A stretch of 64,000 nt of DNA from a virus, in the IMG/VR virus record IMGVR_UViG_3300042568_001093, positions 1-64,000 of that record, one strand, 5' to 3'. The notes under the pieces are model-generated. The model was not told where the DNA came from. It searched no databases and saw only the letters and a program-made list of their open reading frames with translations. Below, one piece after another: positions 1-64,000 of the stretch. Within the stretch, counting starts at the first letter, position 1, and each line of letters opens with the position of its first letter. The position numbers and the translations under genes were made by a program.

Positions 1-90
1 GGCGCCGCCCTGCGTGGCGAGGGTTATGCACACTTTGTAGCCGGCATATAGGCACAGCAAGCCTAGGCTGGCGTGGGTGTTTTTTAAAAA

Positions 91-311
91 TTGTCACAAT
101 TCCCCGAAAGTGGGACATGCTTTTGTGACGGAGCGACCTTAGTACCCTTAAACTGATGACTTTAGCTCATAATCTTTAAACGAGTTATGTTTGGATTCCC
201 TAATATTATATACCGCCTGTTTAGACCTGTCAACCCCCTGCCGGGCCAGTTTGGCCATTGTCACAATATTGTCACATTTGGCTAGGTTTTGTTGTCACAC
301 AAATTGTCACA
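91..311. repeat. Five TTGTCACA iterons
   Basis: Exact TTGTCACA copies lie at 91-98, 258-265, 269-276, 292-299 and 304-311. The last four are spaced 11, 23 and 12 bases apart, close to one helical turn or a multiple of it, as expected of binding sites for a multimeric protein. No convincing gene covers them. An initiator or operator array is inferred, not shown. Confidence 0.7.
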
Positions 312-338
312 AAAGTTGGCTTTTATTGACATGGGGGG

Positions 339-580
339 CCCCCTCACATTTTGGCTAAAAAGTGCACAAAACTGCATCGTTTTGCTAAAAAATGTGAAGG
401 GGGGATGGCTAACAAAAGTGTGATGGGGGGTAAAAATGGCCTATTTTTATTAGGGGCAAGTGTGAGATCCCTTGCTATGTCTAGGTCGTATTTCGCTGGG
501 AAATCCTGCTCGATAAATGCAAGTGTGATGGGGGACCCCCCCTCTTCACATTCTTTTTTAGCTTAAAATGTGAGGGGGGG
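339..580. repeat. TGTGA-plus-G-run repeats in both orientations
   Basis: TGTGA followed by a run of five to seven G occurs on the plus strand at 393-404, 419-430, 524-534 and 569-580, and on the minus strand at 339-348 and 536-550. TGTGA is also the complement of the core of the upstream TTGTCACA repeats, so the whole 1-600 stretch is built on one pentamer. A GGGGG/CCCCC palindrome sits at 530-542. A 71-codon TTG-start frame across this area is mostly these repeats and is not called as a gene. Confidence 0.65.
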
Positions 581-635
581 TATAGGGCTTTTTCGATGGA
601 CAGCTTAATAATTTTTTTCCTTTGGTGAGGTGGAC

Positions 636-691
636 AATTGCAAAATTTTTAATTGCAAAACTATTACCAACTAACCTGTAACAGTTTAAAG
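636..691 (+). promoter_or_regulatory. Direct repeat and AGTTTAAAG element before the first gene
   Basis: AATTGCAAAA is repeated at 636-645 and 651-660 with a 15-base period. AGTTTAAAG lies at 683-691, about 21 bases before the ATG at 713. The same nonamer precedes many other transcription units in this window. No good sigma70 -35/-10 pair is visible. Confidence 0.4.
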
Positions 692-712
692 GTCTGAAGA
701 ATTAGAACTCAT

Positions 713-1798
713 ATGGCAAAAGACTCCGAATTAATTTTGCTATCTGATACTTACAAACTAACTGAAATAACATCCCCAGAAAGCCGGGATCAACTGGTCT
801 CGACGCTTAGGGCCCTTGATGGGAGAAAATTAACTGACCTCGAGCTGAGGACATATTTCGATTCTCTCAAGATCGCCATGGGAGCCTTTATTCAAAAGGT
901 GAGCATTCTTGAGGCTAATATATACGACCTAAGAAGAGAGCAGAGAGCGGCCGAGGCGAGGATGGAGTCTATGTATCTAAAAGCCCAACTCGAAATCCAG
1001 TCTCTCAAACAGGAGATAACTGAAATCAAACTCTCAAAGAGCAGGATTAATCAAATCGTTAAAGTAGCCGAGGCTCTCCAGGGTAATGCCTACGCCCCCT
1101 ATGCGATTAAGTCCCTCGTTGAGGGAGTTGTTGGGCAACCTACTAATAAAAAAGTTAGTAAGCAGAATGTTAAGCTACCAACCGACTATCCTAATCGCCT
1201 AGAGTTTGCTCAATTAAATGGGTTTAAGTGGAATCAAAATAATCGTGAGCCAGCCAAGGACTCTAAGAAACTCCAAGTGCTAGAGGAGTGGGAGGATCAG
1301 TTCTGTCGCATAGAGAAGCTCACAATAGAGCAGATACTTGATAAGAGGTATATTTCCACGTTAGGAGCCGGGGCTATTGCCGGCGCGCTTATGTACCTCG
1401 AGCGGGAACTAGGTCAGGCTTTGGAGGCTAGGAAGTCCCTCTCAGTATTTAATTGCTATCAAAAAGCTATCAAACTATACCAAGAAAAGCAACTCCAGGG
1501 TGATTCTGAGTTACTAACTAACTTTGATTTTAAAGGCCTAGTTTCGGGCAGTTTTGTGCACCTTTCCGATGAGGAGAGCAGTAACCTCATAAAACGGCTT
1601 GAAACAAGGGCTTTAGCAACGGTACCGCAAGGGATCTCGTGCCTCAAAAAGCTTATATCAAAAAAGATGCTCCCCACCGCCATAAAGTACGATGAAGAGC
1701 ATGCAACAGACTCGGCTAAACTTTACGCCATTCAATCAGGCCATTACGACTCCCAACTTGAAGAACTACTCAATAAATATGAGTTGAACCGTCAATAG
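713..1798 (+). CDS. Unknown protein with N-terminal coiled coil
   Basis: 361 residues, not recognised. Residues about 50-115 are heptad-like and rich in E, K, R and L, so a coiled coil is likely. The remainder is mixed and soluble, with no signal peptide or membrane segment. ATG at 713 is the first start in frame; its ribosome site is weak. It is the first gene after the TGTGA repeat region, so a role linked to that DNA is possible but unsupported. Its 3' end overlaps the convergent minus-strand gene by 29 bases. The frame has coherent composition throughout. Confidence 0.75.
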   Translation: MAKDSELILLSDTYKLTEITSPESRDQLVSTLRALDGRKLTDLELRTYFDSLKIAMGAFIQKVSILEANIYDLRREQRAAEARMESMYLKAQLEIQSLKQEITEIKLSKSRINQIVKVAEALQGNAYAPYAIKSLVEGVVGQPTNKKVSKQNVKLPTDYPNRLEFAQLNGFKWNQNNREPAKDSKKLQVLEEWEDQFCRIEKLTIEQILDKRYISTLGAGAIAGALMYLERELGQALEARKSLSVFNCYQKAIKLYQEKQLQGDSELLTNFDFKGLVSGSFVHLSDEESSNLIKRLETRALATVPQGISCLKKLISKKMLPTAIKYDEEHATDSAKLYAIQSGHYDSQLEELLNKYELNRQ

Positions 1799-3002
1799 AA
1801 ACGATCTTTCTCACCGAGCAGGAATTAAAGAGAAGTTTGCTACTAATCCCATGTTTATCATAGATCTTGTTATTAACCCCGTTGAAGATACGGTATTTAT
1901 CATCAGAGTCTAATACAGTAGCCCAAGTCCCAAATGACTTTGAGCGTATAAAAAACTCCTTGGCGTTAAAGGAACATTGACTGATATCCTTCATCCATTC
2001 TTGAACACGTAGATTCATTACTGGACCGAATTCATAAACCACCTCCTTCAGATCATATTTGTTAAAAAACTCATAGATCTGTTCAAAATCACTGGGAGTT
2101 CTCTCCGAGCAATTAAATTTACTTCTAACATAACCGCAAAGGACGTTAATAAAGGTCCTCCGGTGATCTGAGAGGAGGTACTTATCTCCACCAACTGTTT
2201 GTATTATTTTAAGAGTTTTAGCGATAAAATCAATTTTCTCAGAACTAATCATGTTCCAGTAATCGACCCAATGCATGGTATGACTACGGGAAACCATCAC
2301 AAGCCTAGCAAATAACTTGATGAGATACTCCTTATCTTCTTGTGATTTTGCCTCAAGAAACTCTTTAATGGTCCTATTAAAGAAGTCTACATAGACTCTT
2401 TTTTTAGCCGAGCTAGACGCTATTCCTGTTGTAGACAGGACATGCATCAGGTCCTCTTTCCCTATAACATTAACCTTATAGAGCATCAAGATGCTCTCAA
2501 GATCAAAGCAACAATAAGTCTGCTTACAGTGAATAGATTCTTTTGCAATAAGCTGGATGTTATTAAATGCAGATTTGTTCTTAAGAACTCTGTCTAGAGC
2601 AGATTTAGACCCAAATGCAAGGCAACAATTCAACGCCTCGGCGGTTAGATTTTTGCTAAGAAGAATGGCTCTGTTATAGAGATCGCCATTAATCCCCACA
2701 CTTTGATACTTTCCATACTTGACAAAGAAAGCATGTGGGTCTTCGTAGGCCTCATATACTTTTCCTATCCAAGGATCAGAATCAAACATCTGAATCATTT
2801 GAAACCCTGGGTTCTCAAGTACCTCCTCAAGGTACAGCCTAGAGGCAGTTCTTAGAACAAGAGTAGAGGCATTAGGGTTTGAGGCTACGGCTTTTCTAAT
2901 TTTTACCGAGGTAGTACCATGCCAAAGCTCGGTAAGAACTTCTTCTGGAGTAGACTCATCTTGAGCCAACTCCAGCATATGAGCTAATTCTTCCTTTTTC
3001 AT
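1770..3002 (-). CDS. Unknown protein with N-terminal variant leucine-rich/HEAT-like repeats
   Basis: 410 residues, function not recognised. The first ~70 residues (STPEEVLTELW, VRKAVASNPN-like, STLVLRTASR) resemble leucine-rich variant repeats, short helical repeats that usually mediate protein binding. The rest has scattered Cys and aromatic residues but no catalytic motif I know. It starts four bases inside the end of the zinc-protein gene (2999-3220), so the two are translationally coupled on the minus strand. The repeat assignment is by eye. Confidence 0.7.
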   Translation of the reverse strand: MKKEELAHMLELAQDESTPEEVLTELWHGTTSVKIRKAVASNPNASTLVLRTASRLYLEEVLENPGFQMIQMFDSDPWIGKVYEAYEDPHAFFVKYGKYQSVGINGDLYNRAILLSKNLTAEALNCCLAFGSKSALDRVLKNKSAFNNIQLIAKESIHCKQTYCCFDLESILMLYKVNVIGKEDLMHVLSTTGIASSSAKKRVYVDFFNRTIKEFLEAKSQEDKEYLIKLFARLVMVSRSHTMHWVDYWNMISSEKIDFIAKTLKIIQTVGGDKYLLSDHRRTFINVLCGYVRSKFNCSERTPSDFEQIYEFFNKYDLKEVVYEFGPVMNLRVQEWMKDISQCSFNAKEFFIRSKSFGTWATVLDSDDKYRIFNGVNNKIYDKHGISSKLLFNSCSVRKIVSIDGSTHIY

Positions 3003-3220
3003 CGACGTTTCCGGTCAGTGAGGAGCTTCACAAAGATTTCATACCACATCTCTTGAGAGCATTCCTCACTGCAGCAGTATTCTACTGCATAGACCGATTT
3101 ATAATGAGTCTTTTTTCCGCAAACTCCACAGTACCCCACGTGGTCCTGTTGGCGATAGACATCATTTTGATATTCTACCCAGGGCTTAGAGCGAAAGAGT
3201 TTTTTGATTTGTTGGGCCAT
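2999..3220 (-). CDS. Small zinc-finger-like protein
   Basis: 73 residues. CGVCGKK followed by CCSEEC gives two cysteine pairs (C-x2-C and C-x3-C) about 16 residues apart, a likely single structural zinc site. The C-terminus is basic (DRKRR). ATGA overlap with the 410-residue gene downstream implies coupled expression. DNA or RNA binding is plausible; no specific function can be assigned. Confidence 0.65.
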   Translation of the reverse strand: MAQQIKKLFRSKPWVEYQNDVYRQQDHVGYCGVCGKKTHYKSVYAVEYCCSEECSQEMWYEIFVKLLTDRKRR

Positions 3221-3243
3221 TTTTCCGTGGCTTGATTACCTGG

Positions 3244-3510
3244 TTATTCTACCTCGCCATCACGGCCTATGTCAACCACTGATTCAGATTTTTTACCCTC
3301 TGTAATAAATCTTTCTCTCACCTTGCGTTTCTTATCCCTAACGCGCCTGAGTTCTCTACGCGCCAACGCAAAAATCCGCCACATTACTTCTGACATTGAA
3401 GCATCTTCGAATAAATCTCTCCATTCATCGAGTTGAAGAGCGACCTCCTCACGAACTCGAATGGTTCTATATTTAATAGACTTGGGCTTGGACTCTTTTT
3501 GAAAAACCAC
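3244..3510 (-). CDS. Ribbon-helix-helix-like putative regulator
   Basis: 88 residues. Residues ~14-50 (KYRTIRVREEVALQLDEW, then SMSEVMWRIF) fit the ribbon-helix-helix plan: a short basic beta strand followed by two helices with SxSEV at the second. The C-terminal half is strongly basic. It is the first gene of a three-gene minus-strand unit and lies opposite the 122-residue gene across a 62-base intergenic, a typical place for an autoregulator. The fold call is by pattern only. Confidence 0.6.
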   Translation of the reverse strand: MVFQKESKPKSIKYRTIRVREEVALQLDEWRDLFEDASMSEVMWRIFALARRELRRVRDKKRKVRERFITEGKKSESVVDIGRDGEVE

Positions 3511-3572
3511 GGGATTAATGTAACAAACAGTTTATGGTAGTATAGCCATTATCCAATCTTAAACGGTTAATA

Positions 3573-3941
3573 ATGAAAAAAGAAAGGCAATGGCCTGAGG
3601 TCTTTGTCGAGGTTGAGTTCCTAAAAAGAACGGATATCATCAACAAAGTTCTACGAGTCGATTCTACTACATATAACGTAAACTTTGAACATCCTGTTCT
3701 TGGGCAAATCGTGGAGATATTTGAAATCCATGATAAGGATACTCTGTGCCTAAAGTCTATATATCCTGTGGATATGCAAGATGAGCAAGAAGAAATTGAA
3801 ATAGTAAAAGACTATTACAATAACTTCCTTCTTGATGGGCATGAAACTTACCTTGAGTATTTCAATCAAGAGATCGGATATTTTCTATTGTCAAGAAATG
3901 TAAAAGAAGTGGAAAATCCTTTCGGTACCAGAGTAAAATAG
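3573..3941 (+). CDS. Hypothetical acidic protein
   Basis: 122 residues, not recognised. Soluble, rich in E/D/V/Y, with alternating beta-like and helical stretches and no cysteine cluster. ATG at 3573 is close to the divergent intergenic. It precedes the topoisomerase gene by 19 bases and probably shares its transcript. Confidence 0.65.
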   Translation: MKKERQWPEVFVEVEFLKRTDIINKVLRVDSTTYNVNFEHPVLGQIVEIFEIHDKDTLCLKSIYPVDMQDEQEEIEIVKDYYNNFLLDGHETYLEYFNQEIGYFLLSRNVKEVENPFGTRVK

Positions 3942-3960
3942 TAACGTTTGAGTTATCACT

Positions 3961-5862
3961 GTGTCAACAGAAATCATCCCAGTATCCCTAAAAGAAGAGT
4001 TACAGAGTAGTTATCTCACCTACTCCGTGGCGATCTTCAACCGGGCTCTACCCTCTGTCACCGATGGACTTAAGTCCGCTCAACGCCGAATTATCCTCGG
4101 CCTTAAAGATCTCAATCTTCGTCCTGATGGCCAATACAAGAAAGTATCGAGGCTCGAGGGCCATGTCCTCGGCTCGTACCACCCGCAAGGCGGCTGCGCT
4201 GGTACGGCTATTAATATGGGTCAATCTGATTCTTTTCGGTATCTTCTTACTGACATCCATGGCAACGTTGGAGGTAGTATTCAATCCGGGCCGAGCGTCG
4301 GTCAATCCATTTCTGAAGACGCTCCGGCAGCTGCAAGATACCTTGAGGTGAAGACTAGCGCCCTCACCCAACGACTTTACATCACCGAGATAGATAAGTA
4401 TAGTTGCCAATGGCGAGATAACTATGACGGCTCGACGAAAGAAGTCATTGAGATTGTCCCCGTTATCCCGGCCCTTCTTATCAACGGGGCGCAGGGTATC
4501 GCAGCAGGTTACGCCTGTCATCATGTCCCTTATAACCTTTCCGAGGTGATCAAGGGCACTATTGAATATATTAAAAATCCACGCATTACTCCTAAGCGCC
4601 TATTCTCCTTCATCAAGGGACCCGATCTGCCCAATGGCGCTCGGATTTTAAACGATGAGGCAGTGTTTAATGCTTTTGAAAAGGGCAGCGGATCTCTCAA
4701 GACTTATGGTACTTGGGAGGTAAAAAAAGTCCAACACGGAAAACGGTCTACTCGAGATGCTATTATTATTACCTCTTTGGCTAGCGGGAGCTCAGAACGC
4801 TTCCTTGAAAAACTCAAGGACTCAGTCGAATCAGAAAAAATCGTGGGTGTCATCGATGCCCAAGACCACTCATCCCGTGACGGTATTGAAATCCAAGTCA
4901 TCCTAAAGACCGGAGTAGAAGCAAATACCGTAATCTCCCAACTTCTTGCCTTTACAAACCTGGCAGATAGCATTGGCGTTAATGCCACGGCCATCTCTAG
5001 TGGCCTCCCTACCATCTTCGGGGTGAAGGATATCATTGCCGAGTGGTACGGGGCACGATGCGAAGCCCTAAAGTCTAGGTATGTGGCTGAGTGCGACAAA
5101 CTTTCTTCCCGAGTCCACATCCTTGATGGCCTTTTAACCATCTTGGCGGATATCGATGAGGTAATTAAACTCATTAGGGGTTCGAAGACCAAGGAGATCG
5201 CGGCCGGGAAGCTTAAAAAGCGCTGGAAGTTGAGCGATATCCAGGTCCAGGCGGTCCTCTCCATGCCTCTCAGCCGATTGGTGGGGGTAGAGCGCCTTGA
5301 ACTGGAGAGCGAGAAGGCCGATCTTGAGGCAAAAATTGCCAATCTGACCGAGATCGTGACAAATTCAGCCAAAATGGATGGGCATATCATCTCCCAGATC
5401 AGCGATTTCAAAGAATTTGCTGATAAACGCCGGAGTATGTTGGTTGAAAAGCAAGAAATTGGTATTGAGAAAGCCAAAATCACCACTCAATCTGGCACGC
5501 GTAGGGTGAAGATGCCGAGTCCGAAGGATCGGATCAAAGAAGAGGGGAAAAGGATCGGTATGAAGAGGTCTGAGTTGAGTAAATTCTTCACTCAAGTGGC
5601 CGGAAAGACCAACATCAAGGCAGAATGGGACCAATTTAAAGAAGATTGGAATCACTCCCAACAACTTTTAACCCGTAAAGGGCGCGCAGAGCGCAAAATC
5701 CTACTCGATAAGATGAAAGAATCGGCTACTAAGAAGGGAATGCCATCTAGGGGTAAGCATTCTTGGACTTCTTTCATGAAAGAGAGGGAAGATGCTAAGA
5801 TTAAGAGCATTGAGAATGACCTCAAGGAATGGATGAAGAACATTCCTAAGCCTAGCAAATAA
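3961..5862 (+). CDS. Type IIA DNA topoisomerase subunit A (gyrase/topo IV A-like)
   Basis: 633 residues. This is the DNA-cleaving subunit that cuts duplex DNA through a tyrosine while an ATPase B subunit (not in this window) drives strand passage. LKSAQRRIILGL and HPQGGCAGTAINMGQ are the winged-helix and cleavage region. The catalytic pair is R126-Y127 in AAARYLEVK. GAQGIAAGYACHHVPYN follows as in GyrA/ParC, then a coiled coil and QVQAVLSMPLSRL. The gyrase C-terminal beta-pinwheel is absent. Residues ~500-633 are instead a Lys-rich tail unlike the GyrA domain. T4 gp52 (about 440 residues) also lacks a pinwheel. The start is GTG with no clear ribosome site. A terminator follows at 5878. Confidence 0.93.
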   Translation: MSTEIIPVSLKEELQSSYLTYSVAIFNRALPSVTDGLKSAQRRIILGLKDLNLRPDGQYKKVSRLEGHVLGSYHPQGGCAGTAINMGQSDSFRYLLTDIHGNVGGSIQSGPSVGQSISEDAPAAARYLEVKTSALTQRLYITEIDKYSCQWRDNYDGSTKEVIEIVPVIPALLINGAQGIAAGYACHHVPYNLSEVIKGTIEYIKNPRITPKRLFSFIKGPDLPNGARILNDEAVFNAFEKGSGSLKTYGTWEVKKVQHGKRSTRDAIIITSLASGSSERFLEKLKDSVESEKIVGVIDAQDHSSRDGIEIQVILKTGVEANTVISQLLAFTNLADSIGVNATAISSGLPTIFGVKDIIAEWYGARCEALKSRYVAECDKLSSRVHILDGLLTILADIDEVIKLIRGSKTKEIAAGKLKKRWKLSDIQVQAVLSMPLSRLVGVERLELESEKADLEAKIANLTEIVTNSAKMDGHIISQISDFKEFADKRRSMLVEKQEIGIEKAKITTQSGTRRVKMPSPKDRIKEEGKRIGMKRSELSKFFTQVAGKTNIKAEWDQFKEDWNHSQQLLTRKGRAERKILLDKMKESATKKGMPSRGKHSWTSFMKEREDAKIKSIENDLKEWMKNIPKPSK

Positions 5863-5877
5863 AAAGTAACTGGTTAA

Positions 5878-5911
5878 GGTATAAGTGTTAATAGCTTATA
5901 CCTTTTTTTTT
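5878..5911 (+). terminator. Rho-independent terminator after the topoisomerase gene
   Basis: Perfect 8-bp stem GGTATAAG / CTTATACC (5878-5885, 5895-5902) followed by nine T. It ends only three bases before the ATG of the glycosyltransferase, so expression of that gene must come from read-through, attenuation control or a nearby start site. Confidence 0.85.
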
Positions 5912-5914
5912 ATT

Positions 5915-7207
5915 ATGTCTAATGCCCCGAAACTACCAAAAGTAGCAATTCTCCTTCTCCGAGGCCTTGAGGGGTGCGGAGTTAGTAACTATTCCCGCCA
6001 TATGAAGGGGTATTATGATTCCGTTGGTGGAGTATGTGATATTTTTGCGCTACAAACCAAAGTTGGTAGGTCTGATACCTCCTCCGATATGGATGTTAAG
6101 TTTTTTAAGTACGAAGATAAGCAAGAAGTTGTTGATAAAGTCAATTCTGGGTACGATGTGATTCTTATTTTCTCTGTCCCAGACACATCAGAACCCGATA
6201 CGGTTACAAATGGGTATGTTTCTGAGATTATTGAAAAAATCGACCGTAAAAAAGTAATGGTGAATCATGATCACCACGCTCATACATTTAAAAGAAACGC
6301 AGATTTTAAAAACGCGATCGAATCGTGCGATAAAGTCATGGCGCACTCACTAAATAAAACAAACTCGGGGTTTATTGAGTGGATGGAGAAGCAAAATGCA
6401 ATTATTCCTCCGATGGAGAAGATTGATATCTTTTTCCATGTCCCATTCATCCAGCATTTGATCAATCTTGAGAAGGATACCCGCAAAAAACGGGTCATCC
6501 ATGCCAGTAGAGCAGTCGCATGGAAACGTGGATCACTGATCCTCAATCTGCAAAAACTCCTCGCGGATAAAGGGTTTATCGCTGAGATGATCGGCTTTGA
6601 GCGTTCGATCGCCGGTTATACTCAACTTAAAAACTATGAAGGAGTGCTTGATTGGTTCAAATCCACTGACTTTATCAAGCCTATCAAAGGTCCTTCTCCA
6701 TTCTCCAACTCAAAAATAAATAGTCAACTTATGGATTGGCTCGATGAAGTCGGCCAAGATCCTCAATTTATGTACGTAATTGGTTCTTATGACTATCATC
6801 GTGGCCTGAAGAGAATTGCCGAGTCAGCTTTTGCTACTCAACCAAGAACTTTTGAGCATAATAAACTCTGCTATGGAAACACATTTATCGAATACCAGGG
6901 TATCGAAGCTGCTCTACTCTCAGTTCCTATCTACCACCGCCATTTCTTAGATAATGTCACTATACCTAATACAAACACCCTACTGAGTCAGACTGACACG
7001 TTTATCTCTATTGATGATGATGGTAGAGCTCTAGCCAAGGGTGGTCCTCAAGTGCTTGAGCCAGAAAAGTTTGTAGATATGCTCGAAGAAATTTGGGAAG
7101 ATGACAACAAGTATACCGAATATCGCAAGAAGTCTTCTGATTTTATGATGAAGTATTTTTCATCAGCGAGCATTGTCCCTAATCTCATGGAGAAAATTAT
7201 GTCATGA
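5915..7207 (+). CDS. Homologue of T4 DNA alpha-glucosyltransferase
   Basis: 430 residues from ATG 5915; an upstream GTG at 5885 would lie inside the terminator hairpin and is rejected. The N-terminus has LRGLEGCGVSNYS, nearly the same as the nucleotide-sugar loop of T4 alpha-glucosyltransferase (ARGLEGCGVTKFS). NHDHHAHTFKRN (H118-D119) matches the T4 QHDHSVLSLRRN segment holding its catalytic His-Asp. SRAVAWKRG matches RTTTWKG, and EYQGIEAALLSVPIY matches the C-terminal sugar-binding part. The T4 enzyme moves glucose from UDP-glucose to 5-hydroxymethylcytosine in phage DNA. Here it overlaps a UDP-galactopyranose mutase gene (ATGTCATGA), so the sugar may be galactofuranose. Substrate and product are inferred. 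Confidence 0.85.
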   Translation: MSNAPKLPKVAILLLRGLEGCGVSNYSRHMKGYYDSVGGVCDIFALQTKVGRSDTSSDMDVKFFKYEDKQEVVDKVNSGYDVILIFSVPDTSEPDTVTNGYVSEIIEKIDRKKVMVNHDHHAHTFKRNADFKNAIESCDKVMAHSLNKTNSGFIEWMEKQNAIIPPMEKIDIFFHVPFIQHLINLEKDTRKKRVIHASRAVAWKRGSLILNLQKLLADKGFIAEMIGFERSIAGYTQLKNYEGVLDWFKSTDFIKPIKGPSPFSNSKINSQLMDWLDEVGQDPQFMYVIGSYDYHRGLKRIAESAFATQPRTFEHNKLCYGNTFIEYQGIEAALLSVPIYHRHFLDNVTIPNTNTLLSQTDTFISIDDDGRALAKGGPQVLEPEKFVDMLEEIWEDDNKYTEYRKKSSDFMMKYFSSASIVPNLMEKIMS

Positions 7208-8328
7208 CAAAAGTCCTAGTAGTAGGGGCCGGGTTCTCCGGCTCTGTGGTAGCTCGTGAGTTGGCTAGTTTTGGTTGTAAAGTACATATAATCGACGAGA
7301 GGGAGCATATTGCTGGGAACTGCCACACTGAGCGAGATGAAAAGACCAATATCATGGTCCATACTTACGGACCCCATATCTTCAATACAAATATCCCCAG
7401 GGTATGGGAATATGTAAATAAGTACGGGGAGTGGGTACCTTATGTCAATAGAGTAAAAGCCTCTATAGACTCTGGAGTTTACTCCCTACCAATCAACCTC
7501 CATACAATCAATCAGTTCTTCCAGACAAATTTTAATCCAGCGGAAGCTAAAAAATATATCCAAAAGTTAGCTAGCAAAGACTACCCTCAACCAACTAACT
7601 TTGAAGAACAGGCTCTTAGCATGATCGGTAAAGGTCTCTATGAAGCCTTCTTCAAGGGATATACTGAGAAGCAATGGGGATGTAACCCTACGTCTCTCCC
7701 AGCTTCGATCCTCAAGCGACTCCCTGTGAGGTTTAATTATGACGATAATTATTACAACTCAAAGTGGCAAGCAATTCCAAAGCATGGATATACCCAAATA
7801 GTTCAAAATATCATCTCCCATGAGAACATAACTCTTGAGCTGGGGAGGTCTTGGGATATTTCTGATAATGATAACTATGACTTGGTGATTTATACCGGAC
7901 CTATTGACAAATACTTCGACTACTCCCACGGACAACTGGGCTATAGAACTGTATTCTGGGAGAAAGAATATGGCAGAGGAGACCTTCAAGGAAACGCAGT
8001 TATAAACTACCCATCTACCTACCAACTTTTCACCCGCGTACATGAGCATAAACATTTCACCCCTTGGGAATCTCATGATCAGTCAGTGATATTCACAGAG
8101 TTTAGTAAGGAAACAGAGCAAGGCGACATCCCCTATTACCCAAAGAGACTTTCAGATGATCTAGAGATTCTTTCTAAGTACCAAGAGGAAATTGCTAAGC
8201 AGACTAAAGTTAAGTTTGTTGGTAGGTTGGCTACTTATCGCTATTTGAATATGGATGCAATAATCTCCGAGGCGCTTGATCTCTCCGATACCATCAAGGT
8301 CGGTTTAAAGATAGATACTATGTCTTGA
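7204..8328 (+). CDS. glf: UDP-galactopyranose mutase
   Basis: 374 residues, a normal length. This flavoenzyme interconverts UDP-galactopyranose and UDP-galactofuranose. GAGFSG (8-13) is the FAD dinucleotide fold. EREHIAGNCH and TYGPHIFNT correspond to the family's HIGGN and GPHIFHT segments, and GRLATYRYLNMDAII near the C-terminus is the second flavin motif. Its ATG overlaps the stop of the DNA glycosyltransferase gene, strong evidence for joint function. Capsule or lipopolysaccharide synthesis is the usual context of this enzyme, but no such genes lie nearby. The psbA promoter begins within its last codons. Confidence 0.93.
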   Translation: MTKVLVVGAGFSGSVVARELASFGCKVHIIDEREHIAGNCHTERDEKTNIMVHTYGPHIFNTNIPRVWEYVNKYGEWVPYVNRVKASIDSGVYSLPINLHTINQFFQTNFNPAEAKKYIQKLASKDYPQPTNFEEQALSMIGKGLYEAFFKGYTEKQWGCNPTSLPASILKRLPVRFNYDDNYYNSKWQAIPKHGYTQIVQNIISHENITLELGRSWDISDNDNYDLVIYTGPIDKYFDYSHGQLGYRTVFWEKEYGRGDLQGNAVINYPSTYQLFTRVHEHKHFTPWESHDQSVIFTEFSKETEQGDIPYYPKRLSDDLEILSKYQEEIAKQTKVKFVGRLATYRYLNMDAIISEALDLSDTIKVGLKIDTMS

Positions 8329-8353
8329 TTTCCTGACATAGATGGGTTATAAT
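8325..8353 (+). promoter_or_regulatory. Sigma70-type promoter for psbA
   Basis: TTGATT (8325-8330), 17-base spacer, TATAAT (8348-8353), a near-consensus bacterial promoter 62 bases before the psbA ATG. With the terminator at 9524 it makes psbA a self-contained unit read by host RNA polymerase. Confidence 0.75.
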
Positions 8354-8414
8354 GATCCCATCGGAAGGTCAATTCCCTCCGAATATTTAACTTGAACATC
8401 GAAATTTTAATACT

Positions 8415-9497
8415 ATGACAGCTTCTTCAATTGCCCAACAGCGTGTTGGCAATCAGTGGGAACAGTTCTGTGAGTGGGTAACATCCACCAACAACCGTCT
8501 CTATGTCGGTTGGTTTGGTACTCTGATGATCCCTACCCTCCTTGCTGCAACTGTTTGCTTTATTGTTGCCTTTGTTGCTGCGCCTCCGGTAGATATTGAC
8601 GGCATCCGTGAGCCTGTTGCTGGTTCGCTAATGTATGGCAATAACATCATTTCTGGTGCTGTTGTTCCTAGTTCGAACGCAATCGGACTTCACTTCTACC
8701 CTATTTGGGAAGCTGCTTCGCTAGACGAATGGCTTTACAATGGCGGTCCCTATCAACTGGTGGTTTTCCACTTCCTCATTGGCGTATTTAGCTACATGGG
8801 TCGGGAATGGGAACTTTCTTACCGACTTGGTATGCGTCCTTGGATTTGTGTTGCCTACAGCGCACCCGTGGCTGCTGCTACTGCAGTGTTCCTCGTATAT
8901 CCATTTGGACAAGGTTCCTTCTCTGATGGAATGCCTCTTGGCATTTCAGGTACATTTAACTACATGCTTGTTTTCCAGGCGGAGCATAATATCCTCATGC
9001 ACCCCTTCCATATGCTTGGGGTGGCTGGTGTATTTGGTGGTTCTCTTTTCTCTGCTATGCATGGATCTTTGGTCACTAGTTCGCTCGTTCGTGAAACCAC
9101 AGAAGTAGAGAGTCAAAACTATGGATACAAATTCGGACAAGAAGAAGAGACTTACAACATCGTTGCAGCCCACGGCTACTTCGGACGTCTCATCTTCCAA
9201 TACGCATCCTTCAACAACTCTCGCAGTCTTCATTTCTTCTTGGCTGCTTGGCCTGTTGTTGGTATTTGGTTCGCTGCTCTGGGAGTTAGCACGATGGCCT
9301 TCAACTTGAATGGTTTTAACTTTAACCAATCATTGCTTGATAATAACGGTCACGTAATTAACACCTGGGCAGATATCCTCAACCGCGCTGGTCTTGGTTT
9401 TGAGGTGATGCACGAGCGCAATGCTCACAACTTCCCTCTCGATCTTGCGGCCGCAGAAACCACCCCCGTGGCTCTCAAGGCTCCGGTTATTGGTTGA
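8415..9497 (+). CDS. psbA: Photosystem II D1 protein
   Basis: 360 residues, full length and intact. D1 is the reaction-centre subunit that binds P680, pheophytin, the secondary quinone and the Mn cluster in the thylakoid membrane; phage copies replace photodamaged host D1 during infection. Typical segments are [44 protein letters not shown] and [13 protein letters not shown], followed by a C-terminal extension ([15 protein letters not shown]) removed after the conserved Ala in LDLA. It has its own promoter and terminator and carries no intron. The large open frames inside it on both strands are shadows. Confidence 0.99.
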
Positions 9498-9523
9498 CAT
9501 TACTCAGAAGATCTGATATCATT

Positions 9524-9570
9524 GTCCTAGAGACTCGGGATTATTCCCCTGTCCCTAGGACCTTTTTTTT
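9524..9570 (+). terminator. Terminator after psbA
   Basis: Stem GTCCTAG / CTAGGAC (9524-9530, 9555-9561) with an inner GGG/CCC pairing, followed by eight T. It also sets the start of the next gene, because any start before it would place the hairpin inside the coding region. Confidence 0.85.
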
Positions 9571-9577
9571 ATTTAAT

Positions 9578-9901
9578 ATGTGGTTATTCACCCCTAAAGG
9601 ATTTATTTCTGTTGTTGCAGATAAAAGCAATGTGAAAGGAGACGGATTGCTTGTCCGAGCAAGAAACAAATCCCATCTAGATGAGATTCGTGAATATCTC
9701 TCCTGCGATCCGTTTGAAGTCCAGGTTAGTGACTATGCCTGGAGAGCATGGACCACTCGACTGAATATTTCTATGTTTGTCATGTCCCATATCGCCTCGA
9801 TGGATTATACAAACTTTAAAAACGAGATTCATGACCATGAGTATCACGATGCTTGCCTAGGAGTCTGGGAAGAAATGTGGAAATATCAACATAAACTCTG
9901 A
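9578..9901 (+). CDS. Conserved cyanophage-type small protein
   Basis: 107 residues from ATG 9578. A longer TTG-start frame from 9494 would run through the psbA terminator and is rejected. The protein begins MWLFTPKGFISVVAD and has a mixed beta-alpha pattern ending in an acidic/aromatic helix (HDACLGVWEEMWKYQ). Small soluble proteins of this type occur next to psbA in cyanophages in my recollection, without known function. Confidence 0.75.
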   Translation: MWLFTPKGFISVVADKSNVKGDGLLVRARNKSHLDEIREYLSCDPFEVQVSDYAWRAWTTRLNISMFVMSHIASMDYTNFKNEIHDHEYHDACLGVWEEMWKYQHKL

Positions 9902-9937
9902 TAAATCGATTAAGTTATCTAATATAGGAGATTATCT

Positions 9938-10177
9938 ATGCAACACTCTATGTACTATTATTACGGACTTCTTATTGTATTTGGAGTTGTTGCATATATG
10001 ATCATTGTCGATAAAAACGTAGCAGCATACATCATCCTTCTTGGCAAACTTGCCAAATTAAAAGTTTCTAGGTTCTGGTTTTGGTTAAAGTTTTATCCAC
10101 GTCTTCGCTTTGATACCTTTTGGTTGAAAAGAAAGTCAAAGAAAGTATTAAATGCAATCAAATCAGAACAATCCTAG
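9938..10177 (+). CDS. Small membrane protein
   Basis: 79 residues. One clear transmembrane segment near the N-terminus (YYGLLIVFGVVAYMIIVD) is followed by an aromatic and basic tail. TAGGAG lies at a good distance before ATG 9938. No family recognised; location in the host inner membrane is inferred. Confidence 0.65.
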   Translation: MQHSMYYYYGLLIVFGVVAYMIIVDKNVAAYIILLGKLAKLKVSRFWFWLKFYPRLRFDTFWLKRKSKKVLNAIKSEQS

Positions 10178-10210
10178 GTTAAAATATTAAGGTAACTTGT
10201 AAAGGCCATT

Positions 10211-10384
10211 ATGCTCCAAGAAGAATGGATCGAACTCAATGAAATGCATGCTAAAATCGGTAATAATCGGCTTACTTCTTTCTCCTCTGATTTTCTGGAG
10301 AGATATTCTGAACTTTTCGCAAAATCTCTCCAAGGTAAGGGCGACCCAACTCCCGGCAATGGACCCAACGACCTCTTGGTATGA
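10211..10384 (+). CDS. Short hypothetical protein
   Basis: 57 residues from ATG 10211, beginning MLQEEWIELNEMHAKI and ending PGNGPNDLLV. Helical N-terminus. It overlaps the next short gene by 26 bases in a different frame. Support is only the open frame and the tight gene packing. Confidence 0.45.
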   Translation: MLQEEWIELNEMHAKIGNNRLTSFSSDFLERYSELFAKSLQGKGDPTPGNGPNDLLV

Positions 10385-10490
10385 GTGGCATTCTTACCTA
10401 GAGTGCTGTCAAAGTCTCGGCATACAACCTTCATTAAGAAGATTCATGGCATATAACGCCTATTTTAAGGAGGTAATGGGAAATGTTTAA
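10359..10490 (+). CDS. Short hypothetical protein
   Basis: 43 residues starting MDPTTSWYEWHSYLECC, with a natural-looking amphipathic composition. The frame is open further upstream (to 10239), but that part would overlay the 57-residue gene, so the internal ATG at 10359 is preferred. Its stop overlaps the next start (10483). Confidence 0.5.
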   Translation: MDPTTSWYEWHSYLECCQSLGIQPSLRRFMAYNAYFKEVMGNV

Positions 10491-10635
10491 AACATTATTC
10501 CTACTTGGTAATCTATCTAAAAGAATCGATGATATTGAGAAAAAAATTGAGGAAATTCGTTACGATCTCATGATTCTCAATATTAAATCAAGACAAGAAC
10601 ACGAATCACTTAAAGATTTTTTCCTTGGAGAGTAA
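10483..10635 (+). CDS. Short coiled-coil protein
   Basis: 50 residues starting MFKTLFLLGNLSKRIDD. Residues ~12-45 form a charged heptad helix (IDDIEKKIEEIRYDLMIL). AAGGAGG lies about 11 bases before ATG 10483. Gaps and overlaps to its neighbours are of only a few bases, so it belongs to one operon. Function unknown. Confidence 0.6.
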   Translation: MFKTLFLLGNLSKRIDDIEKKIEEIRYDLMILNIKSRQEHESLKDFFLGE

Positions 10636-10637
10636 TT

Positions 10638-10856
10638 ATGTATGAAGATCTAAGCGCATTTGAACGTGCATTGGCTCGATTTGGCGATAAAGTAGCTCTT
10701 ATTGCCGGATTAGAAATCGCGGATAAAATGTCCCCAGAAGACGCCTATCAAGAGATCAAAAAACTCTATAAAGGTCTAAAGAAACTACGTAAGAAAGAAC
10801 GTAGCATCTGGGAATCGGACAATGACTCTGATGATTTTGAATCAAGCGATAACTAA
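10638..10856 (+). CDS. Small acidic helical protein
   Basis: 72 residues, mostly helical: MYEDLSAFERALARFGDKV, then a KKLYKGLKKLRKKERS basic patch and an acidic tail. GGAGAG precedes the ATG. Two bases separate it from the preceding gene, and its end overlaps the bilin reductase start by 35 bases. Unknown function. Confidence 0.7.
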   Translation: MYEDLSAFERALARFGDKVALIAGLEIADKMSPEDAYQEIKKLYKGLKKLRKKERSIWESDNDSDDFESSDN

Positions 10857-11493
10857 TGTATTCCCTGACTGGAGGATGACCAATGAGTTCCCCTCCGGTC
10901 TTTCTTTTATGGAAACATCGGGTAATGCCACTATAGTCTCTAGGACTTGGGACGGAGATGGGATCAGAAGGGCAAGATTATGCCAATTATCCGTTCCAGA
11001 AAAGTTTTATGCAGAGACTTTGGTCATTTATCCATGGGAAATGTCCGAGGCGCCTATATTTGGATGCGAATATCTACGAATTGGTGGGAAAAAGTACTTT
11101 GGGGGTATCGATTTCCACCCTCTTGCCCAGACTGATGAGTATTTGAGAGAGTACATTGACAATTATCTCGATGATATGCCCGATACAGAGGCTGAAACCT
11201 CAAAGTTTTATGATTTAAAGCAATACTTTTCACAAAAATTTTGGTTTAAGAAGAAAGGATATGATTTTTATAACAATTTTTACTCAACCGCGGAAGAATA
11301 TCTGGTAAGATATAAGCTTCTACTCGAGGAGATGGAACCAACCCACTCCATGTTAGGACTTCATAAGAAATATGACCTTCATATGGGAGATCATGACCCA
11401 GCTCATGGGATCTTAAAGGCCTATTTCTCCGAAAAATTTGCTGATTTTTACATTAGAAAGTTTCTTTTTGACTTAATGGACGAGGATTTATGA
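10822..11493 (+). CDS. Ferredoxin-dependent bilin reductase (PebS/PcyA family)
   Basis: 223 residues. Members reduce biliverdin to light-harvesting bilins such as phycoerythrobilin or phycocyanobilin using photosynthetic ferredoxin. ETLVIYPWEMSEAPIFG and KKYFGGIDFHPL match the core of the family, with D97 at the position of the catalytic Asp of the central sheet. HDPAHGILKAYFSEKF matches the conserved C-terminal block (D192). By length it is close to phage PebS, but PebA, PebB, PcyA or PcyX specificity cannot be decided by eye. No heme oxygenase gene lies in the window. ATG 10822 overlaps the previous gene; ATG 10876 is an alternative but sits too close to its GGAGG. Confidence 0.85.
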   Translation: MTLMILNQAITNVFPDWRMTNEFPSGLSFMETSGNATIVSRTWDGDGIRRARLCQLSVPEKFYAETLVIYPWEMSEAPIFGCEYLRIGGKKYFGGIDFHPLAQTDEYLREYIDNYLDDMPDTEAETSKFYDLKQYFSQKFWFKKKGYDFYNNFYSTAEEYLVRYKLLLEEMEPTHSMLGLHKKYDLHMGDHDPAHGILKAYFSEKFADFYIRKFLFDLMDEDL

Positions 11494-11891
11494 AAGTTGT
11501 TGTACGATCTGATATTTACGCTCAAATTAAGCCTAAAAAGGTCCTCGAGTTACGTGAATTGGTTAATTCACCTGACAAACATTCATATTACTCATTTAAA
11601 AACAATGTATCTAATGGATGCGGATATGATCTTGATCTAGGTGAGCAAGTTTTATACGCTGCCAAGACCCTCAGATTTACCAATACAGAAGTCCTCGCTT
11701 TCCTAGAAAAATCTATCAAAATCGTAGAAAATACTGAACAATATACCGAATACCTGCTTAATGATACCTTTGGAGAGAAAAAATTTGTAATAAATCCTCC
11801 AGGGACTATTAGATTTTACTCACAAGATCTAATTTGTTTTTATAATGGAAAAAACTGGAGAAAACTTGACAAATCAACTGTTCACATTTAA
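11490..11891 (+). CDS. Hypothetical protein between bilin reductase and Dam-like genes
   Basis: 133 residues, unrecognised. Four-base ATGA overlap with the bilin reductase stop shows translational coupling. Soluble, with a beta-rich C-terminus (FYSQDLICFYNGKNWRKL). No motif of a known enzyme; its 3' end overlaps the next gene. Confidence 0.65.
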   Translation: MKVVVRSDIYAQIKPKKVLELRELVNSPDKHSYYSFKNNVSNGCGYDLDLGEQVLYAAKTLRFTNTEVLAFLEKSIKIVENTEQYTEYLLNDTFGEKKFVINPPGTIRFYSQDLICFYNGKNWRKLDKSTVHI

Positions 11892-12675
11892 GTATCCAGG
11901 CCGAGAACCCAAGTTTCTTGATGAATTTTTAATTCAAAGACCGGATATATTAGATTTCTACATCTATGATGTGAATTTAACCACAGGGAGTCTTTTATAC
12001 CAATCTAAGGGTGGAATTGGGGTGACAAAAGAACCCTATATAGCAAAAATGCATCAGTGGATAAAAACATCTACGGTTTCATCTACCTTGTCCCATGCAT
12101 ATACAACTAGATTTAGAGATGATATTGGCAAATGGCGATATGTAAAACTCAAAGAGCAATTTAATGAATACGAGGACAAATTAAGTACGTGGGAGAGATG
12201 CGCTGAGCTCTATTTGTTATGGGTTGGGTCTAATTTTACTCATAGGTATAGAGATAAGGGATATGATGGCATATTTTTTCCTACAAAACTTAAAACCGAC
12301 CAACTTATAAACGCTTCGCGTATAAGTCGCGAGAAAAACCTACTTTTTAGGGAAGAGGACTTTTTTTCCTTTAGAGAAGGAGTGATAAATGATAATGTTA
12401 TAGTATACGCGCATCTTCCAAGAGAATATGGACGTTTTGGAGCCGGATGGATGTGGAATGAAGCCAAATTCCACCAATTTATAAGAGTTATTAATGAACT
12501 CTCAAGTTTAAAAAGGAAAGTATTAATATCCGCCTCATATGAGTTAAGAGGGAGAGTAGATATAGATTATAAACAATATTTTAAAGAAATGGACCATCTA
12601 GTAATTCCAGAGTTTAAAGAATCTAGATTACTCGCCGGTGCTAGTAACTCAGATATATACCTTTTTAACTTTTAA
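11845..12675 (+). CDS. Dam-like (D12 class) adenine methyltransferase relative lacking catalytic motifs
   Basis: 276 residues. The central part (AELYLLWVGSNFTHRYRD, KGYDGIFFP, then EDFFSF) matches the D12-class segment seen in T4 Dam (LYVLHFHGFSNMIRINDKG). KVLISASYE and the C-terminal SDIYLFNF match the LSNS-like and EVYIFN parts. However, the AdoMet loop FxGxG is missing after YPGREPKFL, and the catalytic DPPY is replaced by AHLP. It is therefore probably not an active methylase, and may bind DNA or block host enzymes. ATG 11845 overlaps the previous gene by 47 bases; TTG 11869, preceded by GGAG, is an alternative start. The family link is by eye. Confidence 0.6.
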   Translation: MEKTGENLTNQLFTFKYPGREPKFLDEFLIQRPDILDFYIYDVNLTTGSLLYQSKGGIGVTKEPYIAKMHQWIKTSTVSSTLSHAYTTRFRDDIGKWRYVKLKEQFNEYEDKLSTWERCAELYLLWVGSNFTHRYRDKGYDGIFFPTKLKTDQLINASRISREKNLLFREEDFFSFREGVINDNVIVYAHLPREYGRFGAGWMWNEAKFHQFIRVINELSSLKRKVLISASYELRGRVDIDYKQYFKEMDHLVIPEFKESRLLAGASNSDIYLFNF

Positions 12676-12676
12676 C

Positions 12677-13003
12677 ATGGGAAAGCATTTTTTACTCAAT
12701 ATTTATGGCGTCGATGCCCTATTACTAACCGAGATGGACGGTTTTATAGATTTCATCAGACCCATGTTAGATGAATGTATGGCAGAGGTCGTAGGCGAGT
12801 CATCTCATAAATTCGAACCTGGAGGATATACATATCTGGCCCTACTTAGCACATCGCATTTCTCAATTCATACTTGGCCAGAGGATAATTGCGCAGCAAT
12901 TGATATGTTCTCATGCGGCGAAATACTTTCCGACGCTTTAATTTCTTATGTGGTTAAATATTTCTCTCCAGAGAACTATGATATTAAAATGATCAAACGA
13001 TGA
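12677..13003 (+). CDS. speD: S-adenosylmethionine decarboxylase
   Basis: 108 residues from ATG 12677. This pyruvoyl enzyme makes decarboxylated AdoMet for spermidine synthesis. STSHFSIHTWPE carries S60 (the residue converted to the pyruvoyl group) and H65, and C80 lies in IDMFSCG. The Ser-His-Cys spacing is that of bacterial short SpeD. The residue before the cleavage serine is Thr rather than the usual Glu. Polyamines may help neutralise packaged DNA. It starts one base after the Dam-like gene stop. Confidence 0.92.
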   Translation: MGKHFLLNIYGVDALLLTEMDGFIDFIRPMLDECMAEVVGESSHKFEPGGYTYLALLSTSHFSIHTWPEDNCAAIDMFSCGEILSDALISYVVKYFSPENYDIKMIKR

Positions 13004-13009
13004 TATAAT
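13004..13009 (+). promoter_or_regulatory. TATAAT box before the 47-residue basic protein
   Basis: TATAAT at 13004-13009, 24 bases before ATG 13033 and just after the speD stop. No clear -35 hexamer 17 bases upstream. Confidence 0.4.
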
Positions 13010-13032
13010 ATATGGGTAATTAATTGCATACT

Positions 13033-13176
13033 ATGGCAAGAGTCACCATCAAAAACGGCAAAAAACTTATTCTAACTGTTCCTAAGTCCACCCGCCAAGG
13101 ACGTTCACGTAATACAAAATTGGCCGCTACTAGTCGTAACGGCGCAAAGAAGAGATATAGAGGTCAAGGACGTTAA
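13033..13176 (+). CDS. Very short basic protein
   Basis: 47 residues starting MARVTIKNGKKLILTVPKS, with many Arg/Lys (RQGRSRNTK, KKRYRGQGR). I recall near-identical tiny basic proteins in marine cyanophages; none has a known role. The composition suggests nucleic-acid binding. It has its own TATAAT box. Confidence 0.75.
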   Translation: MARVTIKNGKKLILTVPKSTRQGRSRNTKLAATSRNGAKKRYRGQGR

Positions 13177-13184
13177 GTCCTATT

Positions 13185-14849
13185 TTATTCCGCCATAGTG
13201 GTACGCATAACGCGTACTTCTATTTCGGCATTATTTGCCACTGTTTCGGAAGTGGGGGTAAGAGTTAAGATAACATTACCCCCAGACACAGCAGCATCAA
13301 GAAGGCCAACTATCGAGGAACTATATACCGAGGCATATTCTGTCATATAGACAGTTGAACCTGCGTGAAGAAGTAGGACCTCTGCTGAATGGTAATTAGA
13401 TCCCTGCTTCATTTGAACTAAATACTTACCAGTTACAAAAGACGTAGAAGAATAGGAACTAATAGTAGAAGTCACACTGGATCCAGCAGTAATAGTTACT
13501 AAGGAAGTTTGTAACTGTGCGTTTTGCTCATAAGTACCGAGACCATTAGGAGCTGCTTCTAAAGTAAGTGAGTCTTCGACACTCGCAGTTCCGTTAAAGG
13601 TGGCGGATCCTTCTACAGTTAAACTTCCAGCGGCTACTATATCGCCATCTTTATCTACACTAAACTTACTTACAGAACCAACTTGAAGATCTAATAAGAG
13701 AGAATCAGCAGCTGAAAATACGTCGGTTACATCTACCTTAACAGCTGTTTCAAGAGCTCCAGATGTAAAGGAAACATTACTTGTAATTTCTCCTAGAGCA
13801 TCAATAGAGAAGTTCTTTCCTGCACCTCCAGAAATATTTAGGAGTTTGGACCCTGCAGCAAAGGATGTTTCTGTAATCTGAAGATCGATTCCAGTATATG
13901 TAATCGAACCATTTGCCCAAGTAGCCGATCCGTAGATTACTGTATCTTCAGATACTCCAGCAACAGTCAATGCAGCTTCAATAGTACCTGTGTTAAGCGC
14001 TAGAGCTCCATCCTTACGGACTAAAAACTTAGATGAAGAACCTACTGATATATTGATTAACTCAGATGAAGAAGCTGAGGCGGAATCAGTGATATTCGCA
14101 TCAATTAACGAGAATGATGTTGATACATCATTCCAAGTTTGTAGTATATCAATAGCCGGAGTAGACGCAGTTAACGCAGCAGTTGGTTGAAGTTTGATAT
14201 ACTTAACTTCGACGCCACCCTTAGTTCCTGTAAAGATAGGGGAAGAGGAATCGGAAGTAGAAGAAGAACCGGAATAGGTTGCATCAAGTAGGAACGTAAA
14301 ATTACCAGTTGAGTCTTGATAACCAAAGAATCCTTTCTTTGCAGTAGAACTTACATAATTAAACTCAACACCTAAATCTTGATCTAGGTCTCTAAGAGGA
14401 TTTAAGGTAAAGAAGTCTCCACCTGCAGAAGACTCGGACAATCCTGTTACCTGAGGACCTCCAAAAGATGCAGAGATCGTAATAGTTCTATAATCTGAAC
14501 TGGTTGGATCTACTTCTTTGCTAAGTACATAGTAAGTAGTTCCAGCTGTGAGACCAGTAATATCACCGGAGTCATAAGTAATTGCGTCTCCGATTGCAAT
14601 ATCACTAAATGCTTCGGCAAGGAATTTAATTCTATCTCCTACCACGGCTTCTGCCGCGATAGTTTGACCGGCATTTCCTAGACTGATAACTGGGTCAATA
14701 GACGAAATAGTTCTTGTATCAACAATAGTCGATACACCACGTACGGTTAGATCATTTACCGTAACATTTCTATTTCCGTCAACAAACGGTAAGCCATTTA
14801 CGCTAATACCGTGTTTTACATCAAATTTTTTGTAAGTGGCTGTAGCCAT
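13185..14849 (-). CDS. Fibre-like virion protein
   Basis: 554 residues, rich in S, T, A and G with many short beta repeats; KFLVRKDGAL-like and KFSVDKDGD-like units recur. The N-terminus (MATATYKKFDVKHGISVNG) resembles that of the tail fibre at 60904 (RRFNVRHGLSAG), a likely attachment peptide. The last ~85 residues (GKYLVQMKQG, then VMRTTMAE) resemble the C-terminus of the 669-residue fibre at 58847. It is far from the other virion genes and convergent with the upstream plus-strand genes. AGTTTAAAG lies on its strand at 14878-14886. Confidence 0.75.
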   Translation of the reverse strand: MATATYKKFDVKHGISVNGLPFVDGNRNVTVNDLTVRGVSTIVDTRTISSIDPVISLGNAGQTIAAEAVVGDRIKFLAEAFSDIAIGDAITYDSGDITGLTAGTTYYVLSKEVDPTSSDYRTITISASFGGPQVTGLSESSAGGDFFTLNPLRDLDQDLGVEFNYVSSTAKKGFFGYQDSTGNFTFLLDATYSGSSSTSDSSSPIFTGTKGGVEVKYIKLQPTAALTASTPAIDILQTWNDVSTSFSLIDANITDSASASSSELINISVGSSSKFLVRKDGALALNTGTIEAALTVAGVSEDTVIYGSATWANGSITYTGIDLQITETSFAAGSKLLNISGGAGKNFSIDALGEITSNVSFTSGALETAVKVDVTDVFSAADSLLLDLQVGSVSKFSVDKDGDIVAAGSLTVEGSATFNGTASVEDSLTLEAAPNGLGTYEQNAQLQTSLVTITAGSSVTSTISSYSSTSFVTGKYLVQMKQGSNYHSAEVLLLHAGSTVYMTEYASVYSSSIVGLLDAAVSGGNVILTLTPTSETVANNAEIEVRVMRTTMAE

Positions 14850-14877
14850 AACAACTTATGCTCTATATCTCTTGTAT

Positions 14878-14917
14878 CTTTAAACTAGAGATAATTATGG
14901 AATTTACCTGGTATAAT
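14878..14917. promoter_or_regulatory. Divergent control region
   Basis: Minus strand: AGTTTAAAG at 14878-14886, 29 bases before the fibre-like gene start. Plus strand: TATAAT at 14912-14917, 24 bases before ATG 14941. No clear plus-strand -35. Confidence 0.45.
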
Positions 14918-14940
14918 TGTTTAGTAATCTAAAGATTTTT

Positions 14941-15363
14941 ATGTATTTTGCAGCAGCAATCCAAGCAGTAAATGCAGGTTTGAAAAAAAGTAATGAAATT
15001 GGCACTAAGATGAACATCGCGGTTGTTGATCGTGGTGGGAATTTGGTTGCCTTTGCCCGTGAAGATGGGGCATGGGTGGGAAGCGTGGACATCTCTATTA
15101 AGAAAGCTCGCACAGCAACATTTTTTGACATGGAGACTCAAGAAATTGGAAAACTATCTCAACCGGGTGGTAGTCTGTATAATATTGAACATTCTAACAA
15201 TGGTCTTATTACTTTTCCTGGCGGGGTCCCTCTAACTACTCCAGATGGTGTTATTCTTGGTGGTGTAGGTGTTTCCGGCTCGACAGTAGAGGATGATTTT
15301 GCGGTGGCCCAAGCAGCAGTTGAAGGTTTCAAGACTGCTTTTGTTGAAACAACCGAAAATTAA
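14941..15363 (+). CDS. GlcG/HbpS (heme-binding, DUF336) family protein
   Basis: 140 residues. [19 protein letters not shown] is the family signature, followed by [26 protein letters not shown] and [11 protein letters not shown], all in the order of GlcG/HbpS proteins. Members are small alpha-beta proteins, some of which bind heme. Role in the phage is unknown; heme breakdown supplies biliverdin, the substrate of the bilin reductase at 10822, but this link is speculative. ATG 14941 follows a TATAAT box and is preferred to the upstream TTG at 14917. Confidence 0.85.
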
Positions 15364-15396
15364 GGTTAAAGATATGGGACTTTAACGTCCCTTTCT

Positions 15397-15470
15397 GCCA
15401 CTATAGCTCAGCTGGATAGAGCAACGGTTTTGTAAACCGTAGGTCGTCGGTTCAAGTCCGACTTGTGGCT
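15397..15470 (+). tRNA. tRNA-Thr(TGT)
   Basis: Cloverleaf with anticodon TGT at 15431-15433, T arm GTCGG-TTCAAGT-CCGAC, and acceptor GCCACTA against TTGTGGC with one T-T mismatch. CCA is encoded directly after (15471-15473), with the next tRNA starting at the following base. Confidence 0.9.
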
Positions 15471-15473
15471 CCA

Positions 15474-15547
15474 CGGGATATAGCGCAGCTTGGTAGCGCG
15501 GATGCTTTGGGAGCATTAGGTCGCGGGTTCGAATCCTGCTATCCCGA
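15474..15547 (+). tRNA. tRNA-Pro(TGG)
   Basis: Acceptor CGGGATA pairs fully with TATCCCG. Anticodon TGG at 15508-15510 in loop TTTGGGA. T arm GCGGG-TTCGAAT-CCTGC. Starts immediately after the CCA of tRNA-Thr. Confidence 0.92.
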
Positions 15548-15551
15548 TATT

Positions 15552-16226
15552 ATGGAACTAAATAGACGTTACTTTGGTAAAACTATTGTTTTTTGCCTTC
15601 CAGGATCTCATTATTCTGGGAGGTTTTTAGTACGATTTACTCAACTCCTATTAGATTGTAGACAAATTGGAATAAATACTATCATCTCCCAAGATTATAG
15701 TTCCATGGTTAACTACGCTAGGTGTAAAGTAATGGGTGCAAATGTCACCCGTGGCAAGTACCAAGTTCCATTTGGAGGGGCAATAGAATATGACTACATG
15801 ATGTGGATTGATAGTGATATTGCATTCACCTCAGCGGATTTTTTTAAACTCCTTGAGCAGGACAGAGATATAGTCTCTGGTTGGTATATTCAACCCGGAG
15901 GATTAACTCCTATTGTTGAAAAAATGGATGATGAATATTTCAAATCTCATGGATATTTTGAATTTATCTCCGAAGATGCCATGAGTAAACGTAATTCGCT
16001 ATTTAAAGCTGATTATGTTGGTTTTGGTTGGGTGCTAATAAAACGAGGCGTGTTTGAATCCATCTCCTATCCATGGTTTGCGCCAAAACTTATAAAAATA
16101 GGTGAAGATTTAGAAGATGTATGTTCAGAAGATGTCTCCTTCTGCATCGATGCAAAAAATGCTGGTTATGACATATGGGTTGATCCAAAAATCCGAGTGG
16201 GCCATGAAAAGGTATTGACCATCTGA
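15552..16226 (+). CDS. GT-A fold glycosyltransferase
   Basis: 224 residues from ATG 15552; the frame is open further upstream but only because it runs through tRNA-Pro. MMWIDSDIAF places a DxD metal and nucleotide-sugar binding motif at D87-D89. GFGWVLIKRGVF and SEDVSFCIDAKNAGYDIW, then DPKIRVGHEK, are the acceptor-side motifs of family 2-like transferases. Proteins of this kind are common in cyanophages with unknown acceptor. It may modify virion protein or host surface sugar. It differs in fold from the DNA glycosyltransferase at 5915. Confidence 0.8.
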   Translation: MELNRRYFGKTIVFCLPGSHYSGRFLVRFTQLLLDCRQIGINTIISQDYSSMVNYARCKVMGANVTRGKYQVPFGGAIEYDYMMWIDSDIAFTSADFFKLLEQDRDIVSGWYIQPGGLTPIVEKMDDEYFKSHGYFEFISEDAMSKRNSLFKADYVGFGWVLIKRGVFESISYPWFAPKLIKIGEDLEDVCSEDVSFCIDAKNAGYDIWVDPKIRVGHEKVLTI

Positions 16227-16255
16227 GGATTTTCTGATAGAATATAGAGGTCAAT

Positions 16256-16329
16256 GTCTCAATAGCTCAGATGGATAGAGCATCTGCCTTCTAAGCAGTT
16301 TGTCGGGGGTTCAAGTCCCTCTTGAGACG
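16256..16329 (+). tRNA. tRNA-Arg(TCT)
   Basis: Acceptor GTCTCAA/TTGAGAC fully paired. Anticodon TCT at 16290-16292. T arm GGGGG-TTCAAGT-CCCTC with one wobble. Reads AGA/AGG, codons this AT-rich genome uses. Confidence 0.92.
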
Positions 16330-16333
16330 CCTC

Positions 16334-16405
16334 GCGGGGTTAGTTCAGCGGTAGAACGCTATCCTTCCAAGTTAGATGTCGTCGGTTCGATTCCGATACC
16401 CCGCT
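16334..16405 (+). tRNA. tRNA-Gly(TCC)
   Basis: Acceptor GCGGGGT/ACCCCGC. Anticodon TCC at 16366-16368. T arm GTCGG-TTCGATT-CCGAT. Four bases after tRNA-Arg. Confidence 0.92.
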
Positions 16406-16406
16406 T

Positions 16407-16437
16407 GAGAAGAGACAATAAGTCCCTCTTCTCTTTT
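16407..16437 (+). terminator. Terminator after the Arg-Gly tRNA pair
   Basis: GAGAAGAG / CTCTTCTC stem followed by TTTTGTT. Confidence 0.7.
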
Positions 16438-16460
16438 GTTCTTACAATTATTAAGAAAGT

Positions 16461-17318
16461 ATGAAAAAACTCGTCTCAGCTATCGGTGCACTCGGCGTAA
16501 TCGCCCCTGGTGTTGCCACTGCAGCTCCTCAAGGTCAATTCCCCGATGTCCAGCCGACCAACTGGGCGTATCAGGCAATCATGAACCTCAAGGATAAGTA
16601 TGGTTGCGCTGTTGGATTCCCCAATGGTACTTTCCAGCCCGGCGAACCTACCACTCGTGCTCAACTTGCTGCTCTGACTAATGCTTGTCTCGATCGCATC
16701 GAGGAATATGCAGATGCAAAAGATGCTGCACTTGCTCAGGCTCTCCGTGCCCAATTCGCTGGCGTTGATACTCGTGTAACTAAACTTGAGCGTATTGCTG
16801 CTCAAAAAGCCCAAGGTGTTAACAACTACCTAGGTGCTGGCGTTCTTCTGAATAAGCAAGGTATTGATGGCAATGGTTATACTGAAAACCGTACTATCTC
16901 TGGTGGTACTGTCCAAGGTCGTTACGCTGTAAAGACCTTTAATAACCAAAATGCTGTTTCTGTCCGTCCTTATGCTAATTTCGTTGGCACTCCTGCCGGT
17001 GAGATTGGAGCAGCAGGTGGTGGTCTTCTCTCTTATGACTGGAGTATCGCCCGTAAAGCTGGCGTAAGCGCCGCTAATATCTACACCGGTGTCGGTTACC
17101 AAGTTCCTTTTGTGAATAATACCGCAGCCAATTTCCAATCTGCTATTGGTGAAAAAGGCCAAGTAATTCTTGCCTTGGGCATCGAAGGTCGTCTGACCAA
17201 TTCCTTGGTTGGTTTTGCTGATCTCAAGTTCCCTACCACCAATGCTTCTAATAGCTACGGTGCAACCAATGGTACCTATTCCCCTGTATTCACTACTGGT
17301 CTCGGTTTCAAATTCTAA
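16461..17318 (+). CDS. SLH-domain outer-membrane porin-like protein
   Basis: 285 residues. Signal peptide ~1-22 (MKKLVSAIGALGVIAPG, cleavage after ATAA). One S-layer homology domain at ~27-80 (FPDVQPTNWAYQAI, GFPNGTFQPGEPTTRAQLA). A short coiled coil follows, then a beta-rich part ending in Phe (TTGLGFKF), as in outer-membrane barrels. This is the plan of cyanobacterial SomA-type porins, whose SLH domain holds the peptidoglycan, but at roughly half their length. Likely of host origin and exported. The hli gene starts within its stop codon (TAATG). Effects on host envelope or on superinfection are guesses. Confidence 0.85.
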   Translation: MKKLVSAIGALGVIAPGVATAAPQGQFPDVQPTNWAYQAIMNLKDKYGCAVGFPNGTFQPGEPTTRAQLAALTNACLDRIEEYADAKDAALAQALRAQFAGVDTRVTKLERIAAQKAQGVNNYLGAGVLLNKQGIDGNGYTENRTISGGTVQGRYAVKTFNNQNAVSVRPYANFVGTPAGEIGAAGGGLLSYDWSIARKAGVSAANIYTGVGYQVPFVNNTAANFQSAIGEKGQVILALGIEGRLTNSLVGFADLKFPTTNASNSYGATNGTYSPVFTTGLGFKF

Positions 17319-17536
17319 TGACCGTTACCACGAATGAATTTGGCCAACAGAATATGTTTGCCAAAGAACCTGAAATGTACATCGATCCTATCATTACAGA
17401 ACAAATGGAAAAAGAAACTTACCAGACTCATAACGAACGTGCAGAGATGCTTAATGGCCGATTTGCCATGCTTGGTATCGTTGCAGCATTTGGCGCCTAT
17501 GCCTTAACCGGGCAGATCATTCCTGGCATTTGGTGA
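17318..17536 (+). CDS. hli: High-light-inducible protein
   Basis: 72 residues. ERAEMLNGRFAMLG (40-53) is the chlorophyll-binding motif of light-harvesting-like proteins, within one transmembrane helix continuing GIVAAFGAYALTG. These thylakoid proteins protect photosystem II and newly made D1, matching the psbA gene in this phage. TAATG overlap couples it to the SLH protein. Two terminators follow. Confidence 0.95.
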   Translation: MTVTTNEFGQQNMFAKEPEMYIDPIITEQMEKETYQTHNERAEMLNGRFAMLGIVAAFGAYALTGQIIPGIW

Positions 17537-17561
17537 TGGGTGAAGTTATCTTCACTATAAC

Positions 17562-17588
17562 GAGCATCAGTTTCCTGGTGCTCCTTTT
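17562..17588 (+). terminator. Terminator after hli
   Basis: GAGCATCAG / CTGGTGCTC stem with a 4-base loop, then CTTTTT. Confidence 0.8.
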
Positions 17589-17613
17589 TCACTCCGTGAA
17601 TGAATTGGCTAAG

Positions 17614-17636
17614 ACCTACTAATTGAGTAGGTTTTT
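17614..17636 (+). terminator. Second terminator before tRNA-Ser
   Basis: ACCTACT / AGTAGGT perfect stem, loop AATTG, then TTTT. It ends three bases before tRNA-Ser, so the tRNA depends on read-through or a hidden promoter. Confidence 0.75.
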
Positions 17637-17638
17637 CT

Positions 17639-17722
17639 GGAGAGGTGGCCGAGTGGTTGATGGCAGCAGTCTTGAAAACTGCCGTGTGATGAGCACCGTG
17701 GGTTCGAATCCCACCCTCTCCG
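17639..17722 (+). tRNA. tRNA-Ser(TGA)
   Basis: Acceptor GGAGAGG/CCTCTCC. Anticodon TGA at 17673-17675. Long variable arm (GTGTGATGAGCAC), as in class II tRNAs. T arm GTGGG-TTCGAAT-CCCAC. Confidence 0.93.
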
Positions 17723-17741
17723 TTAAACATAAAAGGTTGTT

Positions 17742-17750
17742 TGTTTAAAG
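17742..17750 (+). promoter_or_regulatory. GTTTAAAG element
   Basis: TGTTTAAAG, followed by ATATATTC, about 37 bases before ATG 17787; one of the recurring elements listed in the findings. Confidence 0.4.
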
Positions 17751-17786
17751 ATATATTCGAGAATAGTTGTATCAAGAGATACTCAA

Positions 17787-18203
17787 ATGGCAAGTCCGTT
17801 CCGTGGCTCAGACGTAAGACTGGCCGTATTAGAAGAAAAACTTGATGTATACGAGGAACTGTCCAGAGAAATGCTTTCAAAACTCGAAGCGGCAGTAGAT
17901 AAGATTTCGGAAGCAAATCAGAATGTAGCCAAGATTCTTGTCCGTCATGAGGAACGTCTAGATCAAACCATCCAATCTGACACAGCAATCATGAAACTTT
18001 TGGATGAAATTAAAATCAAACATCAAACAGATATTTCTCATACAGAAACAGAAATAAGTAACCTAAAAACAAGATTTGATGAGTTATCTAAATTTCGTTG
18101 GATATTCGCCGGTGTTCTTTTAGTCGTTGGGATTATTGCCGGTCAAGTAAACGTTCTTGAGTCCATGTTCCCCTCTGTTCCGTCGATGCATAATACTAAA
18201 TGA
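17787..18203 (+). CDS. Coiled-coil protein with C-terminal membrane anchor
   Basis: 138 residues. Residues ~12-105 are heptad-rich (LAVLEEKLDVYEELSREML onward). A transmembrane helix follows at ~108-124 (IFAGVLLVVGIIAGQ). I recall similar small anchored proteins in many cyanophages, with unknown role; spanin-like or holin-associated functions are possible but unproved. ATGA overlap with the next short gene. Confidence 0.75.
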   Translation: MASPFRGSDVRLAVLEEKLDVYEELSREMLSKLEAAVDKISEANQNVAKILVRHEERLDQTIQSDTAIMKLLDEIKIKHQTDISHTETEISNLKTRFDELSKFRWIFAGVLLVVGIIAGQVNVLESMFPSVPSMHNTK

Positions 18204-18361
18204 GAGGGAAAAGGATAGGGTTTATATATCAAAAAACTTGGAAAACTGGTATAATACAGTGCGTATCAGTTGATTTCCCAGGTCACTATGCTATTTTTAT
18301 TGTCAAAGACTCCACTGGCGCAGTTATCCCCGTGGATTCACGAGATGCTTCATACGTATAG
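18200..18361 (+). CDS. Short hypothetical protein
   Basis: 53 residues from ATG 18200, overlapping the stop of the coiled-coil gene. MRGKRIGFIYQKTWKTGI then a beta-like VDFPGHYAIFIVKD and AVIPVDSRDASYV. Coherent small beta protein; unrecognised. Confidence 0.55.
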   Translation: MRGKRIGFIYQKTWKTGIIQCVSVDFPGHYAIFIVKDSTGAVIPVDSRDASYV

Positions 18362-18392
18362 GGTTGGAATTACGGGTGTCTTAAGTTTCCTC

Positions 18393-18421
18393 TTGATATT
18401 TGTTCCGATCTATGGTATAAT
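18393..18421 (+). promoter_or_regulatory. Sigma70-type promoter of the second tRNA cluster
   Basis: TTGATA (18393-18398), 17-base spacer, TATAAT (18416-18421). It lies 35 bases before tRNA-Ile and probably drives tRNA-Ile, -Asn and those following. Confidence 0.7.
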
Positions 18422-18456
18422 GGTTATACATCGGGATTCCAATTCCGATTGATCTT

Positions 18457-18528
18457 GGGACTGTCGCCTATTGGTTAAGGCCCACTGCTTATAACGGTGT
18501 GAACGGAGTTCAATTCTCCGCAGTCCTA
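18457..18528 (+). tRNA. tRNA-Ile(TAT)
   Basis: Acceptor GGGACTG against CAGTCCT (one G-T). Anticodon loop CTTATAA with TAT at 18490-18492. T arm CGGAG-TTCAATT-CTCCG. Reads the rare AUA codon. Confidence 0.88.
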
Positions 18529-18551
18529 TTGGGCACTATAGGCCCATATAT

Positions 18552-18623
18552 TCCACAATAGCTCAGCGGTAGAGTCGGTGACTGTTAATCACTTGGTCCC
18601 TGGTTCGAATCCAGGTTGTGGAG
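18552..18623 (+). tRNA. tRNA-Asn(GTT)
   Basis: Acceptor TCCACAA/TTGTGGA. Anticodon GTT at 18584-18586 in loop CTGTTAA. T arm CCTGG-TTCGAAT-CCAGG. Confidence 0.92.
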
Positions 18624-18658
18624 TTGATAGGGTTGGAAACATCCGATTCTATCACGTA

Positions 18659-18722
18659 TTCACTATCCTCTAATATAGTGAAAAACTAAGTGCCTAGTGG
18701 CTCTATGGGTACTCATGGAGCC
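18659..18722 (+). other. Two hairpins between tRNA genes
   Basis: TTCACTAT / ATAGTGAA (18659-18682) followed by five A, and GGCTCTATG / CATGGAGCC (about 18698-18722). Neither is followed by a T-run, so they look like tRNA-processing or spacer structures rather than terminators. Confidence 0.4.
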
Positions 18723-18725
18723 CCT

Positions 18726-18799
18726 TCTCCTGTTAGTCTATTGGTAAGGACGGGTGGACAACACACATAGATACTGGGTTCGATTCCCAGCCAGGGGAA
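18726..18799 (+). tRNA. tRNA-like gene with abnormal anticodon loop
   Basis: 74 bases with acceptor TCTCCTG/CAGGGGA, discriminator A, D arm with GG, a 5-base variable loop and a perfect T arm (CTGGG-TTCGATT-CCCAG). The anticodon stem GGGTG/CACAT has only three Watson-Crick pairs. The loop is GACAACA, with A instead of the near-universal T33; nominal anticodon CAA at 18759-18761. A Leu tRNA would have a long variable arm, which this lacks, so identity is unassigned. It may be a decayed tRNA or a special RNA. Confidence 0.6.
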
Positions 18800-18916
18800 A
18801 GTGATAGAGGGTAAGCCTCTGCTATATCCTTGAGGTATATTACGCTTACTCCATCAAGCAACACCCCCTAAGCCTATCTCGGGACGCCGAATGATGCTCA
18901 AACAAGGGGGTCACTT
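18800..18916 (+). other. Unassigned spacer between tRNA genes
   Basis: 117 bases without a gene. AGAGG/CCTCT and ATATC/GTATAT hairpins lie at the left, and CCCCCT pairs with AAGGGGG across a ~36-base loop near 18865-18912. No tRNA T-arm is present. It could be a small structured RNA or just spacer. Confidence 0.3.
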
Positions 18917-18992
18917 GCGGATTTAGCAATCTGGTGAATGCAGCGAACTCATAATTCGCCTTAGGCGTGTTCGATCCACGCAATCCGCACCA
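18917..18992 (+). tRNA. tRNA-Met(CAT)
   Basis: Acceptor GCGGATT/AATCCGC, discriminator A, and CCA encoded at 18990-18992. Anticodon stem GCGAA/TTCGC with CAT at 18950-18952. T arm GCGTG-TTCGATC-CACGC. Elongator Met or a lysidine-modified Ile cannot be told apart by eye. Confidence 0.88.
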
Positions 18993-18993
18993 G

Positions 18994-19076
18994 GTCTGAG
19001 TGGCGGAATTGGTAGACGCCCAGGTTTTAGGTACCTGTGTCCTTGCGACGTGGAGGTTCAAGTCCTCTCTCAGACA
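18994..19076 (+). tRNA. tRNA-Leu(TAG)
   Basis: Acceptor GTCTGAG/CTCAGAC. Anticodon TAG at 19028-19030. Long variable arm. T arm GGAGG-TTCAAGT-CCTCT. Two bases after the CCA of tRNA-Met. Confidence 0.92.
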
Positions 19077-19109
19077 TTTAAGGTTAAAGATCCTTATTGA
19101 AAGAAAATT

Positions 19110-19418
19110 ATGCTTTCTACAGAAACCCGACTGAGGCTAGAGGCAATTGCCGAAAAAATCGCCTTACACAAAGAGGTCTCTTTTGAAGAGATGCAATGGG
19201 CGCAGAAGTGGGCAGATCATAATCGCTCAGCAGCTTCGATACTCAATAAGGCCCGTAGAGTATCAATCAATGGAATTCCTGAGAAGGACTCTCTTGATGA
19301 GTTTATGAACGATTTAGATCTTGGCGATCCTGATCCTTCTAACCATCTCATCGGACCACAAGATCCAGACACCTTGGCAAAATGGTTTAAAGCTCCACCA
19401 TGGCTGAAGAACGATTGA
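19110..19418 (+). CDS. Conserved phage-type hypothetical protein
   Basis: 102 residues. Helical N-terminus (ETRLRLEAIAEKIALHKEV), a basic patch and a Pro-Trp rich end (AKWFKAPPWLKND). Upstream sequence contains TTTAAGGTTAAAG. Similar proteins occur in cyanophages in my recollection; no function known. Overlaps the next short gene by 19 bases. Confidence 0.7.
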   Translation: MLSTETRLRLEAIAEKIALHKEVSFEEMQWAQKWADHNRSAASILNKARRVSINGIPEKDSLDEFMNDLDLGDPDPSNHLIGPQDPDTLAKWFKAPPWLKND

Positions 19419-19522
19419 TTACCGAGGATGAGTTTAGAGAGTTGATGGAGATGGCCCATCGACTCAAGATACGGGAACTTTTTGAAGAGCCATCTACCTA
19501 CGAAGATGAATGCGAGGATTGA
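19400..19522 (+). CDS. Short acidic protein
   Basis: 40 residues (MAEERLITEDEFRELMEMAH and on), acidic and helical, overlapping the upstream gene. Reported because it is packed between two others with coherent composition; role unknown. Confidence 0.5.
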   Translation: MAEERLITEDEFRELMEMAHRLKIRELFEEPSTYEDECED

Positions 19523-19525
19523 CAA

Positions 19526-19678
19526 ATGGCTCTTCTTTCACGTCAAGATTATGAAATGGTAATCGAGGCTCTAGAGTTTTATCTAGAAGCACATTCAATA
19601 GATTGCCCAGATTTTGACCATTTAGGGTATAATAACCTAGTTAATTGGTTAAAGATCTGCGTTTCCAAGGGCGATTAA
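19526..19678 (+). CDS. Short hypothetical protein overlapping tRNA-Val
   Basis: 50 residues starting MALLSRQDYEMVIEALEFYL, amphipathic. Its last three codons and stop (19669-19678) are also the first ten bases of tRNA-Val, so processing of the tRNA would remove the stop codon from the mRNA. Confidence 0.6.
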   Translation: MALLSRQDYEMVIEALEFYLEAHSIDCPDFDHLGYNNLVNWLKICVSKGD

Positions 19679-19740
19679 CTCAGCGGTAGAGTGCCTCCTT
19701 TACACGGAGATGGTCACTGGTTCGAATCCAGTATCGCCCA
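19669..19740 (+). tRNA. tRNA-Val(TAC)
   Basis: Acceptor GGGCGAT/ATCGCCC fully paired. Anticodon TAC at 19701-19703 in loop TTTACAC. T arm ACTGG-TTCGAAT-CCAGT. Overlaps the 3' end of a small gene by ten bases. Confidence 0.92.
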
Positions 19741-19767
19741 TGTCAGAAAATCCTGACAAATGCTTTT
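19741..19767 (+). terminator. Terminator after tRNA-Val
   Basis: TGTCAG / CTGACA stem with loop AAAATC, followed a few bases later by six T. Confidence 0.65.
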
Positions 19768-19784
19768 TTGTTTAAGGTAACCAT

Positions 19785-19970
19785 ATGGAAGATATTACTT
19801 TTTCAGATAGTTTAAAAATTAAACCCGGTGGGAGCATTAGTTTTACCGGTGATGCTAAAGCTACCCTCATTATTGACGATGAGGTAATCACATTATCGGC
19901 ATCTACATCATTAGAGACTTATTGCCAAAAACATCCAGGAGCGCCTGAATGCAAAATTTACGACGTGTAA
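19785..19970 (+). CDS. Small protein with CP12-like C-terminal tail
   Basis: 61 residues. The last 20 (SLETYCQKHPGAPECKIYDV) match the C-terminal end of CP12: C-x8-C (C47, C56), NP-like HP, and ECxxYD. In CP12 this redox-switched loop binds GAPDH and helps inactivate it with PRK, shutting the Calvin cycle in the dark. The N-terminal cysteine pair and the AWD/EEL core are absent; residues 1-40 are a short beta-rich domain. So this is a CP12 tail on a different carrier, and GAPDH binding without PRK binding is an inference. TTTAAGGTAA lies just before the start. Confidence 0.75.
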   Translation: MEDITFSDSLKIKPGGSISFTGDAKATLIIDDEVITLSASTSLETYCQKHPGAPECKIYDV

Positions 19971-19977
19971 ACTTCTC

Positions 19978-20007
19978 TTGACACGACCCCCGTCCTTGGA
20001 GTATGAT
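19978..20007 (+). promoter_or_regulatory. Sigma70-type promoter
   Basis: TTGACA (19978-19983, perfect consensus), 18-base spacer, TATGAT (20002-20007), 22 bases before ATG 20030. It rules out longer starts for the next gene. Confidence 0.7.
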
Positions 20008-20029
20008 TGCTCTAGGGATTTTTTTTGTC

Positions 20030-20554
20030 ATGAACATCTTCTTCCTTGATCACGATCCTAAGACTGCAGCGGAGTACCATTGCGATAAGCATGTCAACAA
20101 GATGATCATCGAGCATCTTCAAATGATGAGCGTTGCTCTTGCCCATCATGGATTGAATCCTGCTCGGAAGAAAGATGGAGAGTTCTATAAAGTCCGCGGG
20201 TTTAAAAACCATCCATGCACTCTTTGGGTGAAAGAGTCGGTTTGTAACTTTATGTGGACTTACAAACTAACTTATCATCTTTGCGAGGAATTTGAGAAGC
20301 GATATGGAAAACCTCACTCGGGGGTTAATAGTCTTGAGTCTATTGATCTACTCGAGGTGAATAAGTTATATCCAGATAACGGTTATACTGAGCCGGCTCA
20401 GGCAATGCCAGATTACTGCAAAGTTGATGGTTTCCCGGTTAAAGCTTATCGTAATTATTACAACTGGGCCAAGTGGCGGTTTGCTACTTGGAAGACCCAA
20501 GAACCTGATTGGTGGGCGCCTGGATGTTGCTTAGAGGCTAAAGATGAATACTGA
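20030..20554 (+). CDS. Conserved phage protein, possibly pyrimidine-dimer glycosylase-like
   Basis: 174 residues from ATG 20030. HCDKHVNKMIIEHLQMMS, then NHPCTLWVKESVCNFMW, YGKPHSG, PAQAMP, and a C-terminal YRNYYNWAKWRF form a set of motifs widespread in marine phage proteins. Such proteins are sometimes annotated as pyrimidine-dimer DNA glycosylase; I cannot confirm the catalytic residues, so repair of UV damage is only possible. It overlaps the phosphatase gene by 11 bases. Confidence 0.75.
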   Translation: MNIFFLDHDPKTAAEYHCDKHVNKMIIEHLQMMSVALAHHGLNPARKKDGEFYKVRGFKNHPCTLWVKESVCNFMWTYKLTYHLCEEFEKRYGKPHSGVNSLESIDLLEVNKLYPDNGYTEPAQAMPDYCKVDGFPVKAYRNYYNWAKWRFATWKTQEPDWWAPGCCLEAKDEY

Positions 20555-21191
20555 AAAATATTGCCTCATTGGTGATTTGCATGGTCGAATTGATACTCTT
20601 GATAAGATTTTAGATAAATCTGAAGGGTATAAATATATCTTCATGGGAGATACAATCCACCACAAACCATTTTTTAAACGTTCTAAAAGAACTTCTCCGC
20701 TTAGAATGCTAAGCAAAATTAAGAAGTTAGTAAAACAAAACCGAGCAACTTTAATCCTTGGTAATAACGAAAACTATATTCTTAAAAATCTTCTCCTCCC
20801 AGAAGAAGATATTCTGCAAAAAGAAGTTAGGTATACTTTGGGATGCTTACGAGAACTATCTCTTGATGACAGACTCGATTACCTTCATTGGTTAACTACG
20901 TCCCCATTGACCTATGAATTCGAGTCATACGGAAAGATTTATCGTTGCGCCCATGCCTACTACAATCCTAACTACACTCCAGAGACCCGAAATAATGTAC
21001 TCACTGGCATAGGTTATCCTTGGTTTAAGACTGATAAGCTCGAAGATCATATTAAACTCGATGCGGAGTATTTCTTTGGCCATTATGGCTATCCGTACTT
21101 CCGCAAGAACTTAAAAATCATCGATGCAACTAACTTTGAGGGGGTGGGGGTATATTATACGGATCGTGAAGAATTCTTAATCTATTACTAA
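20544..21191 (+). CDS. PPP-type metallophosphoesterase
   Basis: 215 residues. Metal-binding motifs appear in order: GDLHG (10-14), GDTIHHK (from 36), GNNEN (74-78), a later histidine in CAHAYY and GHYGYP near the end. The canonical GNHE has N76 in place of the catalytic histidine. Phage members act as protein phosphatases or on nucleotides. The fold call is firm; activity is uncertain because of GNNEN. It lies directly upstream of the polymerase. Confidence 0.8.
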   Translation: MNTEKYCLIGDLHGRIDTLDKILDKSEGYKYIFMGDTIHHKPFFKRSKRTSPLRMLSKIKKLVKQNRATLILGNNENYILKNLLLPEEDILQKEVRYTLGCLRELSLDDRLDYLHWLTTSPLTYEFESYGKIYRCAHAYYNPNYTPETRNNVLTGIGYPWFKTDKLEDHIKLDAEYFFGHYGYPYFRKNLKIIDATNFEGVGVYYTDREEFLIYY

Positions 21192-21235
21192 TAGGCCCTG
21201 GCCTATGATAAAATATTCCCATCTGCCATTCTCTT

Positions 21236-23929
21236 ATGTCAAAGTTGAATTCCCTTGGATACGCTGTTCTTTCCGATGTGATGAACTCGAGGGTGTTTGG
21301 TGAAGGAACAACTCAGACAGAGCCTGATGAAAAGCATCTCAGAAACGTCAAGCAGGAGATGGAGAAGTTTGGCGTAGAGTTTCCTGTAAAAAATCCCAGC
21401 AATTTCTTTATCGAGGACTTTGCTCTACCTGAGTTAAAAGCAAACAACATCAAGGATCATTTTGATGCTATCTCCAAAGACGTCTGCGGGGATAAAGTTG
21501 AATTAATGAAGGACTTTGCTTATACCGAAATCGGTGAAGCACCGGATAAAACTAAATTTTTTCTGTATGCTGGTTGGGTCAAGTATCCTTTCAATGGCGA
21601 ACCAGAAGTTGTCGATGGGATTGAGGAGGATATTGCAGTCTATGACTGTGAGACCTTTGTAAAGGGTAGTGACTTTGGCCATCCCATCTTGGCCACTGCG
21701 GTTACTCCTAAGGCATATTATATTTGGATGCATCCCGCGTTCGTAAATAGTAAGACAGAATATAAGCCAATGCTTGTGCCCATTGGAGGCAGGGATAAGA
21801 TTCTAGTTGCTCATAACGTAGCATTTGACCGAGCTCGGACTCAAGAAGCCTATGTCCTTGGCAAAACAAATTCTTGGTTTGACACGATGTCAGCTCATAT
21901 CAATGTGAGTGGATTGGCATCAGGTCAACGTTGGTGGTATTTGCAGAAAGCAGCTAAGAAAGCTACCTATAAAGCCGATCCTATCTGGGCCGATAAGGGA
22001 TCCATGAATAATCTCATCGATTGTTATAACTTCCATTGCCAGCCAATGGTCCCTCTCGAGCAAGAAGATAAAAAGATCCGAAATATCTTCGTAGATGCCA
22101 ATTCCATGGAGGAATTTGTTCCCGAACGAGATGATCTTATTACCTATGCTCTTAACGACGTAAAAATCACCTTTGAACTATATTCTATTCTATTCCTCAA
22201 GTACCTTCAAAATAATCCGTCATTAACCACTCTTGCTGGCCATTTTGGTATCTCTTCTGCTCACCTTCCGGTAGTGAGTGATTGGGAGAAGTGGTTTGAT
22301 GGTTGTGAGAAACAGTGGGAAACTTCGCTCTCCCGCCAAGAAGAGATTCTTTGCAAAATGGCCGAGGAGGTATATCAGTCTTGGAATGAAGGAGAGATTA
22401 CCGATGAGGATATTAAAGCAGATCCATGGCTCTCCCAACTTGACTGGGAAGCAAACTTTAAACTTACAAAGGCTGGGAAACCCAGCTCGAAGTGGTACGG
22501 AGTGCCTAAGTGGGTGAGGAGTGTATCTGCCAAAGACCTCATTGATGGCAAACCTGTAATCCAAGATATCTCAACTAAAAATCGCCTATCCCATCTTCTC
22601 CTTCGTCTTAAGTGGAATGATCAACCTCTAAAGTTCTTTACTGATAAAGGCTGGTGCTTCATGGATGAAGATCTTGGGGACTATGTACGTATCCCTCATA
22701 CTGATGGGGAAGGAGTTAATGTCGGAGGAGTATTGACCAAGGATTATGCTGAGGATTTCGAATCTGGACAACTAAGTTCCGATCTTCCTGAGGCAAAAGA
22801 ACTCATCAAACTTGCAATTAATGTGGCATACTGGACTTCGGTAAGGAGTCGTGTGAGGGAACAACTCGTAGAGGAGATTAAAACTCCTAAGGGAAATAAG
22901 TTTAAGATGATTGTTCCCGCCGCAGTTCCTCATAACACTTCGACCAATCGCGCCGGGGAGAATCTTTGGTTGACTGTTCCTGATCCGAAATACGACAAGA
23001 TCGGTAGTGAAATCAAGACTCGTGTCCAAGCACCTGAGGGCTATGTATTTGTCCAATCCGACTTCGACGCTCAAGAGGCAGTAGTTGCGTCGATCTTTGC
23101 CGACTCATATCACAAGATTGCCGGAAGCACACAATTTTCCCACTCAATTCTTGCTGGGTCTAAAGATGATGGGACGGACATGCATTCCATGACTGCAAAA
23201 GCTATTGGGATCTCTAGGGCTATTGCAAAGGGATGTAATTATGGCATGTTGTACGGGTGTGGGGCTAAAACTCTTGCAAATACAATCCGAAAGGGAAACA
23301 AAAATATCCCAATGAAACAAGCAGTTGAGATGGGAAATAAACTCATTAAAATTAAGAAGGGTACTAAGGCCTCCAGCGTCTCTCAGACACTTATCGGTGG
23401 TTCTGATTCCTATGCTTACAATGAAATGGCACGTATTGCCAATCTTCCCTCTCCCATTAATCCTCTAAGTGGTACAAAGATGTCCACGGCCTTCCGCCCG
23501 ACATCTGTTGGAACCGATTTCTGGACCATGCGTAACAACTGGTGTATTCAATCCACTGGTAGTGCTATGCTCCATGCCTTCATGACTGCTATGGAATGGT
23601 TGATTGCAGAGTACGAATTGGATGCTGAGTTTTGTATGTCAGTTCATGACAGTATCTTGTATCTCTGTCCAGAGTCCCAGGCTGAGGGGGTTGCAGCTTT
23701 GTTCCAAGTAGCTCATGCTTGGTGCTGGGCTTGGATGAGGTATAACTACGGGATCTATGAACTTCCAGTAGCAAATGCCTGGCTCTCTTCTATTGAGATC
23801 GATAAAATCTTCCGTAAAGCCGCCACTGCAAACACTAAGACCGTTTCTCAGCAAAAATCCGAACTTGATGGTGAATCTCGAACCATCCAAGATCTCATCC
23901 CAATTTTCAACTCTATGTTTACAAAATGA
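21236..23929 (+). CDS. Family A DNA polymerase, mitochondrial Pol-gamma-like
   Basis: 897 residues, the replicative polymerase. Exonuclease motifs: Exo I YDCET (D137, E139), Exo II HNVAFDRA (N194, D198), Exo III YALNDVKITFE (Y304, D308). Polymerase motif A SDFDAQE (D609), B RAIAKGCNYGMLYG (R661, K665, Y669), C SVHDSILYL (H804, D805, S806). Beyond the motifs, TLAGHFGISSAHLPVVSDWE, MHSMTAKAIGISRAIAKGCN and the C-terminal segments follow human POLG almost block by block ([40 protein letters not shown]). POLG has HDE in motif C; here it is HDS. T7- and Pol I-like polymerases lack these extra blocks. ATG 21236 is the first good start. Confidence 0.95.
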   Translation: MSKLNSLGYAVLSDVMNSRVFGEGTTQTEPDEKHLRNVKQEMEKFGVEFPVKNPSNFFIEDFALPELKANNIKDHFDAISKDVCGDKVELMKDFAYTEIGEAPDKTKFFLYAGWVKYPFNGEPEVVDGIEEDIAVYDCETFVKGSDFGHPILATAVTPKAYYIWMHPAFVNSKTEYKPMLVPIGGRDKILVAHNVAFDRARTQEAYVLGKTNSWFDTMSAHINVSGLASGQRWWYLQKAAKKATYKADPIWADKGSMNNLIDCYNFHCQPMVPLEQEDKKIRNIFVDANSMEEFVPERDDLITYALNDVKITFELYSILFLKYLQNNPSLTTLAGHFGISSAHLPVVSDWEKWFDGCEKQWETSLSRQEEILCKMAEEVYQSWNEGEITDEDIKADPWLSQLDWEANFKLTKAGKPSSKWYGVPKWVRSVSAKDLIDGKPVIQDISTKNRLSHLLLRLKWNDQPLKFFTDKGWCFMDEDLGDYVRIPHTDGEGVNVGGVLTKDYAEDFESGQLSSDLPEAKELIKLAINVAYWTSVRSRVREQLVEEIKTPKGNKFKMIVPAAVPHNTSTNRAGENLWLTVPDPKYDKIGSEIKTRVQAPEGYVFVQSDFDAQEAVVASIFADSYHKIAGSTQFSHSILAGSKDDGTDMHSMTAKAIGISRAIAKGCNYGMLYGCGAKTLANTIRKGNKNIPMKQAVEMGNKLIKIKKGTKASSVSQTLIGGSDSYAYNEMARIANLPSPINPLSGTKMSTAFRPTSVGTDFWTMRNNWCIQSTGSAMLHAFMTAMEWLIAEYELDAEFCMSVHDSILYLCPESQAEGVAALFQVAHAWCWAWMRYNYGIYELPVANAWLSSIEIDKIFRKAATANTKTVSQQKSELDGESRTIQDLIPIFNSMFTK

Positions 23930-24102
23930 AACATTTTAAATACGGGGCAAATGTAAAGTTCCTAGGCGGATGTAATTATGATCATATTTTGATCAAAAAT
24001 CAGGTATATTTTGTAGAAAAGACCCTTTCAGAGGGATACGTTATTCTTAGAGGAATCCATGGAAAATTTAACTCAGACTGCTTCGAACAGACAACCAAAT
24101 AA
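23926..24102 (+). CDS. Short hypothetical protein
   Basis: 58 residues starting MKHFKYGANVKFLGG. Four-base overlap with the polymerase stop gives coupling. Beta-rich (VYFVEKTLSEGYVILRG), resembling a small barrel of the KOW/SH3 type; unrecognised. Confidence 0.6.
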   Translation: MKHFKYGANVKFLGGCNYDHILIKNQVYFVEKTLSEGYVILRGIHGKFNSDCFEQTTK

Positions 24103-24103
24103 A

Positions 24104-24421
24104 ATGAGTTGGTGGGCATATATCTCCACGCATCTCATCCCTGTATGGCTCAAGTCCTTTGAAGATAACTTCAAGATGTGGAGAGACTTGATGACTGGCA
24201 ACTATGCCAATTATGCTCTTCTTGATGATGACGATCCGTTTACAGAATGCTATGAGTGGTTCTGGGCGTCTATTAACATGGATGAGACCTATCCGAAAGA
24301 GTTCTTGGAGTATCTACAGGACTTATGTGATAGGATAGATAGTGGAGAAGAAGAACTTGTTCCTATGGACCTTGACCAACTTAAAAGAATTGAAGAACTG
24401 CTCGAGGATGTAGAATCATGA
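24104..24421 (+). CDS. Hypothetical protein
   Basis: 105 residues from ATG 24104; a longer frame would overlay the previous gene. MSWWAYISTHLIPVWLKSF start and an acidic C-terminus. Small proteins with this start occur in cyanophages in my recollection. Unknown function; overlaps the next gene by four bases. Confidence 0.65.
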   Translation: MSWWAYISTHLIPVWLKSFEDNFKMWRDLMTGNYANYALLDDDDPFTECYEWFWASINMDETYPKEFLEYLQDLCDRIDSGEEELVPMDLDQLKRIEELLEDVES

Positions 24422-24738
24422 AAAAATTGCCTTATTTTAAATTGATTGAGTTTGTTCGGAGATGGGATTATGGCCATGAGTTCTATGTATCATTCTTCAA
24501 AACATCTAAGTTTGTAGTATTGCAGATTGCCATTGACTACAGCGAATACCCAGGTTGGCCATATTTGCAAATAACCTCAGGAATGGGCAAACTCTTTGGT
24601 ATTTTGCTCAATGTCTGGAAAATTGGCATTTCCTTTGATCTATGTGGTTATCCTTGGAGATTTGTCATAGACGATATGGAAGAATATCCAACTCTTAAGG
24701 AACTATGCGGGGATTCCGATGAAACCACTCCCGAGTGA
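24418..24738 (+). CDS. Hypothetical protein
   Basis: 106 residues, aromatic-rich beta protein (YGHEFYVSFFKTSKF, WPYLQITSGMGKLFG). No signal peptide. ATGA overlap upstream and a 20-base overlap downstream. Unrecognised. Confidence 0.65.
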   Translation: MKKLPYFKLIEFVRRWDYGHEFYVSFFKTSKFVVLQIAIDYSEYPGWPYLQITSGMGKLFGILLNVWKIGISFDLCGYPWRFVIDDMEEYPTLKELCGDSDETTPE

Positions 24739-24901
24739 TTGGGACTTGAGAATCATGTGGACTGTGGCCACCTCATCCAGTATAGAAGGTGGCCCACCAG
24801 CCTATGCCAGGTTTGCCAAAATGTTGTATGATAGTCTTGGTGATGAGGAATCTTCTTATGAACTCTTTGAAAGAAAAGAAAGCCCTTCTCAAGAAACTTG
24901 A
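24719..24901 (+). CDS. Short hypothetical protein
   Basis: 60 residues: MKPLPSDWDLRIMWTVATS and on. Overlaps both neighbours (20 and 44 bases). The overlap with the zinc protein weakens the call, but the N-terminal half reads like a real helix. Confidence 0.45.
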   Translation: MKPLPSDWDLRIMWTVATSSSIEGGPPAYARFAKMLYDSLGDEESSYELFERKESPSQET

Positions 24902-25097
24902 GGGAGCCTATACCACTTGTTTTGATTGTGGGCGGGAGTATGGAGTATATTCGGTTGGATGCTCGTCCGTGCGGACAGGAGAATGCGATGTTTGTGGGAA
25001 AGAATCTCGAGTGACTGAAGCACGAGACTTTGGTTATTTCTCCAGGCAAATTCGCCAACTTAAAAAGGAGATTAAAGATGAGGCCAAACTTTCATAA
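24858..25097 (+). CDS. Zinc-ribbon protein
   Basis: 79 residues from ATG 24858. CFDCGREYG and CDVCGKES form a two-pair cysteine ribbon, flanked by charged helices. Start chosen so that a lysine-rich helix precedes the ribbon as in similar phage proteins. Nucleic-acid binding likely, target unknown. Confidence 0.7.
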   Translation: MNSLKEKKALLKKLEGAYTTCFDCGREYGVYSVGCSSVRTGECDVCGKESRVTEARDFGYFSRQIRQLKKEIKDEAKLS

Positions 25098-25260
25098 AGT
25101 TTTGGAAATGGCCCTTGAAGAAGGCGTCCGATTCGGTTATAATCGTGCTCATAAGCACGTAGAGAACCCACATGAGGATGCCGTAGTTGATTGCGTGGTT
25201 CAAGGTGCTATGAATTCTATTTCTGAATGGTTTATTTTTGAAGAGGAAGTTTCTGAATGA
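25078..25260 (+). CDS. Conserved short protein
   Basis: 60 residues starting MRPNFHKVLEMALEEGVRFG, then NRAHKHVENPHEDAVVDC. Helical; this kind of sequence recurs in cyanobacterial phages. Overlaps the zinc-ribbon gene by 20 bases. Confidence 0.7.
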   Translation: MRPNFHKVLEMALEEGVRFGYNRAHKHVENPHEDAVVDCVVQGAMNSISEWFIFEEEVSE

Positions 25261-25541
25261 GTTTTTCTAAGACTGTTTCTGTTTGTGCTGCTCTTGCAAG
25301 TATCTTTGCTGCTGGTACTGCTGGATGGAAATTGGCAAATGAAAATCAAACGATCCCAGTAGAACAGGGACAAGATGTCTCTGTTTTTGAAGAAAAAATT
25401 AATAAACTCGAGGAGAAATTAAAAGAAGTGGAGGAAAAACCTACTCCAGAAGCAACATCGGCTCCGGTAGTAGTGCAACAACCTCCCGTTCTTCCTCCTC
25501 TGCCACCTGTACCCGAACCTCAACCCGGAGAAGTTGAATGA
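25257..25541 (+). CDS. Membrane-anchored proline-rich protein
   Basis: 94 residues. N-terminal hydrophobic segment (VSVCAALASIFAAGTAGW), a coiled coil (~40-62) and a Pro-rich tail (PPVLPPLPPVPEP). The layout suits an inner-membrane anchor with a periplasmic stalk, reminiscent of spanin-type proteins, but it sits away from RlpA (34782). ATGA overlaps at both ends. Confidence 0.65.
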   Translation: MSFSKTVSVCAALASIFAAGTAGWKLANENQTIPVEQGQDVSVFEEKINKLEEKLKEVEEKPTPEATSAPVVVQQPPVLPPLPPVPEPQPGEVE

Positions 25542-25750
25542 CTTACGATCAACTCTACGAGCACGTTGTTGCTTATGTTGCCATGCCACATACTACTATT
25601 ACTGTGCATGATAAACGTCGTGCTTGTTTGATTCTGGGTGCATTTATGGAATTTAACCTTGATTGCCTAGATGAAGGCGTAGATCCACGAACGCTCGATA
25701 TTACTAGTTTTATCAACGAGAAACTTGACATTTTGGAAGGTAAGAAATGA
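25538..25750 (+). CDS. Hypothetical protein
   Basis: 70 residues, helical, MTYDQLYEHVVAYVAMPHT onward. Coupled by ATGA overlaps on both sides. Unrecognised. Confidence 0.65.
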   Translation: MTYDQLYEHVVAYVAMPHTTITVHDKRRACLILGAFMEFNLDCLDEGVDPRTLDITSFINEKLDILEGKK

Positions 25751-26184
25751 AAACCTATAACCTCACCATCACTGAAAAGCAGGCACGAGCACTTGTAGAT
25801 GCTACTGATTTGCTTCAAAGAGTTCAACTGGGTCAATGGAGAGAAATTCAAGATAATCTACCTCTTCAAAAACCTATTGATTATGAGGAATTTCATCAAG
25901 ATATGAGAATTATTGGAGCAATTCTATCCAAACATATGATTGATGGTATTGATGGTGGTGCTTCCTCACTTGGAGTAGGACATCCAGACCTTCCAGAAAG
26001 TAATGGTATTCTTTATGACCTTCATCGGGTCCTTCGTAGGAAACTTTCTATCGAACGAGCAGTAGAACAGGGTATCATTGAGAATGAAAATGTTTCCAGA
26101 AATAAAATGCCGATTACTGTAGACTTTGATATTCCTATGAAATGGGGGACTGAACCACTTGCTAAAATGGAAAGGGTCAGTTGA
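25747..26184 (+). CDS. Hypothetical protein
   Basis: 145 residues. MKTYNLTITEKQARALVDAT is a beta strand plus helix start seen in phage proteins of unknown role that carry ALVxATD; the middle has GGASSLGVGHPDLPE. Last gene of the operon that begins at the polymerase; a terminator follows at 26198. Confidence 0.65.
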   Translation: MKTYNLTITEKQARALVDATDLLQRVQLGQWREIQDNLPLQKPIDYEEFHQDMRIIGAILSKHMIDGIDGGASSLGVGHPDLPESNGILYDLHRVLRRKLSIERAVEQGIIENENVSRNKMPITVDFDIPMKWGTEPLAKMERVS

Positions 26185-26197
26185 ACAACTGGCATAA

Positions 26198-26232
26198 GGG
26201 CATCTCCACAGGTGCTCTTTTTGTCTTATAAT
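26198..26232 (+). promoter_or_regulatory. Terminator-promoter module, copy 1
   Basis: GGGCATC / GGTGCTC hairpin followed by five T, then TATAAT (26227-26232) within TATAATAACTTCA. Copy 2 at 29104-29138 has the same order. It ends one unit and starts the next. Confidence 0.65.
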
Positions 26233-26253
26233 AACTTCAGTTCAAATAAACCA

Positions 26254-26424
26254 ATGGACGACCAGCACACTCTTAATGTGAGGATTGCTGATACTTTGGA
26301 AAAAATTCAAGGTATCAATCCTGTTCTGTATGGCATGTGGTATAGCAAGTTGTACCCTCCTCATGGTGATAACAAATACTGGACCACTGAAACTCTCGTC
26401 CGTTTGAACAACCTTTTGAAATGA
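26254..26424 (+). CDS. Short hypothetical protein
   Basis: 56 residues from ATG 26254, the first start after the TATAAT box. MDDQHTLNVRIADTLEKIQG, then WYSKLYPPHGDNKYW. Unrecognised. Confidence 0.6.
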   Translation: MDDQHTLNVRIADTLEKIQGINPVLYGMWYSKLYPPHGDNKYWTTETLVRLNNLLK

Positions 26425-26594
26425 TTAGAGCAATCCTCAATCAGTTCCCTGCTCGCTATGGAACTTACTTCGCTGAAGGTAACAAGATCCGCCGAACATT
26501 CTCCAATGGTTTTAGTTACATCGCAAAAGAATGTAAATCACTACAAGAAGCACAACGCATCGTAAAAGATCTCAATCAACTTTTAAGCAAATGA
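26421..26594 (+). CDS. Short basic protein
   Basis: 57 residues: MIRAILNQFPARYGTYFAEG, then an AQRIVKDLNQLL helix. ATGA overlaps at both ends support it as a real gene. Confidence 0.6.
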   Translation: MIRAILNQFPARYGTYFAEGNKIRRTFSNGFSYIAKECKSLQEAQRIVKDLNQLLSK

Positions 26595-26872
26595 CCGAAG
26601 AAGAACTCCCAGCATCAAACGAATTCATCACATTTGTAAGAATTCAACTTGACCACGAACAAAAACAACAACTCAATCGTTTCCTAAATCTCCATTATCT
26701 TGGAGATGTGAATTGTAATGAGTATGATGAGAACTTCAAACTTGTTGCCAAGTACCCAGAGAAAGAAACAGAGGAGTTCAAAAATGCTATGTGGAGAGCA
26801 AATATGTGTGTAGATTATCAGGTTAAAGTGGTCTATGATGTGAATGGTGGTTGCAAATTAGAGTTACTATGA
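26591..26872 (+). CDS. Hypothetical protein
   Basis: 93 residues: acidic, MTEEELPASNEFITFVRIQL, helical middle and a beta end (VKVVYDVNGGCKLELL). Coupled by overlap. Unrecognised. Confidence 0.6.
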   Translation: MTEEELPASNEFITFVRIQLDHEQKQQLNRFLNLHYLGDVNCNEYDENFKLVAKYPEKETEEFKNAMWRANMCVDYQVKVVYDVNGGCKLELL

Positions 26873-27141
26873 ACTACAAAACTGAAATCATAGACGGACG
26901 CAAAGCAGTTGTCCGGCATTTCTTCAAACCACACGAAATCCAAGTTGGTTCTCGTTGGGCACGGGCAGATGGTTCCAAGGGTTATGTCACCGTCGAGGAA
27001 ATTAAAGTCTATCCTGCTTCAGATCACGAAGAAAATCATTGGTATGAGATTTATTATTCTTGGGAGGAGAATGGTGTGAAGAAAACTCACAATAAAGACC
27101 AATTTGCTTTTCAATGTCGTTATTGTTTGATTGTAGAATGA
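26869..27141 (+). CDS. Hypothetical protein
   Basis: 90 residues from ATG 26869. Beta-rich with FKPHEIQVGSRWARADGSKG, a KOW/SH3-like 'property of the site' pattern, and a late CRYC. Unrecognised; overlaps both neighbours by four bases. Confidence 0.6.
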   Translation: MNYKTEIIDGRKAVVRHFFKPHEIQVGSRWARADGSKGYVTVEEIKVYPASDHEENHWYEIYYSWEENGVKKTHNKDQFAFQCRYCLIVE

Positions 27142-27395
27142 AACTCTTCCAATACGACAAAAAAGTTTGGGACGATGGTGATGCTGACTACACTTGGCAG
27201 TTTGGTATCATCAACAATAAAACATTATTCTGGGTTCATTATGAAAATCCCGGTCGTTTAGTTTTTAGTGATGGTGGATTACACATCCTATTCTCATTCT
27301 TTACTAATTCTTTATTTGGAGTAGATTTTCAAGTTGGTAAAGTTGGTTTGAGTGTTAACTTTTTTACAGAATACTTTGATGGGTGGGAAGAATGA
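27138..27395 (+). CDS. Hypothetical protein
   Basis: 85 residues from ATG 27138. MKLFQYDKKVWDDGDADYTW and several Phe/Trp strands. Soluble; unrecognised. Confidence 0.6.
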   Translation: MKLFQYDKKVWDDGDADYTWQFGIINNKTLFWVHYENPGRLVFSDGGLHILFSFFTNSLFGVDFQVGKVGLSVNFFTEYFDGWEE

Positions 27396-27607
27396 CTGAC
27401 GAACAAATCCTTGAACTTGTAAGATTTCACTTTCAAGAAGGTGGAATTAGGGACGATGGTAGTTGTTCCGAGTATTATGGAAATACAAAAGATTTTATTG
27501 ATTTTGCCCAAGCAATCTATGAAATGGGTAATGAAAATGGTTGGGAAAGTCACCAAGAAAGTGTATCCCTGAACTCCTCTTATCCTACTGATTATAACTA
27601 TGACTAA
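27392..27607 (+). CDS. Hypothetical protein, paralogue of the 28039 gene
   Basis: 71 residues. MTDEQILELVRFHFQEGG and DFAQAIYEMGNENG; the latter motif returns as AFAQKIYQMGYDDG in the 72-residue protein at 28039. Both have a short N-terminal helix, a DDG turn and the FAQxIYxMG helix. Function unknown. Confidence 0.6.
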   Translation: MTDEQILELVRFHFQEGGIRDDGSCSEYYGNTKDFIDFAQAIYEMGNENGWESHQESVSLNSSYPTDYNYD

Positions 27608-27824
27608 CCAACAAAAAGCAGAAGAACTCCTAAAAGTTATTTGTAAAAGTGAAGCACACAATACTGCTTGGATGCTTCAAGAAGTTCTTCAACATCTTCG
27701 TAAGCAACTATCAGGAACTAATAAGGTTGATTTTACTGATGAACTGGATGTGATGTTTAATGCTGGATGGGATGAATGTCTCAAAGAGATTGATGCTATT
27801 TGTGATGAGTTGGAATTGCTATGA
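27600..27824 (+). CDS. Hypothetical helical protein
   Basis: 74 residues: MTNQQKAEELLKVICKSEAH, then a FNAGWDECLKEIDAI helix. All-alpha, acidic. Eight-base overlap with the gene upstream. Confidence 0.6.
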   Translation: MTNQQKAEELLKVICKSEAHNTAWMLQEVLQHLRKQLSGTNKVDFTDELDVMFNAGWDECLKEIDAICDELELL

Positions 27825-28042
27825 CTGAAAGAGCACAAAAAATAAGAGAGGAAGCACGACAAGCACTTTACAGAACTCCTAATGACCAAGAGTGTGAGAT
27901 TCCTATTGCGGTTGCTGTTATTCGTGCTATTGTAAATGAGCATCAATACTATCAATGTTGTGAAGAAGAAGGTGTAGAAGATATGGTAGTTGATGCTCGG
28001 TTGCTTTATGACCTTGCTGATGAACTGGAGGCACTCAAATGA
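27821..28042 (+). CDS. Hypothetical protein ending in LADELEAL
   Basis: 73 residues, helical: IPIAVAVIRAIVNEH and LLYDLADELEALK. The end resembles that of the 28254 gene (ELNEIAGDVEAL), so the two may be diverged duplicates. Unknown. Confidence 0.6.
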   Translation: MTERAQKIREEARQALYRTPNDQECEIPIAVAVIRAIVNEHQYYQCCEEEGVEDMVVDARLLYDLADELEALK

Positions 28043-28257
28043 TTTTAAATGAAGAAATCCTCAAACTTTCTAAAACCTGTGGATTTGATAGTTTCACAGG
28101 TGAAAAAGATGATGGGACACAAACTGATTACTGGGAGTGTTGGGAAGAACAACTGATTGCCTTTGCCCAAAAAATCTATCAAATGGGTTATGATGATGGT
28201 TGCTACGAAACATCTTATTCCGCTGGATACACTGGACTTTTTGGAGAACCACAATGA
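28039..28257 (+). CDS. Hypothetical protein, paralogue of the 27392 gene
   Basis: 72 residues with LIAFAQKIYQMGYDDG. See the 27392 gene for the shared plan. Overlaps both neighbours by four bases. Confidence 0.6.
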   Translation: MILNEEILKLSKTCGFDSFTGEKDDGTQTDYWECWEEQLIAFAQKIYQMGYDDGCYETSYSAGYTGLFGEPQ

Positions 28258-28460
28258 CTAACACAGCATACCAAATCTGGGAAACATTCAAAGCAGAATT
28301 GATTGTAGATCCCACAGAAGATATGAAACAAGCATTAGCATCTTCTATTCGTGTAATTTCTTCTCTCATTTATAGAGATGGAGTGCTTGCAAATGAACCT
28401 TGGCTTACTCATACTGCTCAAGAACTAAATGAAATTGCTGGCGATGTGGAGGCACTATGA
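28254..28460 (+). CDS. Hypothetical helical protein
   Basis: 68 residues from ATG 28254. ALASSIRVISSLIYRDGVLA, then AQELNEIAGDVEAL; similar ending to the 27821 gene. Confidence 0.6.
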   Translation: MTNTAYQIWETFKAELIVDPTEDMKQALASSIRVISSLIYRDGVLANEPWLTHTAQELNEIAGDVEAL

Positions 28461-28675
28461 AATTTAATGGATTTGATTGGGTATTTTTGACTATACCTAT
28501 TTTTATAATCGTTGCTGCTGCTGTTCTTACATATGGTGATCAACAACAACGAGTATTATTCCAACAAACATACAATAAAAACTTGGAGTGTCGTCAAGCA
28601 CTCAAAGATCAAACAGTAGGAAGAGTGAATGAGATTTGTGGCGATGTTCCTGCTATTGGAGCTTTTGTGAAATGA
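28457..28675 (+). CDS. Small membrane protein
   Basis: 72 residues. One membrane helix at ~9-27 (VFLTIPIFIIVAAAVLTYG), then a soluble part with two Cys (LECRQALK, EICGDVP). Topology suggests a short N-terminal tail and an exported or cytosolic C-terminal part; unassigned. Confidence 0.6.
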   Translation: MKFNGFDWVFLTIPIFIIVAAAVLTYGDQQQRVLFQQTYNKNLECRQALKDQTVGRVNEICGDVPAIGAFVK

Positions 28676-29091
28676 ATAAAACTCAATCAGCATTAGAACG
28701 AGTTATTATTGAACTTGATAGTTGGTGTGATAATTGGACACCCACATCTTATAATGACCCTCGCATTAGTTTGAGACAGATTGCTGACCGTGCCCGTGAT
28801 GTTTTAGACCCTAGAAAAAAAATGACTGACTTTCAACCAAAACCACAAACACCAGAGCAAGTAGATCAAGGGCTTCGTGATGCTTTTATACAAGCAAAGG
28901 AAGATGGTGTATTTGATTGGGGGGTAAAACTCCATCAACCAAAATACTCCAACTGGAAATGCTACTTATTTGGTAATCGTCCTGGTGGAAATGGAATAAT
29001 GTATGTTCCATCAGAAGGACGAGTGCCTAATCGTTTTGTGAGGTTTATGATGAGGATCTGTTTTGATTGTTTATGGGTAAAGGACACTTGA
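28672..29091 (+). CDS. Hypothetical protein
   Basis: 139 residues from ATG 28672. N-terminal helix (KTQSALERVIIELDSWCDNW), Pro-rich linker (FQPKPQTPEQ), C-terminal beta part with WKCYLFGNRPGGNGIMYVP. Two parts of different character, perhaps a fusion. Last gene before the second terminator-promoter module. Confidence 0.6.
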   Translation: MNKTQSALERVIIELDSWCDNWTPTSYNDPRISLRQIADRARDVLDPRKKMTDFQPKPQTPEQVDQGLRDAFIQAKEDGVFDWGVKLHQPKYSNWKCYLFGNRPGGNGIMYVPSEGRVPNRFVRFMMRICFDCLWVKDT

Positions 29092-29103
29092 AGAACTGAC
29101 CCA

Positions 29104-29138
29104 GGAGCATCCCATAGGTGCTTCTTTTGGTCTATAAT
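29104..29138 (+). promoter_or_regulatory. Terminator-promoter module, copy 2
   Basis: GGAGCATC / GGTGCTTC hairpin followed by TTTT, then TATAAT (29133-29138) within TATAATAACTTCA, which is identical to copy 1 at 26227. Confidence 0.65.
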
Positions 29139-29161
29139 AACTTCATACACACAGACACCCG

Positions 29162-29377
29162 ATGATTGATATCACAACTCAAATTCGCATCCAAAACCAC
29201 GCAGATTATTGGTATACTGTCGAAGATCTTAATGTTGACTTAGGTTGCGAAGGTTTCACCGTTTCCTATTGGGAAATTCGCAAGGGAGAAGGAGATAAAC
29301 GAGTTAATTTTATTACTATGGATAAAGAAGAAGCACTCGCAGTAGCAGATGCAATCTACAAACTTTTTAAGAACTGA
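29162..29377 (+). CDS. Hypothetical protein
   Basis: 71 residues: MIDITTQIRIQNHADYWYTV, a beta sheet, then a KEEALAVADAIYKLF helix. First gene after the module. Unrecognised. Confidence 0.6.
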   Translation: MIDITTQIRIQNHADYWYTVEDLNVDLGCEGFTVSYWEIRKGEGDKRVNFITMDKEEALAVADAIYKLFKN

Positions 29378-29550
29378 TGCACTACGAAACTGACATCATC
29401 ATTCATCAGTATTCATCCGATGGAGATTTTTATTACAAACTCAAAGTCACAGATGTAATGAATATGGATTATTACTATGATGGTAGTGCTTCTACACTTG
29501 ATGATGTTATGGAATGTATCCAACTTCACCTCAAACAACACCAGAACTGA
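29377..29550 (+). CDS. Short hypothetical protein
   Basis: 57 residues: MHYETDIIIHQYSSDGDFYY and a C-terminal STLDDVMECIQLHLK helix. Single-base TGATG overlap with the gene upstream. Confidence 0.55.
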   Translation: MHYETDIIIHQYSSDGDFYYKLKVTDVMNMDYYYDGSASTLDDVMECIQLHLKQHQN

Positions 29551-29551
29551 A

Positions 29552-29878
29552 ATGACTATCAAAGCAACTGAATTTCTCAAACTCTTTACCAAAGCAGAAA
29601 AACTTGATTTGAGCGTTGAGGTTTGTGAGGACAAAGATGGTGATTATGTAGTTCGTATCTACGAAATGTTCCGTTCAGAAGGATTTGATGAAAAAATGTT
29701 CATCACTCAAAAGGGTGAGAGCGACTGGAATAAGGCATCATACACTATTGATGGTATGATGGATGTTCTTGATGAAATGTTGGAAGAAAAACGACAAGAA
29801 GAAATCAAAGAACAAAAACGACAAGAACTTCTTGCTCGTTTGACTGATGAAGAAAAGGAATTGCTGGGAGTAAAATGA
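29552..29878 (+). CDS. Hypothetical protein with LTDEEKELLGVK end
   Basis: 108 residues from ATG 29552. Ends with a long charged helix (EMLEEKRQEEIKEQKRQELL) and LTDEEKELLGVK. The next gene ends with LTEDELKQLGVK, so the two share a C-terminal module. Unknown. Confidence 0.6.
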   Translation: MTIKATEFLKLFTKAEKLDLSVEVCEDKDGDYVVRIYEMFRSEGFDEKMFITQKGESDWNKASYTIDGMMDVLDEMLEEKRQEEIKEQKRQELLARLTDEEKELLGVK

Positions 29879-30213
29879 CTATCAAACGAATTCAAGCCAA
29901 AGAAACTCAAAAGTATTATGGGGACTTTGATGGAAAACTTGAAGACATTATTTCTTCACTTCAAGCAGAATTAGATGCTGGTTGGGAGGGACTTGAGAGT
30001 GAATATGAATGGGATTATGGTGGTGAAAAATACATCGAATATTATCTCTACAAGTTCCGTGAAGAAAACGACAAAGAGTATGAGAAACGATTGAAGCAAC
30101 TGGAGAAAGAAAAAGCAGAAAAAGCAAAAGCAAAGGAACAAAAATTTCAACAACTCAAGAAAGACCTTGCTAATCTAACTGAAGACGAACTCAAACAACT
30201 TGGTGTAAAATGA
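29875..30213 (+). CDS. Hypothetical protein with LTEDELKQLGVK end
   Basis: 112 residues. N-terminal globular part with YEWDYGGEKYIEYYLYKF, then a long lysine-glutamate helix (~70-98) and the C-terminal module shared with the gene before it. Coupled by ATGA. Confidence 0.6.
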   Translation: MTIKRIQAKETQKYYGDFDGKLEDIISSLQAELDAGWEGLESEYEWDYGGEKYIEYYLYKFREENDKEYEKRLKQLEKEKAEKAKAKEQKFQQLKKDLANLTEDELKQLGVK

Positions 30214-30395
30214 CTGAACGAGTAAAATTCAAAACTATCACACGAGTGATTGACCCAAAGACACGTATTCATTATCTTGATGCAGTGGATACAAATGGGT
30301 ATCACTGGTCTGCTCAAATGACCCATCAAAAAGAACCTTGGATTGTTTACAAAGAAGTTTGGAAAAAAGACCCACAACAACCCTACGACCTATGA
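30210..30395 (+). CDS. Short beta protein
   Basis: 61 residues: VKFKTITRVIDPKTRIHYLD, then GYHWSAQMTHQKEPW. Small barrel-like pattern; unrecognised. Confidence 0.55.
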   Translation: MTERVKFKTITRVIDPKTRIHYLDAVDTNGYHWSAQMTHQKEPWIVYKEVWKKDPQQPYDL

Positions 30396-31000
30396 CTGAA
30401 ATCGAAAAAACAGAAGCAGAAATCAAAGTGCTTCAAAAGAAACTTGACCTCCTCAAAGAGATTGAGACGCATAAATCTCAACCAAAAATGAACTTTCTAT
30501 TTGATGGAAAGTGTGAGGTTGTCTCTTATAATAAAAAAAGTTATTATCGTTTTGAATTTCCTGATGAGGTTTATTGGTATAGGAGAACTAGTCACGAGAC
30601 CTACTTGGATTTAAAGTTGGAACGCATTACCGATGGTGAAACTCATCGTCTGCTTGAAGGTGTATGGTTCAACGATGTAAAAAAGGGGAAGTATGATAAT
30701 ATAGCTGATGAACCAGAACATTATGATGAAGTAGAGTGGGATGAGAAGGATAATCCCCAATATCGTATTACTGATGAAGTAGTTGATAAATTAATCAAAC
30801 AACAACAAGCACAAAAACTCTACAATAGATTATATGATGAACTCGGTTATGATTTTGAGGATATTGAAACCGTTGTAGGTTTGGTTGAGGACTGGCTTCC
30901 TAAACCACAATCTGCTGAAGGTTCACAAAATGTAAATACTGAACTACTTGTTGAAGGTTTCAACCACTGCCTTGAAAAAATTAAGGGGATGCTACGATGA
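30392..31000 (+). CDS. Hypothetical protein
   Basis: 202 residues from ATG 30392. N-terminal coiled coil (EIEKTEAEIKVLQKKLDLL), a beta domain (~30-115) and an acidic C-terminal helical part. Longest gene of this stretch; no motif recognised. Confidence 0.6.
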   Translation: MTEIEKTEAEIKVLQKKLDLLKEIETHKSQPKMNFLFDGKCEVVSYNKKSYYRFEFPDEVYWYRRTSHETYLDLKLERITDGETHRLLEGVWFNDVKKGKYDNIADEPEHYDEVEWDEKDNPQYRITDEVVDKLIKQQQAQKLYNRLYDELGYDFEDIETVVGLVEDWLPKPQSAEGSQNVNTELLVEGFNHCLEKIKGMLR

Positions 31001-31224
31001 GATACAATCCAGCAGATTGGGACACATACACCCAAAAACAAAGAAAAGAATGGTATTATACACCAGTTGAAGAACAAAGAGAGATTGTAAACAAATCATA
31101 TCTCTCACTGATTACTGATGATAATGGAAATCTTGATGCTTTGAAAATCGTTGAGATTATTATGGATTTACAAGACCGAGTAGACGATCTTGAAATTGAA
31201 TGTGTGAGGAAAGAGTATTACTAA
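30997..31224 (+). CDS. Hypothetical protein with C-terminal coiled coil
   Basis: 75 residues: MRYNPADWDTYTQKQRKEWY, then MDLQDRVDDLEIE. The ending resembles the ITELCNRIEKLESW end of the next gene, so both carry a similar dimerising helix. Confidence 0.55.
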   Translation: MRYNPADWDTYTQKQRKEWYYTPVEEQREIVNKSYLSLITDDNGNLDALKIVEIIMDLQDRVDDLEIECVRKEYY

Positions 31225-31412
31225 TGACTACTAAACGAAACTTTACACAAGAACTCCTATACTCATATTATAATGATATGGAAGGTGGAGATGATGTTGA
31301 GAGCATTGATTATCGTTCTTTGATTCACATCATCACTGAATTATGTAATAGAATAGAAAAACTTGAATCATGGAAAGATCGTGTGCAAAAAACTGCTAAG
31401 GAGATCAAATGA
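31224..31412 (+). CDS. Hypothetical protein with coiled coil
   Basis: 62 residues from ATG 31224 (TAATG overlap). IHIITELCNRIEKLESWKD helix. Unrecognised. Confidence 0.55.
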   Translation: MTTKRNFTQELLYSYYNDMEGGDDVESIDYRSLIHIITELCNRIEKLESWKDRVQKTAKEIK

Positions 31413-31654
31413 CTGAAGATGATAAGTATGCTCTTAAAGAGTTTCTCCGTGCCGTCGGTATTACTGCCGGTGTCCTTGTTATCTTCGGTATAATTTGCCT
31501 TGTGATTATTAGTTTTTCCACAGACGGTGATAAACCACTGAACTCCTCATTATTTGAAGTGGTTGACAAATACAAAGAATGTGATATAGTAAGGTATGCT
31601 CCGCATCAGGCAGCAGAGTACAAATACTTCCTTTATTGCGAGGGAAACAAATGA
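31409..31654 (+). CDS. Small membrane protein
   Basis: 81 residues. One membrane helix ~16-36 (ITAGVLVIFGIICLVIIS). The soluble tail has CDIVRYAPHQAAEYKYFLYC with two cysteines, an arrangement that may form a disulphide outside the membrane. Unassigned. Confidence 0.65.
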   Translation: MTEDDKYALKEFLRAVGITAGVLVIFGIICLVIISFSTDGDKPLNSSLFEVVDKYKECDIVRYAPHQAAEYKYFLYCEGNK

Positions 31655-31941
31655 CACATTCTGAGCATTATTACGACTACAACCGCAATGATCTTTCTCG
31701 CCCCAACCCCTTCGACTCACTCCCCAATCCTGTGGCCGAGGGGATTATGGACATCTACTACAATAATTTTTCCGACCTAGATGATAGCCCCTTTGATCGT
31801 AAATGCATTGCCGATATCCTAGAGTACGCAATCAGGCAACTCCGAGAGCACCAAGAGCCTGGCCATGGTCGTTTTGTAATCTTTTGTGAAGATCTCTGGG
31901 ATGTGGTTGACGCCTTGAGGAAGAAGTCCTATGATGAATGA
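31651..31941 (+). CDS. Hypothetical protein
   Basis: 96 residues from ATG 31651. NPVAEGIMDIYYNNFSD and RFVIFCEDLWDVVDALRKK. Base composition here is more GC-rich than in the 26-31.5 kb stretch. Unrecognised. Confidence 0.6.
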   Translation: MTHSEHYYDYNRNDLSRPNPFDSLPNPVAEGIMDIYYNNFSDLDDSPFDRKCIADILEYAIRQLREHQEPGHGRFVIFCEDLWDVVDALRKKSYDE

Positions 31942-32452
31942 GGATATGCCATGGGTCAACTTGACAGACAAAGAAGTAGAAGAGCTCCGCGCCAAAAAGC
32001 ACGAACTTACTGAATATGGAAAACAGAGGCTTAAACAACTCATGAAGAATAACGAACCCTATCCAGACGCAATGTTTGAAGAGGCAGAGCGACGCGAGGC
32101 AGAGCGTAGAGCCCTTGACACCCTGGATGAGATTTACGAGAAGCATGGGGATGCCATGTTACGCCTAGCTGAGATTGAAAAGGATGAGTGGGAACAAGAG
32201 CAAAGAAGCGATCGTATTCTTGAGCGATATAATCAATTCTATAATACCGAAGTATCTGGACTTACCTGGGGGACTCATATTACCCCCGAGTTTCAACAGG
32301 CTATGGCACTAGAGTGTATGTTAGATGCTCTGCGTTATGAAAATCTAAATCATGAGTTTGATGTTATCTCTACCGATGATGTCAATCTATTGATTGAACG
32401 ACTGTATCAACAAGGCAAGGATTACCTTGAGAAGGTCCGAAAGAGTGACTGA
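31931..32452 (+). CDS. Hypothetical protein
   Basis: 173 residues, all-helical and charged; LTDKEVEELRAKKHELTEYG and EEAERREAERRALDTLDEI. No motif. Overlaps its neighbours by a few bases. Confidence 0.6.
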   Translation: MMNEDMPWVNLTDKEVEELRAKKHELTEYGKQRLKQLMKNNEPYPDAMFEEAERREAERRALDTLDEIYEKHGDAMLRLAEIEKDEWEQEQRSDRILERYNQFYNTEVSGLTWGTHITPEFQQAMALECMLDALRYENLNHEFDVISTDDVNLLIERLYQQGKDYLEKVRKSD

Positions 32453-32831
32453 TAAAAAGCGAGAAATACTAGAAATTGCTAAAAAGTTTATGGAAGAAAA
32501 TTCTGAAGCAATGCAACAACTCGCTGAGATTGAGCGTAGGGAATTCTATCGTTTCTTTGCAGTTGATTACTTCGCTACTGGTGAGGGTAGGTCATATTGG
32601 TTGATGATTTGTCGTAATTACCAATCATATGATGACGTGGACCGAGAAAAAGAAAAGTTTGCAAAGTTTGTTAATTGCGATTATTACATGCAAGGGTTTG
32701 AAGAATTAACTGAAAGAGAATTTCTAGACAAATATACGAGATTCATTCCGTATTTTGTTGCGGAAATGATGCAAAAAAGAAACCAACCTATGTTCACCTG
32801 GCAAACCCATCTCCACTTTAATTATTCATGA
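32445..32831 (+). CDS. Hypothetical protein
   Basis: 128 residues from GTG 32445, chosen because an earlier ATG would lie deep in the previous gene. KKREILEIAKKFMEENSEAM start; the FMEENSEAMQQLAEIE helix mirrors DEIYEKHGDAMLRLAEIE of the gene before, so the two may be related. Aromatic-rich C-terminal part. Confidence 0.55.
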   Translation: MTDKKREILEIAKKFMEENSEAMQQLAEIERREFYRFFAVDYFATGEGRSYWLMICRNYQSYDDVDREKEKFAKFVNCDYYMQGFEELTEREFLDKYTRFIPYFVAEMMQKRNQPMFTWQTHLHFNYS

Positions 32832-33013
32832 GTCGATTTATTAAAAACCCAGATGAGATTATCCTAGAGGATATTAAAATGGTCCATTATGAAACCATGG
32901 AACAAGGCCGGGCAGTGTGGCTTGGAATATACCTCAATAATGGCCAAATCTTCCATCTCAATATCGGAGGAGATAATCTCTATGTTAATTATTCAGATGA
33001 AAGCATGGATTGA
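32828..33013 (+). CDS. Short hypothetical protein
   Basis: 61 residues, beta-rich: DIKMVHYETMEQGRAVWLG and QIFHLNIGGDNLYVNY. ATGA overlap upstream, 32-base overlap downstream. Confidence 0.55.
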   Translation: MSRFIKNPDEIILEDIKMVHYETMEQGRAVWLGIYLNNGQIFHLNIGGDNLYVNYSDESMD

Positions 33014-33197
33014 GGAGGCATGGTGGGCATGGGGTAATGGCGTCTCATTTCGACTCATCAACTACAATGATAACATCGACCGCCTTGCTTTTTTCGAAGA
33101 AATAAACTGTGGATGGTACCAGATGTACATCTATCCATACGATGATTGGTTCCTCCCATCTAGGTCTCCAGAGCGTAAGATACGACTAAAACAATGA
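32982..33197 (+). CDS. Short hypothetical protein
   Basis: 71 residues from ATG 32982 (ATG 32997 also possible). Trp-rich (WIEEAWWAWGNG) with a CGWYQMYIYPYDDWFLP segment. Its composition resembles the next gene's; unrecognised. Confidence 0.5.
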   Translation: MLIIQMKAWIEEAWWAWGNGVSFRLINYNDNIDRLAFFEEINCGWYQMYIYPYDDWFLPSRSPERKIRLKQ

Positions 33198-33538
33198 ACC
33201 TCCCAACTTTTCTAAATAAGTGGATCATCTCAAATAAATTTATTAAGTATACCCCATTCTGGTGGTGGTATCGTCTAATCTCCCACTACAGATTCCGCCT
33301 CGGTGACTATCACGTCTATCCAGAGTTTTGGCATTCTTTAAATGGAGGATGGGAACACATGGAATACATATATAAGTTCGAGGAGTTTTGGGGTAAAGGT
33401 TCCTACCCACCAGAGCGTATTACTGTCTCTGAAGAGGCTTATGATGAGTTGTTACGACGTATCCACTCTCCCCCCGATCCTGTTAAAATAGAAAGGTTAA
33501 AAGAAATACTGAATCGCAAAGCCCCTTGGGAGGATTAA
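33194..33538 (+). CDS. Hypothetical aromatic-rich protein
   Basis: 114 residues. KYTPFWWWYRLISHYRFRLG, then helical ITVSEEAYDELLRRIHSPPD. DUF-like C-terminus seen in phage proteins. Not clearly membrane. Unrecognised. Confidence 0.6.
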   Translation: MNLPTFLNKWIISNKFIKYTPFWWWYRLISHYRFRLGDYHVYPEFWHSLNGGWEHMEYIYKFEEFWGKGSYPPERITVSEEAYDELLRRIHSPPDPVKIERLKEILNRKAPWED

Positions 33539-33539
33539 A

Positions 33540-33707
33540 ATGAAACCTGAATTTTCTCAACGTCAATACAAACTCATTTACCATGCCATCCGTCGATACC
33601 AAATCGAAAAGACCGTTCTTAATAGTTCTGAATACCATGACTGTAATGAAATCCTTGACGAACTCTTTGATCATGTCTACACCCAGCACAAGGAGCAAGT
33701 AACATGA
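33540..33707 (+). CDS. Short hypothetical protein
   Basis: 55 residues: MKPEFSQRQYKLIYHAIRRY, then CNEILDELFDHVYTQ. All helical. One-base gap from the gene before. Confidence 0.6.
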   Translation: MKPEFSQRQYKLIYHAIRRYQIEKTVLNSSEYHDCNEILDELFDHVYTQHKEQVT

Positions 33708-33868
33708 TTGAGTGCATAGAAGAATGTGATGGATCCCTAACATTCTCATGGGACGAAAACGATCCGGTTGAAAGAGTCTTGAATACTTGGACAGAGCAAG
33801 ACTTCATCGATGCCATTATGGCCCAAATTAATTGCTTAAAGGAGGCAGAAGTTAATGGGGATGTTTGA
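33704..33868 (+). CDS. Short acidic protein
   Basis: 54 residues: MIECIEECDGSLTFSWDEND, then a QDFIDAIMAQINCLKEA helix. The GAxx SWDxxDP pattern recurs in small phage proteins. Coupled by overlaps. Confidence 0.6.
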   Translation: MIECIEECDGSLTFSWDENDPVERVLNTWTEQDFIDAIMAQINCLKEAEVNGDV

Positions 33869-34271
33869 TTACTTCCGATCATCTTATGACCTTGGAGAAC
33901 CCTTTACCGAGGTAGAGTGCCAGACAAAAGACATGGAGAGGGGCATAGGTGGCACTATGAGTACCTATTGGCTCGATCCTAGTGGGAGGTTGTGGCTTAT
34001 TGACACCCGTGAAGCCTTTGACTTTGGTGAGGATCCAAACTGGGTCGATGATGGGAAAAAAATTTCCGCTCTGTTTAGGTATAAATTTTTACCAAATGGC
34101 AAGCATGGGAAGGTAACTCTTCATGACATCACAGACTACGTCTGCGTATATCCTGCTCGATGGGATGGGGAATGGGAGGACTGGCCAACTTGCCGAATAC
34201 ACTTTATCCGCGGAGTATTACAGGGCTATGAAAACATCTCTAAAATGGACTCGTATAAGTCCTCTGATTAA
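33855..34271 (+). CDS. Conserved phage-type hypothetical protein
   Basis: 138 residues. MGMFDYFRSS followed by LGEPFTEVECQTKDM and MSTYWLDPSGRLW. Phages of many kinds have small MGMFD-start proteins of this plan, with unknown function. ATG 33861 is an alternative start. Confidence 0.65.
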   Translation: MGMFDYFRSSYDLGEPFTEVECQTKDMERGIGGTMSTYWLDPSGRLWLIDTREAFDFGEDPNWVDDGKKISALFRYKFLPNGKHGKVTLHDITDYVCVYPARWDGEWEDWPTCRIHFIRGVLQGYENISKMDSYKSSD

Positions 34272-34353
34272 TCTTGGATTTAAAACTTTTACTATATTTT
34301 CCCTCATTACAGCATTTATATATTGGGGGCTTAATAACGCTTACCAAAAATGA
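34228..34353 (+). CDS. Short membrane protein
   Basis: 41 residues from ATG 34228. One membrane helix (TFTIFSLITAFIYWGLN). It overlaps the preceding gene by 44 bases; a larger upstream frame is only overlap. Low support beyond the helix and tight packing. Confidence 0.45.
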   Translation: MKTSLKWTRISPLINLGFKTFTIFSLITAFIYWGLNNAYQK

Positions 34354-34628
34354 CTAAATTTGAAGAAATAAACGAGTACTTTATGGCAGAGCATGGCTTT
34401 GCCTTATTCCTTATCGAGGAACCCTATCTCATGATGAGGAAACGCAAAACAGCAAGATGGGTTGGATCTGCTGATCCAAATATCACATTACTTAAACGGA
34501 ATGGGAAGCCTACCACTCGTTATCCCAAATCCCGTGGTATAATTATGAACGGTGGGTTCAGGCCTATATCTCTGAACACTCTGGTATCAAATCTTAAGGA
34601 CAACCGTCCTCTCTATTCCAAGATCTGA
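34350..34628 (+). CDS. Hypothetical basic protein
   Basis: 92 residues: MTKFEEINEYFMAEHGFALF, basic centre (MMRKRKTARW, KRNGKPTTRYPKSRG). Nucleic-acid binding possible. Last gene of the small-gene stretch. Confidence 0.6.
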   Translation: MTKFEEINEYFMAEHGFALFLIEEPYLMMRKRKTARWVGSADPNITLLKRNGKPTTRYPKSRGIIMNGGFRPISLNTLVSNLKDNRPLYSKI

Positions 34629-34781
34629 TTTCAGTTTAAAGTTAAATTCAACTATTTATCAAGCCTCTGAGACTTATCCTCATGCTTAATGGGTAGTTGT
34701 CATGGTATCTCTAATTCATCTATAAACAATTGCAGATTGCAAAGATGACCCTGGAATATCGTGTCCATTACATCGGAGCTC
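34629..34781 (+). promoter_or_regulatory. Intergenic leader of rlpA-like gene
   Basis: 153 bases without a gene. AGTTTAAAG at 34633-34641, then AT-rich sequence; GGAG lies eight bases before ATG 34782. No terminator seen. Confidence 0.35.
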
Positions 34782-35135
34782 ATGAAAAAAACTTTAGTTA
34801 CCCTAGCCCTGGCTAGTCTTTCTCTTATCCCTCTTTCTGCAAGAGCAGGACAACAATGCGGAGAAGCAAGTTATTATGGATTAGGGGACGGATATCAAGG
34901 TGGAATTACTGCATCTGGTCGAAGGTTTGATACATGGTCAAACCAGGCAGCTCACAAATGGCTACCCTTTGGTACTGTTGTTACTGTGACTGCTAATGGC
35001 CGAAGCACGAGAGCAGTGATCACCGACCGCGGACCTTTTGTCGGCGGAAGGGTCATCGACTTATCGGCTAAGTCCTTTGGCGATCTTGGTCCACTCTCAC
35101 GAGGAGTACACAATGTCTGCATCTCGTGGAGATGA
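34782..35135 (+). CDS. RlpA-like secreted double-psi beta-barrel protein
   Basis: 117 residues from ATG 34782; the signal peptide ~1-22 ends SARAG. CGEASYYGLG, ITASGRRFD, AAHKWLPFGT, ITDRGPF and VIDLSAK are the RlpA barrel motifs in order, with E28, H58 and D82 as likely active-site residues. RlpA of Pseudomonas is a lytic transglycosylase acting on naked glycan at the septum. Here it may be the endolysin or an aid in release, exported by the host Sec system. There is no SPOR domain, unlike cellular RlpA. Confidence 0.85.
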   Translation: MKKTLVTLALASLSLIPLSARAGQQCGEASYYGLGDGYQGGITASGRRFDTWSNQAAHKWLPFGTVVTVTANGRSTRAVITDRGPFVGGRVIDLSAKSFGDLGPLSRGVHNVCISWR

Positions 35136-35162
35136 GATAACTAACAACTGAATACAAAGTTA

Positions 35163-35186
35163 GCCCCGAGCAAGAGCCTGGGGCTT
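35163..35186. terminator. Hairpin between convergent genes
   Basis: AGCCCC / GGGGCT stem with a 12-base loop. T-runs are weak on both sides, so bidirectional termination is likely but not strong. Confidence 0.5.
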
Positions 35187-35193
35187 TAAAGTA

Positions 35194-35607
35194 TCAAAGT
35201 TCTTCTAAAACTGAACCTAATAAATACTCAATAGTGTTACAATCGGAAAGTATATCCTCTACAATATTTACTATTCCGTAATTGCGTCCACTCTCCGCTT
35301 CTTCTCTGAGTCTTTCCAGCCCTTCTCTGAATTCTCCATTAAGTCTTTGAAGTCCATCACAGAGATCAGACGCAGTGGCCCATGTTAGTTCAGGCACGGA
35401 GTTAAAGATGGATGCTCTGATCTCAATCCTTGCACCTCTTGCTTGTTCGGCCAAAATATCTACTTTTTCCTGTACCATCTCGTAGATCTTTTCAAAGAGT
35501 AGATGGAACTGATAAAAATTTGTGCCAACAATATTCCAATGTGCTAATCTAGCAGCACCTAAGAGATTATTTTGGAGTTCTAAAGCTTGGAGGAATAAAG
35601 TTTCCAT
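35194..35607 (-). CDS. Dps-like ferritin-family protein
   Basis: 137 residues, four-helix pattern. AHWNIVGTNFYQFHLLFEK and VDILAEQARG hold H23, H35, D50 and E54, with the same spacing (12, 15, 4) as the ferroxidase residues of E. coli Dps (H51, H63, D78, E82). Dps oligomers oxidise iron and shield DNA. It is shorter than cellular Dps (~165) and lacks the Lys-rich N-terminal tail. It is the last gene of the minus-strand virion operon, just after the tail-terminator homologue, so it may be made late or packaged. A structural protein that reuses the fold is an alternative. Confidence 0.7.
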   Translation of the reverse strand: METLFLQALELQNNLLGAARLAHWNIVGTNFYQFHLLFEKIYEMVQEKVDILAEQARGARIEIRASIFNSVPELTWATASDLCDGLQRLNGEFREGLERLREEAESGRNYGIVNIVEDILSDCNTIEYLLGSVLEEL

Positions 35608-35609
35608 AT

Positions 35610-36539
35610 TTAACTATTGTAATTTTTATTAATTCCAAAGGGGATTTCTTGGAGCGCGGAGGTTAATGGATCTGAGTTAGGCACTGTTCCGGCCTCATTT
35701 CTCCATAGTCCAGAGTCTATCTTTAACTTAAACCAATCTGGGTAAGGATTGACATTCCCCTTATAACATTTCCAAACTTTTTGTAGATTACCCGACGTTA
35801 CCTTGGTATTATCTACTACTCGAGTACCATCATCGTCTATTGAATAGGCAATTCTAGGAATAAATTCGTAGGTAGCTGTGCCATCCAATTCCTCAGAACA
35901 TTCCAACTCAAGAGAATCTGATATTCCTCGTGGGCATCTAGGATCTTCTACAATATACTCCTCTGTATATTCTGTATTTATGACCCGTCTCCAAACAGCC
36001 AATCCAGTAAACTTCTGATTAGGGTCTAAAAGACATTTACGTTTTGGCAAGAAGTCTTCGATAGAGATGGGGTCAAATGCAGCACATGGTTGAGAGTAAA
36101 ATCTTCCATCAGCAACTAGAACCTCAACGGAATAAGTTTGTTCGTAAATAAACTGAGATGCATCAGTAACTTGAACAAATCTCTCATTCTCTAATTCAAA
36201 TCCGGTTTGGAATTCAAGACCCGGCACCTCTGGTACCCATCCAGTTACAGAGTCGGCAATAAGATCGAGGATTGGGAGAGAAAAACTATGTCCTTCTCTT
36301 TGGGTTTGCTTCTGGATGAGAGTTATAGTATAAGTAAGCTTTCTATTCCTAATAGTAGGAATATAGGCGCCTTTATTTGGGTTATTTGTAGAGCTGGATG
36401 AAAAACTGACAATAATCATTGCCTGTTCAGCAACTCTTCCCGACTCATCGATCTCCTCAGCAAGACGAATCACCACAGCGCTCTGTCCAAGAGTCCCATG
36501 GACCCTCTTATGAAGTTGATTCTCAATCTCTAAGAGCAT
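35610..36539 (-). CDS. Putative tail-terminator protein (Mu gp37-like)
   Basis: 309 residues. The N-terminal ~150 (MLLEIENQLHKRV, a beta sheet with RNRKLTYTITLIQKQTQREG, then PGLEFQTGFELENE) resemble the Gp37 family that caps Mu-type tails. The C-terminal half, rich in Cys and Pro, is an extra domain. Lies directly after a 112-residue gene and the gp36-like gene, as in Mu. Assigned by pattern and order. Confidence 0.55.
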   Translation of the reverse strand: MLLEIENQLHKRVHGTLGQSAVVIRLAEEIDESGRVAEQAMIIVSFSSSSTNNPNKGAYIPTIRNRKLTYTITLIQKQTQREGHSFSLPILDLIADSVTGWVPEVPGLEFQTGFELENERFVQVTDASQFIYEQTYSVEVLVADGRFYSQPCAAFDPISIEDFLPKRKCLLDPNQKFTGLAVWRRVINTEYTEEYIVEDPRCPRGISDSLELECSEELDGTATYEFIPRIAYSIDDDGTRVVDNTKVTSGNLQKVWKCYKGNVNPYPDWFKLKIDSGLWRNEAGTVPNSDPLTSALQEIPFGINKNYNS

Positions 36540-36542
36540 GGA

Positions 36543-36881
36543 TTAAAATTCCCCGCCGCTAATAAAATCTTGAAGTTCCCAGAAGCCTGTTGTGTAGTTA
36601 TATAGCAAAGCATCTCCAGGTTTTACATTACGAATAAAACGCACATTGGCAAGATCTTGGATCTTACGATTTGCTTCCAACTCGATTACATATTGTCTTA
36701 GAGAGGCCGCATCTTGCTTATACTCACTCCCATCTGGGAATACGCCGATCCTGCCTCCAAGAACACCATACTGAGAACCATAATAACATCCACCACCAGA
36801 CCCATCTGCCACAAGGTAAAATCCTGCTCCGTCAGGAGCGGCGGGGTTAAATGGATCATAGCCATAAGTCTGATTTGCCAT
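36543..36881 (-). CDS. Hypothetical virion-operon protein
   Basis: 112 residues. GSGGGCYYGSQYGVLGGRIG, a helix with RQYVIELEANRK, and a beta end (KPGDALLYNYTTGFWEL). Between the connector and tail-terminator genes, with a one-base overlap upstream, so a head-tail joining role is likely. No homologue recognised. Confidence 0.6.
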   Translation of the reverse strand: MANQTYGYDPFNPAAPDGAGFYLVADGSGGGCYYGSQYGVLGGRIGVFPDGSEYKQDAASLRQYVIELEANRKIQDLANVRFIRNVKPGDALLYNYTTGFWELQDFISGGEF

Positions 36882-37675
36882 TAGAACGTGTCTCCTGTTT
36901 GTAATCCGTCGTAATTATCAAATGTACCATCGGCAGTTTCCGTGGTATTTATTGCGTTAAGTGTATCTCCGTCTTGTGGATCAACAGCATCTGAAGTATT
37001 TGTAAACGCAGAGAGATCTCTTGTGGATTCAAGTGCATCTACTAGTTGATTAATATCAAGAGCCGATCCGGGCATTGTTGTTTCAATGCCAAGTGCGTTT
37101 CCATCAAGAGCTTCTGAATATGTCCGTGGTGAGGACATGGCTTCTTTACGTGGGAATTGGAAGAAACGATTATTTCCGCCTTCTCTTTGAACCCAACGAT
37201 TTGTGGAATTTTCCGTGAAACTTCTACCCCTTCTATAGGAACTCTTAGTCATTGAGCAAGCACCGCCCCAATAGCGATATGCTTCTTGCCATTTAAGTCC
37301 GGTGGATGGAGAGGCTTTAGCCGCCCATAATTCGAGTTGCTGAAGAGCTTGTTCAGCAGCATCAATTACTTGTTGACGTGGGCGGAGAATATCTAAATAC
37401 CATCGAGCCAAGATGGCCTGGGTACGACGATAAGACCCAGCAATAAGAATCTTCCCTTGAGGTGGGGCCGTTAGTATATAATTATTAATTAACGTCGCAG
37501 CATCATTAAGAGCAATTTGGATCTTATCAAAATTGATATTATTTCCTGTTGGATTGTCAATATTTGACAACTCCACGGCTTCTTGATATCCAAAAACCTC
37601 AATAAAGTAATCCACAGTTGCCGGATTACAATTATCCGCTACTCCAAACTTGTCTGGATAAGGAGAATTCGGCAT
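36881..37675 (-). CDS. Putative head-tail connector (Mu gp36/DUF1320-like)
   Basis: 264 residues. The middle region (KIQIALNDAATLINNYILT, then RRTQAILARWYLDILRPR and AAEQALQQLELWAAK) has the all-helical pattern of the DUF1320 adaptor family: short N-terminal part, helix with DAxxxIN, helix with ArWyL, last long helix. The C-terminal 100 residues are an acidic, low-complexity tail. AGTTTAAAG is on this strand at 37700-37708. Confidence 0.55.
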   Translation of the reverse strand: MPNSPYPDKFGVADNCNPATVDYFIEVFGYQEAVELSNIDNPTGNNINFDKIQIALNDAATLINNYILTAPPQGKILIAGSYRRTQAILARWYLDILRPRQQVIDAAEQALQQLELWAAKASPSTGLKWQEAYRYWGGACSMTKSSYRRGRSFTENSTNRWVQREGGNNRFFQFPRKEAMSSPRTYSEALDGNALGIETTMPGSALDINQLVDALESTRDLSAFTNTSDAVDPQDGDTLNAINTTETADGTFDNYDGLQTGDTF

Positions 37676-37699
37676 AATTTAAGTCTATTCCTACTAGAA

Positions 37700-37718
37700 C
37701 TTTAAACTATGGTATAAT
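37700..37718. promoter_or_regulatory. Divergent promoter region
   Basis: Minus: AGTTTAAAG (37700-37708), 25 bases before the gp36-like gene. Plus: TATAAT at 37713-37718, only one base before ATG 37720, which suggests a leaderless start at the second ATG (37726). Confidence 0.45.
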
Positions 37719-37719
37719 T

Positions 37720-38043
37720 ATGCGTATGAGTCTACATAGCGCCTATCTTAAGTCCTTAGAATTAGCCTTAAATAGGAATATAAGAACAGATACATTCGTA
37801 ATTAGAAGAACTGTATCTTATCTTAAAAAAGCAGTTTCAGATATCTATGATTCGGATCCTAAGATTGTCCGTCAAATCTCCGATAAACTCGATGAGTATT
37901 TAAACTCAACGGTCCATCTTGAGGTACAGTTAGAGACACTCTTTGGAGATAATAATGATCCACTAAGCAATAGAATTTATGAAGTAAATATCGCAAAACT
38001 TCACGAACTCAAAGCTAAGGTAGATTTTTTCTTATCACCATAA
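37720..38043 (+). CDS. Hypothetical helical protein
   Basis: 107 residues. MRMSLHSAYLKSLELALNRN and a series of amphipathic helices. Isolated plus-strand gene between two minus-strand virion blocks. If the transcript starts right after the TATAAT, translation begins at ATG 37726 and loses two residues. Unknown function. Confidence 0.6.
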   Translation: MRMSLHSAYLKSLELALNRNIRTDTFVIRRTVSYLKKAVSDIYDSDPKIVRQISDKLDEYLNSTVHLEVQLETLFGDNNDPLSNRIYEVNIAKLHELKAKVDFFLSP

Positions 38044-38065
38044 AAAAAAGAGGCCCGAAGGCCTC
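38042..38065 (-). terminator. Terminator after the capsid gene (minus strand)
   Basis: GAGGCC / GGCCTC stem with a CGAA tetraloop; on the minus strand it is followed by eight T (38042-38049). It also ends the plus-strand gene by convergence. Confidence 0.9.
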
Positions 38066-38087
38066 AAAGAGATTATAGTGATTAGGC

Positions 38088-39068
38088 TCAGGCAACAGGG
38101 TTGTTGAAGATGAAACCAGAACCACACTTGCCATTTTCACCCATGCCAACGAGCTCGAAGCTACGCTCAACAAGGATGTCGCCGGTGAATACTCTGCGCT
38201 CGATGTTGAAGCGCTCAGGAGTGGCGATAGGATAGCCACTGAGGGTATAGGTATAGGCGAAAGCAGGGTTGCCATAGTTGGCATCAAGAGCAGGCATGAA
38301 GCCATCGGTAGCTCCTGAAGGATGGTAGAAGAGAACAGCAACGTTGTTGTAGATATTCTCAAGAGTACCATCAGCAGCAAGCTTAAGACGACGTGCTACG
38401 CGGATCTCGTCAAGACCAAAGATCTGAGCGAGGGTCTTCTCATCAACGAGAACACCGCGCTGCATGAAGTCACGAATACGCTTGTTACGCTTGAGGGCGT
38501 TAAAGGCGTCAGGTGAGATAACCATCTTGTTAGGATAGACACCGATCTGAGAGCGAACTTGCTCTTTGGCGTCGTCCATGAGGACCTCAACGTCAGCAGT
38601 TGGGCTATTGAACTGATCAGCACCACCATTATAGGTAGAAAGATCAAGAACATTACCAGTCTCATACTGGGTAGAATCGGTTACAATAGTAGCAACCTGA
38701 ACTTCCCAAGACTGCATGAGGCGGTTGGCAGCGTCCTTAGCAGCAAACTGACGAAGGTCAATTTGAGCAGCGCCGTTCTTGGCTTCAGCAGCGACTTCTT
38801 CGGCGATTTCCCAGCTGATCGCTTCCTGACGGAGAGCGAACGAACGGGTTCCGAATTCGTTCTGGATCTTCTGGATGTTAGTTCCAGGAGCGCGGAGGAA
38901 CGACTGAGCCGCAAAAGCCTCCTTACCAAAAACGAGTGTGCGTCCAGCTCTGGTATTCATAGATACCGAGGGAGCGAAAAATGTAGCTACGCCTTCAGCA
39001 TTTTTGTAGCCTTGGGCGAGTTGCGTAAGAATTGGGTCAATTACGCGGACCTGATCTAGATTCATCAT
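38088..39068 (-). CDS. Major capsid protein
   Basis: 326 residues. Pattern and length of an HK97-fold capsid protein of the type found in Mu-like and related phages: RAGRTLVFGKEAF, helix EISWEIAEEVAAEAK, then MVISPDAFNALKRNKRIRDF and FGLDEIRVARRL, ending in the beta domain. There is no N-terminal delta domain; scaffolding is in the fused protease gene upstream. AAAGGAGAG is a strong ribosome site 13 bases before the ATG. Codon use is optimised (few rare codons), as expected of an abundant protein. Confidence 0.85.
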   Translation of the reverse strand: MMNLDQVRVIDPILTQLAQGYKNAEGVATFFAPSVSMNTRAGRTLVFGKEAFAAQSFLRAPGTNIQKIQNEFGTRSFALRQEAISWEIAEEVAAEAKNGAAQIDLRQFAAKDAANRLMQSWEVQVATIVTDSTQYETGNVLDLSTYNGGADQFNSPTADVEVLMDDAKEQVRSQIGVYPNKMVISPDAFNALKRNKRIRDFMQRGVLVDEKTLAQIFGLDEIRVARRLKLAADGTLENIYNNVAVLFYHPSGATDGFMPALDANYGNPAFAYTYTLSGYPIATPERFNIERRVFTGDILVERSFELVGMGENGKCGSGFIFNNPVA

Positions 39069-39095
39069 AGTTAATTACTCTCCTTTAAGTATCTA

Positions 39096-39587
39096 TCAAG
39101 CGCCAGCTTCGTTACCGAGCTTGACACGAATGTACTGACCTGCAGTAGCATTCACAGATGTGTCAAGAGCACGACCAAGAACAACGCCAGCACCGGCGGT
39201 CTTAGAAGCGGTTCCAGTAGCAGTAGCATACACAGCGTCATCTACACCAAAAGCGGCAGAAGCGGCATCGACTTCAACAATTACGATACCGGAGGTAACG
39301 ATTGAAAGAAGGCCTTGGTAAGGGAATACGCTAGTTTTGAAAGGGGTTGTGGAAGGATTGAGTTGACCTTCGTAAACGAGGGTGGATCCGTCATCAACCT
39401 GATAGCCCTTAGCGGTGAGTTCACCTTGGCCAGGGGCAGCATAAACGCTAACACCAGCAGCATAAGCGCCGGCAGCGGGATAAGCACCATTACGCTTTAC
39501 GAATCTGTGAGCTTCAACAGCGGCTGTTGTCTGCACAGTTTCAACGTACTGGTGGTCAAAAGACATATAACGTGGGTCAGTTGCCAT
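39096..39587 (-). CDS. Capsid decoration/stabilisation-like protein
   Basis: 163 residues, Ala/Gly/Val-rich beta protein (GAYAAGVSVYAAPGQG, TSGIVIVEVDAASAAFG, GVVLGRALDTS). The pattern is that of DUF2190-type proteins encoded next to capsid genes that stabilise the head. AAGGAG precedes the start. Order protease-decoration-capsid is typical. Confidence 0.7.
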   Translation of the reverse strand: MATDPRYMSFDHQYVETVQTTAAVEAHRFVKRNGAYPAAGAYAAGVSVYAAPGQGELTAKGYQVDDGSTLVYEGQLNPSTTPFKTSVFPYQGLLSIVTSGIVIVEVDAASAAFGVDDAVYATATGTASKTAGAGVVLGRALDTSVNATAGQYIRVKLGNEAGA

Positions 39588-39600
39588 TTTAGTTTACTCC

Positions 39601-41529
39601 TTATGAGTTATCTGAGATAATTGCCTTCAGAGCTACGGTGTATTCAACGCCTTTGCTCTCGGCATACTCCAACGCTTGCACGTGGAGATCAGCGGTTGAG
39701 GGGTCGTAGATATAACCATCAGCTGAAGGTGTGATTGACTTCTTAGCTGCTGGAGCAGAAGCCTGGGTTGCGAATTCTTCAAAACTTACCATTGAGGGTA
39801 GATTCTCAAGAACATTTTTAAAGAAATCAAATTGTGAAGTCTTACCTGACTCCGAGAAGTTCACGGAATTCTTATTATTAAGAGTTTCCATGAAACGTAC
39901 TAGATCAGTTTTAGGAACGATTTGCTGAGTAAGCTTGCCATCCCCATAGAGAGTTTCGCAGAAATCAGAGATTTCCTTCTCTCTCATCAACTTCTTCTGT
40001 CTGGCAAGTTCTTCTTCCAATTCGGCTACCCGAGCTTGTAGATTGCTCTGAACTCCCATAGCTTTTTCGCTATGATCCAGAGTTCCTGTAGCCTCTTCTG
40101 GTGAGGTCTCTTCTGCCATATCGCTCATTTTCTTTTTCTCTTCTTCATCCTCGTCCTCTTCATAGCTCTTGCATCCTTCACCATTATCAGAAACTTCAGT
40201 TTCTTCCTCTGCTTCCTCTTCGGCGTAAGTTTGCTCTCCCTTAGGTTCTTCAGCACCCTTTACTTCTTTGGAAGTGGGATGCTCAGCTTCAGATGGCTTT
40301 TCACCTTCCTTAACCGTTTCACCCATATCCTCGGTTTCTTTCTCTTCATCTTCATCTCCCCCTTCATTTCCTTCCTTTTTAGCTTCAATAGCCTTTTTAA
40401 GTCCTTCGGGCATTTCGCCATAAGACATTCCATCACCTTCCATCATGGAAGCAGCATCAGTTTTAAGAGCTAGAGCCTTGATTAGCTCATCAATTTCGTA
40501 TTCTGAGGCGAGTTGAGCGATCTTTTGATCATCTCCTTCCATATCTCCCGACACGTCGTCGGTTTCCATTTCAGGACCCTCATCTCCACCTTCTTCAGCA
40601 GGCTCAGCCGGTGTATCAGCACCAGCCGGAGGCATATCTCCACCTTGGGTATCGGTATCTGAATCCATGGCATCTGGAGTTCCGTCGCCATCATCATCAG
40701 AATCCATGGCATCTGGAGTTCCGTCCCCGTCAGCATCGGTGCTATCAGCATCGTCAGTAGGGGGCTCATCAGCCATACTCATCATGGGATCTTCGGTGGG
40801 CATCTCTGCATCCATGCCATAGTCCATGTCATATTCAGCAGGCGCGCCGGTTTCAGAGATCTTATTTCCGTTATCATCGTATACATTAGCGCCAGATGTA
40901 CCTCCGCCACCAATGTTAATATTAACAGTCATTCCCCCTTCGGAGTGTTCGATCACCGAAGTAGGAGTTTCTGTTTTGGTTCTTTTCCTGGCCATAGTTT
41001 GATTTTTTCCTAAGTTTTCTTTAAACGAAATAGAAGACTCCCCTTCGGAGGGGGTGAATGTGATAGTTTCCGAATCGGAAATTTCGGAAAAAGCGGTTAG
41101 CCCTTTAACCGCTGGGATTGAAACCAATCCAAGATGCCTAAGGGCTAAGTTCCCAGGTGTGGGATTTGTTTCCGCTTCTGGTAAGTAAAATGAACTACTT
41201 ACTTTTTTAAAAACTCCATCTCGTATTAGCTTTTCGGCCTTGGGGGTAAGTTCGACCTTACCCCAAAGCTCTTTGCCTTTTCTCCAGACTTTACGTACCC
41301 AACCAAGAGCGGGAGTTCCGTCATCTTGGTCATGGCCAATAATCAACGGAGCTTCATGCTGTTCTGGATTGTATGTATTTACAACCTGCTCAAGATCATC
41401 CTCAGTAAAGACCATTTTCTGGCCAGTTGAGGAGATCTGAGGACCAGCCCTAAACATCTCAATAAAAACAACCTTTCGGGGTTGTTGAGATGAAAGGGGC
41501 TCTTTAGAATTAAGTACGTGTTCTTTCAT
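39601..41529 (-). CDS. Prohead protease fused to acidic scaffold
   Basis: 642 residues. The N-terminal ~150 (APLIIGHDQDDGTPALGW, KELWGKVELTPKAEKLI, KKVSSSFYLP, LGLVSIPAVKG) have the layout of the Mu gpI-type protease: H-D near DGTPA, W-G-xVELT, SSxFY and the final IPAVKG. Residues ~175-480 are very acidic, with two DGDGTPDAMDSD units (thrombospondin type 3-like, calcium-binding look). A C-terminal helix with a VAELEEELARQ coiled coil and the DYIY-like end form the scaffold. Self-cleavage after head assembly is inferred. An alternative MA start (~residue 177) may give the scaffold alone, as in Mu gpZ. Confidence 0.75.
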   Translation of the reverse strand: MKEHVLNSKEPLSSQQPRKVVFIEMFRAGPQISSTGQKMVFTEDDLEQVVNTYNPEQHEAPLIIGHDQDDGTPALGWVRKVWRKGKELWGKVELTPKAEKLIRDGVFKKVSSSFYLPEAETNPTPGNLALRHLGLVSIPAVKGLTAFSEISDSETITFTPSEGESSISFKENLGKNQTMARKRTKTETPTSVIEHSEGGMTVNINIGGGGTSGANVYDDNGNKISETGAPAEYDMDYGMDAEMPTEDPMMSMADEPPTDDADSTDADGDGTPDAMDSDDDGDGTPDAMDSDTDTQGGDMPPAGADTPAEPAEEGGDEGPEMETDDVSGDMEGDDQKIAQLASEYEIDELIKALALKTDAASMMEGDGMSYGEMPEGLKKAIEAKKEGNEGGDEDEEKETEDMGETVKEGEKPSEAEHPTSKEVKGAEEPKGEQTYAEEEAEEETEVSDNGEGCKSYEEDEDEEEKKKMSDMAEETSPEEATGTLDHSEKAMGVQSNLQARVAELEEELARQKKLMREKEISDFCETLYGDGKLTQQIVPKTDLVRFMETLNNKNSVNFSESGKTSQFDFFKNVLENLPSMVSFEEFATQASAPAAKKSITPSADGYIYDPSTADLHVQALEYAESKGVEYTVALKAIISDNS

Positions 41530-41532
41530 TTA

Positions 41533-44500
41533 TCAGAATACTGACGCAGCGTTGAGGAGATAGTTAAATCTCTCTTCATTTCTGGAGAATGAGTCGCTCA
41601 GTTGAGCCACTTGTCCCGCGGGGGTTCTTACGATAGTAACGAGTAGACGCTCGAGAGTTGGGCTTGTGGCCACATAAACATCCAGTCGTACGGATCCTCT
41701 TTCAAGATCTTCGTTAGTGTTATTAGCTGAAGAACAAACCACAAGATAGGCCTGTTCTGGTCTCGAGCCAAATAACGCGCCTTGACGGAAGAATTGTCCA
41801 CATACCTGTGAGGCAATAGACTTAACTCTCGCGTATACTGTGCCCGCTGAATCAATCTGCTCAAATAGGATGTCGTCAAAACTACGTCCTAGGACATCAA
41901 TGAGAACATTGAGAATAGCACGAGTATTAACAAATTTAAACAGAGGATTGGGGGAAAGAGTTCTAGCCCCCCAAGTTACGATACCGCGGTTAGGAAGTGA
42001 ACGAATTGGGTTCAGACCTAAGGCATAAGTAACTTCTTGTTGCTGAGCAGAAATTTCAAATTTCAGTCCAGCTGCACCACGTAGTGGATAACGAGCGCCG
42101 GCGGGAGGTTGCTGGAAACCTTCATTGACATATCTCGAACAGGCAATACCTGCTACATAACTTGAAGGAGCAATATAGCGATCATCAAGATTCTTCACAT
42201 ATGGGGCATAGAACGCGCCATGGCCATATGGAGCACCAGCGATACCCTTGAGATAATCAAGTTCATCTTGGACATTGGTGAGAGAAATCTCATCAGCTCC
42301 GCAGTCGATCAGAGCGAGATGTTGTGTTCCAACGATTCCTTCAGTAGAACCGAGTTTACCCTCTGCAGCCTTAAGAAGGGCTTGAGTAACTTTAACCCGC
42401 TCTTGACGAGCTTCGGTTTTGCTTGCAAGATCACCACCAGCCTCATATGTGAGAACTGTATAAGCCTCAGGAGCCAAGAGGAAACCAGGAGCTAATACTC
42501 TAGAATCCATACCCTGTTCGATGGCATAGACAAAATCATTTGCCTTTGCATTTAGAGTGTACTTATATGACTCATAACCGGGGTTCTGATCAACTGAAAC
42601 TAATTTGATAACATTAGAGTCGGGAAGACCAGCTCTTGTTGTTCCAGGATTAATCGGAGAACTTACGCCATTACGAGAAGTTACCTTAACCTTGAGTACA
42701 TATTCATGCGAATAGAAACCATTAGGAACTGATTTATCAAGCGCGTAAGAAGCACCTGCTGTAATAGTTACATTTGCGGGTGTTACAGTGGCTGTGTCAT
42801 TATCTGTTACGCCAGTAACAGTGAATCTAATTCCATTAGCAGTGAAGATATCACCTTCAGCGAGTTCAGTTGTAAATGAGGTTAAGGTTCCTGTTACGGT
42901 ACCACCACTAATTGCAATTGAACCAGTGAGTGCAATTTCATCAAGTTCTGGACGAAGATACGGAGCACCTGCATCGGCTGTAAGAAGAGCAACTTGGTGA
43001 CCATTGTTAGGAACGTAGGTGTCCCCAGAAACATTAGTTCCAGTAGCAACTGCTTCAACTTCATAATATCCATCAAGTTCTTTCTCGGTTAGGATTGCTT
43101 GAAGTTGGTCTCTAAGAGCATTAGCTAGATCATCTGGCTTAGCTCCATTAACAATGATTACGCGATCTTCACCAGCTACATTGACATAAAATGCCTGAAC
43201 TGAGTCGGGAAGATATCCATTGCGAGTGGTTATGCCACCAAGAGTTGTAACTTCGCCACTTGGAACTGCATCTTGTCCACCACTTTGAATCTTGGCAAAA
43301 GTCGTAGTGCCGAGGTCGTAGGACCAGTAAGCAGCACTTGCATCAGCCCAAGATGTAGGAACTGTGTTTCCGGTGGAAAGATCCTTAGAAACAGCAACGA
43401 TCTTATTATCAGGGATAGAAGCAGCATCTGCGTACACGTTCTGATCGATTAAGAAAGCCTTAACGATAGCAGACTGATCAGTCGCGGGGTCATAAGCGAG
43501 TTTTCTAACCGTTACAGCAGTTCCAGGAGCACCTGTAATCTGTACAAATGTGCCTCCAGAAGATGTTGCAAGTTGAATCGCATTTCCAGACTTATTAACT
43601 ACGTAATATACTGAATTAAGTGTAAGATTTAATGTTCCTGCATTTGTTGTTTCAAGAACAACCTTATCACCATTGGCAAGTCCAGTTGAACTGTCTAATG
43701 TTACAGTGTCATTAACCGAGTCAAAAGCCGTAGTTCCGGCATTATATTCTGTAGAACTTTCAAGAAGGAAAGAACTAAGTTGACTTCCAGATACAAAGAG
43801 TACACCCTCTCCTGTAGCTTGGTCTCTAGATACACAACGGAAGTTAATCTCTTTTACCGAAGTATAGAACTTAACAACAGACTGCGTATTAAGATTTAAA
43901 GGAGAAGCGTAAGTAGTATCGCTAAATTGATAAGCTACAAACTTATCAATCTGAGGAAGACTTCTGGTATCTTTAGAAAGAATTCTAAATTTACCCTGAG
44001 TTGCCTCGGTGGCATTCTGCTCAATGCGATAATAATCAGCGAAACCATCACCATTCCCAGCAAGGAAAAGATACAGATCACGAGCGTTATCTACTGCATC
44101 AAGAGCAGTTGTTGTGATTACACGAATTTCATCACCCTCATTATCGTTAACTCCGATCGGGGTTCCGAAATACCTACCATTAATCTTAATTGCAAAAGCG
44201 TTATATCCAGCGCCAGCACCTGAAGCGGCGATGTCTACAACGGTTTCAGGAGTTGGAGTTACTCTAGTAAAATAGAGGATACCATTAACACCTACATTAT
44301 CAAAGAAAGCTCTAACAGCATCGTATGATGCAAGAGCACCTTTGTTCCCTACAGGAACACTTCCACCAACCTTCTCAAGATAATCGGCAACTGAACCGAT
44401 TTGAGTAGGGGCGTAGGGCTCAAGAGCAGAATAGGCATTAATAGCGTCTTCTCCATAATAATCTTCGGTGGGTGTAGTACCAAAGATATATCCCACTGCA

Positions 44501-44601
44501 TGAGTTGCAATGGGCTGCGGAAGAGAGCCAGTTGTTGCCTGAGCAACAAAGACCCCCGGCCTATTCAATGTCGCGGCATTGATTCTGATTGGATTGGCCA
44601 T
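41533..44601 (-). CDS. Contractile tail sheath protein
   Basis: 1022 residues. The N-terminus has RPGVFVAQATTG, the usual sheath start. The C-terminus (WGARTLSPNPLFKFVNTRAI, NVLIDVLGRSFDDILFEQ, QGALFG) is the conserved sheath core that joins neighbouring subunits. T4 gp18 is 659 residues, so ~350 extra residues lie in the middle. Part of that insert (~558-620, GSIAISGGTVTG to ITAGASYAL) resembles a domain in the protein at 47240. Likely surface-exposed decoration of the tail. TGTTTAAGG at 44636-44644 may be the promoter element. Confidence 0.9.
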   Translation of the reverse strand: MANPIRINAATLNRPGVFVAQATTGSLPQPIATHAVGYIFGTTPTEDYYGEDAINAYSALEPYAPTQIGSVADYLEKVGGSVPVGNKGALASYDAVRAFFDNVGVNGILYFTRVTPTPETVVDIAASGAGAGYNAFAIKINGRYFGTPIGVNDNEGDEIRVITTTALDAVDNARDLYLFLAGNGDGFADYYRIEQNATEATQGKFRILSKDTRSLPQIDKFVAYQFSDTTYASPLNLNTQSVVKFYTSVKEINFRCVSRDQATGEGVLFVSGSQLSSFLLESSTEYNAGTTAFDSVNDTVTLDSSTGLANGDKVVLETTNAGTLNLTLNSVYYVVNKSGNAIQLATSSGGTFVQITGAPGTAVTVRKLAYDPATDQSAIVKAFLIDQNVYADAASIPDNKIVAVSKDLSTGNTVPTSWADASAAYWSYDLGTTTFAKIQSGGQDAVPSGEVTTLGGITTRNGYLPDSVQAFYVNVAGEDRVIIVNGAKPDDLANALRDQLQAILTEKELDGYYEVEAVATGTNVSGDTYVPNNGHQVALLTADAGAPYLRPELDEIALTGSIAISGGTVTGTLTSFTTELAEGDIFTANGIRFTVTGVTDNDTATVTPANVTITAGASYALDKSVPNGFYSHEYVLKVKVTSRNGVSSPINPGTTRAGLPDSNVIKLVSVDQNPGYESYKYTLNAKANDFVYAIEQGMDSRVLAPGFLLAPEAYTVLTYEAGGDLASKTEARQERVKVTQALLKAAEGKLGSTEGIVGTQHLALIDCGADEISLTNVQDELDYLKGIAGAPYGHGAFYAPYVKNLDDRYIAPSSYVAGIACSRYVNEGFQQPPAGARYPLRGAAGLKFEISAQQQEVTYALGLNPIRSLPNRGIVTWGARTLSPNPLFKFVNTRAILNVLIDVLGRSFDDILFEQIDSAGTVYARVKSIASQVCGQFFRQGALFGSRPEQAYLVVCSSANNTNEDLERGSVRLDVYVATSPTLERLLVTIVRTPAGQVAQLSDSFSRNEERFNYLLNAASVF

Positions 44602-44664
44602 AGAGATTTGAAGACACTATATCTTTCACTATTATCCTTAAACAAACAGCGAATTATAACTTGT

Positions 44665-44907
44665 TTATACGATAATATCTTTTTTGTATAAAAGAAAAAG
44701 CTCATTCATCAACCAATCTGGACATGAGCTATGGCCACATCTCTTATACTCAAGAAGTTTCATTGATTTACGTAAAATTTTATTAAAATCATTTGTATCT
44801 ACGTATCTTGCGCATACTTTTACAAAAGACTTTAATTCAGTTTGATCCTGCTCGATACAGATAGAGCATAAAATGATAATTAATTTTAGCTTATCTGAAT
44901 CAGTCAT
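44665..44907 (-). CDS. Hypothetical short protein
   Basis: 80 residues with a hydrophobic N-terminal stretch (KLIIILCSICIEQ), Cys residues and a CGHSSCPDWLMNELF end. Eight-base overlap with the tail-chaperone-like gene. Unrecognised. Confidence 0.55.
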   Translation of the reverse strand: MTDSDKLKLIIILCSICIEQDQTELKSFVKVCARYVDTNDFNKILRKSMKLLEYKRCGHSSCPDWLMNELFLLYKKDIIV

Positions 44908-45349
44908 TTTTAATAGAATCCATTGCGTCCTTATGGATCTGTGTCATGGCAATAAATTTTGTCATTGGAACTTTCTCCATTTCTAGCACATTAACAAATG
45001 ATCCATTTTGTATACCATAACAGGCTTTTAACCAGGAGTATTTAGGGATATAGTTGCATAAGATGTGCTCCTTTACGCAATTAAATATCCCGATTATTAT
45101 TCTCTGAGTAAAAACTCCAAAATTTATCCTATCTATGCTCAATAGAGTGAGGATATTTTGAATATCATCAAATGATACTCTTTTTTGTTCTTCATTTATT
45201 TCCTGCCCTTCATTATCTAGAATGAGATCTAAGTATTCTAGGTCTTGTCCAGTTATATCTCTAAAAAGTATTTTTCTTCCCTTGGAGTCTTTTACTGTAA
45301 TTGTGTAATCATGATTACGAACTACTTCAAATTCATGACGTTTCTTCAT
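44900..45349 (-). CDS. Putative tail assembly chaperone, second part
   Basis: 149 residues from ATG 45349; TTG 45358 adds three. Mixed alpha protein with DITGQDLEYLDLIL, like the N-terminal domain of tail chaperones, and a Cys-rich middle. It overlaps the preceding gene by 17 bases, in the +1 (equivalently -2) frame. In Mu the two chaperone proteins are linked by a -2 frameshift. No strong slippery run is seen, so linkage is only possible. Confidence 0.5.
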   Translation of the reverse strand: MKKRHEFEVVRNHDYTITVKDSKGRKILFRDITGQDLEYLDLILDNEGQEINEEQKRVSFDDIQNILTLLSIDRINFGVFTQRIIIGIFNCVKEHILCNYIPKYSWLKACYGIQNGSFVNVLEMEKVPMTKFIAMTQIHKDAMDSIKND

Positions 45350-45689
45350 CTCCTCCAAGTCCTAGGAGTTGATTAATGGCCGCTCCAAGCATTTTAAGCT
45401 GTCTTGCACGAAGTCTTTTTGCGTCTTTCAATGTAAGTCTTTTTTGACCAGGAGATGGTGAATGAAGAATACAGATAGTTTGCAACGTAGCTTCTACCTC
45501 AGAGATTTTTTTATCTTCAGAGATACGTGAGATCTCAATAAGATCATCAGCAGAGGGTTCTTTTAAACAAAGAAACTTACCGGAGGCAATTTCTACCGGA
45601 ATTACTTCAGGTTCGCCAAAGTCAAATGCGTCGTCTTCAAATCCCACCTCTTCATCATGAGAGACTCTTGACATTTTGCTTATTGCCAT
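45333..45689 (-). CDS. Putative tail assembly chaperone, first part
   Basis: 118 residues: VIPVEIASGKFLCLKEPSAD, DLIEISRISEDKK, then a basic helix (LTLKDAKRLRARQLKML) and a GLGGDEETS end. Position directly upstream of the tail sheath/tube genes and length fit a tail-chaperone G protein. GGTTTAAAG lies at 45712-45720 as a candidate promoter element. Confidence 0.5.
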   Translation of the reverse strand: MAISKMSRVSHDEEVGFEDDAFDFGEPEVIPVEIASGKFLCLKEPSADDLIEISRISEDKKISEVEATLQTICILHSPSPGQKRLTLKDAKRLRARQLKMLGAAINQLLGLGGDEETS

Positions 45690-45711
45690 AGTGTTTATAT
45701 AATGTCCAATT

Positions 45712-45720
45712 CTTTAAACC
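45712..45720 (-). promoter_or_regulatory. GTTTAAAG element
   Basis: GGTTTAAAG, 23 bases before the 118-residue chaperone-like gene; one of the recurring elements. Confidence 0.4.
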
Positions 45721-45756
45721 CCTTTGTTTAAATTTAAAATAGAGAGAAAAATCGGT

Positions 45757-46152
45757 ATGGCGGTAAATAATAATCCATATGAGTCTTGGCAACGACTCCG
45801 TCAAAATTCCGATTATAGATCTACAGATACTCAGATAAATTCTTTAGTTCGTCAACAACTCTCCCAAGAAGAGTATTTAAGATCCTCTAATAGAGTTAAT
45901 TCTGGTCCTAGGCAGATTACACGGGCCAATATGGCAAAAAACACTCCCCAATCCCCGCATGTCTTAGCTCCAGAGGATATGTGGGGATGGCAAAATTGGG
46001 CTAATAAACCCTCCTCTGCAGAATCACCCTTGGCAACTGGATTAAGAGAAGAAAATACTACTACTGATATTCCCGGCACCTCCTATCCTCCTGGTTATAA
46101 TGTCGGTGGAATGGCTGGTGGATGCAACTCATGTCGCAGGAGAAGATACTAA
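45757..46152 (+). CDS. Hypothetical proline- and asparagine-rich protein
   Basis: 131 residues from ATG 45757. MAVNNNPYESWQRLRQ, extended Ser/Asn/Pro-rich middle and a Cys-Arg tail (GGCNSCRRRRY). Disordered-looking. Structural minor protein is possible. TAATG overlap with the next gene. Confidence 0.6.
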   Translation: MAVNNNPYESWQRLRQNSDYRSTDTQINSLVRQQLSQEEYLRSSNRVNSGPRQITRANMAKNTPQSPHVLAPEDMWGWQNWANKPSSAESPLATGLREENTTTDIPGTSYPPGYNVGGMAGGCNSCRRRRY

Positions 46153-46460
46153 TGACATATAGACGTAAAGTGAAAAATCAAAAAGCAGAAGAACCTGAGA
46201 ATAATATTGAGTCGCTTTCTGAAGAAAGAACTCTTCCAACAATTGAAGAAGTAGAAGAAAATATTAAAAAGGTGATTGAGATAGATAAAATGATTGAAGA
46301 AACTCTAGAGAAACTTGATGCACTTCCAAATGTCTCCCAACCACCTGCCCCTACCGGTAAAGTTTTTATAGGCGAGGAGGATAAGAGGTTGTTCAAACGT
46401 TTCAATCAACATATTATTAAGAAACTCGGGATTACCGGAAATAGATCCTTCAAACTCTGA
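46152..46460 (+). CDS. Hypothetical coiled-coil protein
   Basis: 102 residues from ATG 46152. Acidic heptad helix (EEVEENIKKVIEIDKMIEET) and a basic C-terminal helix (LFKRFNQHIIKKLG). Unrecognised; a palindrome begins over its stop codon. Confidence 0.6.
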   Translation: MTYRRKVKNQKAEEPENNIESLSEERTLPTIEEVEENIKKVIEIDKMIEETLEKLDALPNVSQPPAPTGKVFIGEEDKRLFKRFNQHIIKKLGITGNRSFKL

Positions 46461-46476
46461 TATAATTGTATCAGAG
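46455..46476. promoter_or_regulatory. Palindrome over TATAAT before the dCMP deaminase gene
   Basis: CTCTGATA TAATTG TATCAGAG: perfect 8-bp inverted repeat. Its left arm and loop contain TATAAT (46461-46466), 21 bases before ATG 46488. No T-run follows, so it is an operator candidate rather than a terminator. Confidence 0.55.
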
Positions 46477-46487
46477 ATAACAATTTT

Positions 46488-46898
46488 ATGAAGCCTGAAT
46501 TAATCGATGCTTATATGGATATCGCAGAAAGATTCGCTCAGGTTTCTAAATGTAATAGGCTCAAAGTAGGCGCTATAATTGTTAAAAACGGATCGATTTT
46601 GGCTCATGGGTGGAATGGAACACCTAGTGGATATAGGACTAATTGTTGCGAAGATGAGAATGGAGTAACATCTCCATTTGTTCTACATGCAGAGCAAAAT
46701 GTCCTTGTTAAGATGGCAAAATCAACAGAGTCTATTGAAGGAGCCGAGTTGTTTTGCACCCATTCACCGTGTTCTGAATGCTCAAAGCTTCTCGCACAGA
46801 GCGGAATTAAAAAGGTATATTTTAAACATAAGTATAGAATTACAGAAGGGATCGAAGTTTTAAACGCGCTTGGTGTAGAGACTCAGGAGGTCCCATGA
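46488..46898 (+). CDS. Deoxycytidylate deaminase
   Basis: 136 residues. Zinc-dependent dCMP to dUMP conversion. HAE (H67, E69) and PCSEC (C95, C98) are the catalytic zinc set; the N-terminal RLKVGAIIVKNGSILAHGWN matches the family. Supplies dUMP for thymidylate and keeps the nucleotide pool balanced during replication. Overlaps the next gene by four bases. Confidence 0.93.
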   Translation: MKPELIDAYMDIAERFAQVSKCNRLKVGAIIVKNGSILAHGWNGTPSGYRTNCCEDENGVTSPFVLHAEQNVLVKMAKSTESIEGAELFCTHSPCSECSKLLAQSGIKKVYFKHKYRITEGIEVLNALGVETQEVP

Positions 46899-47257
46899 AT
46901 TTCAATACAGATGAAGAAAAACAAGCACTTAAAAACTCTCTGCTTAACACAGAAAACCTTAATGAAACCTTAGAATGCTTAGAACATGTCCTAATTCATA
47001 GGACGCCTTTTGCTCTTTACGTTGCCACAGCTGATAGGGCGGATTGTATGTGGATATTTGATCCAGATACAGTCTATGAGATGGTTGGAGGAATGGATAA
47101 ATACATCTCTGTTTATGATGAGATGTTTCCTACTGATGAAGATAAATCGGTTGGTGTAGTATTTTTTATATTAAAAAAAGTCGGACCTTTATACTCGATC
47201 CGACTCAGTATTGAGATTATTGAAGAGATTATTGAAGAATTATACGAAAACGTTTAA
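46895..47257 (+). CDS. Hypothetical protein
   Basis: 120 residues, acidic. DRADCMWIFDPDTVYEMV and a terminal acidic helix (EIIEEIIEELYENV). Coupled to the deaminase. Its 3' end overlaps the convergent virion gene by 18 bases. Unrecognised. Confidence 0.6.
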   Translation: MNFNTDEEKQALKNSLLNTENLNETLECLEHVLIHRTPFALYVATADRADCMWIFDPDTVYEMVGGMDKYISVYDEMFPTDEDKSVGVVFFILKKVGPLYSIRLSIEIIEEIIEELYENV

Positions 47258-48118
47258 TTTTTTAAGCGCAAAAATTACTTCGTTGATCTTTTTTGCAATC
47301 AGTCTATTTATATCTCGTTTGTAAGAAGATCCTGCATTTACAGTTTTATTTGTTGGAATAACAGCTAATTTTGTATCTGGAGTAGCAGTATCAAAAGCAG
47401 TAATTTGAAACTCTACATCAAATCCATTAGCATCTTCTGCAATAAATATATCACCGAGATTTAACTCTCCAGTAAAATCTGTACCACTTCCAGTAACAAT
47501 ACCACCAGATATACTAATAGTACCTGAATAATATAAAGAGTTTTGCTCAATCTCTAAAACGTCGATTGCTTCAGTTTGTGATTCTGGAGTCACTGTTTCT
47601 AACGCTAATACTCTAGACGCAAGAGTCTGAATATCTACATCATGTGTATTAATTCTACTTGTTAAATCATTCTGATTGATTGTAAGCTCTTGAATTTTTT
47701 CTCTTTCATTACTAATGTTACTTTGCAAATTCTCCTCTAGGGTGTTAATATCATCCTCTAGAAGCTGGAATGCCGTCTCAAGATTTGATATTGACGTAGA
47801 AGTTGCCTCTGAAAGAGCTGATTGAGCAGAGGCAATTGCAGTTGTAAAAATTCTTAAATCACGGACTTTAGCGTATGTTCTGTCTGCAAAACGAACATTA
47901 ACAAGTCCCATTTCAGTTGTAGGATCAACAGATTCTGCCAGGCTTACGCCAAGCTTTAGTCCAGTTTTAACCCCACTACCATCTTCGACAAAGATCGTTC
48001 CCTCAGTAGTTAGTCCATCTTGGGAAAGAACTTCTCCAGTTGTTGAGATTTCCTGCCTGGAGATATTTAATAACCCCCCGGCATAATCTTCGATAAAACG
48101 AAAACGTAAGTCAGCCAT
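47240..48118 (-). CDS. Tail-fibre/whisker-like virion protein
   Basis: 292 residues. Beta N-terminus (FRFIEDYAGGLLNISRQEI), a long coiled coil (~95-180) of the trimeric-fibre type and a C-terminal beta domain ~198-270 (GTISISGGIVTGSG to NKTVNAGSSYKRD) like the one in the sheath insert. A fibrous appendage, probably near neck or baseplate. Overlaps the LRR gene by eight bases. Confidence 0.65.
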   Translation of the reverse strand: MADLRFRFIEDYAGGLLNISRQEISTTGEVLSQDGLTTEGTIFVEDGSGVKTGLKLGVSLAESVDPTTEMGLVNVRFADRTYAKVRDLRIFTTAIASAQSALSEATSTSISNLETAFQLLEDDINTLEENLQSNISNEREKIQELTINQNDLTSRINTHDVDIQTLASRVLALETVTPESQTEAIDVLEIEQNSLYYSGTISISGGIVTGSGTDFTGELNLGDIFIAEDANGFDVEFQITAFDTATPDTKLAVIPTNKTVNAGSSYKRDINRLIAKKINEVIFALKKLNVFV

Positions 48119-48926
48119 AATATTCTTTAATCAGAGATTCTTCAAGATTAGTGGTAAAAAATGCGTACATCTGGGGAGGGATTATTGATACCGGGGGCGG
48201 ATTGTCCCACAAAACAAGCCAGTTGTTACATAGCAACATTCTGATCTTAGAGGCAATGCGTCTATTCCCCCAGTCTATCTCAGTCCCTCTAAGATCCAAA
48301 ACTGTCTCATAGGTTTTTCTAAACATCGAAAATTGTCTATTCGATGAAGATGTTTGCACCGGACGAAAATCTCTGAGAAGTCTTTCCTGTAAAGCTGAAG
48401 ATAAATTACAATTTTTAGCAATTAATGCCTTTATTCCTTTATTATTACCAAGATTAATAACATCAAGAGCTTGACAATTTGAAATATTTAAAACTTCTAG
48501 ATTTGGAGCATCTGTAATAAATATTCCTCTCATGTTTCTATTACCTTCAAGGTTTATATACTTCAACCTATTCCGCGTTAAATTAAAATTTGCGTGGACT
48601 AATGTATTCTTTTGGAGATTGATTTTTTCAATTTTAGGGTCTATGATGGTATTTGTTTTTGTATCTATCCAATGATCTTCCCAAGTTAAAATATCTTGGT
48701 TTGTTAATTTGAGTTCTTTTAGCGGACCATCGTATCTGTCATCTATATTAACCTCAAGCAAAAAAGAGTTATTCATTTGCTTGTAAAGTTTTGCTGAATT
48801 ATTTACATAAGAACCAGAAGGATCTGGCATCTCAAAATAATTAAAGTTCCCAGGTGATTTAAGTCCGAACGATAATGTTTTTATGTCCTTTGAAGAAACT
48901 TTAAAGAATGAATGAAATTTTTTCAT
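48111..48926 (-). CDS. Leucine-rich-repeat virion-operon protein
   Basis: 271 residues. The middle (LKYINLEGNRNMRGIFITD, APNLEVLNISNCQALDVINL, GNNKGIKALIAKNCNL) shows four to five leucine-rich repeats with N-ladder positions. N- and C-terminal parts differ (VLDLRGTEIDWGNRRI near the end). LRR proteins bind other proteins, so contact with a host receptor or with the large neighbour is plausible. Coupled to the 1296-residue gene by a four-base overlap. Confidence 0.7.
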   Translation of the reverse strand: MKKFHSFFKVSSKDIKTLSFGLKSPGNFNYFEMPDPSGSYVNNSAKLYKQMNNSFLLEVNIDDRYDGPLKELKLTNQDILTWEDHWIDTKTNTIIDPKIEKINLQKNTLVHANFNLTRNRLKYINLEGNRNMRGIFITDAPNLEVLNISNCQALDVINLGNNKGIKALIAKNCNLSSALQERLLRDFRPVQTSSSNRQFSMFRKTYETVLDLRGTEIDWGNRRIASKIRMLLCNNWLVLWDNPPPVSIIPPQMYAFFTTNLEESLIKEYYG

Positions 48927-51900
48927 TTCAGTCTGCCTCCAGCTAAGGTCTTAGGACAAAAACCTAGGAAATAATTACCTTCAAATGGTATAGAAAACTT
49001 CTTACATTTAATAATATTCATACAAATTTGATATTCAAATGGTGAATCGAATGTAGCGCAGTTAAATTCTGCGTTCTTTTCAAGTTTTGCTTTTATACCC
49101 TCAATAATTCCAAACTCTGTGTTATTATACTCACTAACTTCTCCTCCTCCAGAATTAAATACTAATGGTAATCCGCCAATATTAGAAGAGATAGGTTCAC
49201 CTCTATTTCCAAACCCTTCTATATCCGCGCCAAGTAATGAAACATATGCCGGTGGAGTGTTATATTCTGAAGTAGAAACAAAAGCCTTGGATGGCTTAAA
49301 TTCTAAGAAAGACCCTAATGGACGATCTATTGAGATTGTTTGTGGAGACAATCCAGGAACAGTTTTATATTCTTCTGGGAACAGAGACTTATTTATTTGA
49401 TTAACACATCTTTCATCTGAATTTGCATATAATGCTTCGCAGTCTTCTCCACCAAATCTTCGACAAGAAGCTATTGGATCAAACGCAGAAAATAACTCAG
49501 CGGGGATGGGAAATTGATTGGAAGGTTTTTGGATATATGATACTCCTAATACGTTAGATTGTATAGGGGAAGTTAATTCTTCATCTGCATATATACCTGG
49601 GACCTTGTACTCTATGGGTGAGACTATTAAGTCTTTTGGAGGAGTTTCGTAGGAAGTTGCAGGTTTCCAAGAAATATTCCTAGATAAATTTCTTGTGATG
49701 GCAGATGATTCATCAGTTTGATTAATTATATTAATTAATTTATTCTCCTCTGCAAATTTAATAAAGTTATTAACTAGATTAGGAGTAATTGCTTTGGGGA
49801 TCTGTGATAATACATTTATTTGAGGATTCTGAGAAAATAAAACCCGGTATTGTTCTGGGGTTATTGAGTTTATTACTGGGATACGATTAGGTATTCTGGA
49901 GTTACCAATACCTGGAGATTCAAGAATTGGAGCATTTCCAGCAAAACTCTTGATAGAGATAATATTTTCTTCGTCAGAAGAGGATAATAATTGAGAAACA
50001 ACATTACTCAATGACTCATATGTTTTATTCTGAGCATTTAATAATGTTTCTAATTTATCATTACCTTCGGATGTATATGTGTAATCAAGATTAGATTCGA
50101 AAATGATATTAATGATATCTGTTACTTCAATAATACTTTCTAATCCATCTATGAGTGAAAGAATACCTATAGAAGATGTACTTGGATTCAACTTAAAATT
50201 ATTTAGTTGTGATGAATTTTTGTAAAATCCTAACTTTATTCCTAACCCAGTTATATTAGCGTACTGAATAAACTTTGTAAAATTACCTCCATTAAACCCA
50301 TCCAACATCTGCCCTAAAGGAGTTGTTGGGGACGTTGCACCTAAAATAGAAACTAATTCTTTACCTGTTAGACCTATGGATTTATCGTAGAGATGTCTAA
50401 TCGTCTCTACCGACTGAATATTACCCAGATTATCTCCAAGTTCTTTTGTCCATTGTTTTAAGGCAATAGGAACTACTTTATTCGCCTGAGGATAACTTAA
50501 GTCTGGGGTTAAAAGCGGATCTAAATAATTACCTTGTATTACTTGGTCTATAATTGGTTGCAGAAGTTCGATATTATCTTTTGACTTTATAATATTCTCT
50601 TGGCCTGATTGAAATAGATATGTAATCGACTCAAGAAGAGTAAGATTATTTTGTCCAAGTAACTTTGTAAACTTAATAAGTTGATTCGGATCGACGGCAT
50701 ATGTTAATCCGATCAATAATCCAACTAATTTTGGATACTGATTTATTTGGATGTAAGTTGCTTTTGATTTATCTTTTTGTGCAATTGCAAGAATATTCAG
50801 CAATCCGTCTATGTCTGATGTAGAATATAAGAACGAAAGATACGCGTTAATACCATCTTCTCCTCCAATCTCATATATTAATTGCGATAACTCAAATCCC
50901 TTAAAGAAAGATTTAAGATCATTAGAATCTGAAAGTGGAGAAAAAGATGTAATTAGTTCGGAAAAACTATTAGCATTTAATAAGCCATTAATCTCTGAAT
51001 CCTTAAAACCTAATGATCTTAAGAATGAGATTATTGCAGTATTTTGGGATTGGAACGATTTTGTCCCAATATTCGGTATATAAGAGAAGGAGGAAATACT
51101 TAACTTTTTAAGTGTATCTACAATTGTTTTTACTTGTTCGTTAATAACATTTGATACATTTAAGATAAACTCTAGAGACTTACCTGGCAGTTGAGTAAAT
51201 ATAAAAGTATTTGAGAGTCTTACATACGAGTCTATCAGATATCTAATATTTCCAGAAAATCCAGGACCGACACCAGAGGGCAAGTCATTTAAAAATGGAC
51301 TAGGAGGAAATATTCTTTGAATTTCTTTCAGTTGAGGCTCAATAGAACCCAGACCTTCATACCCATTTAATTGACCTCTTGAATCTAATGAATTTAAAAT
51401 AGATTGAGTTAAGTCACCTAAGTATAGACATCTGTTATATAGAGTTTCTAAACCTGCTAGTAGAAGATCTATGCTAGGATTTATAGTATAACTATCTTTT
51501 TTAGATTTTGGCGTATAACGATCTGCTACTCCATTCCTAAACTGGACAAATATTGGATTATATGTAATTGTTTTTTGAGCAATATTAATCCCTTCTGGGA
51601 TTTGTTGTCCATGGATAAAAGTCTTTAACTTTAAAAATCCTTTTAAGAAATTAAGTCCAGGGATTCTATTTGTTGTAATTTTTGATAAGAAAAGAACATC
51701 AAATTTTCCAAATGAAGTTTGATTATTGATTATTTCAAATGCATTACTCTTATTACGTCCGTAAGCGCAAGCAAGAAGAAACTCTGAATATTTAGTAATA
51801 TATTCCACACCACCAAGCACTGAACCTTCATACCCACCAAAATAATCGGTGAGAAGCTTCATTCGTTTGATCGTGCTAAATAAAGTTTTTCCCTCACCAC

Positions 51901-52813
51901 CAAAAGTTGTAGTAAGAAGGTCCTCATTTACTGATACTGGATCTGAATATTCAACAATCTTTGAGTCTGACGAGATAGCATTAATATCAAATCCATTATC
52001 TAAAAATCCTGCATAATATTGCTGGATATTTTTGTCGTAGATTTCTTTAAAAGTAGCTAATGAATTAAGTCTTTTAGAAGTATATTTTGTCCATTGTTCT
52101 TCTTCAAAAATCTCACGATTAGGAGAAGTTACATTTGAATTTAACTTATATAACGAACCATTATAAATGATCAAATCATTATAGGTAATATTAATTCTAT
52201 ATTGTGATTTACCAATTTTTCCAGCTACCCTATTATATCCTAGTGGTGAGTATGAAGTAGCATTAGAAAGTTCTTTAAATACTTCCCAATATCGTTCTTT
52301 AGGAAATAAAGTATAAATTTTTCTACTATCTCTATTGATCTCTTTAGGTGAGAAAATAAACTGATCCTCTGAGTACTGATATTCTTGAGGTGTTTGTAAA
52401 ATATCGAATACAGATGAAGATGAGAAAAAATTTATATCAGATACACTAGTTTTAATAAGTTGGCCATATTCTTTAATGGTACGTAAAAACTCAATGTATA
52501 CTCCGGGCACTTCATTCACATATGACTCAATTACTGAAATAATCGAGTCAAACAACTCAACTGGGTAAGGTTGACCTATCCCTACTACAAACAGTCCCTC
52601 AAGAATTATAGATTTTAGTGGTTCTAGTAGTACTGGATCTCCATTCTCAATCCGATCAATAATCAAAGGTAGGAGTTGGTTGATTAGGGCTGATAACTCC
52701 TTTCGTTGTTTATCTGTATTAAACGCACCAAATTCTCTCTCATACAAGGAAAATCCTTGAGAGATGATTAGTGGAATTCTCGGTTTTAGTAACTCTATGA
52801 AAGGAGAACTCAT
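48923..52813 (-). CDS. Very large virion-type protein
   Basis: 1296 residues, not recognised. Long helical first half with many hydrophobic heptads (e.g. LINQLLPLIIDRIENG), Asn/Ile/Ser-rich; a C-terminal ~150 with several Cys (SCRRFGGEDCEALYAN, CMNIIKCKKF, FCPKTLAGG). Its size and place first in a minus-strand operon with the LRR and whisker-like proteins suggest a baseplate or tail structural protein; tape measure is possible, though no membrane segments or lysozyme motif are visible. T4-like cyanophages have similarly huge unknown virion proteins. Confidence 0.65.
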   Translation of the reverse strand: MSSPFIELLKPRIPLIISQGFSLYEREFGAFNTDKQRKELSALINQLLPLIIDRIENGDPVLLEPLKSIILEGLFVVGIGQPYPVELFDSIISVIESYVNEVPGVYIEFLRTIKEYGQLIKTSVSDINFFSSSSVFDILQTPQEYQYSEDQFIFSPKEINRDSRKIYTLFPKERYWEVFKELSNATSYSPLGYNRVAGKIGKSQYRINITYNDLIIYNGSLYKLNSNVTSPNREIFEEEQWTKYTSKRLNSLATFKEIYDKNIQQYYAGFLDNGFDINAISSDSKIVEYSDPVSVNEDLLTTTFGGEGKTLFSTIKRMKLLTDYFGGYEGSVLGGVEYITKYSEFLLACAYGRNKSNAFEIINNQTSFGKFDVLFLSKITTNRIPGLNFLKGFLKLKTFIHGQQIPEGINIAQKTITYNPIFVQFRNGVADRYTPKSKKDSYTINPSIDLLLAGLETLYNRCLYLGDLTQSILNSLDSRGQLNGYEGLGSIEPQLKEIQRIFPPSPFLNDLPSGVGPGFSGNIRYLIDSYVRLSNTFIFTQLPGKSLEFILNVSNVINEQVKTIVDTLKKLSISSFSYIPNIGTKSFQSQNTAIISFLRSLGFKDSEINGLLNANSFSELITSFSPLSDSNDLKSFFKGFELSQLIYEIGGEDGINAYLSFLYSTSDIDGLLNILAIAQKDKSKATYIQINQYPKLVGLLIGLTYAVDPNQLIKFTKLLGQNNLTLLESITYLFQSGQENIIKSKDNIELLQPIIDQVIQGNYLDPLLTPDLSYPQANKVVPIALKQWTKELGDNLGNIQSVETIRHLYDKSIGLTGKELVSILGATSPTTPLGQMLDGFNGGNFTKFIQYANITGLGIKLGFYKNSSQLNNFKLNPSTSSIGILSLIDGLESIIEVTDIINIIFESNLDYTYTSEGNDKLETLLNAQNKTYESLSNVVSQLLSSSDEENIISIKSFAGNAPILESPGIGNSRIPNRIPVINSITPEQYRVLFSQNPQINVLSQIPKAITPNLVNNFIKFAEENKLINIINQTDESSAITRNLSRNISWKPATSYETPPKDLIVSPIEYKVPGIYADEELTSPIQSNVLGVSYIQKPSNQFPIPAELFSAFDPIASCRRFGGEDCEALYANSDERCVNQINKSLFPEEYKTVPGLSPQTISIDRPLGSFLEFKPSKAFVSTSEYNTPPAYVSLLGADIEGFGNRGEPISSNIGGLPLVFNSGGGEVSEYNNTEFGIIEGIKAKLEKNAEFNCATFDSPFEYQICMNIIKCKKFSIPFEGNYFLGFCPKTLAGGRLK

Positions 52814-52836
52814 CTGCTACACATACTTTTCTAAAC

Positions 52837-52857
52837 TTTAAACTTTGAGTTTAAAGC
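52837..52857. promoter_or_regulatory. CTTTAAAC-GTTTAAAG palindrome in a divergent intergenic
   Basis: Perfect 8-bp inverted repeat with TTTGA loop. It presents AGTTTAAAG to both strands, 24 bases before the minus-strand start (52813) and 21 before the plus-strand start (52879). Ideal geometry for a bidirectional phage promoter element. Confidence 0.6.
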
Positions 52858-52878
52858 TTTGAGACTTAAATAGATCCG

Positions 52879-53328
52879 ATGCAATCAAAAGTTTCTGTGC
52901 TCCTTCTTAAAGGTAAAAATGTCGATGAGATGTCCGACATGAATAAGATGGCAGTGCATCTTGAGCAAATGCTTACAGAAAAAGATGGGGTGGATTTTAA
53001 AACTCGTCAAGGACTTACTGACCCATCGATAAAGTCTTCTGATTTTATTGTACTTTGCGGATATGACTGTGGAATACTATCAGAACTTTTTAAGGCATTG
53101 AGTGTTATTGAAGGAATGGATGGAGATGAGGGTCCTATAGTCTTCTTGTATGAAGAACCAGGTGTGTCTGTATATGAGCGAATTAACTACATTCTGACCG
53201 AAGGAATGGATTTAAGGCGTATATCTCCAAAGGTTTTTAAGAAAGTTGTTGACACCACCTCCTATCGTGATATAATTGGGTATATCGACGTATCTTTGCG
53301 CAAACTTGGAACTGCAACAGCTGCTTAG
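52879..53328 (+). CDS. Hypothetical Rossmann-like protein
   Basis: 149 residues. SDFIVLCGYDCGILSELFKA then GPIVFLYEEPG resembles the core of LOG-family enzymes (normally GGYGTxxE), but the catalytic motif is not kept. Probably a non-enzymatic or unrelated alpha-beta protein at the head of the portal operon. The next frame overlaps its 3' end. Confidence 0.5.
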   Translation: MQSKVSVLLLKGKNVDEMSDMNKMAVHLEQMLTEKDGVDFKTRQGLTDPSIKSSDFIVLCGYDCGILSELFKALSVIEGMDGDEGPIVFLYEEPGVSVYERINYILTEGMDLRRISPKVFKKVVDTTSYRDIIGYIDVSLRKLGTATAA

Positions 53329-54298
53329 TATTGCCACAGAATTGAAAACCGAGCAGGGATCTTCATTGCTCTCAAGTGAGACCATCCTTGAGAGGATTCT
53401 TGAGTATGATAAGTGGAAGACAGAAGCCACATTTAGTCACGAGTTACAACTTGAGGAGTTAAGGCAATCATCCTCAACTCCACGTAAACAAACCACATTT
53501 AAGTCCGATCCAGAATTCTCCGAAGAAGATAAAAAATTTAATATTATTAGTTCTTATGGAACATGTAATGAAAAACATCTAGGGCTAATATCTAAAACAA
53601 AGGTATGGGAAGGGGCTAATGAACGTTCCCTGAGGTTGTTTGAGAACTGGTATTCACACATCCAAGATAACAATATCCTTCCATTAAAAGACCTAAAAGA
53701 AGGGCGAATTAAAATGCTTCTTCTGGCATTTTTATGGGCTTCTGGATGCGCCCATAGGGCCCACAAATGGCCTGATGCTCCAGATATTTACTATATCGAT
53801 GCTCTCAAGAAAGATCTAGAAGGACGATTTTCTAAATTCAGTAAGCATAGTATTGTTGCAGCATATGAATCTCTTAAAATCTTTTGGAAAGAGATTAACG
53901 ACTATGAACAATGTCCTTTTAACATCACTCTAATTGGCCATATACTCGACGATGCTTATATCTATGTATCGGAAAAAGCTACCGAAGAGAATAAACTTGA
54001 TATTAAAAACTCGCCGTTATTCTCTGAATTTGAAAAAGTTTTCCCCTATGTCCCTTTGGAGATCTTGGAAAAATACTATACGAAAAATCGTAAGAACTTT
54101 GTAGCCGCTGGGGTGGCTGCTCTAAGAAAAGTTTTCACTACTAGACTCCCTGAGGAGCTAGAGCACCGCTACTCAATCGGAGAATGGCCTAAAAAATGGC
54201 ATCTCCATATCGCCACCTTTGAAGAAAAGTGGCAACAACAACTTTACGACATCACTAATCAAACTCGCGAGGAGCAAAAACAATGGAAAAAGGAGTAA
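53276..54298 (+). CDS. Hypothetical protein upstream of portal
   Basis: 340 residues from TTG 53276; TTG 53306 is an equally good start since no ribosome site is seen and the overlap with the previous gene is long. Helical, charged, with a conserved-looking centre (FLWASGCAHRAHKWPDAPD). Position just before the portal is usual for a terminase part or a head protein, but no Walker or nuclease motif is visible. Overlaps the next gene by 16 bases. Confidence 0.6.
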   Translation: MGISTYLCANLELQQLLSIATELKTEQGSSLLSSETILERILEYDKWKTEATFSHELQLEELRQSSSTPRKQTTFKSDPEFSEEDKKFNIISSYGTCNEKHLGLISKTKVWEGANERSLRLFENWYSHIQDNNILPLKDLKEGRIKMLLLAFLWASGCAHRAHKWPDAPDIYYIDALKKDLEGRFSKFSKHSIVAAYESLKIFWKEINDYEQCPFNITLIGHILDDAYIYVSEKATEENKLDIKNSPLFSEFEKVFPYVPLEILEKYYTKNRKNFVAAGVAALRKVFTTRLPEELEHRYSIGEWPKKWHLHIATFEEKWQQQLYDITNQTREEQKQWKKE

Positions 54299-54474
54299 AT
54301 ATCCTTACCCTAGGGCAAAATGTAATTGTCGAAGGAGCCGAAGAGGCCATTGAAAGATATGAGAAGGGAGAAATCACTGCCGATGAACTCCGCGATATTA
54401 TTCTCGATCTCGATGTAGTCTATATCGATCAGTCTAAGTTTAAAGATAAAAAAGATAATAGATCCTTAGAGTAG
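54283..54474 (+). CDS. Short acidic helical protein
   Basis: 63 residues: NILTLGQNVIVEGAEEAIER, then GEITADELRDIILDLD. Eight bases separate it from the portal gene. Unrecognised. Confidence 0.6.
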   Translation: MEKGVNILTLGQNVIVEGAEEAIERYEKGEITADELRDIILDLDVVYIDQSKFKDKKDNRSLE

Positions 54475-54482
54475 GTAATAGA

Positions 54483-56435
54483 ATGGCAGACGATCGCCCT
54501 TCGATAACAAAACCAAAGACCGGGTATTATGATAGATACTTTAGTCTTGGTGTGGGTCAGGGCGGCCTTGCGGGGTATAAGGCCGATCCTTATGCATTTG
54601 CGGGTAATGGATATATCACAGGTGGCACGATCCTTCCTCGTCGTGATGATATCCTTATTGAGGAAGGTGGTGGCGGGCCTCGAGCAATCGAGAAGTACAT
54701 GCGGCTGTTTAATGACAGCCAAATTATCTCTGCTTGGGAAAAATTAACAGGAGAGATTGTTCAGAGAAAGTGGGAGGTAGATCCTGCGAGTCCATCTGAC
54801 CGCGATGAGGAGGTAGCAGAATTTGTCCGCCAAGTGCTTTATCGCATGGGGACAAATACTCGTCAGGCCTATGGCAAGGAAATGCTAGTTACATCCAACT
54901 CAGCATTTGATACTTTTATCCGAGGAATGTGTGAATCACTGATCCTAGGAATCAGTATCGGTGAGATCTGCTGGATGAGACAAGGAAACTATATCGTTCC
55001 TTCTGAAATTAAAATTAGAGACCCAAGGAGATTCCTTTTTGTACTCAATGAAGATGGAACAATCTCCCCGCGTCTTCTCACCGTAGAGAGTTCGGTAGAG
55101 GGTATTGCTTTGCCCCTCCGCTCCATGGTCATCCATAGGCACTGGTGCTATAGTAACTTCATGGATCCATATGGCACAGGACTTGGTCGCCAACTCTATA
55201 GCCTTGTGGAATTTAGACGGACTTTAATGTCCTTCTGGTTGCAATATGCCGATAAGCATACAACACCCACAGCAGTTGGTAAATTTAGCCTTGGCACCCC
55301 AGAAGACGAGGTAAATTCACTCTTTACTGCGCTCCAACGTCTTGGTCAAGAGACTGCCATCGTAATTCCCGATGAGATGGATATTAGTTGGCTTGAGAGT
55401 CAAGGCCGTTCTGAAGTGTATGAAAAACTCATCGAGTACGTTGATCAGCAGATTAGCTTTGTAATTAATGGAGAGAATACTGTTGGCCAAGAGACAGGAA
55501 ATGTCGGTTCTTATGCCCGAGATCAAATCTCCGACTCGGTACGTATGCGTAAAGCTAAAGCGTTCTCAGAAGAACTTGATGAGACGCTCAATGCTACTCT
55601 TATACGATGGATTGTTGAACTTAATTATCCAGGGGCGCCTGTACCTAGACTTCGTAGAAACTTTGATGATCTAGAGCAACGTGAAGATCCAGTCAAGATT
55701 GTTCAAATGCTCACCCAACTCCAGGCTATAGGATACGAGGTCAAAGACATTGACTGGATGAGAGATAAACTCGAGATCCCCTCCTTGGCAAAGATGGAAA
55801 TGAATCCGATGATGGGCGGTGCCCCAGGTGGAATGCCACCAGGCGGAGCACCTCCAGAGGGTGGTGGTCAAGCACCGATGTCTGAGGACAAGAATCCAGA
55901 AGATGTGAAAAATGGTTCTATGGGAGCCTTCGGAGCCGATCCTAATGCCCATCTTGAGTTATTTGATTTCTCTGAGTTTGATGAGGAAGGCGATCTTGAA
56001 GATGAGAGTCAGAAAGACAAGGTGGCTAAGATCATTGCTGCTAAATTCGATGGTGGTCTTGATGATGTTGGGTTCCAGAGAATTATTTCCACTGGTGACT
56101 CAGAGGCAGACGCATCTAACTCCAGATACCACATCGATGAGTATACCTCGCCAGGTGAAATTGCTCATGCCGCACGAAGACTTATCGAAGAAATCAAAAA
56201 GGCTCCTTATATCTCTGTAGAAGACTCGATAATGAGTAGTTCATTTGAGATGGAACTTGGGCCTATTGAAGGTCAGATTAGAGTAGATATGGTGTCTGAA
56301 TGTGATGTTGAAAAACTTATTGACCTATATTCTAAGATTTACAGACTAGATCGTAAAGTTGTATATAAAGAATGTGTAGTGGTGGATTGCCAGAAGGCTG
56401 GGTATTGGAAGTATTTTGCACCATATTTTATGTAG
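54483..56435 (+). CDS. Portal protein (DUF935, Mu gp29-like)
   Basis: 650 residues. GISIGEICWMRQGNYIVPSE, then FMDPYGTGLGRQLYSLVEFR, LQYADKHTTPTAVGKF and AIVIPDEMDISWLESQGR are DUF935 landmarks (the wing, stem and crown). The C-terminal ~200 residues are an extension: a Met/Gly/Pro-rich linker (MMGGAPGGMPPGG) and an acidic domain not in Mu. The dodecameric ring is the DNA gate at the head vertex. Large and small terminase genes are not in the window. Confidence 0.88.
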   Translation: MADDRPSITKPKTGYYDRYFSLGVGQGGLAGYKADPYAFAGNGYITGGTILPRRDDILIEEGGGGPRAIEKYMRLFNDSQIISAWEKLTGEIVQRKWEVDPASPSDRDEEVAEFVRQVLYRMGTNTRQAYGKEMLVTSNSAFDTFIRGMCESLILGISIGEICWMRQGNYIVPSEIKIRDPRRFLFVLNEDGTISPRLLTVESSVEGIALPLRSMVIHRHWCYSNFMDPYGTGLGRQLYSLVEFRRTLMSFWLQYADKHTTPTAVGKFSLGTPEDEVNSLFTALQRLGQETAIVIPDEMDISWLESQGRSEVYEKLIEYVDQQISFVINGENTVGQETGNVGSYARDQISDSVRMRKAKAFSEELDETLNATLIRWIVELNYPGAPVPRLRRNFDDLEQREDPVKIVQMLTQLQAIGYEVKDIDWMRDKLEIPSLAKMEMNPMMGGAPGGMPPGGAPPEGGGQAPMSEDKNPEDVKNGSMGAFGADPNAHLELFDFSEFDEEGDLEDESQKDKVAKIIAAKFDGGLDDVGFQRIISTGDSEADASNSRYHIDEYTSPGEIAHAARRLIEEIKKAPYISVEDSIMSSSFEMELGPIEGQIRVDMVSECDVEKLIDLYSKIYRLDRKVVYKECVVVDCQKAGYWKYFAPYFM

Positions 56436-56443
56436 TATGGCTT

Positions 56444-56452
56444 AGTTTAAAT
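56444..56452 (+). promoter_or_regulatory. AGTTTAAAT element before the tail tube gene
   Basis: AGTTTAAAT followed by ATACATTAG, 32 bases before ATG 56485. A mismatched copy of the recurrent nonamer. Confidence 0.35.
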
Positions 56453-56484
56453 ATACATTAGATATAACGTTTAGTTATCCCACC

Positions 56485-56913
56485 ATGCTAAATTATAAGC
56501 CCGTAGCACAATCACAATTTTGGATTCAGGCTTCTCCCTTTGCCCATTATTTCACAAACTTTAGTGGCATTAGAGACACTGCCGGAACATCTCAATATGC
56601 AGATGGAGTCAGAGGTCGTATCTTCAATCTCCGTGGCCCCCGTACCCTCTCAGAAGTAACCCTCTCAGTTCCATTTGATCCTGAGAAGCACGCTGATATC
56701 GTTGACTTTTGGAAGGCCTATGGTTGTGAGTTTGTAACCCTCACTATCACTCCAGTAACCTGTGGTGAAGATCCTCAGCCTCTCGGCCAACGTACAATCA
56801 CAATTCCTGATGCCCAGATGACAAGCCTCAACTTCGGCGCTGCTGATCGTACTTCATCCAACCCAGCCACCATCGAACTTACGTTCGTGATGGACACATT
56901 TACCTACAACTGA
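56485..56913 (+). CDS. Tail tube protein
   Basis: 142 residues. YFTNFSGIRDTAGTSQYADG, RGPRTLSEVTLSVPFDPEKH, then QMTSLNFGAADRTSSNPATI and FVMDTFTYN are the conserved parts of myovirus tube subunits (gp19-type), complete from end to end. Forms the inner rod inside the sheath (41533). Separated from the sheath gene by 12 kb and on the other strand, unlike most phages where the two are adjacent. Confidence 0.9.
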   Translation: MLNYKPVAQSQFWIQASPFAHYFTNFSGIRDTAGTSQYADGVRGRIFNLRGPRTLSEVTLSVPFDPEKHADIVDFWKAYGCEFVTLTITPVTCGEDPQPLGQRTITIPDAQMTSLNFGAADRTSSNPATIELTFVMDTFTYN

Positions 56914-56936
56914 TTCTTACTAGAGGAGGTTGAAGT

Positions 56937-58010
56937 ATGTCTCTCTCCAACCTCTATTTTAGAGGGTGTTTTGAGCAACCCTCTCAAGAGCAGATTAACG
57001 CGGTTGAAGGGATACCCGGTGGTGGGGTGGAAGGGAGCGTTGTCGATAAATCTTGTGCCCGTACAGATTTAAATACTTGCGGGAAAACTATTCAAGAACT
57101 TTTTGAAGAATATCAGATATATTCTACACAAAAGGGACTATATAAAACTTGGGGGGAGATCGAGTTTCCTTGGGAAATCTCTTCCCTTACTCCAGATTTA
57201 TTTTTTGAACTTACAGACGATAAATGGGCTGTAAGTACATATAGAAGAATTACTGCATATACTGAAGGCGCAAAAGTCCTGCTCATAGAAGATGATGGGT
57301 ATGAGTTAGGATTATATGAAGCAAATCAAAATATACTCTCGATCTCTGGGCCATTTGACTATTCTAAGTGGGATAAGATTTGTAGTATAAAAACAACAAT
57401 CCCAGTTGGCCTACCAACTCCAGAAGAACTCCGTGAGAGATACGCTGAGTACGCCTTGGAATATTTCTATGATGAGTGGGAGGAGATAGATAGCACATGG
57501 TCTGAGGGAACATATGAATTGGCATTGCAAAATTGTCAATCTCAAGGTGGAACTTTGGGAGATTTTGAGAAATGCATGAAAGATTCCAGTTCAGATGTAT
57601 GGAAAAATGCCCGGGTTAGAAGGGAATTTTTCTATAAGCGAGGGGATACTGTTAGAATAGAAGCAGAATGTGGTGACACAGTATGTATTTGGATCGCCAT
57701 CCAAGATATGCCGGCCACTGAAGCAATATATACTGAATATGCTAACTTCAAACCAGGGCCATATTGGCAAAAAATCTATTGCGTAAATACTAAAGCAAAT
57801 AGATGTCTTGAGTATCAAAGACGTAAAGAACCGGCTCTTGGTTACGATGTGGTTCAGATCGGGTCACTTGGACATTATGTTGAGGTCCCAGTACCCTATA
57901 AATTAAAACCAACAATACCGGATCTTAATACAAGGGCTGAAATCCGTCCTGCTCCGGCAGTTTTAACACAAGAACAAATCGACGCTTTAGATCAACCAAC
58001 GGAGGAATAA
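56937..58010 (+). CDS. Virion-operon hypothetical protein
   Basis: 357 residues. Cys- and Trp-containing extracellular-looking protein with GGTLGDFEKCMKDSSSDVW and AECGDTVCIWIAIQDMP. Starts with AGAGGAGG before ATG. It lies between tail tube and fibre genes, so a baseplate or tail-tip role is likely. Unrecognised. Confidence 0.65.
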   Translation: MSLSNLYFRGCFEQPSQEQINAVEGIPGGGVEGSVVDKSCARTDLNTCGKTIQELFEEYQIYSTQKGLYKTWGEIEFPWEISSLTPDLFFELTDDKWAVSTYRRITAYTEGAKVLLIEDDGYELGLYEANQNILSISGPFDYSKWDKICSIKTTIPVGLPTPEELRERYAEYALEYFYDEWEEIDSTWSEGTYELALQNCQSQGGTLGDFEKCMKDSSSDVWKNARVRREFFYKRGDTVRIEAECGDTVCIWIAIQDMPATEAIYTEYANFKPGPYWQKIYCVNTKANRCLEYQRRKEPALGYDVVQIGSLGHYVEVPVPYKLKPTIPDLNTRAEIRPAPAVLTQEQIDALDQPTEE

Positions 58011-58016
58011 GACATA

Positions 58017-58844
58017 ATGGCAAATGTATTCGGCGGAGGTGGCAACTGTGGGACAGGGGGAGTTCAAAAAGTACTTCCTACGTCTCCCGATGTAACTCAA
58101 TCTACACAGACATTCTCTACTCAACCAAATATCTATTCAAAACCCCAATCAACTACTGAAAATATAGATCTTCGTGATTTTTATACAAAAGTAGAGATTA
58201 ATAAGGTTCTTAAAACTAAGGCTAATATAGGTAGCGTGTATGATAAAGATACAGTAGATTCACTTATTCAAACTCTCGAAGGGCAAATTAACTCTTCTAC
58301 GGCGGGAATGGTTACCGATGCGGAGTTATCTCAGCAACTTCTTTCACTATCTCAGACTCTATTAGGTGATATCCAAACTAATTATTATGGAAAGTCTGTA
58401 TTATATACCAAATATGAAATAGATGAACTTATTGCCGAAGTAACTACAGACCCAGATGACTTTATTACTAAAGCACCGACATCTTTACTTCAAAATACAA
58501 TAAATCCTTTAGCAAATGAAGCTATTCCTTTAACCCTTATTGCATCTTCATCTCCTGATGTAGATGTAGTTCAACAGTGGATAGATAACGAATCCAACTC
58601 GATTGGTCGGATTAGAACCTCTGGGCAGATTGAGTTCTATGGTAATCTATTCTTAGGACAAAATATTGAGTCTTGGCGCCCTGCTCTTGACGTGAGCGAA
58701 AGGAGAATCGCGGGTGTAGCTGATCCAATTCATGTTTTGGATGCAGTAAATAAAGGCTTTATGGAAGACTATATTACGGAAGTTATTGATAATGTAGTCC
58801 AAGGAGATGATAAGAACTACATCATCGATGCATTAGTATACTAA
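58017..58844 (+). CDS. Tail-fibre-like protein
   Basis: 275 residues. Gly-rich start (VFGGGGNCGTGG), helical repeats with YTKxEIxxLI-like units (FYTKVEINKVLKTKAN; YTKYEIDELIAEV), common in phage fibres, then a beta part (RIRTSGQIEFYGNLFLG). The end (GVADPIHVLDAVNKGF) is the 'dAvNkgYvd' motif of fibre proteins. Confidence 0.75.
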   Translation: MANVFGGGGNCGTGGVQKVLPTSPDVTQSTQTFSTQPNIYSKPQSTTENIDLRDFYTKVEINKVLKTKANIGSVYDKDTVDSLIQTLEGQINSSTAGMVTDAELSQQLLSLSQTLLGDIQTNYYGKSVLYTKYEIDELIAEVTTDPDDFITKAPTSLLQNTINPLANEAIPLTLIASSSPDVDVVQQWIDNESNSIGRIRTSGQIEFYGNLFLGQNIESWRPALDVSERRIAGVADPIHVLDAVNKGFMEDYITEVIDNVVQGDDKNYIIDALVY

Positions 58845-58846
58845 TT

Positions 58847-60856
58847 ATGGCAGATCTTAGAGACAGAATTTATCACCGTCGTTCACCGGTAATTTCAAAA
58901 CGTCCAGAATTAATTGATATCGATGATGGCGAGTTAGCCATTAATTACAATGCAGATGAACCTGGTCTATATTTTAAAGATCTAGCAGGTGATGGCACAA
59001 GAAAAATCAGAAAGATTGGTCCGATTCATGTCGGTCCTACTCCTCCAAATACCTATGCTGCTGCTCAAGGATACCCCACTGAACTTTCTAATGGAGAATG
59101 TTGGGTAGATACTAGTGGTGGTGAAGATTTTTATATATTAAAGGTATGGAATTCTAGTTCTTCTCAATGGATCGAGGCTTCTAGGATTTATGCACGTACC
59201 GATCTTAATCTTGATCAGTTTGTAGATGGGGAAGATGGGGATAATTTTATCCACACTGATGAGATTCGTCTTAAGATTAACAATAAAACTGCTTTAGCTG
59301 GATTTTCCACTGCTGATGGTGATAAACTTATCATCAACGAGGATAACGAGTTTGCCAATGGAGTAGAGTTAAATGGAAAATCGTTTCTAATTACATCTGA
59401 AGAAGTAGAGACGATTAGTAATAATTTAGTTTTTAAGCCACATCAAGGATATATTTTTACTACTGATAGCGTAGTAGGAACTTCTCAAACGGTATTTGAG
59501 TATTCTACTCACGGATTATTTAATGGTGAAAAAATATACGTATTTGGAACATTAATTGATGGAATTACTCCTTCTCCGGTACCACAAGGGGAGTATTTTA
59601 TTGCTGATTCAACTATTAACACATTCCGTCTAAAAACTATTAATGGAAATTATGTTAATTCAACAGGAAATATCCACGTATCATATTCTCCAGAGATCAT
59701 TGTTGATAGAGACAGGAATGTAATCCAAGCTGGAAACTTCGGGATAAAAAGCGTTGATGATATTATTGAATATACTGATGGTTCGGGTCAGATTGCTGAA
59801 AAAACCTGGGATGTTTTCCATAACCCAACTAATGGAAATGTAAGAGTTTTTGCTAGAGTGGGTAATGAAGTAAATCAAATAGAGACATCATTACTCTCAA
59901 TAGATGTTAAAAGCGCTGAACTTTCAGATACTATTTTAGCTGGGGACCCTGTATACTATTCTGGTCAAGATTTTGCTAATCGATTGGCAAAAGTTTCAAA
60001 AGCAAAGTCTTCAGATAATACAAAAATGCGGGCTATTGGCGTAGCTTTAAAAAACATATCCCCAGGATCCAGAGGTGTTGTTGTCCTTCTTGGTGAGGTA
60101 GGAGGGTTTAATACTTCTAATCTTCCCGGTGCATTACCAAATAACACTAGTAATCTTGGTAGAGTTGTTTATGTTGGAGAGAATAGTGGCCTAACATTCT
60201 CACAACCTAACACGTCTATTGGAGATATATCACAACAAATAGGAATTTTAATCAGAGAAGATGCAACAGATGGGGCGATTATGGTCAATCACCCCAGTTC
60301 TTTTGTTTCTCTACCATCTCTACCTGAGAATTATATCTGGGCAGGAATCACAAATGATATTGCAATTGCTCATTACCTACTACCAACTACGTTCCAAAGA
60401 ACCTATGATAATTTAACTGATACATGGAAAATAGGACTTGCTGATAATATTGAATTTGGGGGATATAGATTTGCATCTGACGGAGAAAATTCTTCTAAAA
60501 TTGAGACATTTGTAGATACAACTCAGGTCCCTTTTGATTCCTTTAGTCCATTTATTGTCGAGAAATTTTCTACCTCGTATCGTTCTGCGAAGTATATTGT
60601 TCAGGTATCTGGCTCTAGTGCAGATGGAACTGACTCTATGGTCTATCAAGTAGGTGAGATACTTATTGTCCATAATGGAACCAACGCTTTTGTGGTTGAG
60701 TATGGTATGGTAAGTACATACCTCGATGAGAGACTGGGTCAATTTGATGCGTATATAGATACTCAATCTTCAGAAGTGGTTCTTACATTCCAAAAGTTTC
60801 CTCTTGTTGTCGATAATGTAGAGCTTAAGACAGTCCGTACCTCAATCTTAGTTTAA
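58847..60856 (+). CDS. Large tail-fibre protein
   Basis: 669 residues. Begins MADLRDRIYHRRSPVISKRP with ELAINYNADEPGLYFKDL, a fibre attachment domain seen in many phages ('GELAINY'). The middle is beta repeats; the C-terminal ~95 residues (SAKYIVQVSGSS to VRTSILV) resemble the C-terminus of the protein at 13185. Likely a baseplate-attached fibre or hinge. Three bases after the previous gene. Confidence 0.8.
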   Translation: MADLRDRIYHRRSPVISKRPELIDIDDGELAINYNADEPGLYFKDLAGDGTRKIRKIGPIHVGPTPPNTYAAAQGYPTELSNGECWVDTSGGEDFYILKVWNSSSSQWIEASRIYARTDLNLDQFVDGEDGDNFIHTDEIRLKINNKTALAGFSTADGDKLIINEDNEFANGVELNGKSFLITSEEVETISNNLVFKPHQGYIFTTDSVVGTSQTVFEYSTHGLFNGEKIYVFGTLIDGITPSPVPQGEYFIADSTINTFRLKTINGNYVNSTGNIHVSYSPEIIVDRDRNVIQAGNFGIKSVDDIIEYTDGSGQIAEKTWDVFHNPTNGNVRVFARVGNEVNQIETSLLSIDVKSAELSDTILAGDPVYYSGQDFANRLAKVSKAKSSDNTKMRAIGVALKNISPGSRGVVVLLGEVGGFNTSNLPGALPNNTSNLGRVVYVGENSGLTFSQPNTSIGDISQQIGILIREDATDGAIMVNHPSSFVSLPSLPENYIWAGITNDIAIAHYLLPTTFQRTYDNLTDTWKIGLADNIEFGGYRFASDGENSSKIETFVDTTQVPFDSFSPFIVEKFSTSYRSAKYIVQVSGSSADGTDSMVYQVGEILIVHNGTNAFVVEYGMVSTYLDERLGQFDAYIDTQSSEVVLTFQKFPLVVDNVELKTVRTSILV

Positions 60857-60858
60857 AG
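60850..60858 (+). promoter_or_regulatory. AGTTTAAAG element before the last fibre gene
   Basis: AGTTTAAAG overlaps the stop of the 669-residue fibre gene, 45 bases before ATG 60904. GGGGGAG lies about 14 bases before that ATG. Confidence 0.4.
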
Positions 60859-60903
60859 CCATATATAGATTTCTATTATTGCTCGGGGGAGCTGTGAACC
60901 CGT

Positions 60904-63900
60904 ATGGCTACAAATCGTAGGTTTAATGTGCGTCATGGCCTGTCTGCTGGGACAGGTGCTCTTTTAAAAGATGTAGTTACAAATAATGGTACTTTAGTAG
61001 ATGTTGGAGAGTTAAGTGGTTTAGATACCTCTTCGAGATCGACTATCGTCCAGGCTATAAATGAAGTAAATACTATTGCAACTGATACTTCACAAGCCCT
61101 TCAATCAGCCGGAGAACCTAACGGATTTGAGAATAGACTACATTCTGAGATTTCTTTTCAGAACTCAATTCGTACTTTTACGATTTCTCCAAACTCAACA
61201 GACGGACATACTTCCTATTATGTGTGGGCTGGGGGTGTTAGAAGGCAGATCGTTAATAATTTAACAATTTCTCTACCCACCACTACTGGTCTTTATTACA
61301 TATATTTCAATTCCTCTGGGAATTTAAGCCATAGGACTTCATACTTCGATCTAAAGATTGATACTCCAGTAGCTTATGTATATTGGAATGCTGTAACTGA
61401 AACTGCCGAATTATTCGGAGATCTCCGCCATGATGCTACTCTGGACTGGAGTACACAGAGATATCTCCATGATACTTTTGGCGTAGTAGTTTCTTCTGGA
61501 TTTAATCTTCAAGGTTATACTCTTGAGGGTGATGGATCGCTAGATTCTCATGCGCAAGTTGGTCTTGCTAATGGCACGATTCATAATGCTGATATTGTTG
61601 TAACTGTAACTCATAGCGCAGCTCCTGTCCTAGGCGATTTTGAACAGAAGTTAAGTTTCCCTGCTGAGGTCCCAGTGATGTATCAGAGCGGAGCCACCGG
61701 TATATGGACAGTGGATGGAGCCACTACATATCCCATCAAGACATCTGGTACTACTATTCAGTATAATGTAAATAACGCCGGAGCATGGTCCACTCAACCA
61801 CTTACCAGTGGGTACTATATGTCAACTTGGTTGCTAGTATCCACTAACTTAGAATATCCTATTCTCTCACTTTTGGGGCAAAATCAATATGCAACTCAAG
61901 GTGAGGCCGAGGCATCAGACTTTGACGACCTAGACCTAACAAATATACCCACTAAAGACTTAAAACCTATTTGGAAATTAGTATGGAGAAGTGATTCAAC
62001 TTATCCTAACTCACCAAATGCTATATTAGTTAATGCTATAGACCTAAGATCCACTGTAGGTAAGGGGGTAGGAGACCATGGTCTTCTCACAGGTACAGAT
62101 GACGATGATCATCTACAATATTTACATGTCTCTAACTCAAGAAGTGGAATCACAGCGAATATTTCAACTTCTGGTACATTACAAACTTCTAACACTACAC
62201 AATCCTCCATTTCTACAGAAGGTGGGGCCTATATTGCAGAAAAATTAGGCATAGGAGTTCTTCTACCATCTGTAGAACTAGAAGTAGACGGAGATGCAAA
62301 AATTGACTCCTTAGGACTTCTTGGTAATAATTCCTACAGAACTTATATAAACTCAGGTCAGTCTCTCACGAGTGATATCATTTATGACCTTCCATCTAAC
62401 TACGGTGTTAATGGCCAGACCGTAGTCACCGATGGTAATGGCAATCTTACTTGGGGATCTAGTTATTTTGCTGGTAGCACTTCTATCGTAGTATCTGCTG
62501 CTGATGGAAATGATAACAATGACGGAAGTTTACTCCCAGTTAGAACTATTAAAAAAGCTTGTCAACTTGCAGCAAATAAAGCAAAACCAGTATGTATTTT
62601 TGTAAAAGCTGGTGATTATACTGAGCAAAATCCTATCATTGTTCCAGATGATGTTTCAATTGTGGGGGATAGTTTACGATCTGTTATTATCCGCCCAGCT
62701 ATTCCAAAGGCAGATATCCTTAGACTTAGGAATGGTTCTTATCTAACAGGTCTAACATTTAGAGACGCTCTAGATGAGGAAGGAGTACCCGACTTTACTT
62801 GGAGATACATTGTAGCATTTGATGATCCATTTGATACCTCTGTTTCTAGAGCAGGATACACTGGTCTTCCATCTACCAAACCTACAATCACAAGATCACC
62901 TTATATCCAAAACTGTTCCATTATTTCATTCTTGGGTGGTAGTGGAGTTATTGTCGATGGATCAAAGGTAGTCACTCCAAACATCCCAGATAATCCAGAA
63001 GAGGCAGAAAGACCCACTATTGGAGCAGTTCCAGAACAAGGTAAGTCTATCGTTGCTAACGCATTTACAATGCTTTCTTTCGGAGGAACAGGATGGCGCG
63101 TTGTTAATGATGGTTATACCCAGGTGGTATCTTGCTTCCAAATCTTCTGTAAGAATGGTACATATTGCCAAGGTGGTGGTTATGCCTCTATCACTAACTC
63201 TGCGACAAACCACGGACTTTATGCTCTAAGATCACAAGGATACAGAGCAGAGTCATTTAACTTCGATAGGGGGTATATTTCTGCTCTTTCGATCGTAGAT
63301 AATAAACAAACCATGCAAGTTCTCGGTACAGGCCGAGAAGTAATCAATCACTATATTCTAAAATTCTATAACACTGGAACAAATACCGAGATAACTTCAC
63401 AATTCAAACAGACACCTATTGAAAAAGTATTTGATCCTAATATTGACGTAGATTATGCTACTAATGTTATTACATATAACAACCATGGTTATATCAATCG
63501 TCAACAAGTAATCTATAGCGCTAATGGCGATGTAGAAATTACCGGATTATTTGATGAAACTGTTTATTACGTAAATGTAATTGATCCGAATACTTTCAAA
63601 CTTTTTGACGATGAAGAATTGTCCTCAGAAGTTGACCTCGAAACAGGGACGTATACTCAGACTCATAAGTTAATTACAAACCTTGAAGAGTTTTTTGTAG
63701 ATGGAGTCATTGAGTATCATAACTTCTACCAAGAACTTACCCTTAGCGCTGGATCCTATACCTTTAATAAAGGTGAGATTGTAATTGGCACATCTTTAAC
63801 TACTACATCATCGGGTACTGTTTGGAGTTGGAACTCATCTACAAATAAACTTATTGTCTCTGTTAATAAGGTCTTAGTTGCTGGGCAACAAGTCCGCCAA

Positions 63901-64000
63901 CAATTCACAAATGGAATGACCTTACAGGACCACTCTGTGACTCCTGTTACTGCCACTGTTAATACAAACTTCCGTAGAGAAGATCTCTATACCTCATTAT
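60904..64000 (+). CDS. Long tail fibre / receptor-binding protein, 3' end outside the window
   Basis: At least 1032 residues without a stop. N-terminus MATNRRFNVRHGLSAG matches the start of the protein at 13185. DHGLLTGTDDDDHLQYLH is the 'dDDHpqYl' motif of marine phage fibres. GSTSIVVSAADGNDNNDGS, LPVRTIKKACQLAANKAKP, VCIFVKAGDYTEQNPIIVPD begin a right-handed beta-helix (pectin-lyase-like) that runs to about residue 800; such domains bind or cut surface sugars. Likely the host-recognition fibre of the phage. The end is cut by the window. Confidence 0.88.
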   Translation, partial: MATNRRFNVRHGLSAGTGALLKDVVTNNGTLVDVGELSGLDTSSRSTIVQAINEVNTIATDTSQALQSAGEPNGFENRLHSEISFQNSIRTFTISPNSTDGHTSYYVWAGGVRRQIVNNLTISLPTTTGLYYIYFNSSGNLSHRTSYFDLKIDTPVAYVYWNAVTETAELFGDLRHDATLDWSTQRYLHDTFGVVVSSGFNLQGYTLEGDGSLDSHAQVGLANGTIHNADIVVTVTHSAAPVLGDFEQKLSFPAEVPVMYQSGATGIWTVDGATTYPIKTSGTTIQYNVNNAGAWSTQPLTSGYYMSTWLLVSTNLEYPILSLLGQNQYATQGEAEASDFDDLDLTNIPTKDLKPIWKLVWRSDSTYPNSPNAILVNAIDLRSTVGKGVGDHGLLTGTDDDDHLQYLHVSNSRSGITANISTSGTLQTSNTTQSSISTEGGAYIAEKLGIGVLLPSVELEVDGDAKIDSLGLLGNNSYRTYINSGQSLTSDIIYDLPSNYGVNGQTVVTDGNGNLTWGSSYFAGSTSIVVSAADGNDNNDGSLLPVRTIKKACQLAANKAKPVCIFVKAGDYTEQNPIIVPDDVSIVGDSLRSVIIRPAIPKADILRLRNGSYLTGLTFRDALDEEGVPDFTWRYIVAFDDPFDTSVSRAGYTGLPSTKPTITRSPYIQNCSIISFLGGSGVIVDGSKVVTPNIPDNPEEAERPTIGAVPEQGKSIVANAFTMLSFGGTGWRVVNDGYTQVVSCFQIFCKNGTYCQGGGYASITNSATNHGLYALRSQGYRAESFNFDRGYISALSIVDNKQTMQVLGTGREVINHYILKFYNTGTNTEITSQFKQTPIEKVFDPNIDVDYATNVITYNNHGYINRQQVIYSANGDVEITGLFDETVYYVNVIDPNTFKLFDDEELSSEVDLETGTYTQTHKLITNLEEFFVDGVIEYHNFYQELTLSAGSYTFNKGEIVIGTSLTTTSSGTVWSWNSSTNKLIVSVNKVLVAGQQVRQQFTNGMTLQDHSVTPVTATVNTNFRREDLYTSL

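What the first reader, a model, noticed from the sequence alone, without database searches (positions are those of the whole stretch)
5915..8328. DNA alpha-glucosyltransferase homologue coupled to UDP-galactopyranose mutase: possible furanosyl-modified DNA
The first gene has the T4 alpha-glucosyltransferase loop (GLEGCGV) and HDH motif; the second makes UDP-galactofuranose. ATG/stop overlap implies joint use. No capsule genes accompany the mutase. A phage genome carrying galactofuranosyl-hydroxymethylcytosine, or a related sugar, would be new to my knowledge. The related S-TIM5 was reported with modified cytosines, which a bisulphite-type test would not tell apart from hydroxymethylated or glycosylated ones.
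Basis: partly seen in the sequence, partly recalled or inferred. Interest (0 to 1): 0.85.

Follow-up and report, generated by a model that had tools for sequence, protein, structure and literature searches.

The report
Phage DNA-sugar enzyme with furanose maker
A virus of marine cyanobacteria carries, as one transferable gene pair, a relative of the T4 enzyme that puts glucose on viral DNA and an enzyme that makes the rare ring form galactofuranose, so its DNA may bear an unusual sugar; the chemistry is still unproven.

Summary
In detail: 5915-7207 encodes a T4-type DNA alpha-glucosyltransferase (AGT), 7204-8328 a UDP-galactopyranose mutase (Glf), sharing ATGA. Comparison shows coupling well beyond the overlap. 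In S-TIM5-like cyanophages the site between AGT and psbA holds nothing (33 of 42 readable rows), Glf (5), an epimerase resembling UDP-glucose 4-epimerase (2), or could not be assigned (2); all seven partners start 4 bases inside AGT. AGT and partner travel together against their flank: one epimerase phage is 96% identical to S-TIM5 in the upstream topoisomerase but 58% in AGT, while its AGT is 91% identical to that of the other epimerase phage, whose topoisomerase is only 80%. Glf phages repeat the pattern. So AGT plus sugar enzyme is a swapped cassette, probably setting the DNA sugar (glucose, galactose, galactofuranose). A 159 kb sister contig has a ThyA homologue with the Asp of dCMP-modifying enzymes, but T4-type dCTPase and dNMP kinase were not found and a C5-cytosine methylase is present, so how the acceptor base is made is open. 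No chemistry is shown; sugar and acceptor are inferred. Best reading: a furanosyl-DNA variant of the T4 system (0.55).

The parts
3961..5862 (+). Topoisomerase II / gyrase A-like subunit, conserved upstream flank
   Evidence: PF00521 E 1.3e-95; same place in S-TIM5 and S-TIM54; used as the control gene for the cassette test
5876..5904 (+). Terminator-like hairpin followed by a run of T, 10 bases before the AGT start codon
   Evidence: 11 pairs with T tail (4 terminator-like sites found in the region against 2.5 expected); folds at -12.6 kcal/mol, z -3.54
5915..7207 (+). T4-type DNA alpha-glycosyltransferase (AGT homologue), 430 aa
7204..7207 (+). ATGA overlap of AGT stop and Glf start
   Evidence: the same -4 start in 5 of 5 Glf and 2 of 2 epimerase rows
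7204..8328 (+). UDP-galactopyranose mutase (Glf), 374 aa
   Evidence: present in L003, L004, L006 and the L005/L009 contig, no match in S-TIM5 or S-TIM54
8325..8353 (+). Promoter-like site at the end of Glf, before psbA (consensus match only)
   Evidence: 10 of 12 matches, (9 promoter-like sites found in the region, 7.0 expected)
8415..9497 (+). psbA, conserved downstream flank
   Evidence: translation; psbA at the same place in S-TIM5 and S-TIM54 and in relatives

Best explanation
AGT and Glf form a two-gene DNA-modification cassette. Glf converts host-made UDP-galactopyranose (or a close UDP-sugar) to the furanose form, and the AGT homologue, re-tuned from UDP-glucose, transfers that furanose to a hydroxymethyl group on cytosine of the phage DNA, shielding it from host nucleases. 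In sister phages the same position carries an epimerase (UDP-galactose expected) or nothing (UDP-glucose expected), so the phages exchange their DNA sugar by swapping the whole AGT-plus-enzyme unit. Shown by computation: gene identities, T4-AGT fold, ATGA junction, restricted content of the slot, co-transfer of AGT with partner. Inferred: direction of supply, sugar identity, acceptor base, protective role.
For: (1) T4-AGT relationship by sequence and fold (Z 39.8 against 24.7 for the best non-AGT entry shown). (2) Slot survey: 42 of 46 rows have a readable AGT end; 33 psbA next, 5 Glf, 2 epimerase, 2 neither (L044 ends 292 bases on; in L052 the first forward frame of 50 aa or more lies 280 bases on and no psbA is seen); all 7 partners start at -4. 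The slot gene of L007 is closest to a UDP-glucose 4-epimerase structure, 4zrm, E 3.6e-51. (3) Cassette transfer, protein identities: L007-S-TIM5 topo 96%, AGT 58%; L007-L008 topo 80%, AGT 91%, epimerase 87%; L008-L047 topo 93%, AGT 60%; L006-L064 topo 91%, AGT 58%; L006-window topo 83%, AGT 87%, Glf 81%. In the AGT tree each partner type is one clade and both together are one clade (97/93); in the topo tree starred branches force two changes for each type. (4) AGT residue 319 is Asp in 31 of 31 partnerless AGTs and Cys in 5 of 5 Glf and 2 of 2 epimerase AGTs; H309Q and an inserted Ile325, next to E326/E331, are in 5 of 5 Glf-type and no other rows. (5) Glf starts at -4 behind a TAGT glycosyltransferase (PF20691) in L010 and L095. 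(6) The ThyA-like protein of S-TIM5 and of the sister has Asp at E. coli Asn177, as T4 gp42 has, besides a ThyX in S-TIM5; PMC8670742 (section 11 and passages read) ties Asp177 to modified-cytosine contigs. (7) Glf occurs once and no GT1/GT2 family match was found in G000 or G001.
Against: No chemistry. No sequence match to T4 dCTPase or to the dNMP kinase family in the sister, S-TIM5 or S-TIM54, while T4 rings in both; so a T4-style complete replacement is not supported. A C5-cytosine methylase sits in all three, with intact-looking motifs in the two I looked at, pointless if every C were 5-substituted; the S-TIM5 abstract as I recall it reports only purine-following C as methylated. The ThyA-like protein keeps TS-like His147 (Thr in T4 gp42), is closer to E. 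coli TS (29%) than to gp42 (22%), and could be a dCMP methylase. The window Glf has Asn for Kp Asp351 (3 of 80 bacterial relatives have Asn), and the L095 Glf that follows a TAGT lacks two usual active-site residues, Kp Arg174 and Tyr185, as aligned. In some other phages Glf is not beside a DNA glycosyltransferase. Glf and epimerase AGTs are sister clades, so Cys319 may be one ancestral change without meaning, and the split of Glf phages in the topo tree could be one gain and one loss (L064).
Confidence: 0.55

Rival explanations
1. The pair is coupled and acts on DNA, but the transferred sugar is not galactofuranose: Glf acts on another UDP-sugar (arabinopyranose, GalNAc), or AGT still uses UDP-glucose while Glf only drains or tunes the UDP-galactose pool.
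For: Kp Asp351 is Asn in all five Glf of this clade (window and L003-L006); a known unusual DNA sugar of a T4-like phage is arabinose (PMC6024577, passages); mutases are recalled, not tested here, to accept UDP-arabinopyranose.
Against: Eight main active-site residues (Kp H60, Y155, W160, R174, Y185, R280, Y314, Y349; roles recalled) are kept; the best structure matches are galactopyranose mutases over the full length.
Confidence: 0.15
2. AGT glucosylates DNA as in T4, and Glf serves another acceptor, such as a virion glycoprotein or host surface glycan, being next to AGT by chance or for expression timing.
For: Glf in other phages lies among sugar genes (L011, L012, by eye) or with no glycosyltransferase annotated within 8 kb; the window has a weak glycosyltransferase-like protein at 15465-16226 (PHROG_34859 E 3.1e-05).
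Against: That protein has a 68%-identical counterpart in S-TIM5, which has no Glf match; AGT and Glf are co-transferred; the only genes found overlapping the AGT end are nucleotide-sugar enzymes; no GT1 or GT2 family match in the sister.
Confidence: 0.17
3. The acceptor is not made by dCMP hydroxymethylation: the C5-methylase sets 5mC in a sequence context and an undetected oxygenase makes hydroxymethylcytosine only there, which AGT then glycosylates.
For: C5-methylase with PPC, ENAP and QERTR motifs in S-TIM5 and the sister; no T4-type dCTPase or dNMP kinase match; recalled S-TIM5 report of modified C after purines; bisulphite does not separate 5mC from 5hmC (PMC2811190, abstract).
Against: No TET/JBP match in S-TIM5, S-TIM54, G001 or the L010 contig, though no control rang, so absence is not shown; the Asp177 ThyA would then be unexplained.
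Confidence: 0.1
4. The AGT homologue acts on something other than DNA.
For: Only 18-23% identity to T4 AGT depending on the alignment; no substrate shown.
Against: Z 39.8 to T4 AGT against 24.7 for the best other entry shown; conserved AGT loop and C-terminal Glu pair.
Confidence: 0.03

Closest known systems
Phage T4 alpha-glucosyltransferase (agt, PF11440) with dCMP hydroxymethylase gp42
   Same: AGT fold and conserved residues; a ThyA-family protein with the dCMP-type Asp in the sister contig
   Different: The gene after T4 agt is 47.1, a small hypothetical protein, not a sugar enzyme; no T4-type dCTPase or dNMP kinase match in S-TIM5, S-TIM54 or the sister; C5-methylase present
Cyanophages S-TIM5 and S-TIM54 (Aurunvirus)
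   Same: Same gene order topoisomerase-AGT-psbA; AGT 55% identical
   Different: No GLF or galE family match in either genome
RB69 / Mosigvirus arabinosyl-hydroxymethylcytosine
   Same: T4-like phage DNA bearing a non-glucose sugar, with phage genes proposed to make the UDP-sugar (PMC6024577, PMC13390438, passages seen)
   Different: Arabinose with other proposed enzymes; words beginning 'mutase' or 'furanos' do not occur in either text
Shewanella phage Thanatos pentosyl cytosine
   Same: A phage-encoded sugar-activating enzyme is proposed to serve DNA modification (PMC12838424, passages seen)
   Different: UDP-xylose pyrophosphorylase, not a mutase; 'mutase' and 'furanos' not found in the text
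Enterococcus phages VPE25 and VFW
   Same: Modified cytosine inferred to be glycosylated, and a second protein with 28% identity to a galactofuranosyltransferase that the authors suggest could further modify the DNA (PMC4999554, passages)
   Different: A protein like T4 beta-glucosyltransferase and a WbbI-like protein; 'mutase' not found in the text; the sugar was not identified in the passages seen
TAGT (TET-associated glycosyltransferase, PF20691) phages
   Same: A DNA glycosyltransferase followed at -4 by Glf in L010/L072 and L095
   Different: Another Pfam family; in 76 of 80 TAGT loci no such partner was noticed by the means used

Membership tests
T4 AGT family (PF11440) | Full-length homology to T4 AGT | tested here: met
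   phmmer 2.8e-11 over residues 9-278, PHROG_2888 1.9e-87 over 6-419; the window's own Pfam score 23.1 is under the curated 25, the S-TIM5 homologue's 37.3 is over
T4 AGT family (PF11440) | AGT variant of the GT-B fold | tested here: met
   Z 39.8, 380 residues, rmsd 2.6; best non-AGT entry shown 24.7; the model is weak at 314-326
T4 AGT family (PF11440) | Conserved RGLEGCGV loop, Asp-His, Arg/Lys and two Glu | tested here: met
   R16-V23, D119, H120, R199, W203, K204, E326, E331; roles recalled
T4 AGT family (PF11440) | Transfers glucose to 5hmC in DNA | not testable with these tools
   Needs enzyme assay
UDP-galactopyranose mutase | GLF domain and FAD-binding Rossmann motif | tested here: met
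   PF03275 240 bits over cut-off 26.3, NAD_binding_8 65.1 bits; NCBIfam TIGR00031 294.4 is under its cut-off 303.75
UDP-galactopyranose mutase | Active-site residues (list recalled) | tested here: met
   Eight of ten kept; Kp H63 is Asn (also 31 of 80 bacterial relatives), D351 is Asn (3 of 80)
dCMP hydroxymethylase (sister G001 and S-TIM5; not in the 74 kb record) | Asp at E. coli TS Asn177 | tested here: met
   significance from PMC8670742
dCMP hydroxymethylase (sister G001 and S-TIM5; not in the 74 kb record) | Hydroxymethylation rather than methylation of dCMP | not testable with these tools
   His147 is TS-like, Thr in T4 gp42
T4-type complete C to hmC replacement | dCTPase (T4 gp56) and dNMP kinase (T4 gp1, PF21448) | tested here: inconclusive
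   No match in G001, S-TIM5, S-TIM54; T4 rings in both searches and FBB1 for gp56; distant or unrelated enzymes not excluded
UDP-glucose 4-epimerase (slot gene of L007, L008) | Short-chain epimerase closest to GalE | tested here: inconclusive
   4zrm E 3.6e-51; Pfam Epimerase 5.5e-60; 151.3 bits against the curated GalE cut-off 262.3

The most novel reading that the evidence does not exclude
Phages of this group carry galactofuranosylated cytosine, a five-membered-ring hexose on DNA, and exchange the identity of their DNA sugar (glucose, galactose, galactofuranose) by swapping a cassette of a DNA glycosyltransferase plus its own nucleotide-sugar enzyme; some TAGT phages have arrived at the same pairing, giving a general way to diversify DNA decoration against nucleases that read sugars.
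Probability: 0.42. Interest if true: 0.87.

Novelty: new variant of a known kind. Interest (0 to 1): 0.74.

Why it matters
Sugar on phage DNA protects it from restriction enzymes and reduces Cas nuclease activity (PMC12838424, abstract). The best-known such sugar is glucose. A furanose would be a new DNA chemistry with the same mass as glucose, so mass spectrometry alone would miss it. The cassette swap gives a natural series (no partner, epimerase, mutase) on one glycosyltransferase backbone with which to learn what sets donor choice and what defences drive the change. It also gives a searchable rule: look at the gene overlapping the end of a DNA glycosyltransferase to predict its sugar.

Tried and rejected
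Chance adjacency was rejected on the slot survey and cassette test. A glycan role was tested by searching G000, G001, S-TIM5 and S-TIM54 for GLF, GT2 and GT1 families; only the one Glf each in G000 and G001 rang. TET/JBP was searched in four records with no match, but no control rang, so that is uninformative. The L007 epimerase protein was searched in S-TIM5, S-TIM54 and G001 with no match and no positive in that call; the galE family rang in the L007 contig and 14 of 14 control genomes, not in those three.

Led nowhere: the protein after Glf in Erwinia phage FBB1 and Aeromonas phage 25 (PHROG_14998, unknown function) might be a glycosyltransferase, and Glf precedes it in 3 of 3 IMG/VR loci, but hhalign of two sequences against T4 beta-glucosyltransferase gave probability 0.9% and its model is useless (pLDDT 40). 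Kp His63 to Asn in Glf turned out common in bacterial relatives (31 of 80), Asp351 to Asn rare (3 of 80). A DNA sliding-identity scan of L008 against L053, S-TIM5 and L045 shows about 62-78% in the topoisomerase, about 53-66% in most of AGT and 78-85% in the first part of psbA, consistent with a swapped segment; the unalignable epimerase part carries no information. The S-TIM5 paper is not held; searches did not bring up its methylation result in what I saw (listings, and passages of PMC10452541 and PMC12697855). Text searches for a mutase or galactofuranose with phage DNA: 0 papers; 1 paper, PMC4999554; 165 papers with two of three terms, 20 listed, only PMC4999554 of these holding the galactofuranosyl term.
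Full report
What is there. The window is 64 kb of a 74,080-base virus record of the S-TIM5 (Aurunvirus) kind: topoisomerase, AGT and psbA lie in the order seen in Cyanophages S-TIM5 and S-TIM54. Between AGT and psbA the window has one extra gene. AGT runs 5915-7207 and Glf 7204-8328, sharing ATGA. A terminator-like hairpin ends at 5904, 10 bases before AGT, and the best promoter-like match of the region lies at the end of Glf before psbA, so the pair may be its own transcription unit; these are consensus matches only, little above the number expected by chance.

The glycosyltransferase. Sequence searches find T4 AGT. The AlphaFold model (21 sequences, pLDDT 81) matches the five T4 AGT entries at Z 38.8-39.8; the other 45 entries shown have 24.7 or less. 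The AGT loop and the two C-terminal Glu are kept. S-TIM5's gene was already annotated as DNA alpha-GT, so the AGT by itself is not new.

The mutase. It is a full-length UDP-galactopyranose mutase, closest in the PDB to 3gf4 and 2bi7 (Klebsiella, organism recalled). Of ten active-site positions recalled from the literature, eight are kept, one (Kp His63) is Asn as in 31 of 80 bacterial relatives, and one (Kp Asp351) is Asn as in 3 of 80. The 80 bacterial relatives kept (of 131) are 50-59% identical and none is a cyanobacterium by its record title; the scan uses exact peptide patterns and is not exhaustive.

The slot between AGT and psbA. An AGT alignment search of IMG/VR gave 43 loci. With the window, S-TIM5 and S-TIM54 that is 46 rows; in 4 (L062, L066, L067, L068) the AGT end is cut off, leaving 42. 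psbA comes next in 33, Glf in 5 (window, L003, L004, L030, L006), a short-chain epimerase in 2 (L037, which is the L007 contig, and L008), and neither was called in 2 (L044 ends 292 bases on; L052 has other genes). All 7 partner genes begin at -4, inside the AGT stop; the first in-frame start codon of psbA lies 11 to 231 bases after the stop. In L033, L036, L037, L046 and L047 psbA is seen in pieces. The epimerase is nearest to UDP-glucose 4-epimerase in the PDB but under the curated GalE score. L065 and L068 are one contig.

Cassette transfer. The AGT tree uses 38 of the 46 rows plus T4; the 8 rows with a cut AGT (L051, L061-L063, L065-L068) were left out. The 5 Glf rows are one clade, the 2 epimerase rows one clade, and both are sisters (97/93) apart from the 31 partnerless rows. 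The tree of the topoisomerase next door has 35 rows (L005 and L007 standing for L030 and L037; left out: L004, L032, L046, L051, L061, L062, L063, L065-L068). It splits both types: L007 goes with S-TIM5 and S-TIM54 (91/91, inside a starred set of 17), L008 with L047 and L006 with L064 (each 99/98), and starred branches force two changes for each type. For Glf these could be one gain and one loss in L064. Pairwise protein identities say the same: L007 and S-TIM5 96% in topo, 58% in AGT; L007 and L008 80% in topo, 91% in AGT, 87% in epimerase; L008 and L047 93% and 60%; L006 and L064 91% and 58%; L006 and window 83%, 87%, 81%. Group means (L064 was counted with the S-TIM5 group there): topo minus AGT is -4.9 to +1.7 points among partnerless groups, +17.0 for Glf against the ten partnerless rows nearest in AGT, +5.6 for Glf against the rest, +24.2 for epimerase against the S-TIM5 group and +2.3 against the ten. 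So AGT and its sugar enzyme move as one unit between otherwise different phages. This is the strongest evidence that they work together.

Donor change. Comparing 31 partnerless with 5 Glf and 2 epimerase AGTs, 39 alignment columns conserved in the former (30 or more of 31) are fixed differently in the Glf type and 29 in the epimerase type. Near the two C-terminal Glu: Asp319 (31 of 31) is Cys in 5 of 5 and 2 of 2; His309 to Gln and an extra Ile at 325 occur only in the Glf type (5 of 5). The model is weak at 314-326, so I cannot place these residues in the sugar site, and sister clades may share Cys319 by descent.

Same pairing elsewhere. In L010, found through its Glf, the upstream gene overlapping by 4 bases is a TAGT (PF20691, E 2e-34), a family that in T2 and T6 adds a glucosyl group to already alpha-glucosylated cytosine (PMC13216743, passage). 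A search with that TAGT found 144 relatives, 80 kept. Glf follows in L072 (the same contig as L010) and independently in L095 at -4; an epimerase-family gene overlapping the TAGT end, then a UDP-glucose dehydrogenase-like gene, follow in L115; an NTP-transferase-like gene follows in L087 at -4. The L095 Glf lacks Kp Arg174 and Tyr185 as aligned, so its activity is uncertain. The other 76 showed no Glf or epimerase by tblastn; their next genes were looked at only by first residues, of them only L078 was scanned against Pfam (no family), and some contigs end soon after TAGT. Of the 88 phage records with a Glf match I looked at four: in FBB1 and Aeromonas phage 25 a protein of unknown family follows, in phiM9 and RL38J1 an amidase precedes and no glycosyltransferase is annotated within 8 kb. 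In L011 and L012 Glf sits among what look by eye like sugar genes. So Glf in phages is not always about DNA.

Making the acceptor. The 74 kb record has no ThyA-family match. The sister contig G001 (159,262 bases) is 97.5% identical over 13.2 kb and has one. It, the S-TIM5 protein and T4 gp42 have Asp where E. coli ThyA has Asn177, the change that switches the enzyme to dCMP and marks modified-cytosine contigs (PMC8670742, section 11 read). S-TIM5 also has ThyX. But the product may be methyl-dCMP: His147 is TS-like and identity is higher to TS (29%) than to gp42 (22%). T4 dCTPase and the dNMP kinase family have no match in G001, S-TIM5 or S-TIM54, with T4 ringing in both. All three have a C5-cytosine methylase match; in S-TIM5 and G001, the two I looked at, the motifs seem intact. 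I recall, without being able to read it, that the S-TIM5 paper reports methylation of cytosines after purines only. If right, replacement of all cytosines is unlikely, and either AGT works on a context-limited base or that assay saw only part. Bisulphite does not separate 5mC from 5hmC (PMC2811190, abstract). This is the main gap.

Donor supply. Glf needs UDP-galactose (established for the family). No galE family match was found in G001, S-TIM5 or S-TIM54, so the host must supply it; the Synechococcus elongatus control rang for the galE family and not for GLF, but it is not the host.

Prior knowledge. Arabinose (RB69 and Mosigvirus) and a pentose (Thanatos) are reported on phage cytosine (passages). 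For Enterococcus phages VPE25 and VFW the authors suggested that a protein 28% identical to a galactofuranosyltransferase might further modify the glycosylated DNA (passages). Text searches showed no other report of a mutase or galactofuranose on phage DNA in what was listed; the library holds open-licence papers only.

Verdict. Observation confirmed; coupling of AGT and Glf well supported; furanosyl-DNA likely but unproven; galactofuranose the most likely sugar; acceptor chemistry open.

Noticed in passing
L007:7266-8174; L008:5150-6061: UDP-glucose-4-epimerase-like gene in the same slot after AGT, with the same 4-base overlap, in two other cyanophage contigs.
   Followed up: yes
L010:1237-3245; L095:2171-4254; L115:307-2781; L087:4001-5454: TAGT DNA glycosyltransferase followed by Glf (two), by an epimerase-family plus UDP-glucose dehydrogenase-like gene, or by an NTP-transferase-like gene.
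   Followed up: partly
L027:7953-10078; L026:7364-9545; L069, L070, L071: In T4-like Erwinia and Aeromonas phages Glf is followed by a protein of unknown family PHROG_14998; FBB1 also has a T4-type dCTPase (61% identical). A possible second Glf-coupled DNA glycosyltransferase; the fold prediction failed.
   Followed up: partly
L017:17505-18722 (S-TIM5 gp080); G001 134248-135135: C5-cytosine methylase with intact-looking motifs, about 1 to 3 kb from the ThyA-like gene, in tension with complete replacement of cytosine.
   Followed up: partly
window 14917-15363: HbpS-like haem-degrading protein family (PF03928, E 5.2e-35) in a cyanophage.
   Followed up: no
window 15465-16226: PHROG_1574 protein with weak glycosyltransferase similarity; 68% identical to an S-TIM5 protein annotated GT, so not tied to Glf.
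   Followed up: partly
window 5876-5904: Terminator-like hairpin 10 bases before the AGT ATG, overlapping the alternative GTG start at 5885.
   Followed up: partly
L033, L036, L037, L046, L047 after AGT: psbA is seen in pieces in several relatives, possibly introns with homing endonucleases (not tested).
   Followed up: no
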